IMG/VR virus record: IMGVR_UViG_3300009034_000178
Coordinates: 1-27,662 of that record
Source of the DNA: a virus
Reading direction: 5' to 3' (one strand)
DNA: 27,662 nt
Shown here in pieces: positions 1 through 27,662 of the stretch (within the stretch, counting starts at the first letter, position 1; each line of letters opens with the position of its first letter). The translations under genes were made by a program, and so were the position numbers. The notes beneath the pieces are model-generated. The model was not told where the DNA came from and did not search any database. It saw only the letters and a list, made by a program, of their open reading frames with translations.

Positions 1-1
1 G

Positions 2-88
2 GGAGTGGGGTTCTGGGAGAAACCTGCCCTCACCAACCTAACGTCCGATACAGATTACACGATAATCGTTGAATTTTCGAAGCCATAA
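2..88 (+). CDS. C-terminal end of a structural protein (Fn3/Ig-like), partial
   Basis: Frame 2 is open from the window edge to TAA at 86-88 and gives 28 residues. They include LTNLTSDTDYTIIVEF, the pattern of the last strands of a fibronectin type III or Ig-like domain (compare the usual L-x-x-L-x-x-x-T-x-Y-x-V). Such domains are common at the ends of phage tail, fibre and baseplate proteins, so this is probably the end of a plus-strand virion gene lying upstream. The gene is followed by an AT-rich control region rather than a coupled gene, which fits the end of a transcription unit. Only the last domain strands are visible, so the protein class is inferred. Confidence 0.6.
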   Translation, partial: GVGFWEKPALTNLTSDTDYTIIVEFSKP

Positions 89-113
89 AAAGGTACGCTA
101 TACTGAAAATGCT

Positions 114-166
114 ACTTACTATACATACCATGAAATATATATTTATTTACTATAATGTATAGTAAG
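114..166. promoter_or_regulatory. Inverted repeat with three TTACTATA half-sites
   Basis: CTTACTATACAT (115-126) and ATGTATAGTAAG (155-166) are perfect 12-bp inverted arms. A further copy of TTACTATA at 147-154 forms an 8-bp palindrome with 158-165 around the trinucleotide ATG. The right arm can therefore pair with either the far or the near left copy, giving two mutually exclusive hairpins, or three operator half-sites in DNA. No T-run follows, so it is not a simple terminator. TATACT at 99-104, just upstream, resembles a -10 box, but I see no good -35 for it. It lies in the 89-262 intergenic region between a structural gene and the early cluster, so an operator or switch role is plausible. 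Confidence 0.55.
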
Positions 167-214
167 AAGGTCGTCGCGAATAAGAAAGTAATAAATGGTA
201 TATGTATAAAAAAC

Positions 215-237
215 GGTTGCTTTTCGCTAATTATAGA
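215..237 (+). promoter_or_regulatory. Promoter-like 23-bp motif, copy 1
   Basis: This 23-bp segment, ending GCTAATTATAGA, matches 20 of 23 positions of a second copy at 4650-4672. It lies 25 bases before the ATG at 263, whose ribosome site is AAGGAA. If transcription began at G236 the leader would be 27 nt, a natural length. The TTG near the left end and the TATAGA are only 9 bp apart, so this is not an ordinary sigma70 promoter. The extent and the TATAG end recall promoters of single-subunit phage RNA polymerases, but no such polymerase is in the window. Confidence 0.45.
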
Positions 238-262
238 AACTTAGGTACAAGGAAATCACAAA

Positions 263-466
263 ATGACAGATTTAACAGGAAAAATAGTAAATAATTTGCT
301 GGTTTTACACCTCAGTAAAAAGCCATACAGAGATACACGACCGAGACTGATTGTACCTAAAACCAACAGAAACAGATATTGGCGATGTAAATGTTGGTAT
401 TGCAACAGAGAGTTTGTACTTCGTTCTGATAATATAAATAAAAAGAAATGTAAATGCAGAAAATGA
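263..466 (+). CDS. Small zinc-binding protein, DLTGK-type
   Basis: 67 aa, starting MTDLTGKIVNNLLVL and ending with a Cys cluster (WRCKCWYCNREF, then CKC near the C-terminus). This is the pattern of the small zinc-binding module (DLTGK.f..l.V... W.C.C.CG ... C.C) that often sits at the N-terminus of phage HNH/AP2 homing endonucleases. Here the module stands alone, with no nuclease domain attached. The start is set by AAGGAA about 8 bases upstream. It is the first gene after the 89-262 control region and the promoter-like motif at 215-237. Nucleic-acid binding is inferred from the family; its role is unknown. Confidence 0.7.
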   Translation: MTDLTGKIVNNLLVLHLSKKPYRDTRPRLIVPKTNRNRYWRCKCWYCNREFVLRSDNINKKKCKCRK

Positions 467-479
467 AAGAAACCAAAAA

Positions 480-770
480 ATGTATCGAATAAGACAATTA
501 GATTTAGAGATTTTAGTCACGAGAATTAACAAAGCTACAAATTCGCCCATTGCTACATGTAGCAAACAAACAAATAAGCAGACTCAGTATATTCAATATG
601 TCTGGAATATTGGCAATTACCACCTTGATTATGCTTATGGTGGTGTCAAACTTGTTAGAACTTGCAACGAGCGTGGTGATATCAGTACTGTTAGCACTGG
701 CGGTTATGGCACAAAACGAGATTTATATAACTGGATGCAAGCATTTTTAGCTGGTATCGAACTAAAATAG
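480..770 (+). CDS. Conserved small phage protein (IGNYHLDYAYGGV type)
   Basis: 96 aa. The central part (IGNYHLDYAYGGVKLVR, then GTKRDLYNWMQAFLAGI near the end) matches a small hypothetical protein that I recognise from many environmental phages, where it lies among early genes. No signal peptide, membrane segment or catalytic motif is visible. The start follows an A-rich GAAAGAAACC stretch, a weak ribosome site. A gene-free 84-base gap carrying a strong promoter follows it, so it probably ends the first short transcription unit. Function is unknown. Confidence 0.7.
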   Translation: MYRIRQLDLEILVTRINKATNSPIATCSKQTNKQTQYIQYVWNIGNYHLDYAYGGVKLVRTCNERGDISTVSTGGYGTKRDLYNWMQAFLAGIELK

Positions 771-798
771 AACACTGGAACTAAAATAAAAATAATAC

Positions 799-834
799 TT
801 GACAGATGATAGCAGATATGTTATACTGTGTATA
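799..834 (+). promoter_or_regulatory. Sigma70-type promoter with palindrome over the -10
   Basis: TTGACA (799-804) and TATACT (822-827) are separated by exactly 17 bp, a near-consensus bacterial housekeeping promoter. The -10 box is part of the palindrome TATAC-TGT-GTATA (822-834), a likely repressor site. Transcription would start around 833-835, about 20 nt before the preferred start codon at 855. It probably drives the early gene cluster that follows. Confidence 0.75.
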
Positions 835-854
835 GTTAAATGAAAGGTAATAAA

Positions 855-1118
855 ATGAACCTATATAGATTGTTTACAGAAAATAAGAACAAAAAATGGA
901 TATGTCAATTAGTTTCTGAGCATTTCTCAGGTTTTACAATGTATGAAGCTATAGGATACTGGAGAGGCAAACAGGAAAAAACTCTTGTTATTGAAATTGT
1001 ATCTATCAGCTCTGCTGATAATTTCAAATTAAGGAAAATATGCGAGTCTATCAAAGGGTACAACAAACAAGAGTGTGTATTAGTACAGACCACCAAAGTA
1101 GATTGTAAATATATTTAA
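855..1118 (+). CDS. Conserved small phage protein (YEAIGYWRGKQEK type)
   Basis: 87 aa from the ATG at 855. I preferred it to the in-frame ATG at 840 because AAAGG lies 7 bases before 855, while 840 would be almost at the transcript start and has no ribosome site. The sequence includes FSGFTMYEAIGYWRGKQEKT, then a beta-rich LVIEIVS and a late QECVLVQTTKV. It belongs to a small phage family I recognise but cannot assign a function to. It has a compact alpha/beta look, no membrane segment and no metal-binding motif. It is the first gene behind the promoter at 799-827. Confidence 0.75.
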   Translation: MNLYRLFTENKNKKWICQLVSEHFSGFTMYEAIGYWRGKQEKTLVIEIVSISSADNFKLRKICESIKGYNKQECVLVQTTKVDCKYI

Positions 1119-1128
1119 GGGGATTAAA

Positions 1129-1317
1129 ATGGATAATTATACAGCTTGCAGCATTGCAGAAGGTTTTTGTGGCGGCGAAAATGCCGCAGAAAAAGAACAG
1201 ATTGAAGCATGGCAGTATTTAATTGATACTGGTCTTTGTTGGAGTTTACAAGGCTGGTATGGTAGAACTGCTACACGCTTAATTGAAGCCGAAATATGTA
1301 AACCAAAGAGGAGTTAA
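1129..1317 (+). CDS. Conserved small phage protein (EAWQYLIDTGLCW type)
   Basis: 62 aa, including EQIEAWQYLIDTGLCWSLQGWYGRTA in two blocks, a pattern found in many short phage early proteins of unknown function. A strong ribosome site (AAGGGG) lies 7 bases before the ATG. The coding region ends two bases before the next start at 1319 and contains that gene's GAGGAG ribosome site, so the two are translated in series. Rich in Trp and small helices, it may bind a protein partner, but nothing in the sequence shows which. Confidence 0.75.
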   Translation: MDNYTACSIAEGFCGGENAAEKEQIEAWQYLIDTGLCWSLQGWYGRTATRLIEAEICKPKRS

Positions 1318-1318
1318 A

Positions 1319-1648
1319 ATGAATAGTGTTAACTATAACAAAGACAAATTTGATGTCGATGGATATGGAAATCTATATCCCATAGCCGGATTAGCTGTCA
1401 CTTATGGGCATGAAGCAAAGCAAAAGGAAAAAACAAAAACAATATTTCGCCGAAAGGATAAGAAAATGAGTATTAATATGATTGAAAACTTGCCGGAACC
1501 CGTACAACACTTGTATTTCGCTGCATTAGAGATTGTAGGTGATTATAAGTCTTATGGGCCAGTATTACAAAAGGATGAGAACGATGAATATGGACCGGAA
1601 ACAGCAATAGGTTTATTACAAGCAGCAGTTATTGAAATGGAAGGATAA
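1319..1648 (+). CDS. Small protein with an internal in-frame start
   Basis: 109 aa from ATG 1319, chosen because GAGGAG lies 7 bases upstream. A second ATG at 1466 in the same frame has its own strong site (AAAGGA about 6 bases before it) and would give a 60-aa protein beginning MSINMIENLPEPV. The first half (Lys-rich, ending in a KKEKT/RRKDKK-like stretch) and the second half (IENLPEPVQHLYFAALEIVG... ending AIGLLQAAVIEMEG) look unrelated in composition. Two genes may have fused by loss of a stop, or both forms may be made. Only the second half resembles an ordinary small phage protein. Function unknown. Confidence 0.65.
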   Translation: MNSVNYNKDKFDVDGYGNLYPIAGLAVTYGHEAKQKEKTKTIFRRKDKKMSINMIENLPEPVQHLYFAALEIVGDYKSYGPVLQKDENDEYGPETAIGLLQAAVIEMEG

Positions 1649-1650
1649 AA

Positions 1651-2130
1651 ATGATAAAATACTTCGCTAAAGACAAAGAAACAGGAGAAAAGACTGAGCT
1701 AAAAGCTACAGTATATAGTCAAGCGGTTAAGGAATTGCTTGCTATGCTCGAAATTGAGATTATCCGGAAAACGGTATCATTGAAGACGAAAAGAGTACGT
1801 CCCAAACACTCCCAGAAATGCTGGTCCTGTGGTAAAGAATTCAAGACAACAGATGGACGTATTCGCAATTGTCCCAGTTGTCGACTAAAACTCCGAGAAA
1901 AGCCAGAATTACAACGAGAATGTGCCCACTGCACACGAGAGTTTATAACAACAGATAGACGGGTAAAATACTGTCCGCAATGTGTTACACGGAATTATTT
2001 TGTGAAATACAAAGGTGCAGAGAAAATAGCGTGCCGGGCCTGTGATCGGGAAATATGCTTAGAACAGAGTAAGCCGAAAACCTGCCCGGCGATATGGTCT
2101 GCGTATAGTTCTATAAATAATAGTGGTTAA
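1651..2130 (+). CDS. Triple zinc-ribbon protein
   Basis: 159 aa. After an alpha-helical N-terminal third come three repeated Cys modules: CWSCGKEF...CPSC (around residues 58-78), CAHCTREF...CPQC (around 91-111) and CRACDREI...C (around 128-147). Each has a CxxC pair followed by a K/REF-type turn; the first two close with a second CxxC, while the last keeps only one Cys in its closing pair. This is a tandem zinc-ribbon array, usually a nucleic-acid or protein-binding scaffold. AAGGA precedes the ATG. It starts two bases after the preceding stop. The target is unknown. Confidence 0.7.
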   Translation: MIKYFAKDKETGEKTELKATVYSQAVKELLAMLEIEIIRKTVSLKTKRVRPKHSQKCWSCGKEFKTTDGRIRNCPSCRLKLREKPELQRECAHCTREFITTDRRVKYCPQCVTRNYFVKYKGAEKIACRACDREICLEQSKPKTCPAIWSAYSSINNSG

Positions 2131-2148
2131 CAGAAAGTGAGGATTAAA

Positions 2149-2259
2149 GTGATAGAATTTAGTGAGCAGGCAAGTTTAGATAGACCAGCGTGGACATCAG
2201 AACAGAAAACAGGAATGTGGAACGCGTATCAACACAAACATACTATTGTGCGTGGTTGA
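2149..2259 (+). CDS. Very small protein, GTG start
   Basis: 36 codons starting at GTG 2149, with the ribosome site GAGGA centred about 8 bases upstream. The translation begins MIEFSEQASLDRPAW and contains TSEQKTGMWNAYQHKH. No known family is recognised. Support comes from the ribosome site and from its fit in the tightly packed gene series; the codon content is ordinary for the region. It could be a remnant of a longer gene. Confidence 0.5.
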   Translation: MIEFSEQASLDRPAWTSEQKTGMWNAYQHKHTIVRG

Positions 2260-2297
2260 TTTGAATTAGTTAAAAACTTTTACAATAGGGGCAAAAA

Positions 2298-2459
2298 ATG
2301 ACATGCAAAAAATGTGAACTTTGGTTAAGACGAGAATTGCCAAAACAAAGGAAAAAATATTATCCTGCTGGTCGATGCTTGAATTTAAGATTTAACAAAA
2401 ACGGTCAGCGAATGTTAACTACTGAAAATACTAATTGTAATTGCGGAGAACGAAAATAA
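2298..2459 (+). CDS. Small Cys-rich (zinc-binding) protein
   Basis: 53 aa with CKKC at residues 3-6, a single Cys near residue 27 and CNC near 47-49, plus a Lys/Arg-rich middle (RRELPKQRKKYY). The Cys spacing suggests one zinc site. AGGGG lies 6 bases before the ATG. It joins a run of short Cys-rich proteins in this early cluster (263, 1651, 3553), a style common in phage takeover proteins that bind nucleic acid or host complexes. Specific role unknown. Confidence 0.6.
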   Translation: MTCKKCELWLRRELPKQRKKYYPAGRCLNLRFNKNGQRMLTTENTNCNCGERK

Positions 2460-2524
2460 TTGAACCGCTAACCACTACCGTTCCTATCGTCTCGGACGTG
2501 GCCTTCAAGGGCAAGTAGGGATTT

Positions 2525-2743
2525 ATGAATGATGAAGATAAAAAATATGATATTAATATGCTTAGAATGCTTGTTAAACAAGCTAATAGTTTTGGGGCTA
2601 AACTAAGAGTTTATAAGCCCAAGTCTGGCAAATATGAATACTGTATAACGGGCTCAACGCCCAAACACCATAGAATACGTATGGGTGGAACGGCTTTTTG
2701 GCTTTATGATGAATTGATGAAGAGCTTTTGCAACGGGGTTTAA
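2525..2743 (+). CDS. Small hypothetical protein
   Basis: 72 aa, basic in the middle. A helical start (DINMLRMLVKQANSFGAKL) is followed by a strand-rich GKYEYCITGSTPKHH and a GTAFWLYDELM helix. I do not recognise a family with certainty. A weak AGGG ribosome site lies before the ATG. The 65 bases before it are richer in G+C than the surroundings and hold a short open frame without a convincing start. No membrane or metal-binding signature. Confidence 0.6.
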   Translation: MNDEDKKYDINMLRMLVKQANSFGAKLRVYKPKSGKYEYCITGSTPKHHRIRMGGTAFWLYDELMKSFCNGV

Positions 2744-2770
2744 CTGATAATTTATTGAAAGGATAAGAAA

Positions 2771-3040
2771 ATGGATAAATACACAAGGGGGCCGTGGAAA
2801 GCGGTTGGAGCGTTTGTTATAACAAAAGATGAGAAAATAGATATTTGCTCGACTTGTAATGTCAACAACTTACCAGTAAGAGAGCAAATTGCTAATGCCC
2901 GTCTCATAGCCGCTGCTCCTGATTTACTTAATGCTCTTAAATATTATAGGGATGAATACACAGGAGCGGAACCTTCAATTAGCGTATTTGAACGCTTAGC
3001 TAAAGAGGCCATTACCAAAGCAGAAAGGAGACTAAAATGA
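2771..3040 (+). CDS. Conserved phage protein with NARLIAAAPDLL motif
   Basis: 89 aa. It starts with YTRGPWKAVGAFVI and carries the hallmark NARLIAAAPDLLNALKYY at about residues 57-73. This pattern is very common in small phage proteins of unknown function. A strong AAAGGA ribosome site lies 6 bases before the ATG. Its TGA overlaps the ATG of the next gene (ATGA at 3037-3040), so the two are translationally coupled. Confidence 0.8.
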   Translation: MDKYTRGPWKAVGAFVITKDEKIDICSTCNVNNLPVREQIANARLIAAAPDLLNALKYYRDEYTGAEPSISVFERLAKEAITKAERRLK

Positions 3041-3144
3041 ACCTAAAAACAGTAATGCTAATGGGCTTGATAGTGGCTGGGCTGTTGTGCTGGCTTGTAT
3101 ATTACCTATATCAGGTAGTGAATGAATTACCACCAGTGAATTAA
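3037..3144 (+). CDS. Small single-pass membrane protein
   Basis: 35 aa. Residues 5-26 (VMLMGLIVAGLLCWLVYYLY and neighbours) form one membrane helix, followed by a short acidic/Pro tail (NELPPVN). The ATG overlaps the previous TGA, and AAAGGAG lies 7 bases upstream. Small one-helix proteins of this kind occur often in phage early regions. Possible roles are holin accessory, superinfection exclusion or host membrane protein modulation, none of which can be chosen from sequence. Confidence 0.65.
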   Translation: MNLKTVMLMGLIVAGLLCWLVYYLYQVVNELPPVN

Positions 3145-3154
3145 GGAGACCAAA

Positions 3155-3556
3155 ATGTGTCTAACAAACATATCACCAGAAAGAAGTAAAAAGAAATTTC
3201 TAAAAGAAGCCAGAAAAAGAGGATATATTAGAGTTTGGAAAGTTTGTGATTATAGAAGAACCGGATGGTATTTTGCACGTTCACAACCGCATCAGTCAGG
3301 ATTGCAAGAATCAAATCACCAAGAAAGTTCTAATATTGATTATGGCTGGCATGGATATTTATCTTTTGCAAAAGCCAAACGTATATTTGAACAAGGAGAT
3401 TATTTAATGATTTGTTATGCCAAACCTTCATGGTTAAAAGGATTATCTCTTGCAACAAAACACGCAACATTTACTCATCTTGTATTTCCTGAATGGGATA
3501 AAGGAAATATGACAATCAGAGAATTTAGACAGATATGTAAAGGAGAAATAAAATGA
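3155..3556 (+). CDS. Conserved phage hypothetical protein
   Basis: 133 aa, with an N-terminal Lys-rich helix, then GYIRVWKVC, a variable middle, and YGWHGYLSFAKAKRIFE. The VWKV...GWH...A pattern is typical of phage proteins with an unknown beta-rich fold. AAGGAG lies 7 bases before the ATG. The stop overlaps the next start (ATGA at 3553-3556). One Cys near the start and a few scattered ones do not make a clear metal site. Function unknown. Confidence 0.7.
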   Translation: MCLTNISPERSKKKFLKEARKRGYIRVWKVCDYRRTGWYFARSQPHQSGLQESNHQESSNIDYGWHGYLSFAKAKRIFEQGDYLMICYAKPSWLKGLSLATKHATFTHLVFPEWDKGNMTIREFRQICKGEIK

Positions 3557-3885
3557 AATTATCAAAAAAGAAGTCAATAAAACTTTGTATTGAGTTGTGG
3601 ACATGGCTGGCAAAGACAGGAGAACTGAAAGGGGAATGGTCTGGATGGAAGGAATACGGTCACGCATTTCTTAATTGTTGGTTCTGTGAATATAGTCGGA
3701 AACAAGAAATAAGATACGGGAATCATCTATCCTGTAAATATTGTCCTCTTATAACGTCTGGTTTGACCAAACAAAAAGAGGGTTGGTGCAGTGTTTATTT
3801 TGCAAAGTGGAAAGTCGCCAAAACTCCACGTACTCGCAAGAAATACGCCAAGTTATTCTTAGAGCAGATAAAAACAATTAAATAG
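3553..3885 (+). CDS. Cys-rich conserved phage protein (CPL motif)
   Basis: 110 aa. It begins with a helical IELWTWLAKTGELKGEW, then has a Cys cluster CWFCEYS...CKYCPLI and a later W-C, and ends with a YAKLFLEQI helix. The order (ELW.WLA.tG...W, CxxC, CxxCPL, KW..A, YA..i..qi) is that of a phage family I recognise but whose function is unknown. It very likely binds one zinc. Coupled to the upstream gene by a 4-base overlap, with AAGGAG before the start. Confidence 0.75.
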   Translation: MKLSKKKSIKLCIELWTWLAKTGELKGEWSGWKEYGHAFLNCWFCEYSRKQEIRYGNHLSCKYCPLITSGLTKQKEGWCSVYFAKWKVAKTPRTRKKYAKLFLEQIKTIK

Positions 3886-3894
3886 GAGAATAAC

Positions 3895-4068
3895 ATGAAA
3901 CGAATTTTAATCACAGTCACCAGCGGTGTAGCTGAGGTCGACCAAAGTACAATACCGGAAGGAATTGAAGTTGAGGTGAGAGACTACGATATTCAAGGCA
4001 TTAAAGACATTAAAGAAGATAACTGTGGTGATCTTTATAATGAAACCCTCTGGACCAGAATCGAATAG
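3895..4068 (+). CDS. Conserved microprotein (RDYD type)
   Basis: 57 aa starting MKRILITVTSGVAEV and containing PEGIEVEVRDYDI, a pattern seen in many phage early microproteins (a beta-strand pair followed by a conserved RDYD). TAGGAG lies 6 bases before the ATG. The reading frame ends TAG at 4066-4068, two bases before the next likely start. No enzyme motif is visible. Confidence 0.7.
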   Translation: MKRILITVTSGVAEVDQSTIPEGIEVEVRDYDIQGIKDIKEDNCGDLYNETLWTRIE

Positions 4069-4069
4069 T

Positions 4070-4213
4070 ATGGCGGCAAAAGAACTTACAGTTGATGATA
4101 TTATTGAGCATGTGCGATGTCTTGAAGATTATCTTAAAGAAAGTGAAGAGCTTCAGGTGAAAATGCTCGATATATTTATATCTACGTTTGACCCAAAGGA
4201 GAAAATAGAATGA
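4070..4213 (+). CDS. Acidic helical microprotein
   Basis: 47 aa from ATG 4070, two bases after the previous stop. In-frame ATGs further upstream (4025, 4040) lie inside the previous gene and lack ribosome sites. The sequence is acidic and helical (DDIIEHVRCLEDYLKESEEL, then MLDIFISTF), possibly a short coiled coil. Its stop overlaps the ATG of the next gene (ATGA at 4210). Start choice is uncertain because no strong ribosome site stands before 4070, so reinitiation from the upstream gene is likely. Function unknown. Confidence 0.55.
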   Translation: MAAKELTVDDIIEHVRCLEDYLKESEELQVKMLDIFISTFDPKEKIE

Positions 4214-4353
4214 AAATATCAGAAATAAGTAAAAAATTATGCCATAAAGAAAACTGGACGGAAGAACTGGCCTATGTTCATGTAAGTAGACTGATAGTAG
4301 GTTTTATTCTTGGGTTTATTTTTGGTATTGTCCTATATTGGAGTCTATCGTAG
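4210..4353 (+). CDS. Small membrane protein
   Basis: 47 aa. A polar, Lys-rich N-terminal half is followed by one membrane helix (LIVGFILGFIFGIVLYWSL) at the C-terminus, giving a C-tail-anchored layout. It overlaps the preceding gene by ATGA, with AAAGGAG upstream. A role in the host inner membrane is inferred from the helix only. Confidence 0.65.
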   Translation: MKISEISKKLCHKENWTEELAYVHVSRLIVGFILGFIFGIVLYWSLS

Positions 4354-4354
4354 G

Positions 4355-4510
4355 ATGAAAAAACTATCTAACATCGAGATTGCAATGGTGGCAAATAAGT
4401 TATCGGATGGACTTATGTGTAGTCACGGTCTGAAAAACGCTAAGAAAATTGCATATTCCGCTTGGAAGAACCTACAGACAGAAGAAAAACGCCGGAAGGG
4501 ATTAAAATGA
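4355..4510 (+). CDS. Small basic helical protein
   Basis: 51 aa from ATG 4355, one base after the previous TAG. An in-frame ATG at 4310 lies within the previous gene and is rejected. The protein is helical and basic, ending KNLQTEEKRRKGLK, with a Met/Cys-containing middle (LSDGLMCSHGLKNAKKIAYS). No family recognised. Its last bases include the AAGGG ribosome site of the next gene, and its TGA overlaps that ATG. Confidence 0.6.
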   Translation: MKKLSNIEIAMVANKLSDGLMCSHGLKNAKKIAYSAWKNLQTEEKRRKGLK

Positions 4511-4644
4511 AAAAACTACCTAATCCAAGAAAAGAGAAATATAGAACTGCCCACAAACAAAATAGTGATGGGAGTTATCATTGTACTGTTATGCCTGCTG
4601 ATCTGAAATTAAAAAATCGCAAAAAGCCCAACCCAAACGTGTAA
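4507..4644 (+). CDS. Small very basic protein
   Basis: 45 aa, starting MKKLPNPRKEKYR and ending KNRKKPNPNV; about a third of residues are Lys, Arg or His. AAGGG lies 7 bases before the ATG, which overlaps the previous TGA. It is the last gene before the promoter-like motif and RNA candidate at 4650-4790, so it probably closes this transcription unit. Charge suggests nucleic-acid or membrane-surface binding, but no family is recognised. Confidence 0.6.
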   Translation: MKKLPNPRKEKYRTAHKQNSDGSYHCTVMPADLKLKNRKKPNPNV

Positions 4645-4649
4645 AATCA

Positions 4650-4672
4650 GGTTGATTTCTGCTAATTATAGA
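4650..4672 (+). promoter_or_regulatory. Promoter-like 23-bp motif, copy 2
   Basis: Second copy of the motif at 215-237 (20 of 23 positions identical; identical over the last 12, GCTAATTATAGA). If the start site is the G of TATAG (4671), the RNA would begin exactly in the 5' arm of the 13-bp stem at 4668-4680. Shared sequence in two different intergenic regions, both facing plus-strand genes, makes a promoter the simplest reading. Confidence 0.45.
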
Positions 4673-4790
4673 GGAGCAGATTGGTTCTCGGTACCACGAT
4701 GCCCTGCGAAATAAGCCGGATACGGTGGAACGCAGCTAAACTGAGATTATTATGAAGTCCCCGGCCAGGACAGGCATTCTGTTCCTCTAT
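4668..4790 (+). ncRNA. Putative structured RNA closed by a 13-bp stem
   Basis: Bases 4668-4680 pair with 4778-4790 over 13 bp with a single G-U, closing about 97 nt. Inside, 4704-4708 (CTGCG) pairs with 4731-4735 (CGCAG), with a small CCG-GATA-CGG hairpin between them. Bases 4699-4703 (ATGCC) pair with 4773-4777 (GGCAT), and 4757-4760 with 4768-4771 (GTCC/GGAC). Bases 4686-4692 can pair with 4740-4746 (7 bp, one G-U), which would make a pseudoknot with ATGCC/GGCAT. No ORF of note covers it and no T-run ends it. It could be a discrete ncRNA or a regulatory leader of the gene at 4807. It matches no RNA family I can name. Confidence 0.5.
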
Positions 4791-4806
4791 TATAGGGACA
4801 CTATTT

Positions 4807-5178
4807 ATGAGAAAAATCAGCGAAAAACAAGAAATCGCATATAGATTATGCCATCCAGATTTCGGCGGTTTATCTCACAAACAAGCAGCTGTTAAAATGG
4901 GGATAACAGAAGGTGCTGTTTATCGACTGCTAAAAAGGATGAGAAAAATCGCACCTAACCTTTTTCCAATACTTTCACTTGAACACGCTCAGATATGGCG
5001 ATTGTGGCAAGATGCCGGGTTGAATTGTAAGGACATCGCATCGTTGAAAGCGACTACGGAACGTACTATTCAAGCTAAGTTACGTTTGATTAAAAAGAAA
5101 ATGAATTATACTACGCAACAACGACAAACGGTTAATATCGAGAACATTGACGAAACTGAAATTAAAAATAGATTCTAA
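4807..5178 (+). CDS. Two-HTH DNA-binding protein (sigma region 4-like)
   Basis: 123 aa. Residues 22-46 (LSHKQAAVKMGITEGAVYRL and following) form a helix-turn-helix like those in sigma factor region 4. Residues 61-97 (WRLWQDAGLNCKDIASL... ERTIQAKLRLI) look like a second one. The start RLCHPDFGGLS is typical of a phage regulator family I have seen next to early genes. The protein probably binds DNA and regulates transcription. It follows the RNA candidate directly, with only a weak AGGGA ribosome site 10 bases before the ATG, so its translation may depend on that leader. The start fits well, since no alternative lies upstream. Confidence 0.7.
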   Translation: MRKISEKQEIAYRLCHPDFGGLSHKQAAVKMGITEGAVYRLLKRMRKIAPNLFPILSLEHAQIWRLWQDAGLNCKDIASLKATTERTIQAKLRLIKKKMNYTTQQRQTVNIENIDETEIKNRF

Positions 5179-5180
5179 TT

Positions 5181-5251
5181 GAGCCGGGGATTGCACCAAT
5201 GGCTGATTTCCAGCAACCTTGTAAATAAACGGATGCTACCTGGCTCTTTTT
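5181..5251 (+). terminator. Stem-loop with T-run before the HNH gene
   Basis: GAGCCGGG (5181-5188) pairs with CCTGGCTC (5239-5246), 8 bp with one G-U, followed directly by a run of five Ts (5247-5251). The enclosed 50 nt can form GCTG/CAGC (5202-5205 with 5211-5214). A large capped stem followed by Ts fits an intrinsic terminator or attenuator between the HTH gene and the HNH gene. A frame that stays open through it from TTG 5179 is probably incidental. Confidence 0.45.
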
Positions 5252-5268
5252 ACGCTTCGGATTTGAAG

Positions 5269-5733
5269 ATGAAACAATGTCCTAAATGTAAAGAAAAGTT
5301 GCCATTGAATTCTTTTGGTAAACATAAAGGCAAACGAGATGGTCTCCAAAGTTGGTGTAAAAGATGCCGTGCAAAATATAATCAATCTGGTCGAGCAAAA
5401 ATAACCCAGGAAAAACAACGGAAAAGCAGAAAACATAAAGATTACCAGAAAGAATATTTTTCTACTATAAAAGGAATACTCATTCGTAAATATCATGATA
5501 TGAAACAACGCTGTGACAACCCTAAACGCAAAGATTATAAATATTATGGCGGTCGTGGTATTAAATGTTTATTTAAGAAACCAAAAGAATTCATAAATTA
5601 TGTAATAAATAGTCTACAAATTGATCCTCGTGGATTAACAATAGATAGAATTGATAACGATGGGCATTATGAACCGGGCAATATACGATTTGTAAATCAA
5701 GCTGAAAATAATAAAAACAGGAGATTAAAATGA
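5269..5733 (+). CDS. HNH homing endonuclease with N-terminal zinc finger
   Basis: 154 aa from ATG 5269. A zinc finger at residues 4-33 (CPKC ... SWCKRC) and a long basic linker lead to KYYGGRGIKC and the HNH core LTIDRIDNDGHYEPGNIRF followed by QAENNKNRR. This is the usual layout of free-standing phage HNH endonucleases that nick or cut DNA at specific sites and spread themselves. Its ribosome site is poor (GAAG), and the stem-loop just upstream may limit expression. The last codons contain AGGAG for the next gene, and the TGA overlaps that ATG, so it has settled into the operon without breaking it. Longer versions from TTG 5179 are less likely. Confidence 0.8.
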   Translation: MKQCPKCKEKLPLNSFGKHKGKRDGLQSWCKRCRAKYNQSGRAKITQEKQRKSRKHKDYQKEYFSTIKGILIRKYHDMKQRCDNPKRKDYKYYGGRGIKCLFKKPKEFINYVINSLQIDPRGLTIDRIDNDGHYEPGNIRFVNQAENNKNRRLK

Positions 5734-6305
5734 TTTATCCGAGAATCCGAAAATCACTAAAAGAAATCGGAAAATGGGTTATTGAGAGTGATTTATTTAA
5801 TTATGTCCAACAGAACGGAACTATAGGTGACTATTTTAGCTACGCAACCGAAACCGAAGCACAAACGGCAGTAGACCTATATCATGCGAAACAAGACGTC
5901 CCGCAGTCGTTTAGTGATTTGGATATTGATCCGATGGAAATCCGTCAATTCGATAGTGGGGCTACCCGCGATACTGATGAAGGCAAATTAAGCTATGTAA
6001 AAGCCTTATCGCCTATTGCGTTGCAAAGATATGTTGAGTATCTTGGAGTACACCGCAAACAACCTGATGGCAGTATGAGAGATTGGGACAACTGGAAAAA
6101 AGGAATCCCAGAAGACGTATATCTTGATGGTTTAGGCCGACATTTTCTTTCTGTTTGGTTGTTAGCTCACGGTTTTCCGGCAGAAGATAATCATGGTCCG
6201 GTAGATTTAGTAGATTCTTTGTGTGGTGTTATCTTTAATGCAATAGGTTGGTTACATGAGACCATTAAACCAGACCGAACTAAGCCAGTGCCTAATGGGT
6301 ATTAA
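5730..6305 (+). CDS. dATP/dGTP diphosphohydrolase-like protein (DUF5664 type)
   Basis: 191 aa. Residues 72-178 carry the features of the dATP/dGTP diphosphohydrolase N-terminal family (DUF5664): RQFDSGATRDTDEGKLSY at 72-89, ALQRYVEYLG, then a helical GLGRHFLSVWLLAHG and DLVDSLCGVIFNAIGWLHE. Relatives remove pyrophosphate from purine dNTPs and so shape the nucleotide pool; one member acts in the cyanophage S-2L 2-aminoadenine pathway (MazZ). The first 55 residues (WVIESDLFNYVQQNG...TETEAQTAVDLY) form a separate small module that also occurs in the protein at 13475. The gene is coupled to the HNH gene by ATGA with AGGAG before it. Activity here is inferred from family only. Confidence 0.75.
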   Translation: MIYPRIRKSLKEIGKWVIESDLFNYVQQNGTIGDYFSYATETEAQTAVDLYHAKQDVPQSFSDLDIDPMEIRQFDSGATRDTDEGKLSYVKALSPIALQRYVEYLGVHRKQPDGSMRDWDNWKKGIPEDVYLDGLGRHFLSVWLLAHGFPAEDNHGPVDLVDSLCGVIFNAIGWLHETIKPDRTKPVPNGY

Positions 6306-6343
6306 AATGAAATTAGTATATTGAGCTATTTAAGGATAAAATA

Positions 6344-6691
6344 ATGATAAAGAAGGTATATGTAGCGGGAAAATTAAATAGTGACGCTTGTGGATATATT
6401 AAAAATGTTCATCGAATGATTATTTGGGGTGAAAAAATACGTAAACTTGGCTTTGCGGTATTTGTGCCGGGCCTTGATTTTTTGCAAGGTATAGTTTTTG
6501 GAAATTGGGATTATCCAGACTATTTTAATAATAGCCAACCTTGGCTTATTGCGTCTGATGCAGTATTTCTTGTCCCCGGTTGGGAGACAAGCGAAGGAAC
6601 TAAAAAAGAAATAGAACGAGCAAAAAAGCATAATATTCCTGTTTTTGCTGATTTAGAATTACTCGCAAAAGCATTGGGAGATATAAGATAA
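6344..6691 (+). CDS. DUF4406-like (deoxyribosyltransferase-fold) protein
   Basis: 115 aa. It opens with KVYVAGKLNSDACGYIKN and has GFAVFVPGLDF, an ASDAVFLVPGWETSEGTKKE block and NIPVFADLELL at the end. This is the Rossmann-like fold of the DUF4406 and nucleoside 2-deoxyribosyltransferase group: the DAVFLVPGWE.S.G...E block is its hallmark. Many phages carry one next to other nucleotide genes, as here beside the diphosphohydrolase-like gene. Substrate and activity are not proven for DUF4406. AAGGA lies 9 bases before the ATG. The stop overlaps the next start (TAATG). Confidence 0.75.
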   Translation: MIKKVYVAGKLNSDACGYIKNVHRMIIWGEKIRKLGFAVFVPGLDFLQGIVFGNWDYPDYFNNSQPWLIASDAVFLVPGWETSEGTKKEIERAKKHNIPVFADLELLAKALGDIR

Positions 6692-7383
6692 TGAACAGAA
6701 TCTTGTGCATAGGTGATTTGCATGTCCCTTGGGAACGCAAAGGTTATTTTAACTTCTGCTGTGATCTTTATAAACAGTGGGATTGCGATACCGTAATTTT
6801 TATGGGTGATGTTGTTGATTCTCATGCTGTCTCATTTCATCAAAAACACCCCGACCTTCCGGGGGCTTTACAGGAATATAAACTTGCTAAAGCAGGTGTT
6901 CAGCGGTGGTACAAACGATTTAAGAAAGCAGTAGTAGTAGTAGGCAATCACGATGAACGAATTATCCGTGTAGCTAATGACCGGGGCATTCCTGAAATTT
7001 ACCTCAAGAGTTATGAAGAGAACTGGGGGACGCCGGGATGGGAATGGAAATATGACCACGTTATCGATGATATTTATTTTTATCACGGCACAGGTCAAGG
7101 TGGCATTTATCCTGCCGCTAATGCTGTACGAAAGATGCTTATGTCATCAGTGCTCGGCCACAATCATACTGCATCAGGTGTGAAATATTATGCTAATCCA
7201 CAACGTAGAATTTTTGCTTGTGACGTTGGATGTGGAATTGACGATGCGAAAATGGCATTTGCTTATGGGCGACACAATAAGCAACGAAGTATACTTAGTG
7301 CTGCTGTGATTATTGACGGCGTACCTTACGTGGAACCGATGAAAATCGGTAAAGGTAAGGCTTATCATGATTCTAATTTTTAG
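6691..7383 (+). CDS. Calcineurin-like metallophosphoesterase
   Basis: 230 aa with all the metal-binding motifs of the calcineurin-like phosphoesterase superfamily: GDLH at 8-11, GDVVDSH at 39-45, GNHDE at 85-89, the YHG His near 132 and GHNH at 156-159. These bind two divalent metals to cleave phosphoester bonds. Phage members act on nucleic acids or nucleotides. The target cannot be read from sequence, and the lack of extra domains leaves it open between nuclease, phosphatase and cyclic-nucleotide phosphodiesterase. It overlaps the previous stop by TAATG, in a run with two other likely nucleotide-handling genes. Confidence 0.88.
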   Translation: MNRILCIGDLHVPWERKGYFNFCCDLYKQWDCDTVIFMGDVVDSHAVSFHQKHPDLPGALQEYKLAKAGVQRWYKRFKKAVVVVGNHDERIIRVANDRGIPEIYLKSYEENWGTPGWEWKYDHVIDDIYFYHGTGQGGIYPAANAVRKMLMSSVLGHNHTASGVKYYANPQRRIFACDVGCGIDDAKMAFAYGRHNKQRSILSAAVIIDGVPYVEPMKIGKGKAYHDSNF

Positions 7384-7392
7384 GAGATAAAA

Positions 7393-7548
7393 ATGAGTAA
7401 TTCACCAACATCAAGTGGTATCGGCATAGGATGTGTTTTAGCTATAATATTATCATGGATGAAAAATGCAAGTATATTATGGGCTATATTACACGGAATG
7501 TGTGGTTGGGTTTATGTTATATACTATGTAATTACCAGGAGTAATTAA
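7393..7548 (+). CDS. Small membrane protein, two helices
   Basis: 51 aa. Residues 9-22 (GIGIGCVLAIILSW) and 27-46 (ILWAILHGMCGWVYVIYYVI) are hydrophobic and separated by a short polar MKNAS turn, a two-pass membrane layout. AGGAG lies 6 bases before the ATG, and the TAA overlaps the next ATG. Similar two-helix proteins occur in many phage early regions; their role is unknown and could be host-membrane modification or exclusion of other phages. Confidence 0.65.
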   Translation: MSNSPTSSGIGIGCVLAIILSWMKNASILWAILHGMCGWVYVIYYVITRSN

Positions 7549-7712
7549 TGGGTAAAGGTTCAAGACCAAGACCATGTTGTACTACTCGAGAAGAACAAGA
7601 ACTCCGGGCAGATTGTATGTACGGTAAAATTACGTTAGGTGAGTTTAATAAACGTTATGAGGAACTAAAGAAGCGAGGTTTAATTCGGCGAAACGGGAGG
7701 ATAGTGAGATGA
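7548..7712 (+). CDS. Conserved microprotein (GKGSRPRP type)
   Basis: 54 aa starting MGKGSRPRPCCTTREEQELR, then a helical GEFNKRYEELKKRGLI. The GKGS.PRP start is a signature I recognise in small phage proteins of unknown function. It overlaps the previous stop (TAATG) and the next start (ATGA at 7709), and contains the next gene's GGGAGG ribosome site. The adjacent Cys pair might bind metal, but nothing else supports that. Confidence 0.7.
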   Translation: MGKGSRPRPCCTTREEQELRADCMYGKITLGEFNKRYEELKKRGLIRRNGRIVR

Positions 7713-7948
7713 GAATGCCAAATAAAGATGAAAATTTAGTTGGAAAAGTATGTGTGTGTTCTATCAGTCGTCCATTTATCGTAACGGGCAAGCGACAATT
7801 TGATTGGGGAGAATCTTGGGTTGGGCTTGGTTTAGATGGTAAGGGTACCGTTGCAAGTACACAACCTTGTGTTATAGCTGAATCTGGTCAAGAATTCCAC
7901 GATAAACTATTAGATCGTTTTGGTGGCAAAATGTCATATAATGGCTGA
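7709..7948 (+). CDS. Conserved small phage protein (FDWGESWVGLGLDGKG type)
   Basis: 79 aa. The block LVGKVCVCSISRPFIVTGK, then FDWGESWVGLGLDGKGT, then AESGQEFHDKLLDRFGGKMSY, is a well-kept phage family with a small beta-barrel look and no assigned function. A strong GGGAGG ribosome site lies upstream and the ATG overlaps the previous TGA. It precedes the duplicated module that starts at 7955. Confidence 0.75.
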   Translation: MRMPNKDENLVGKVCVCSISRPFIVTGKRQFDWGESWVGLGLDGKGTVASTQPCVIAESGQEFHDKLLDRFGGKMSYNG

Positions 7949-7954
7949 TATATT

Positions 7955-8056
7955 ATGACCAAACCCAAACAAACCAGATACGAACGCAAGAAAGCTCGCC
8001 GGAAGCTATTTAAGGGGCTTACTGGACCGGCGAGAGGGAGGAGAGCAGGGAAATGA
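7955..8056 (+). CDS. Tiny very basic protein, copy 1
   Basis: 33 aa: MTKPKQTRYERKKARRKLFK followed by a GLTGPARGRR tail. About half of residues are Lys or Arg. It is nearly identical to the 32-aa protein at 8248, with 67 bp identical from the ATG onward (7955-8021 and 8248-8314). No ribosome site stands before it; reinitiation after the upstream stop seven bases earlier is likely. Its TGA overlaps the ATG at 8053, and its 3' end carries the GGAGGAGAG ribosome site of that gene. Charge suggests nucleic-acid binding, or the ORF may mainly be a carrier of the ribosome site. Confidence 0.6.
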   Translation: MTKPKQTRYERKKARRKLFKGLTGPARGRRAGK

Positions 8057-8205
8057 TAGAAGAACTATTAAGAGAAACAGGAGAATTTGAAGAAAAAGAT
8101 ATTAAAGAATCTGCAAAATTTGTAGAAGATTTTGTTGATACCGCCTTAAAAGTATTTAATAATATGCGGGAACTACCATCTATATCAGAATTAATGAAAC
8201 CATAG
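8053..8205 (+). CDS. Small acidic helical protein
   Basis: 50 aa, acidic and helical: MIEELLRETGEFEEKDIKES, then FVEDFVDTALKVFNNM and a short SISELMKP end. The ATG overlaps the TGA of the basic ORF, with GGAGGAGAG upstream, so translation is strongly coupled. It holds the middle position of duplicated module copy 1; the equivalent slot in copy 2 holds an unrelated basic protein (8343). An acidic partner for the neighbouring basic peptide is a possibility only. No family recognised. Confidence 0.6.
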   Translation: MIEELLRETGEFEEKDIKESAKFVEDFVDTALKVFNNMRELPSISELMKP

Positions 8206-8209
8206 AAAA

Positions 8210-8251
8210 ATGACCCCAACTGAAATCCTAAAATCAAGGAAAATAATATGA
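8210..8251 (+). pseudogene. Ghost copy of the polymerase start
   Basis: ATG 8210 begins MTPTEILKSRKII and stops after 13 codons. The true polymerase begins MTSTEILQS at 8551; seven of the first nine residues match, and the nucleotide differences include several silent ones. The TGA overlaps the ATG of basic ORF copy 2. It is best read as the leftover 5' end of a duplicated polymerase gene, now perhaps serving only to couple translation. Confidence 0.55.
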
Positions 8252-8346
8252 CCAAACCCAAACAAACCAGATACGAACGCAAGAAAGCTCGCCGGAAGCT
8301 ATTTAAGGGGCTTATTGGACCGACCCGGGGGAGGAGAGCGAAATGA
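8248..8346 (+). CDS. Tiny very basic protein, copy 2
   Basis: 32 aa, differing from copy 1 (7955) only near the C-terminus (GLIGPTRGRRAK instead of GLTGPARGRRAGK). Unlike copy 1 it has a ribosome site (AAGGA, 5 bases before the ATG). Its end carries GGGAGGAGAG, and its TGA overlaps the ATG of the next gene at 8343. Retention of the coding frame in both copies, with changes mostly in the tail, favours a real peptide. Confidence 0.6.
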   Translation: MTKPKQTRYERKKARRKLFKGLIGPTRGRRAK

Positions 8347-8549
8347 TAAAGTGGATAATAAATTGTAAAATATTAAGACTTCATCAGTGGGCTTTGATAC
8401 CTGTAGAAGTACAAGATAAAAAGATTTTACGATATGAGGTCATTTGTAAGAGATGCAATGAAAAATGCAAAGACTTAAGAGTGATCATAGCCCTTATAGA
8501 GTTAAACAACAAAATTAGAGCAGGGATTATTTGTCCCATTGTTGGTTAA
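8343..8549 (+). CDS. Small basic protein with a CxxC pair
   Basis: 68 aa: hydrophobic/basic start (MIKWIINCKILRLHQWALIP), a central VICKRCNEKC with three Cys, and a hydrophobic C-terminal half. The short WxLIPV...RYEVICKRCN pattern resembles small zinc-ribbon proteins of phages. It sits directly before the polymerase (one base between its TAA and the polymerase ATG) and is coupled to basic ORF copy 2. Function unknown. Confidence 0.6.
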   Translation: MIKWIINCKILRLHQWALIPVEVQDKKILRYEVICKRCNEKCKDLRVIIALIELNNKIRAGIICPIVG

Positions 8550-8550
8550 A

Positions 8551-10587
8551 ATGACTTCAACCGAAATACTGCAATCTGTTAACTATCCAGAGGACATACT
8601 TACGTTGGATTTTGAATCATTCTTTAATTCAGAATATTCTCTCAAGAAGATGTCAATAATTGAGTATATCACTGACGCCCGATTCGAGTTCACCGGCCTT
8701 GGCATTAAAATCAACGACAGCGATTCAGTATTTATCCCCGGCCCCCAAGTCCCTTGGGCGGTTAAACGGCTACAGAAGAAGTTTGGCAAGGCACTGCATA
8801 ACGCAACGGTTGTAGTGAAAAACAGTAAATTTGATGTCCTGATTCTGGCAGAGAAATTTGATATTTACCCGCTGTATGTCATCGACATTGAGGATTTGAG
8901 CAGATACTACGATTCTCGAATGAAGCACGACCTTAAAACGCTCGCTAAACTTTTTAAGCTCCAGGCTAAAGGTGACACTTCGCAGTTCAAAGGTCAGCAT
9001 TGTGCTGATATAGACTGGGTAGCAATGAAAGAATACTGTCTGGGCGATGTCGATCTTGAATCACAGTTGCTCGATATACTCTTGCCGATGATTGATAACC
9101 CGGAAATTGAGTTTCAGTTAATGCAGCATACTTTGAATTTGTATCTCAAGCCTACGTTTCAGTTGGATTTTTATTTGGCTAATGATATTTTATATAATAT
9201 GGATGTTGAACTTAATAAAGACTTGGCTAAAGCATCATGGATACTCGAAGACTATTTCACCAAGAAAAAGAAAACTATTGTAGATATACTCCGAGCCAGA
9301 ACTATTTTTCCGGTGATTCTGGCTGATACCCTTCCAGAGGGTGAAGAAGTGCCGATGAAAGCCGGTAAAAAGCAGATGATACCGGCTCTGGCTCAAGAGG
9401 ACGTTGCTTTTCAACTACTTCTTGCCCATCCGAATGAAGATGTACGAGACCTTTGTAAGGCTAAAGCAGCTTGTACCAGTTGGCCTTTACACATGAAGAA
9501 GGTACAGAGCCTTATCAGACAGACTGAATGTTTTGGCGATGGTGTGCATATACCCCTCAAGTTTTACGGTGCTCATACCGGGCGTTGGTCAGGGACACAG
9601 AAATGGAACCCACTTAATCTCGGCGGCAAGGGACGTGGTAAACCGATTCATCCTCTGATAGGTAAAGTTCGCCATACTCTACTTGCACCTGATGGATATA
9701 AACTTCTAATCGCTGACTCTGCTCAGATAGAAGCCCGGGAATTGGCTTGGATTTCAGGACAAAATAATTTAGTGAAAGGTTTTGCTGATGGACAAGATAT
9801 TTACTCTGCATTTGCCACACAGCTTTTTGGCGAGAAAGTACGGAAATCTGGTAAATCTGATTGTCCTGAAAAAGCAAAAATACTTACAATCAGGAGGGGT
9901 TTCGGGAAAGATGCTATATTGGGTTGCGGATATGGAATGGGGGCGAACACTTTTTTTGATAGATGTCGTCAGAATGAGACACTTAGACCTTTTTTTGATT
10001 CCGGTGAGTACGATTGGGATTTCATCAATAATCTCATCAAGACGTATCGAACCACCTACGCCCAAATTCCTAAATTCTGGAAGGTCGTAGAGAAGTGTTT
10101 CCGTTGGGTGACGAAGTATCCGAATGAGGTGATGACGTATTATATTTCATCTGATAATGTCTGTTTGCATAACGAAATGGAAAAACAGAAACCAATTATT
10201 AAAAACGCAATACTTACATTTTGGAAAGAAGGAACAACTACGATTATCCAGTTACCATCAGGTCGGCGATTATTCTACCGCTATGCTATTGTCGATAAAG
10301 ATAATCAGATTAAGTATCTTCATGGGTATCTGTGGGGTGGAAGTATCACGGAGAATATTATTCAGAGCATCTGCCGCGATCTTCTTGCTGGGTGGCTGCT
10401 TGAGTGTGAACGCCAGCAGATACCGATTATATTACATACGTATGATGAACTTGTTGGATGTGTGCCTGAAGATCGGGCTGAAGAAAGTCTCCAGAAGATG
10501 ATGGAGATTATGAATACTGGTCCTGATTGGGCGTCTGGACTCCCGTTAGATACAGAGGGATGCGTGTCATCGCATTTTAAGAAATGA
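8551..10587 (+). CDS. Family A DNA polymerase with 3'-5' exonuclease
   Basis: 678 aa from ATG 8551; the longer frame from TTG 8539 is rejected because it overlaps the upstream gene. The N-terminal proofreading domain has exo I LDFES (D20, E22), exo II NSKFD (N91, D95) and exo III YCLGD (Y162, D166). The polymerase part has the TGRWSG block (343-348), motif A IADSAQIEARE (D389), motif B RRGFGKDAILGCGYG (R448/R449, K453, Y461) and motif C TYDELV (D632, E633). All catalytic acids are present. Motif C has Tyr where most members, including T7 gp5, have His. There is no 5'-3' nuclease domain. It is the replicative polymerase of this virus, heading the replication and recombination block. Its TGA overlaps the next ATG. 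Confidence 0.95.
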   Translation: MTSTEILQSVNYPEDILTLDFESFFNSEYSLKKMSIIEYITDARFEFTGLGIKINDSDSVFIPGPQVPWAVKRLQKKFGKALHNATVVVKNSKFDVLILAEKFDIYPLYVIDIEDLSRYYDSRMKHDLKTLAKLFKLQAKGDTSQFKGQHCADIDWVAMKEYCLGDVDLESQLLDILLPMIDNPEIEFQLMQHTLNLYLKPTFQLDFYLANDILYNMDVELNKDLAKASWILEDYFTKKKKTIVDILRARTIFPVILADTLPEGEEVPMKAGKKQMIPALAQEDVAFQLLLAHPNEDVRDLCKAKAACTSWPLHMKKVQSLIRQTECFGDGVHIPLKFYGAHTGRWSGTQKWNPLNLGGKGRGKPIHPLIGKVRHTLLAPDGYKLLIADSAQIEARELAWISGQNNLVKGFADGQDIYSAFATQLFGEKVRKSGKSDCPEKAKILTIRRGFGKDAILGCGYGMGANTFFDRCRQNETLRPFFDSGEYDWDFINNLIKTYRTTYAQIPKFWKVVEKCFRWVTKYPNEVMTYYISSDNVCLHNEMEKQKPIIKNAILTFWKEGTTTIIQLPSGRRLFYRYAIVDKDNQIKYLHGYLWGGSITENIIQSICRDLLAGWLLECERQQIPIILHTYDELVGCVPEDRAEESLQKMMEIMNTGPDWASGLPLDTEGCVSSHFKK

Positions 10588-10709
10588 CCTTATATTATTT
10601 TATTATTTGGGGTATCCCAACAATTTACAAGAAAGGTTTATCTTGGCATCACATTAAATGTGCGTGGTTCGCCGCCAAAATAATTAAACGGCTTGAAAGA
10701 CATAAATGA
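10584..10709 (+). CDS. Small basic/hydrophobic protein
   Basis: 41 aa, starting MTLYYFIIWGIPTIYKKG and ending KIIKRLERHK. The first 15 residues are hydrophobic, the end basic; it could sit at the membrane face. It overlaps the polymerase stop and the next start by 4 bases each (ATGA twice), which supports it being translated. No family recognised. Confidence 0.5.
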   Translation: MTLYYFIIWGIPTIYKKGLSWHHIKCAWFAAKIIKRLERHK

Positions 10710-10942
10710 ACCGCAGAAATTTCCTCAAGAAAATAGGCATCACCTATGCTACGGCTGTCGTGGCCCCAACTGCGTTGGTGAGGGAGAAGCCCGGTATTGA
10801 TTGTAATGCTCCGGTTGAATGGACAAATGGTATTCGCGGGATTCGTGCTAAACATATAATAATTGGTGATTATCCTTATGGTATTCCATATTGGGTAGAG
10901 AAAAATAGATATTATGACAAAACGCAGAACAAAAGCCGATAA
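10706..10942 (+). CDS. Small protein with Tat-type signal peptide
   Basis: 78 aa. The start, MNRRNFLKKIGITY followed by ATAVVAPTALV, has the twin-arginine pattern RRxFLK, a short weakly hydrophobic stretch and an Ala/Pro end, as in Tat signal peptides. The remaining 50 or so residues contain one Cys, several Trp and Tyr and the strand-like HIIIGDYPYGIPYWVE. If exported folded, it would act outside the cytoplasm of a Tat-positive host. Similar short Tat-like proteins occur in some phage early regions, where their purpose is unknown. It overlaps the neighbours on both sides. Confidence 0.65.
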   Translation: MNRRNFLKKIGITYATAVVAPTALVREKPGIDCNAPVEWTNGIRGIRAKHIIIGDYPYGIPYWVEKNRYYDKTQNKSR

Positions 10943-11372
10943 AATAGAAGACCAATATACCGCATTTAAGCGTGCCCAAGAGGGTAAGCCCTACAAGCGG
11001 TCAGGGACTAAGGACGGAAGTATTGCTACCCACCCAATGGTGCCGGTACGATGCCCTTATCCCGAAAAAGATGTATTACATGATTGTTTGGTGTGGTTAA
11101 GACGAAATAGGATACCGTGTGACAGAAACAACACGGGTGCCGGTCAGATGGGAACCAGTGGATTTTATAGCTATGGAATCCGCAATGGCGGGGACATCAT
11201 GGGTTGGCTACCCAATGGTATACATTTTGAAATTGAATGTAAACGGGGTAAAGGTGGCCGGTTGAGTAAAGGCCAACAGAAGCGAAGACGTGATATTAGA
11301 AAAACTCCTGCATATTATTTTGTAATACATGGTGTCGAAGAACTGGAACATTATTTTGAGAGATTAATATGA
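10914..11372 (+). CDS. VRR-NUC family nuclease
   Basis: 152 aa. The PD-(D/E)XK core is visible: E51 in the PEKDVLHDCLVWL helix, D94 in GGDIMGWL, the ExK pair at E108/K110 in FEIECKRGKGGRLS, and Q121 in KGQQKRR. The GGDI...ECK.GKG.LS..Q order is diagnostic of VRR-NUC nucleases, which cut branched DNA. In phages they lie among replication and recombination genes, as here between polymerase and Cas4-like nuclease. The first 45 residues are basic and likely flexible. The start overlaps the previous gene by 29 bases. The TGA overlaps the next ATG. Confidence 0.85.
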   Translation: MTKRRTKADKIEDQYTAFKRAQEGKPYKRSGTKDGSIATHPMVPVRCPYPEKDVLHDCLVWLRRNRIPCDRNNTGAGQMGTSGFYSYGIRNGGDIMGWLPNGIHFEIECKRGKGGRLSKGQQKRRRDIRKTPAYYFVIHGVEELEHYFERLI

Positions 11373-11821
11373 GCAAACGTGAGATAAAATTTCGAGCTTG
11401 GGATAACAGAGAAAAGAGATATGTCTCAAGTAGTATGGTTCAGAATCAGGTAATTCTAACTGAGCCAACTGAACATGGATTCAAATTGAAAACATGCTTT
11501 ATCTTAGAGCAATTCACCGGTCTTCTCGATAAGCAGGGCAAAGAGATATATGAGGGGGATATAATTAAATATCCAAATGAGATTTATAGGATGTTTAGGG
11601 CTGTTGGGTGGGAAGGTGAAATTGATGGATTTGAACTTGTCGTGTGGAGCGAAAAGAATATCGCATTTATGGGCAAAGACTTGAATCGCTTACAAGAAGG
11701 ATACCAACTCGAAGAAATATCACCTCGTTATCTATGGGTATTAGAAATGGCGAAAAAGTCGGAAGTCTTCGGCAACATACATCAGAACCCGGAATTATTG
11801 GAGATTGCAAATGGTAACTAA
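11369..11821 (+). CDS. YopX-like protein
   Basis: 150 aa. It opens REIKFRAWDNREKRYV, has EQFTGLLDKQGKEIYEGDII in the middle (around residues 50-69) and EVFGNIHQNPELL at the end, all hallmarks of the YopX family, an SH3-like fold found widely in phages and prophages. Function is unknown in spite of the wide spread. The ATG overlaps the stop of the VRR-NUC gene. Its last bases include GGAG for the gene at 11811, which overlaps it by 11 bases. Confidence 0.88.
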   Translation: MSKREIKFRAWDNREKRYVSSSMVQNQVILTEPTEHGFKLKTCFILEQFTGLLDKQGKEIYEGDIIKYPNEIYRMFRAVGWEGEIDGFELVVWSEKNIAFMGKDLNRLQEGYQLEEISPRYLWVLEMAKKSEVFGNIHQNPELLEIANGN

Positions 11822-13040
11822 ACGAAAATTACATTTATCAGCATCGTCTATAGCAAATTTCAAGGCTTGCCCTATTAGGTTTAAGAATGCAAACTATCTG
11901 GGAATCAGGCCCGACGAAGATACCGAGTCTCAGCGTGTCGGGTCTTTCTGGCACCATATCCTCGACATCAATACAAGAAAACCCGGAAATGTCTGTGAAC
12001 GATGTGCCAAGAAGTCACTACCTGACCCCCATTGTACTCTGTGTGCCGGAACAGGATTCTTACCTGATGACATCATGGATGCCGTAACTCGTGAACTTAA
12101 CAGGATTTATGAAGGAAAAATTTGGGATGGAGTAGAGGTAGAACGAATTAAACTTCTTTATTCTCTGATAGGATACCGTTGGTATTACGAAGACCAGCCG
12201 GAAGATGTAGTGACACGAGAACAGAAATTCGAGCTAACCCTTATTAACCCAGAGTCAGGTCGAGCATTGCCAGGAGTAAAACTGGTAGGCAAGATTGATA
12301 AAATTATTAACCAAAAGGGCAGACCTGCGATTAAGGAGCATAAATCAACAGGTAGTTCAGTTGCTCCTGATTCTACTTACTGGGGCCACTTAAATCTGGA
12401 TACCCAGACCAAACTCTATCTTTACGCTACTCGTAGAATGCAAGCCGCTGGCGAGTTGACCCCTTGGAAAATCAGGCCAGATGATTCCCCGATTAACACG
12501 ATTCTATATGATGCCTGGCATAAACCTACGATTAGGCCGAAGAAACTCACCCAAGCTGATAGTAAAGCGTTTGTCGAGACTGGTGAGTATATGGGGCAGG
12601 GGTTTGATGTAGTTATAAAAGGTGGATTAGAGATAGATCCAACAGGTAGTCCAGCTAAGGAAACTGGAAGAACTTATTTTGTTAATGGCACTCAGGCTGT
12701 GTGTGAGCCCGGCAAAAAAGAGGGCACCTTTGCTATCCACGAGACCCCGGAAATGTATGGTGCCCGGCTACTCGCTGACATCGGGGAACGACCTGAGTTC
12801 TACTTCCGGTGTGTTGAGATAACCCGCACTGATAAGGAGATGGAATCTTTTGAATGGGAATTGTTGCATATCTATCGCACAATGCAAAGCATGATTAAGT
12901 CGGGTCACTTTTATGGAGACGAACATGCCTGTGAAGCTACTTTTAAGTGCGATTATTTGGAGTTTTGTTATAACGGAATTGAACTGTCAGTTGATAATGT
13001 GCCAAGTGGAATGAAAGCAATCTTTAATGAGAAAAATTAA
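11811..13040 (+). CDS. Cas4/RecB-like Fe-S nuclease with zinc-knuckle insert
   Basis: 409 aa from ATG 11811, chosen over TTG 11805 because GGAG lies 7 bases before it. The nuclease core has H49 in GSFWHHILD, D163 in VGKIDKI, the ExK pair E176/K178 in IKEHKST and Q199 in LDTQTKLYLYA, the PD-(D/E)XK order of RecB, AddB and Cas4 nucleases. C20 plus C374, C380 and C386 near the end can bind a 4Fe-4S cluster as in that group. At 62-78, CERC...CTLCAGTG is an extra zinc knuckle of DnaJ type between the His and the Asp. It probably resects DNA ends for the Sak4-like recombination system at 13828 and is not a CRISPR gene, since no array or cas1 is near. Confidence 0.85.
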   Translation: MVTKRKLHLSASSIANFKACPIRFKNANYLGIRPDEDTESQRVGSFWHHILDINTRKPGNVCERCAKKSLPDPHCTLCAGTGFLPDDIMDAVTRELNRIYEGKIWDGVEVERIKLLYSLIGYRWYYEDQPEDVVTREQKFELTLINPESGRALPGVKLVGKIDKIINQKGRPAIKEHKSTGSSVAPDSTYWGHLNLDTQTKLYLYATRRMQAAGELTPWKIRPDDSPINTILYDAWHKPTIRPKKLTQADSKAFVETGEYMGQGFDVVIKGGLEIDPTGSPAKETGRTYFVNGTQAVCEPGKKEGTFAIHETPEMYGARLLADIGERPEFYFRCVEITRTDKEMESFEWELLHIYRTMQSMIKSGHFYGDEHACEATFKCDYLEFCYNGIELSVDNVPSGMKAIFNEKN

Positions 13041-13473
13041 ATTATCACAAGGTAAATATGCTTTAGTTGATAACGCAGATTATAATTGGTTAAATCTGCA
13101 CAAATGGTTTGCTACCCGAGGTCATACTGGAATCTGGTACGCTGGTAGGAATCTAAGATTACCATCGGGTAAACAAATGGCAGTGCTTATGCACCGTGAG
13201 ATACTCGGTTTAACAACAAATGATGGAAAGATTGTTGATCATCGAAATCGTAATGGTCTTAATAATCAACGACATAATATAAGAGTTTGTTCAAGAAGTG
13301 TAAATAACAGAAACCGTAGAGGTCGTGGTACGAGTAAACAAATAGGCGTATCTTATAATAAGAGAGAAGAAAAATGGGTAGTAAGAATTACTGTAGGGAC
13401 TTATGATACTGAGTTAAAAGCCATAAGAGCCCGCAACAAAGCGTGTAAGCTACTTTTTTCAGAGGAGAAATAA
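13027..13473 (+). CDS. HNH homing endonuclease with AP2-like domain
   Basis: 148 aa. The HNH core includes VLMHREILGL (H56), VDHRNRNGLNNQRHNIR (D71, H72, N80) and SVNNRNRR. The C-terminal part GVSYNKREEKWVVRITVG and the following helix form an AP2-type DNA-binding domain. This is a typical free-standing homing endonuclease of phages. It starts inside the last 14 bases of the Cas4-like gene and is followed one base later by the gene at 13475, so it has been inserted without breaking neighbours. GAGGAG at its end serves the next gene. Confidence 0.85.
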   Translation: MRKIKLSQGKYALVDNADYNWLNLHKWFATRGHTGIWYAGRNLRLPSGKQMAVLMHREILGLTTNDGKIVDHRNRNGLNNQRHNIRVCSRSVNNRNRRGRGTSKQIGVSYNKREEKWVVRITVGTYDTELKAIRARNKACKLLFSEEK

Positions 13474-13474
13474 A

Positions 13475-13828
13475 ATGTTTAATATATTAAATTGGCAAAA
13501 TTCGTGTGAATTTTTTCTTATAAAAGATAGCAATCTCGATGTAATTCAATATTTACATAGTGATGGTAGTATATATAATACTATCGAATACTGGCCTACA
13601 CGAGAAGCCGCCCAAGCTGTGCTGGATAAATTCCAGCCGAAACATGTTTGGAAACATGGGGATGTGTTTAGATCAGGATGTGGTCACCATCGTCCCATGA
13701 TCTATCTTAAAATTGGTGATAGATCGAAAGCATTTTGCCTTCACTCACCGATAAGTGGTCCGTCATCACACATAGACGTGGATTTACATAACGCCAAATT
13801 CCTCTTTAATATCAAGGAGAAAATCTAA
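13475..13828 (+). CDS. Hypothetical protein with EAQ-type module
   Basis: 117 aa. The block LHSDGSIYNTIEYWPTREAA and following QAVLDKF resembles the N-terminal module of the diphosphohydrolase-like protein at 5730 (NGTIGDYFSYATETEAQTAV). The rest (HVWKHGDVFRSGCGHHRPMI, then a beta-rich end) looks like a small beta fold with a CGHH cluster that might hold a metal. GAGGAG lies 7 bases before the ATG; the stop overlaps the next start (TAATG). Function unknown. Confidence 0.65.
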   Translation: MFNILNWQNSCEFFLIKDSNLDVIQYLHSDGSIYNTIEYWPTREAAQAVLDKFQPKHVWKHGDVFRSGCGHHRPMIYLKIGDRSKAFCLHSPISGPSSHIDVDLHNAKFLFNIKEKI

Positions 13829-14739
13829 TGAAAATACCACCAACACGAAAACCGCCCAAAAAACCAGCACCACCTAAACGACAGGTACCGGCTGTCACTA
13901 AACCAGCAGCTAAAACATTTAAGACTGCTACATGGGATACTGCCGAAGAGGGTCATCGTATTATGCTATACGCTGATTCGGGGATGGGTAAGACGACGCT
14001 TGCTTCGATGCTTCCCAATCCAAAGTTTGCTGATTTCAGAGGGGGTAGTGATAAGATTAAGCATCCCCTTACTAATAAGAAATTGACATATATCCCCAAT
14101 GTCGAAACTTTTGATGATGTCCGTAATCTTTGTCACCAATCAGGTCTATTTGAACCAGGTGATAGTTTTGTACTTGATACTGGTACTAATTTTGAAGATC
14201 ATGGTTTAGAGTGGACTTTAGAAAATATCCAAGCCGGTGAAAAAGGCAAACACTACACTGCAACCAGAATTGAAGGCTATGGTTGGGGCAAAGGTTTTCG
14301 ACATCTTTATGATACCATGAAACTCCCGCTTGCTGATTTCGATACCTTGATTCGCAGAGGGGTGAATGTAGTTATCTCATGTCAGATGCAACAAGTTGAA
14401 ATCGCCCATTCGGGCGGTGAAAACTTCTTATGTGATGTTCCTAAGCTCCAAAAGGCTCACGGCAAAAGTACACCGTCTGTCTGGGGATTATGGAACGAAT
14501 GGGCCGACCACGTTCTTAAAATCGGATATGGTGATATTCAAGCGTCAGACGGTAAAGCAGCCAGCACCGGAGAACGTGTTATATATGTTCACGGTCAGGT
14601 TCATTTTAAGGCAAAATCGAGGACTATCCCAAGTGAGTATCCAGTTGTATCTTTTTCCTCACCATCTGATGATAGTATTTGGGAATTTCTTTTTAATGAA
14701 GCTTGGCGAGATATACCGACAGAGGAGGGACAAGTATGA
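13828..14739 (+). CDS. Sak4-like RecA-fold ATPase
   Basis: 303 aa. A Pro/Lys-rich tail of about 30 residues precedes the ATPase core. Walker A is YADSGMGKTT (48-57), with Ala where the first Gly usually stands, and Walker B is SFVLDTGT (113-120, D117). The layout matches phage Sak4 single-strand annealing ATPases (AAA_24 family), which pair complementary DNA with the help of an SSB. Its neighbours, an end-resecting nuclease at 11811 and a likely ssDNA-binding protein at 15215, fit this. The TGA overlaps the next ATG, and GAGGAGGG lies within its end. Confidence 0.85.
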   Translation: MKIPPTRKPPKKPAPPKRQVPAVTKPAAKTFKTATWDTAEEGHRIMLYADSGMGKTTLASMLPNPKFADFRGGSDKIKHPLTNKKLTYIPNVETFDDVRNLCHQSGLFEPGDSFVLDTGTNFEDHGLEWTLENIQAGEKGKHYTATRIEGYGWGKGFRHLYDTMKLPLADFDTLIRRGVNVVISCQMQQVEIAHSGGENFLCDVPKLQKAHGKSTPSVWGLWNEWADHVLKIGYGDIQASDGKAASTGERVIYVHGQVHFKAKSRTIPSEYPVVSFSSPSDDSIWEFLFNEAWRDIPTEEGQV

Positions 14740-14993
14740 CTCTGACAATCAAAGGTGGCAAAGAACCACCACGTAATCTGCCATGTCCTTGTGGGTCAGA
14801 ACTCAAACATAAGCACTGTCATGGAGACCCGGCGAAGAAAGTTGCCTGTGAGGTAGCAGTCCGTGAGACGATGCTTCGGTTGATTATGCAAGAGAAGCAT
14901 AAGCGTGGTATGATAACTGATGAACAATTAGAAATGATACTTAATCCTAAAGGAGAAAATGATGAGCGAGAAGAGAGTAGAATTGTCTATTAG
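14736..14993 (+). CDS. SEC-C motif zinc protein
   Basis: 85 aa from ATG 14736, with GAGGAGGG 7 bases upstream; an earlier in-frame ATG at 14703 lies inside the previous gene and lacks a ribosome site. LPCPCGSELKHKHCHGD is a SEC-C zinc motif (CxC, then CH), as at the C-terminus of SecA, where it binds zinc and contacts partners. A helical, charged C-terminal half follows. Small SEC-C proteins are common beside phage recombination genes. Role unknown; protein-protein contact is most likely. Confidence 0.75.
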   Translation: MTLTIKGGKEPPRNLPCPCGSELKHKHCHGDPAKKVACEVAVRETMLRLIMQEKHKRGMITDEQLEMILNPKGENDEREESRIVY

Positions 14994-15213
14994 AAGTAAG
15001 GGGAAGAGAAAGCCTAAACCCATTATACCAAAATTAGAGTTGTTCCTTGAACCACTGGGAGATAGTATTACAGTTCGCGGTAGGGATAAGGATGGTGACG
15101 ACTGGTATATTTTAGAAATAACTCCCGAAGGTAAACTAAAACGTAGTCTTGCCGTTGTCGATGATATAGGATTACAAGTAAATAGAAACGGACAAATTTT
15201 GGAGGCTAAATAA
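14962..15213 (+). CDS. Small basic beta-rich protein
   Basis: 83 aa from ATG 14962; the ATG at 14959 is only 3 bases from AAAGGAG, whereas 14962 has the usual 6. It overlaps the SEC-C gene by 32 bases. A basic start (SIRSKGKRKPKPI) leads into LELFLEPLGDSITVRGRDKD and WYILEITPEGKLK, a strand-rich pattern, ending NRNGQILEA. No family recognised with certainty; the setting suggests a DNA-metabolism accessory. Confidence 0.6.
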   Translation: MSEKRVELSIRSKGKRKPKPIIPKLELFLEPLGDSITVRGRDKDGDDWYILEITPEGKLKRSLAVVDDIGLQVNRNGQILEAK

Positions 15214-15214
15214 T

Positions 15215-16135
15215 ATGGCACAAGTAGACAGAACCGGAACTTTTCGTTTTAGTCAAGTTCTCGAAGCAGGCGTAAGTAAAACCAAAAATGGACTTCCCTC
15301 ATTTAATGTGAGGTTACTCCTCAGTGAATATTATGATGAAACAGAAGGAGAATGGGTAGATTGGTCTGAGTATGATGTAGAAGTGTCGCCTTATTTCTGT
15401 CTTTTCGGTGTTGGCAAGAAATCAGGTAAAAAAGAACCTACACTTAACCATCAGCAAGTTATGAAGGTATTCGGTTGGGACGGTAAATCATTCCAAGTTC
15501 TTGCTAATGGAGATTATTCTAAGACCACAGGCCAAGTCAGGATAAAAGATAATGACCCTGAATATGCCGACAAGAACCCATTCCAAGTCGCATTTATTGA
15601 CGTGTTCGACGCTGACCCGGGCAGTCAGCTTCGCAAACTGGATGCTAAGGAATTGAAGAAACTCGATGCCGAGTTTGCTCAACTGTTGCAGTCATCCGGC
15701 AAAGCACCAGTAGCGGCTACGGTTCCGGCCAAGAAAAGTACGAGACCGAAACCGCCGAAAGCTACACCCGAGGAAAAACCTATATCAGAAGAAGACAAGA
15801 AAGCTGCGTTAAAGGCCAAGTCGGATAGACTTAAAGCTGCTGGTAAGAAGAAACCGGCACCCCCCACTCGTCAGGCACCTGAACCGGTTGCACCTGAAAC
15901 CGCCGCACCTGAAACCGCCGCACCAAAGATCCCGTCCACGAAGGAATATACTAAGCAGCAAGCCTGGGAAATCGTGGTAGAAATGAAGGATGATAACTGC
16001 GATGATAAACAACTTGGTGCTTGTTGGAGTGCTGCGGTAAATGATATTGCTGGTGATACACCAGACGAAGACGTAACCGGCCAGCAATGGGGGGTTATTG
16101 TTGATAAGGTTCTCGATGAAGTGGGGAAATTCTGA
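15215..16135 (+). CDS. Likely ssDNA-binding partner of the Sak4-like ATPase
   Basis: 306 aa. The first 130 residues are beta-rich and OB-like (FRFSQVLEAGVSKTKNGLPS, LLSEYYD...WVDWSEYDVEV, GKSFQVLANGDY), a pattern I have seen encoded next to Sak4 and Cas4-like genes. A long Lys/Pro/Ala linker (about residues 160-245) contains three 15-bp DNA repeats. A folded, acidic C-terminal part ends LDEVGKF, acidic then aromatic as in SSB tails. It probably coats ssDNA and hands it to the ATPase. No direct proof from sequence; a GGAG site lies about 11 bases before the ATG. Confidence 0.6.
   Translation: MAQVDRTGTFRFSQVLEAGVSKTKNGLPSFNVRLLLSEYYDETEGEWVDWSEYDVEVSPYFCLFGVGKKSGKKEPTLNHQQVMKVFGWDGKSFQVLANGDYSKTTGQVRIKDNDPEYADKNPFQVAFIDVFDADPGSQLRKLDAKELKKLDAEFAQLLQSSGKAPVAATVPAKKSTRPKPPKATPEEKPISEEDKKAALKAKSDRLKAAGKKKPAPPTRQAPEPVAPETAAPETAAPKIPSTKEYTKQQAWEIVVEMKDDNCDDKQLGACWSAAVNDIAGDTPDEDVTGQQWGVIVDKVLDEVGKF
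15875..15919 (+). repeat. Three 15-bp tandem repeats in the linker
   Basis: GCACCTGAAACCGCC occurs twice in a row (15890-15904, 15905-15919), preceded by a related unit at 15875-15889. Each unit encodes five residues of an APETA type, so changes in copy number keep the frame and only alter linker length. Confidence 0.8.
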
Positions 16136-16335
16136 TGGAAATTAACGTAACAGATGAAAACTACGAAGGTCGGGTTTATGAAGTTATGGTAATGTGTCGT
16201 AATTGTAATGCAGGATCTTCACAACATGGCGGTAATATATTGATAGTAGTGCCCTATGGTGAACCGTTAAAACCATTCCTCCGAGAGATAACCTGCGAAA
16301 ACTGCGGCTGTGATGGGTTTATGGGGATACTGTAG
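16135..16335 (+). CDS. Small zinc-ribbon protein
   Basis: 66 aa. Two Cys pairs, MCRNCNAG near the middle and CENCGCDG near the end, make a four-Cys zinc ribbon. Between them is the strand-rich NILIVVPYGEPLKPFL. The ATG overlaps the previous stop (TGATG). Zinc ribbons of this size in replication blocks usually bind nucleic acid or the transcription machinery; no target can be given. Confidence 0.7.
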   Translation: MEINVTDENYEGRVYEVMVMCRNCNAGSSQHGGNILIVVPYGEPLKPFLREITCENCGCDGFMGIL

Positions 16336-16344
16336 TTTATAATC

Positions 16345-16375
16345 GCCAGCGGTCACAGAAGTGCTGGTCGCTGGT
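16345..16375 (+). promoter_or_regulatory. Hairpin in the gap before the coiled-coil gene
   Basis: GCCAGCG (16345-16351) pairs with CGCTGGT (16369-16375), 7 bp with one G-U. Inside it CAC and GTG close an AGAA loop. It lies ten bases after the stop of the zinc-ribbon gene and just before the T-tailed hairpin at 16390-16428. Confidence 0.5.
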
Positions 16376-16389
16376 TTAATGTCCCGGGA

Positions 16390-16428
16390 AGGGGTGGGTG
16401 CAACCATAAGTCGCTTACCCCTATTTTT
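16390..16428 (+). terminator. Intrinsic terminator-like hairpin
   Basis: AGGGGT (16390-16395) pairs with ACCCCT (16417-16422), extendable by three weaker pairs, with a 15-nt loop. It is followed by ATTTTT. This is the clearest rho-independent terminator shape in the plus-strand cluster. It would end or thin out transcription of the recombination genes before the primase-helicase gene, unless read through. A TCCCGGGA palindrome lies just before it. Confidence 0.55.
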
Positions 16429-16438
16429 GGAGACTATG

Positions 16439-16633
16439 ATGGATGAAATAAAAAGACTTCAAGCCGAGAATAAGAGACTAACAGAAAATAATCATCTATT
16501 GCATGAATATATTGAACAGAACCGAATTACGTATCTTGTAACCGAAAATGAGGAACTTAAAAAGGCATTAAGAAGCATATGTTCCAGATGTTTGCATTTG
16601 GAAAAGGTCCAAGAAGTTCTGAAAGATAACTAA
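16439..16633 (+). CDS. Short coiled-coil protein
   Basis: 64 aa from ATG 16439, preferred to the adjacent ATG 16436 because GGAG sits 6 bases before it. The longer frame from 16361 runs through the hairpin region and has no ribosome site. Residues 4-45 form a heptad leucine-zipper pattern (IKRLQAENKRLTENNHLL, VTENEELKKALRSI) followed by CSRC. It is likely to be a dimer or an adaptor that binds another protein by coiled coil. The stop overlaps the primase start (TAATG). Confidence 0.65.
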   Translation: MDEIKRLQAENKRLTENNHLLHEYIEQNRITYLVTENEELKKALRSICSRCLHLEKVQEVLKDN

Positions 16634-18912
16634 TGACCTTCGCAACAGATTTTGAAATCTACCAGCAGAATATCTTCCCTGCTATGCTTGAAGTCTTAGC
16701 CGAAGATCTCGGGGTAAAGGTCTCATCACTTCAGCGGTTAGGTGTTGGATTTTATCCAGCGAAGCAGTGTTGGGTTTTTGTTGAAAGAGACCATAAAGGC
16801 GAAATCATTGGTCTCCAGTTACGTTATCCAGACGGCAAGAAGATGATGGAGAAGGGATCTAAGCGTGGGTTAATCTACCCTTATAACGAGAACTATATAG
16901 AAGGAGAAAAACGATATGGTAAATCTGGATATTATTCATGGGTGCAAGTGCATAGAACCAAGAAACCATGCCCGGTCTGTGGTCAATCAGACTGGTGCAG
17001 AGTATCCTCAGATTATGAAGACCCGCAAGGTCCATCTGCTGCGGCATGTAGTCGTATCGCAAAAGGTTCTGTGCAGGACATATCTCCTGATGGTCATCTC
17101 CATATTCTCGATTCAGGGTGTCAGCGAGCCGGGATGCGGGAGACTAATCAGTCAATCCTGTATCAGACTGAACTGCCGATCCTCATTGTGGAGGGTTCGA
17201 GTGACGTGCTTGCGGCTCTGGATCTGGGCTTTGTGGCGATTGGTCGGCCTTCTGCTAAAGGGGGCATGGAAGAACTCAAACAGATGCCCCTTGCGAAGAA
17301 AGAAATCTGGATAATAGGAGAGAACGATGCCGGTGTCGGCAAGAAAGGAATGGAGAAAACTTTTCTCAATCTTGAACACTTATCTGATAAAATCTCCTGT
17401 GTGATGCCGCCAGAAGGGATTAAAGACCTCCGGCAGTGGGCCGAACGTGGACTAACCCAAGAAACACTGACTGCTTACGTACAAGAATTTGGTCAGACTA
17501 AACTTAATGATCCCAACGTTTTTGGTGATGATATTGCATTGACCATCGCAGGACGGTTTCTGGAAGAGTATCAGACTGATGACGGCCAACAGACACTAAG
17601 GAGCTATCATGGAGACTGGGCCATCTGGAATGCTGGCAGATATAATTGTATAGACCAGGACGTATTCAGGGGTAAATTGTATCAGTTTCTTGAAGGCAAG
17701 CATTACATAACAGTGACATCAAAAGGAATTGAGGTAATTCCCTATAAACCAACCCGGGGTAAAGTAAGTGACATAGTAGATGCTTTAAGTGGTCGTTGCC
17801 CTGTTGTTGGCACCCCGCCTACCTGGATAGACCAGAAAGATAGACCTAATATAACCAATTTGATAGCTTTTAAGAACGGTCTCCTCGATGTCGATGATTT
17901 TTGTAGGAATAAAATCACACTCTTGGAACCAACGCCGGATTTATTTACATTCGCAACGCTTCCATACGATTATAGTTCTGGAGCATGGTCTGACTTATTT
18001 GAAGAAATCTGTGATTCTATATTTAATAGTGATGCGGATAGCATACGACTACTTGCCCAGTGGTTAGGCTATAATATGGTCTATGACACCAGCCAGGAAA
18101 AATTTATGATGTTCGTAGGCCAAACAAGGTCGGGTAAAAGTACAATCTCAGATGCCTTAGCTGCAATGTTAGGCTCCGAACAATGTGGAACAACGAGTCT
18201 ACCCATGCTGGCTAATATTCATGGTCTCAGTTCGTTGATAGGCAAGTCAACAGTAATAGCTGGTGACATTAAGGGCACAATCCGTAGGGCTGAAATGGAT
18301 GCTGCCCTTGAGAATATTCTTAGAATTACTGGTAGGGATAAAGTTCCCATCAATCCAAAATTTGTAGCTCCTTATGATACAGAACTCCCTTGCAGATTTA
18401 CAATGGCGATGAATGATTTGCCTATGTTTACAGACCATTCGAGGGCCATCGTTGCCAGAACACTGATATTGAATTTTCCGAACTCTTTTTTAGGCAGAGA
18501 AGACTTTACATTAAAGAATAGGCTCAGGGAAGAAGCGGCAGCAGGGAAGTTGATTAATTTTGCTCTGTGGGGTTTGAAGGATCTTAGAGAACAAGGACGA
18601 TTTATAGAACCTGAAGCATCACAAAAGAAAATGACTCGGTTTATAGAACTAACATCGCCAATGCAAGCCTTCGTGGAAGAATGCTGTTATGTAAACGACA
18701 AGGCTAAAGTCTTAAAGAATCAAATGTATGAAGCCTGGAAAGAATGGTGTGCCGCATGTGGCAGGAAATCAGGTAATAAAATGCTTTTCGATAGCTGGTT
18801 ATGCCAGCATGTACCTACAGTTACGTCGAGGACTGAAGGTGATGCACAGTTGTATTGTGGGGTAGTGCTAACGCCCGAAGCGTTTAGGGTTTATCTTGGT
18901 CGACCTGGGTAG
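16633..18912 (+). CDS. Primase-helicase (Toprim plus SF3 helicase)
   Basis: 759 aa. A zinc site near residues 113-139 has C113, C116, C122 and C139 (KPCPVCGQSDWC, then AAACS). The Toprim part has LIVEGSSDVL (E187, D191) and the acidic IIGENDAG (E230, D232). A linker and D5-like middle lead to the SF3 helicase: Walker A GQTRSGKST (496-504), Walker B-like VIAGDIKG (D545) and sensor MAMNDLP (N594), with R604 and R609 as possible fingers. It should unwind DNA and prime synthesis for the polymerase at 8551. Length and order agree with phage D5-type primase-helicases. The ATG overlaps the previous stop. Confidence 0.9.
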   Translation: MTFATDFEIYQQNIFPAMLEVLAEDLGVKVSSLQRLGVGFYPAKQCWVFVERDHKGEIIGLQLRYPDGKKMMEKGSKRGLIYPYNENYIEGEKRYGKSGYYSWVQVHRTKKPCPVCGQSDWCRVSSDYEDPQGPSAAACSRIAKGSVQDISPDGHLHILDSGCQRAGMRETNQSILYQTELPILIVEGSSDVLAALDLGFVAIGRPSAKGGMEELKQMPLAKKEIWIIGENDAGVGKKGMEKTFLNLEHLSDKISCVMPPEGIKDLRQWAERGLTQETLTAYVQEFGQTKLNDPNVFGDDIALTIAGRFLEEYQTDDGQQTLRSYHGDWAIWNAGRYNCIDQDVFRGKLYQFLEGKHYITVTSKGIEVIPYKPTRGKVSDIVDALSGRCPVVGTPPTWIDQKDRPNITNLIAFKNGLLDVDDFCRNKITLLEPTPDLFTFATLPYDYSSGAWSDLFEEICDSIFNSDADSIRLLAQWLGYNMVYDTSQEKFMMFVGQTRSGKSTISDALAAMLGSEQCGTTSLPMLANIHGLSSLIGKSTVIAGDIKGTIRRAEMDAALENILRITGRDKVPINPKFVAPYDTELPCRFTMAMNDLPMFTDHSRAIVARTLILNFPNSFLGREDFTLKNRLREEAAAGKLINFALWGLKDLREQGRFIEPEASQKKMTRFIELTSPMQAFVEECCYVNDKAKVLKNQMYEAWKEWCAACGRKSGNKMLFDSWLCQHVPTVTSRTEGDAQLYCGVVLTPEAFRVYLGRPG

Positions 18913-18922
18913 GAGGAGTAAA

Positions 18923-19402
18923 ATGAAGAAAATGGCGAATGATGGTTTTAAGATATGTGAATTTTGTGGTTGTCACACAAACGCAAAATTACGAAGGTGT
19001 TGTATTGCTGGATATGAAGCTGACTTAAGAAAATCATTAATACCTAAACTGTGGGAGGAACAGAAAATGAGTGAAAAATTACATGTACGATTGAGACAAG
19101 CTATAAAAGACCGTGATAAAATTGACGAAGAGGTTAGGAGATTAGAGAAAAGGATTAAGGAAGAAGAGCAAATGAAAATACCGATGGTGCGTAAAGCAAG
19201 AATTTTTGACGATGATAGAATTATTATAAGGCTAAGGGAGCAGGCTAAACACCTTTTTGAATTTGTCGATAACAACATTATTATATTAGACTCATGCGGA
19301 CGGTTATGTAATAATTGGAGTGCGGATGAAGAAAAACACAATCAGTCTAATATGGCCGAATACAGTAACGTCGAAACCCTTTTTGAAGGAGACTTAGAAT
19401 GA
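18923..19402 (+). CDS. Zinc finger/coiled-coil protein with duplicated C-domain
   Basis: 159 aa from ATG 18923, with AGGAGGAG 6 bases upstream; ATG 18896 is inside the primase gene and is rejected. A Cys cluster (ICEFCGCHTNAKLRRCC) leads to a long charged coiled coil (residues 40-88) and a C-terminal domain: KIPMVRKARIF, DRIIIRL, a hydrophobic IIILDSCGRLCNNW and SNVETLFEGDLE. That domain occurs again in the gene at 19683. The stop overlaps the next ATG, and GAAGGAG lies inside the end. Family unknown; the zinc-plus-coil layout suggests an adaptor. Confidence 0.65.
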   Translation: MKKMANDGFKICEFCGCHTNAKLRRCCIAGYEADLRKSLIPKLWEEQKMSEKLHVRLRQAIKDRDKIDEEVRRLEKRIKEEEQMKIPMVRKARIFDDDRIIIRLREQAKHLFEFVDNNIIILDSCGRLCNNWSADEEKHNQSNMAEYSNVETLFEGDLE

Positions 19403-19686
19403 AACCAACAAATAAGTCACTGTTCCCATATTATACAAAAATTGATTTATCAGAACGAGAAGACTGGCGAGAATATAGGTTTCCGGGTGGAGAAACCGTC
19501 CGAATTGAAAATCCACAATTTCTTATTGTGTCTGATAACGGGCATCGAATAGGATGTGGAGAAGGTGGGGGACTATCTTATTATATTCCTTATGGGTGGA
19601 TTTGTTTAATGTGGCGAAATCGAGGAGATCGCAAAGAAAATTTCTATTGTGAAAATCCAGAAAATAATGAAGGAGAACAAAAATGA
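19399..19686 (+). CDS. Conserved small phage protein (DWREYRF type)
   Basis: 95 aa with KIDLSEREDWREYRFPGGET, then VRIENPQFLIVSDNGHRI and a Trp-rich PYGWICLMWRNR. The order (iDLS...WREY.F.GG...i..P..L....HR) defines a beta-rich phage family of unknown function. A truncated relative of its first part is encoded at 20958. It is coupled to neighbours by ATGA on both sides, with GAAGGAG before it. Confidence 0.7.
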   Translation: MKPTNKSLFPYYTKIDLSEREDWREYRFPGGETVRIENPQFLIVSDNGHRIGCGEGGGLSYYIPYGWICLMWRNRGDRKENFYCENPENNEGEQK

Positions 19687-19970
19687 ATTACTTTATGTTA
19701 GACGGGAAGAAAATTCCTATGAGTGACGAAACTGCGAAGAGTTTGCGAAAGAATCAAAAGATACCGATGGTGCGTAGAGCTATTTCTTCTTTTTATAAGG
19801 AAGATAGAATCATTATAAAAATTACGAAGAAGATGAAGGATAAGATTAAAGAATATTCACATAGTGGCGTATTTGTTTTTGACAAAAACGGAAAGTTGTG
19901 TAATCATTGGCCCGAAAATGATATAAAAGAGATAAAATCTTCTTATAATAACATCGAAACGCTTTTTTGA
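19683..19970 (+). CDS. Shortened paralogue of the C-domain at 18923
   Basis: 95 aa. After a new N-terminus it repeats the C-domain of the protein at 18923: KIPMVRRAISS, DRIIIKI, VFVFDKNGKLCNHW and NNIETLF. The first gene reads CTTTTTGAAGGAGACTTAGA with five Ts before GAA; here there are six Ts (19963-19968). The extra T turns ETLFEGELE into ETLF-stop and moves the end from an ATGA overlap to 13 bases before the next ATG. Either a real indel or a sequencing slip is possible. GAAGGAG stands 6 bases before its ATG. Confidence 0.65.
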   Translation: MNYFMLDGKKIPMSDETAKSLRKNQKIPMVRRAISSFYKEDRIIIKITKKMKDKIKEYSHSGVFVFDKNGKLCNHWPENDIKEIKSSYNNIETLF

Positions 19971-19982
19971 AGGAGAATTAGA

Positions 19983-20468
19983 ATGAACGATCGAAAAAAT
20001 CTATTACTAATGCTACTATGTCTCGTTTGTTTAGCAGGAATCTCCTGCGGAGGATTCATCGACCGCCTCACCCCATGCGAGATCACGGTGCAATCTACTG
20101 ATTATGCCGAAGCAGAATTCCCTCCGTTGGGGATTATGACACTTTATGAAGCCCGACAGATTAAAGACCGTATTAAGATTAAACACCGAGTGACTCAAAC
20201 CAGTCTGAAAAGATTAGCCGAAGACGATAAGACAAAGAACGATGATGCACTCGGGTTTATAATTGATAATATTGCAGCGTCAGAAAAAGTTCAAAGCGTT
20301 GTTGTTGGCAGTCTTGAAAATCCAATGAGTCTAATGGGATTGCTTGGTATATCTGGTTTGACATTTGTAGCTGGTAGTGCCCGAAAACGTAAAAATGATA
20401 AATCACCAGACGAAGTAAACGAAATTGTAGCGAAGGCTAAAGCGTCGGCTATGAAGGAGAAATCGTAA
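19983..20468 (+). CDS. Exported or membrane phage protein (GFIDRLTPC type)
   Basis: 161 aa. A hydrophobic N-terminus (NLLLMLLCLVCLAGISCGG) is a signal peptide or lipoprotein signal with imperfect lipobox (Cys at 22 preceded by GIS). GGFIDRLTPCEI and SLENPMSLMGLLGISGLTFV near the C-terminus give a second membrane segment followed by a Lys/Arg-rich tail. The start and the GFIDRLTPC motif match a phage family I recognise without known function. It may sit in the inner membrane with its middle outside. A spanin-like role is possible but not supported by motif. GAAGGAG precedes it. Confidence 0.65.
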   Translation: MNDRKNLLLMLLCLVCLAGISCGGFIDRLTPCEITVQSTDYAEAEFPPLGIMTLYEARQIKDRIKIKHRVTQTSLKRLAEDDKTKNDDALGFIIDNIAASEKVQSVVVGSLENPMSLMGLLGISGLTFVAGSARKRKNDKSPDEVNEIVAKAKASAMKEKS

Positions 20469-20749
20469 TGACTAAGAATGAACAAAAAATAGCAATGTTA
20501 ATTCAGAGACAACAGGAACATGATGTAGAATTAAAACGGTTAAAAGGAAAACTTTTAGCTGTAGAACGGGAATTTGGACGGTATGAAGCTGAATATAGAG
20601 CATATTTGAAGAAACAACACCGTATCGCTGATTGGTTTGAATCCTTGTATATAAAAATAACGCGGAAGAAGCCAAGAACCAAAAGAGAGATAACACGTAA
20701 AGTACAAAAGAGAATGGCAAGAATTTTCTATAAAGGGGGGCGGGCGTAA
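20468..20749 (+). CDS. Basic coiled-coil protein
   Basis: 93 aa. Residues 1-45 form a charged coiled coil (QRQQEHDVELKRLKGKLLAV and on), and the last 30 residues are very basic (KITRKKPRTKREITRKVQKR). It overlaps the previous stop and the next start by TAATG. The basic end suggests nucleic-acid or membrane contact. It follows the membrane protein at 19983, with which it could pair, but no motif proves it. Confidence 0.6.
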   Translation: MTKNEQKIAMLIQRQQEHDVELKRLKGKLLAVEREFGRYEAEYRAYLKKQHRIADWFESLYIKITRKKPRTKREITRKVQKRMARIFYKGGRA

Positions 20750-20961
20750 TGTCTAATGAAGAAGATTTGGATTTGGTACAAACAGCGTTATGTCACTTAT
20801 ATACTCCTTATGCTCGACTTAATGAAACGAGTGGTGTTATCGGAATATTCATTGGAAATGAATTTAAGGGTACTGTAACGTTTGAAGAACTTCATAAAAC
20901 AAGGCATTCGCCAGGAAAATTTATTGAATTTATTAAGAGTAAAGTGGAGAAAACAAAATGA
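20749..20961 (+). CDS. Small hypothetical protein
   Basis: 70 aa. Helical start (DLDLVQTALCHLYTPYARL), a small beta hairpin (SGVIGIFIGNEFKGTVTF) and a helical basic end. No family recognised with certainty. It is joined to both neighbours by TAATG and ATGA overlaps. Confidence 0.6.
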   Translation: MSNEEDLDLVQTALCHLYTPYARLNETSGVIGIFIGNEFKGTVTFEELHKTRHSPGKFIEFIKSKVEKTK

Positions 20962-21062
20962 GCAATTTGAAAGAATTTGATATTAGCAAAGAATTATGGC
21001 GAGAATATGATTTTTTCGGTGGTGTAAAAACTCCTGATGGAGAACCTTCGGTTAATTTCTAA
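20958..21062 (+). pseudogene. Truncated relative of the DWREYRF protein
   Basis: 34 aa: MSNLKEFDISKELWREYDFF and a GG that matches the WREYRFPGG of the protein at 19399, after which it stops early. The family is usually two to three times longer. Still, the start is coupled (ATGA) and the TAA overlaps the next ATG (TAATG), so translation is maintained and may serve coupling. A natural short form cannot be excluded. Confidence 0.5.
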
Positions 21063-21430
21063 TGCAGCACTTCCGCTCAAAATCCGATATTATAAGATGG
21101 CTCGAAAAACACTGTCCAAGGAAATCTATTGTTCGTTCCCTGAACAATGTCGAGTTGCTTGGTGGCTTCGACCCAATCCCGCCGACAACTCGGCCTGGGT
21201 GGATAGTACGAGTGACCTCTATATTCGATGAAAAACGAAAATGGATTGTGGCTATTATCCCGCATAAAGGTACGCCCACCTGTGGAATCAGGATACTGAA
21301 TAAAGTGCCTTGGAAATATTGGACGGGTTGCCGGTACCCTGAAGTGCTTGCCAGAACAATGGGTTATGATTATATTTATAGTGGTGATAAACCTTGGTTA
21401 TATGCAGCATTAAAGGAGAAGAGTAAATGA
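21062..21430 (+). CDS. Conserved phage hypothetical protein
   Basis: 122 aa. The centre PGWIVRVTSIF, KWIVAIIPH and KVPWKYWTG is strand-rich and matches a family common in phages (PGW.vrv...W.v......i.W.yW). No enzyme motif is seen. The ATG follows the truncated paralogue by TAATG, and the end carries AAAGGAG for the gene at 21427, which overlaps it by ATGA. Function unknown. Confidence 0.65.
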   Translation: MQHFRSKSDIIRWLEKHCPRKSIVRSLNNVELLGGFDPIPPTTRPGWIVRVTSIFDEKRKWIVAIIPHKGTPTCGIRILNKVPWKYWTGCRYPEVLARTMGYDYIYSGDKPWLYAALKEKSK

Positions 21431-21654
21431 AGGCATTTGAAAAGTGGTGGAAAGATTATTTGACTAAAGCATCAATAGATAAATGGCATGAATTGATGTT
21501 GAAACAAATGAAACCATTATATAAATTTATATGGAAAGCAGCGTTGGAGTGGATATTTATGCAAAGAACAAAAATTTTGGAAAAAGATGGTTCAACAATA
21601 ACAACTAACTGTATAAACGCAGATATAATAGAAAATGAATTGGAGAACGAATGA
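21427..21654 (+). CDS. Small helical protein, FEKWW type
   Basis: 75 aa. It opens MKAFEKWWKDYLTKA and has FIWKAALEWIF in the middle, ending IIENELENE. The pattern (aFEkWw ... yk.aWkAALeW... i..EL) is that of a common phage helical protein. The gene at 21651 has the same outline (EFEKWF, GWGAALEQLY, IKSEL), so the two look like diverged tandem copies. It is joined to its neighbours by ATGA overlaps. Confidence 0.7.
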   Translation: MKAFEKWWKDYLTKASIDKWHELMLKQMKPLYKFIWKAALEWIFMQRTKILEKDGSTITTNCINADIIENELENE

Positions 21655-21869
21655 AAGAATTTGAGAAGTGGTTTGCTGAGAATGTAGCAAACAAACCACC
21701 AATATTAAGTAGTGAGATAGAAAAGAAAAGCTTTAAGGTGCCAAATAGTACATACTTTCACTATAAAAATGGATGGGGAGCGGCGTTGGAACAGTTGTAT
21801 GAAAATATAGATTTTGCAGATTCACCTGAAAGTATACGAGCTAAAATTAAATCTGAATTAGGAGATTAA
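21651..21869 (+). CDS. Small helical protein, FEKWF type
   Basis: 72 aa: MKEFEKWFAENVANKP, then YKNGWGAALEQLYENI and a closing IRAKIKSELGD. Relative of the product of the preceding gene. Its last codons (TTA GGA GAT TAA) contain the GGAG ribosome site for the unusual ORF at 21872. Function unknown. Confidence 0.7.
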   Translation: MKEFEKWFAENVANKPPILSSEIEKKSFKVPNSTYFHYKNGWGAALEQLYENIDFADSPESIRAKIKSELGD

Positions 21870-21871
21870 TC

Positions 21872-22165
21872 ATCATACACCCAATTATCTATAAAGAAAG
21901 CAGCAACACGCTCACTATAAAAGACGACAACTTAAAACGATTAAAGAAGAAACCCAAACAGATACTCTGGGTTAAGGATGGGATTTATGGAATAATCCCT
22001 ATCGAGGCGGTGAAAAATGCTTTGGATGTTAAAGCATTATACGATATAGTTGCTCCAGATTCGTATAAACCTGGAAACAGTATAGAGTTCCAATGGAACG
22101 AAACGGTCGAGATTCCTCAGTCGACTGGACGGGCGATGGAAGAATCAAATGGAGAGAAGAAATGA
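21872..22165 (+). CDS. ORF with no standard start codon (ATC proposed)
   Basis: A 97-codon open frame encodes a well-mixed protein: HPIIYKESSNTLTIKDD, KQILWVKDGIYGIIPIEAV, ALYDIVAPDSYK, then FQWNETVEIP. No ATG, GTG or TTG exists in frame near its start; ATC at 21869 and 21872 and ATA at 21875 are the only candidates. GGAG at 21861-21864 lies 7 bases before ATC 21872. Its TGA overlaps the next ATG (ATGA at 22162), and the GGAG of that gene lies within it, all signs of a working gene. GTG 22010 would give only 51 residues. ATC may be a rare start codon, or an ATG may have mutated or been misread. Confidence 0.6.
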   Translation: MIHPIIYKESSNTLTIKDDNLKRLKKKPKQILWVKDGIYGIIPIEAVKNALDVKALYDIVAPDSYKPGNSIEFQWNETVEIPQSTGRAMEESNGEKK

Positions 22166-22353
22166 AAATCGAAATATTATTTCATACGACCTCAACACCA
22201 AAAAAATGTAAGAATGTGATAGCTGTTTATACTAAAGGTACTTTACTGTGTGTCCAATATAAAGATGGGTTAATTATAAAATACCCACTTTGTAATATTT
22301 TTAGTATCGCTGGTTATCATAAGTCGCATTTAGGGAGTACTAATGCCATATAA
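22162..22353 (+). CDS. Small beta-rich protein
   Basis: 63 aa from ATG 22162, with GGAG 7 bases upstream and a 4-base overlap with the preceding frame; the longer frame from 22093 is rejected. It reads MKIEILFHTTSTPKKCKNVI, then AVYTKGTLLCVQYKDGLII and KYPLCNIFSI, a compact run of strands. No motif recognised. It overlaps the start of the next gene by 11 bases. Confidence 0.6.
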   Translation: MKIEILFHTTSTPKKCKNVIAVYTKGTLLCVQYKDGLIIKYPLCNIFSIAGYHKSHLGSTNAI

Positions 22354-22849
22354 AAAAGTAGTGGCCATGCTGGATTCAAATGTTCGGATTCTTTGTATAA
22401 GACCCTATCCTAATCATAATAAGGGTTGTCCTAATTTTGGAAAAAAAGATGGATGTCCCCCACAAGCTCTTTTGGCAACTGAAATCTTAGATACCGCGAA
22501 GCCAATTTACGCCATTTGGAATGTTTTTAATCTGGCTGACCACGTTGCCCGAATGAAAAATGCTCATCCAAATTGGACATGGCGACAATTAGTATGTTGT
22601 TTGTATTGGCAACCTAAAGCCCGTAAGCAATTAAAAGTCGAAATTATGAAATTCAAAAAAGAAGTGCCGGGTCAAATTATTCTCAAATGCCCAGAAGCTA
22701 ATGGTTTTAATATTACAGATACAATGAAGTCTATCAATGAATATTTGGAGTGGCCCCCACAGAGGATTACTTATCAAGTTGTTTTAGCCGGGACAAAGGT
22801 TAATAAAATTATTTCACCAACAGAGCAATCACCAATCCACCAACAGTAG
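22343..22849 (+). CDS. Predicted metal-binding protein (DUF2284-like)
   Basis: 168 aa. NVRILCIRPYPNHNKGCPNF followed by GKKDGCPP recalls the Cys-rich core of DUF2284-type metal-binding proteins (C...C..CPP). The central WTWRQLVCCLYWQPKARKQL and later CPEANGFNITDTMKSI are typical of the phage branch of this family. It likely binds a metal or Fe-S centre; the reaction is unknown. It ends the plus-strand cluster and its last 41 bases overlap the end of the minus-strand gene at 22809. Confidence 0.7.
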   Translation: MPYKKVVAMLDSNVRILCIRPYPNHNKGCPNFGKKDGCPPQALLATEILDTAKPIYAIWNVFNLADHVARMKNAHPNWTWRQLVCCLYWQPKARKQLKVEIMKFKKEVPGQIILKCPEANGFNITDTMKSINEYLEWPPQRITYQVVLAGTKVNKIISPTEQSPIHQQ

Positions 22850-23006
22850 TTCCGATGATTCCAAATAAAACAAGATAAATCTTCCATCGACGATCATCTT
22901 GTTTTTCGTGGTGGGTCAAATGATTTGTAAGTAAATTCTTTATCGAGCGTGTCTCGCCGATATTAAAGAGAACCAATTCGCGGGTATCCATATCTTCTGT
23001 CTTCAT
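22809..23006 (-). CDS. Holin-like (XhlA-type) small membrane protein
   Basis: 65 aa. A polar, coiled-coil-like N-terminal part (RSIKNLLTNHLTHHEKQDDR) is followed by one C-terminal membrane helix at about 44-64 (YLVLFGIIGTTVGGLVIALL) and a final Lys. This is the outline of XhlA-type holin-associated proteins, which help phages lyse cells; other one-helix virion or lysis factors are possible. It is the last gene of the minus-strand block. Its ATG overlaps the stop of the large protein (TAATG), with AAGGAG upstream. Its end overlaps the convergent plus-strand gene by 41 bases. Confidence 0.6.
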   Translation of the reverse strand: MKTEDMDTRELVLFNIGETRSIKNLLTNHLTHHEKQDDRRWKIYLVLFGIIGTTVGGLVIALLVK

Positions 23007-26000
23007 TATTTTGGTCTCCTTCTTGGCGGTGCTGGGGTACGCCGTCTCGTTGGTGTTTTCTTAGGTCTTTTACCTTGATCAAGTGCCCATTGACTCCATA
23101 TCAAACGGCGTGGATCTCTGGTATCGCCAGTAGCCAGATCAATTGCTCCTGTAAATGTGCGGCTCATTTGGGCAGTTGGTACTTTGCCTGTTAAAGCACC
23201 AATAGTTTTTGCAGAACTATTAATTGCCTTTCCTATGTCCCCTCTTGCAAAAGCCTTTAGAGTTTTGATAGCTTCTTCCGGTGCCGCTTCTATAATCGAA
23301 GTTGAGTTTCCCCAACCAAGAATGGCTCTATTTATAATCCTGCCTAATAACATAATTGTAGCAATAGGATAGGTTACGAGGTCAACAGTAAGTTGTTTCC
23401 AGGATTTTGGTAATCCGCCTCGACCAATCATACCAAAAGCAATAGCCGGTAAGACATAAGAAAACATTATTTTATAGGCTACTTCAGCACTACTTATTTC
23501 TTTTTTAGCCTTTGCCCCGATTATATCATGGGTATAAAAATTCCAATTATTATTTACCTGATTTTTGAATGTACTAATAATTTTAGCTAATGTGCCACCA
23601 CGAAAAAACTGCGGTAAATCTTTTGGATTTGCCATAGGCTGTGTTCGGGCAACCCACTTATCAGCATATTCTATAGCAGTTTCTTCATCTTTATTCTGTT
23701 GGATAGCTGTATCATATAATGACTTCCATGCCACTACTACTGTATGTTGGTCCATCCATTTAATCCAAGCAGTAGCTTTTTTATCAAATGGATCTTTGCC
23801 TTTTACTCTTTTGGCTATAGTGGACCTATCCCACTTCTGTCTAAGATCTCTTTCATAATCTCTTGTTCGCACTAAAGCAGATTTAGAATGGACTTCATCT
23901 TTCAATTTAGAAAAATTCTTTGTGGTTTTAGCTAAATTAACAGGAGCGTACTTTAGCATTAAAGGATTAACAGCTACAGCATTGCTAAGCGATAGAGCCT
24001 GTCGCATAGAAGATGGTATATTCCAACCAATAGCGTATACTATGGAATTACGCCGCAATATTCTTGCTGTTTTAGCAAATAGACCACTTTCAATCGGTGA
24101 ATATCCCTTAATAGTATCACGTAACCAAGTATTCAATAATTTTGAACCGTGCCCATAAGTAGCATCATTAAGACTGTCTTTGAATTTTTGATTACGAAAA
24201 ACAGTTCCTACTTTTTTAGCTACCGGAGCCATAGCTTTGAATCGTTCTATTCGTCTAATGTTATTTAAGTACATTAGTGAAGCACTTAATTCTATTTTCC
24301 CAATAGCACGTTTTTTACGTTGTTCTAAAAAACCTTGTTCGGGTTTGAATGATTCTTTAGTAAAATTTTCAACAAGCATGTCAGTAAAGTTAACTTGTTC
24401 AAGCGGATCTACATTAGATAATATAATAGGTGCATAATTTAATTCTTTAACAAGTTCTTCTGTGTCTATACCGGCTCGCTCTGCGGCAGCCACAATAGTA
24501 GGCCATTGTGATTCATATTGTTCTGCCATCCAACTACTAAGCATTCGCTCAGTTTGACTTAGATTATTAGTTATATCAATTATCACGGCATCGGAAATCT
24601 TCATGCCTTCATTAAGGTATCTTTTACCATTTTCATTTTGAGATAATAAGTATACACCTATCTGTTCATCGCGTGTTAATTTAACGCCCGGGGCTATTTC
24701 TTCTACTTTACCAAGTAGTAAAGCTGGATCAATCATATTATCATCTAACAGTCGTGTGTATTCTTCTACACCAGCAGTTGTGTTTAATACAGCGATTTCA
24801 TCAGCAGTTTTAACTGGTTTCCATACATTCTCACGTAATACACCATCTTCTTCACCATCAAGCGATTCTATGAAACGCTCTGGTCGTTGCAGAACATGAT
24901 ATGCCTCTGTCGCCCAAGATTTAATATCAGTTACCATTTTAGAAATTTTACTCTGGTGAAGTTCTTCAGTAGGTGTTAGTTCTTCTTTTTTCTTGCTTAT
25001 TTCCTGTAATCGCTCAACAGCACGATCTATAACTGGGGCTTCAACTTCAATTCCAGATTGCTCAGCAAGTCCTTCAAGGTGAGCTACAAACAATTCCTGT
25101 TCTTCAGGAGTCATCTCTTTCATTGATCGCTTACCAACCGTCTCTTTCATTAGATCTCTACGCGATTCTTCGTCTAATCCAAAAGATTCAGGTAAAGCGT
25201 GACCACGCCATAAAAGTTCTTTTTTACTTCTTGGTTCAGCACGTAATCTAATACGTGGTTTGTCTTCTCCTTCTGGTGTTAAAGCCTGAATTACTTCTTC
25301 TGCTGATGGTTCAGATGTAGGTATTTCTTGAATAGCACTTACACCTAATTCTGAGACTGGCATTAATTCTTCACCGATTCCACCTTCAGCGGTTCGCTCA
25401 TATACACGACCTTCTTGTTCTATAGTGCCAGCACCAGCACCTATATCAGCCGGTGTTTCTACTACGATTCGACCTTCTTTAGTTTGATAAACATTAGAAC
25501 CTGGAGGAATATCCGTTGGAACCTGGGGTTCCGTTCCAGCTTCTTCTGTTATTAGTTTACCAGCACGATATATATTTGCTGTAGATATAGGAGCGTCTAT
25601 AAGACCACCGAGAATAGTACCCATCACAGCACTATCGGTTAATCGTTCTGCAACAGCATTATAATCAACAGAACCATCTTCCTTTCGAGGCACATCACCA
25701 CCGACAATCATAGATATAGCTTCTTGTGGTAATTCTTCCAATAGCCCCTCTTTTATGGCGTTTTTGAGAACATTGCGAGAAAATGTCTTTGCTTTACCTA
25801 ATTTTGTTGCTATCGTTTTTGCGGCAGCCTTTTTATTCTTGAAATATTTACCACCACTACCACCAGCTATCTCGATGCCACCATTTATGATGCCGACCGC
25901 GATACCTCTCATCCTTGCCGAGGCTTCCGGTTCTCCTCTATCTAAAGCAGTCTGATAAGCGTTGTTCCCCTCAACAGCATAAGCAGTTAAAAATCCTGCT

Positions 26001-26248
26001 ATTGATGACGGTATAGTAGCACCGCCAGTTAGAGCAGCAGGAGCTAAAGCTGTCCCAAGAAATGGTCCAGTTTCTATAGCACCACCAAAATATTTATCAA
26101 AAGCGTTTTCTATAACAGGTTGCATTTCTGGGCGTTTAAGAGCATTATGATACATTCTTGCGTATTCTGCTGGTTTATCGCCATACTCACCAAGTGTAGC
26201 TATTCGTGATATTTCTTCAGCTAAATGTAAACCACCACCGACAACCAT
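23006..26248 (-). CDS. Large ejection/internal virion-like protein, main part
   Basis: 1080 aa from the first ATG, but the same frame stays open upstream to 26515 and encodes about 89 more natural residues (RFETAKQQYVNTLRNIREG..., KTYRRWERGSA) without any start codon. The true gene very likely begins at 26640 and is broken by a one-base shift (see 26464-26640), for about 1220 aa in all. Hydrophobic Gly/Ala-rich segments lie near residues 57-92 and 115-130, then LLEELPQEAISMIV, a long charged middle, a C-terminal region with two membrane-like stretches (about 920-977) and a Pro/Arg tail. It resembles phage large polyvalent (LPD38-like) and DNA-ejection proteins. It sits with virion-type genes. 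Confidence 0.65.
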   Translation of the reverse strand: MVVGGGLHLAEEISRIATLGEYGDKPAEYARMYHNALKRPEMQPVIENAFDKYFGGAIETGPFLGTALAPAALTGGATIPSSIAGFLTAYAVEGNNAYQTALDRGEPEASARMRGIAVGIINGGIEIAGGSGGKYFKNKKAAAKTIATKLGKAKTFSRNVLKNAIKEGLLEELPQEAISMIVGGDVPRKEDGSVDYNAVAERLTDSAVMGTILGGLIDAPISTANIYRAGKLITEEAGTEPQVPTDIPPGSNVYQTKEGRIVVETPADIGAGAGTIEQEGRVYERTAEGGIGEELMPVSELGVSAIQEIPTSEPSAEEVIQALTPEGEDKPRIRLRAEPRSKKELLWRGHALPESFGLDEESRRDLMKETVGKRSMKEMTPEEQELFVAHLEGLAEQSGIEVEAPVIDRAVERLQEISKKKEELTPTEELHQSKISKMVTDIKSWATEAYHVLQRPERFIESLDGEEDGVLRENVWKPVKTADEIAVLNTTAGVEEYTRLLDDNMIDPALLLGKVEEIAPGVKLTRDEQIGVYLLSQNENGKRYLNEGMKISDAVIIDITNNLSQTERMLSSWMAEQYESQWPTIVAAAERAGIDTEELVKELNYAPIILSNVDPLEQVNFTDMLVENFTKESFKPEQGFLEQRKKRAIGKIELSASLMYLNNIRRIERFKAMAPVAKKVGTVFRNQKFKDSLNDATYGHGSKLLNTWLRDTIKGYSPIESGLFAKTARILRRNSIVYAIGWNIPSSMRQALSLSNAVAVNPLMLKYAPVNLAKTTKNFSKLKDEVHSKSALVRTRDYERDLRQKWDRSTIAKRVKGKDPFDKKATAWIKWMDQHTVVVAWKSLYDTAIQQNKDEETAIEYADKWVARTQPMANPKDLPQFFRGGTLAKIISTFKNQVNNNWNFYTHDIIGAKAKKEISSAEVAYKIMFSYVLPAIAFGMIGRGGLPKSWKQLTVDLVTYPIATIMLLGRIINRAILGWGNSTSIIEAAPEEAIKTLKAFARGDIGKAINSSAKTIGALTGKVPTAQMSRTFTGAIDLATGDTRDPRRLIWSQWALDQGKRPKKTPTRRRTPAPPRRRPK

Positions 26249-26463
26249 AGCAGAACCGCGTTCCCAACGCCTGTATGTCTTTTTAAGAAATTTACCTTTA
26301 AGCTCTTTTGCATCTTCTTGAAATGCTTTATAATCGTGAGGAGCTTGTACTGCTCTTTGAATTTGACCGGCATATCTATCAATCTCTACTTTTGTAACTG
26401 ATTTAGAAGCTATATCTTTCTCTATTTCTGTTCCTGGACCTTCTCGAATATTTCTTAATGTAT

Positions 26464-26640
26464 TTACATATTGCTGTTTAGCAGTTTCAAACCTATTCGT
26501 ACTTCTTTCGCTATCTCACGAGCGGTACGCATTTCTTGACCTATTACTCGTGCCGATTGTATCTGTTTACGTCGTTTAAGTTCTGTCGACGCCGCACGTC
26601 GTCTTATCTCTGCTCGTGCCTGTTCTGCTGTGATGGGCAT
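26464..26640 (-). pseudogene. 5' end of the large virion-like gene, out of frame
   Basis: 58 codons starting MPITAEQARAEIRRRAAS and continuing in a basic coiled-coil manner to EMRTAREIAKE, then changing to an unnatural tail and TAA. The ATG overlaps the stop of the 251-aa gene (TAATG), so this is the true start. The frame that continues the large protein picks up at about 26500 as RSTNRFETAKQQ. Adding one A near 26503-26507 would join the two frames. This could be a deletion, an assembly error or a recoding site; no classical slippery heptamer is seen. Confidence 0.65.
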
Positions 26641-27395
26641 TATCTACCTTCCGCGATTCGTCTTAATTCTTCATCACTTAATTGTGATAAATCTTCTGGT
26701 TCGGGTTCAATAGATCGTTGTTCTCTGGTTTCAATATAGTTTCTAACTTGATCCTTAATGGGGCCACCTATTCTGGGAGATATAGCAGCAGTTCTCATTA
26801 AATCACTGGTTGGACGCTGCAAAAGAACATTCTGTGCCGCTGTTATACGTTTTAGTTCATTGGTTAATGCTCCATATTGTTCAACTTCTTCGAGTCTCGC
26901 TTTACGCCAGGCACCTTGCACAGAACTTTCAGTCGGTTGACCTTCTTTATCGTATCTTATTTTGGTTAGGTCAAAGATTTGAAGCTGTGTTGGTATCGTT
27001 TCTTCCCATCGTTTTGGTTTGTACCAACTTTTGATTTGATGGGCAGGATCAATTCTAAATTGTTTTATATTTCCTTCAAGACGATTGCGATAGACATCAA
27101 GTTCACTATATTGCTTAAACGCAGGATCGGGTCGGTCTAACTTCATTCTGGCCTGATTAAACGCAAGTTTGTATTTAGTCTGTAATTGATTAATACCACG
27201 ATTAAACTGATCTCTGGACATTTTATTTCTGACGAACGCATTGGCCTCAACATTATACTGTTCAGTATAAAACTTCTTTAACCGTGTCTCTTCTGGGCTG
27301 ACTTGCGGCATAACTGCTTGTTCAGGTCGAGTAGGTGCCCTGAACTGTGTAGTCACATCGTCAACAGTAATTGTTCCTGTTCCTCGTACAGCCAT
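26640..27395 (-). CDS. Virion-type protein of unknown function
   Basis: 251 aa, almost fully helical and charged (TRLKKFYTEQYNVEANAFVR, NRGINQLQTKYKLAF) with an acidic end (EPEPEDLSQLSDEELRRIAE). No signal peptide or catalytic motif. AAGGAG lies 7 bases before the ATG. It stands between a Gly-rich structural-type protein and the large ejection-like protein, in the position where phages with internal virion proteins encode smaller core proteins. It may be such a core or a scaffold; the evidence is position and composition. Confidence 0.6.
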   Translation of the reverse strand: MAVRGTGTITVDDVTTQFRAPTRPEQAVMPQVSPEETRLKKFYTEQYNVEANAFVRNKMSRDQFNRGINQLQTKYKLAFNQARMKLDRPDPAFKQYSELDVYRNRLEGNIKQFRIDPAHQIKSWYKPKRWEETIPTQLQIFDLTKIRYDKEGQPTESSVQGAWRKARLEEVEQYGALTNELKRITAAQNVLLQRPTSDLMRTAAISPRIGGPIKDQVRNYIETREQRSIEPEPEDLSQLSDEELRRIAEGR

Positions 27396-27406
27396 TACAG
27401 TTCTCC

Positions 27407-27662
27407 TTAAAGATTAAGTACCGGAACATTACGTGTAAAACTACTTTGAGGCGGGTAATATATATTGCCTATAATTCTACCACCTTCAGGGAGATTAGCT
27501 CCAGCCCCACGATAGGTGGTAGTGCCCCCACGAAGAGGGTCATTCCCGGGTGCCATAGGGTAAGCAGTTGTTCGCTGTAATCCCGCGTAAGTTCCAACAG
27601 GATCTACCCTACCAAAAAGGCCGCCACCGTATCCCCCACCATACCCGCCGCCACCGCCAGCA
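27407..27662 (-). CDS. C-terminal part of a Gly-rich protein, cut by window edge
   Basis: 85 residues reading in from the right edge: a Gly/Tyr-rich stretch (GGGGYGGGYGGGLFGRVDP), then TTAYPMAPGNDPLRGGTTTY and IIGNIYYPPQSSFTRNVPV, ending at TAA 27407-27409. Its end lies 11 bases before the ATG at 27395, with that gene's AAGGAG overlapping its stop. The Gly-rich linker and the short beta-prone end fit a minor virion protein, but no family is recognised. Confidence 0.55.
   Translation of the reverse strand, partial: AGGGGGYGGGYGGGLFGRVDPVGTYAGLQRTTAYPMAPGNDPLRGGTTTYRGAGANLPEGGRIIGNIYYPPQSSFTRNVPVLNL

Follow-up and report, generated by a model that had tools for sequence, protein, structure and literature searches.

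Introduction

Translational leaders with mutually exclusive stems, such as those of the ermC leader-peptide type, regulate the gene that follows them by means of alternative pairings which set its Shine-Dalgarno sequence (SD) open or closed. Among phage RNAs, the put RNA of HK022 is a structured element acting in cis on RNA polymerase to suppress pausing and termination (PMC9378689). Further phage-borne candidate RNAs were obtained by comparative genomics (PMC2864571) and these, as well as the GOLLD and ROOL RNAs (PMC12286853), are backed by covariation across numerous homologues.

This article examines an intergenic segment (positions 4645-4806) in the genome of an uncultured bacterial virus. 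The window, that is the whole stretch of 27,662 nucleotides that was analysed, falls just short of a complete IMG/VR virus record, whose length is 27,663 bases. Like ermC-type leaders, the segment contains alternative pairings over an SD and a short reading frame that has a separate SD, in the 5' arm of a stem; unlike them, its 24-codon frame has no recognised stalling motif, searches found it no homologues and the contrast between its two states is near chance. It may be compared with HK022 put as a candidate structured RNA that would act in cis close to a phage transcript start, but it differs from put in having one long closing stem and in abutting an SD. With the candidates from comparative genomics and with GOLLD and ROOL, which are far larger, it shares its location in a phage genome and the lack of an Rfam match by sequence, whereas homologues and covariation are found for those RNAs and not for the segment.

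Genome Context and Relatives

The window encodes a family A DNA polymerase (8539-10587), a PD-(D/E)XK exonuclease (11805-13040), a Sak4-like annealing protein (13828-14739) and a DUF5906 primase-helicase (16633-18912). Relatives were found by means of the primase and the polymerase, and the replication module proved to be common to about 50 distinct records, the nearest of which are 65-77% identical in replication proteins. A second scan of genomes added three remote polymerase relatives, located in metagenome-assembled genomes, which give no indication of the host. As stated in the original prediction, the gap is directly followed by the gene of a two-HTH regulator (4807-5178, plus strand, ATG at 4807), which combines a sigma-70 region 4-like and then a GerE-like motif and ends in [IV]xx[RK]F in the relatives; its product is a DNA-binding, sigma region 4-like protein. 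Peptide patterns detected no homologues of this protein, and these were later reached through the primase and polymerase neighbours.

Other features of these genomes were recorded along the way. A 97-nt direct repeat of the window (7950-8046 and 8243-8339, 94% identical) corresponds to a duplicated small basic reading frame. In L014 (9945-12755) and L006 (2798-5590) a relative of the window's HNH-like protein interrupts the DNA polymerase gene, and the interrupted frame of L014 is open across 937 amino acids, which suggests an intein. In the 48.5-kb record G003 a tandem of two-HTH genes spans the record ends (L023 4391 to L010 790), so that this record is likely to be circularly permuted.

Pairings and Folding of the Segment

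The closing stem (P1) that had been proposed is present in the letters: ATAGAGGAGCAGA (4668-4680) pairs with TCTGTTCCTCTAT (4778-4790), both on the plus strand, over 13 bp including one G-U. It is the sole stem of its kind in the window. Its 5' arm contains the SD-like box AGAGGAG (4670-4676), and positions 4780-4786 of its 3' arm can alternatively pair with the SD region of the regulator gene (4794-4800). Stems of 13 bp or longer were found in none of 400 dinucleotide shuffles of the 162-nt gap, the longest shuffled stem being 11 bp, and 0.49 such stems are expected per genome when the whole 27.7-kb window is shuffled; the gap-level estimate is nearer the mark, as it was a gap that had been viewed, yet this gap was chosen for its stem.

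Within P1, on the same strand, a helix TCTCGGT/ACTGAGA (4686-4692 with 4740-4746) is predicted with a pair probability of about 0.4-0.5, a hairpin CTGCG/CGCAG with an inner GCCG/CGGT (4704-4735; inner pairing 4715-4718/4723-4726) with a probability of 0.9 or more, and a second hairpin is predicted at 4757-4771 (GTCC and GGAC around 7 nt). The proposed pseudoknot was sustained in part: a possible helix ATGCC/GGCAT (4699-4703 with 4773-4777, plus strand) does cross 4686-4692/4740-4746, but it is at chance level, being matched in 16% of shuffled interiors. The overall folding beats shuffles only mildly and in a way that depends on the choice of ends, with z of -1.5 and -1.3 for 4645-4806, -1.2 for 4671-4830 and -2.67 for 4668-4790, whose ends were chosen on the stem. 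The G+C content is 50% vs 39% for the genome, among the top 4% of windows. The statement that no protein reading explains the segment was nearly right, but a 24-codon frame, possibly for a leader peptide, runs inside the element from TTG 4681 to TGA 4755 (plus strand) with the AGAGGAG box upstream; no relatives of this frame were detected. As a sequence feature the segment is real and its stem locally improbable; as an RNA it is a candidate.

Search for Homologues

The segment could not be placed in a known RNA family, as the original prediction had anticipated: none of 4227 Rfam families reached its gathering score, and with E values up to 10 allowed the scores were far below gathering, at a best E of 0.77 and above. 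Neither ARAGORN nor Rfam found a tRNA or tmRNA at the segment, ARAGORN giving noise at lax settings. Nothing was retrieved by blastn from phage or plasmid records, an exact 20-mer of the segment was absent from 84,980 species genomes, and pattern scans of IMG/VR viral contigs with fixed loops and free stems produced one unrelated coding match (L132). A covariance model made from the window sequence alone (R1) matched only the window in 1.1 Mb and 0.6 Mb of loci, and nothing beyond the window itself in 50 whole records of relatives; a one-sequence model of this kind misses distant forms, so that its empty result is no proof of absence. None of the upstream regions of other two-HTH genes resembles the segment.

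Direct comparison of the gap leads in the same direction. A homologue of the 45-aa gene that precedes the segment (window 4507-4644) matches at 524-664 in L005, where the two-HTH gene matches at 703-1023, leaving no room for the element; in G003 the two-HTH gene comes straight after a small gene with homology to window 4355-4510. The segment is, on this comparison of sequences, lineage-specific, since the homologous gap lacks it and the flanking genes abut. Conservation of the segment was not supported, since no homologue to compare it with was found in any of these searches; the covariation test that had been envisaged was run instead on a neighbouring element (5181-5246), where it was positive.

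A Conserved RNA Element Behind the Regulator

This separate element (5181-5246, plus strand) lies immediately downstream of the two-HTH stop codon and consists of a closed stem with a conserved interior (CACCA, a GCTG/CAGC hairpin and TRTAAA) whose structure is conserved in relatives. It is also found behind the two-HTH gene in L005 (1090-1149), L010 (794-862), L012 (6856-6917) and L125 (1361-1426, minus strand), the length being about 60-70 nt, and a further member occurs in L011 (92-157). The alignment of four sequences has 89% of its cells paired and five pairs changed on both sides, that is, compensatory, vs at most 52% paired and one pair changed on both sides in slid controls, and RNAalifold on six sequences retained the closing stem with both-side changes. 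A model of this family (R2) detected two members outside its training set, L011 92-157 (E 6e-4) and one in G015 directly behind its two-HTH gene (E 0.007); in the window it matched 5181-5246 only, with nothing at 4668-4790. The L011 member comes after an HNH gene instead of a two-HTH gene. By these compensatory changes and model matches the element is a truly conserved RNA, unlike the flagged segment. Its site between the regulator and the next gene and the U-rich run that follows the stem in several of the members suggest that it may control the gene downstream in the manner of a terminator or leader.

Genes for probable homing endonucleases flank the element on one side or the other (window 5269-5733, L010 885 onwards, L011 1-90). 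They are HNH-like, and LAGLIDADG-like in L010 as judged by eye; the spot looks as if it were a hot spot for them.

Other RNA-like elements were observed in the relatives. A sister group has, in the same place, a longer element of about 90 nt (L109 1882-1975, L135 3062-3152, L147 6278-6368) with a nearly invariant core GCACCGCCGTTAGRCAACTTCA...CTATATGATARCGGG and a covarying closing stem, in which five pairs are changed on both sides between the two sequences compared. Neither these elements nor 5181-5246 reach Rfam thresholds, and the idea that the segment is homologous to the long 3' elements of L109 and L135 was rejected, the alignment being meaningless. A shared hairpin with a variable outer stem, AAGCGATGGCCAG-loop-CTGGCCAGAGCTT, occurs between tandem two-HTH genes; its sites are upstream of the regulator in L108, L109 and L112, downstream in L110, and in L145. 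Closed-stem RNAs are also present 260-460 nt upstream of the primase (L070 9545-9647, L037 9589-9737, L034 9209-9314, L042 9476-9561). The L042 element is a tRNA (Rfam, 43.9 bits), whereas those of L070, L037 and L034 are not tRNAs by score; in L070 and L037 a tRNA T-arm (GGTTCGATTCC, GGTTCAAATCC) adjoins an acceptor-like stem of 12-13 bp. In G003 (L023 3893-3977) an RNA-like hairpin rich in G+C, 85 nt long and closed by a 13-bp stem, precedes the two-HTH gene by a few hundred bases.

The Promoter-Like Motif

A 34-bp promoter- or operator-like motif occurs in two copies on the plus strand of the window, one before the first rightward gene (204-237, GGTTGCTTTTCGCTAATTATAG) and one just before the closing stem and overlapping it (4639-4672, GGTTGATTTCTGCTAATTATAG). 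The copies are identical at 27/34 positions (E 9e-4 against the window), and none is expected in shuffles. A consensus scan found no sigma-70-like promoter at 4639-4672, and a whole-genome search found no copy of the motif in five relatives. In the relative G038, stretches found before the regulator occur again before the primase, so that the sharing of control sites may be usual in the phage family.

A Possible cis-Acting Leader of the Regulator

The reading that we tentatively favour, while giving it somewhat less than an even chance, is that the segment is a lineage-specific cis-acting 5' leader RNA of the two-HTH gene (4807-5178), which would tune its translation; that this leader works as a two-state switch is less likely than a cis-acting leader as such. 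P1 ends 3 nt ahead of the SD of the gene, AGGGA (4794-4798, plus strand), which is itself separated from the ATG by 8 nt. Positions 4780-4786 and 4794-4800 can form a 7-bp hairpin covering the SD, a helix of a kind present in 2.6% of shuffles, and GTCCC (4757-4761) is complementary to GGGAC (4795-4799) over the same site. In the computed ensemble the predicted mean accessibility of the SD is 0.71 with P1 vs 0.005 on removal of 4671-4680. This contrast is equalled by 8% of shuffled interiors, so it largely follows from the stem alone.

We infer that transcripts starting at the motif (4639-4672), or reading through from the small upstream genes, would cover the segment. The 13-bp stem would then tie up 4778-4790, leaving AGGGA open and the regulator translated. 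If the 5' arm were occupied by a ribosome on the AGAGGAG box or in the short frame, or by a bound protein, or if it were curtailed by a shorter 5' end, the 3' arm, now released, would be predicted to pair over the SD together with GTCCC and lower translation of the regulator; such a switch, and any signal that might set it, are put forward as a model.

The leader reading draws on the position of the stem, its absence from 400 shuffles, the computed SD accessibility and the raised G+C content, and also on the recurrence of the motif only before the first rightward gene and on the DNA-binding, sigma region 4-like nature of the downstream product. It is weakened by the lack of a homologue and hence of covariation, by relatives that have the same gene without the segment, by the modest folding z and by the frequency of the switch contrast in shuffled interiors.

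The same observations bear on other explanations. The original prediction, a free-standing phage small RNA of about 120 nt with its own promoter at 4639-4672, would account for the repeated motif immediately upstream and for the closed 5'/3' stem, and closed-stem RNAs do occur in gaps of relatives (L023 3893-3977, L034 9209-9314, L070 9545-9647). We consider it unlikely: no U-run or terminator-like hairpin is found at 4790 (a search for intrinsic terminators gave two weak matches with tails CTCTATTATA and CTATTTATGA, without real U-runs, where chance gives 1.0), the next gene's SD and start codon come immediately afterwards, searches found no homologue, and the motif, in which the consensus scan found no sigma-70-like promoter, would have to be used by a putative phage polymerase or sigma factor. 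It is the SD directly after the stem, and the ability of the 3' arm to pair with it, that favour a cis-acting leader over a free-standing RNA. More far-reaching, and improbable, is a discrete pseudoknotted small RNA made from a phage-specific promoter that the first early gene would also use, and belonging to a so far undescribed, fast-changing class of closed-stem RNAs, which would flank regulator and replication genes in the phage family.

That the segment is an ordinary intergenic spacer which happens to contain a long inverted repeat is doubtful, though this deserves real weight: about half a stem of this length is expected per shuffled genome, the z of the segment as given is near -1.3, the pseudoknot is at chance level and there is no conservation. 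Against chance stand the location of the stem in one of only about 12 gaps longer than 60 nt, its frequency of less than 1 in 400 for this gap, and the retention of 162 nt at raised G+C in a phage, where gaps are as a rule short. A small MITE-like mobile insert dropped between leader and gene start is improbable, even if several features are reminiscent of one. Terminal inverted repeats of 11 bp (AGAGGAGCAGA at 4670-4680, TCTGTTCCTCT at 4778-4788) are flanked by a direct repeat ATTAT (4665-4669, 4789-4793), each copy of which extends to ATTATAG (4665-4671, 4789-4795); relatives lack the segment in their homologous gap, and TATAG stands directly before the SD in L112, L115 and L129, as it would in the window minus the insert. 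TATAG before the SD is, however, common in the phage family, so the direct repeat may simply reflect two similar gene starts, and the insert is single-copy: no second one was found in the window, in the relatives or in phage and plasmid records, and the exact 20-mer was absent from the species genomes.

Implications

The more useful by-product of this work is the conserved, covarying RNA behind the regulator in several relatives, for which Rfam has no family and which deserves follow-up over the segment. The segment itself, if real, would add another private leader RNA to those that control phage transcription regulators; this would help in understanding the phage family but would not be surprising.
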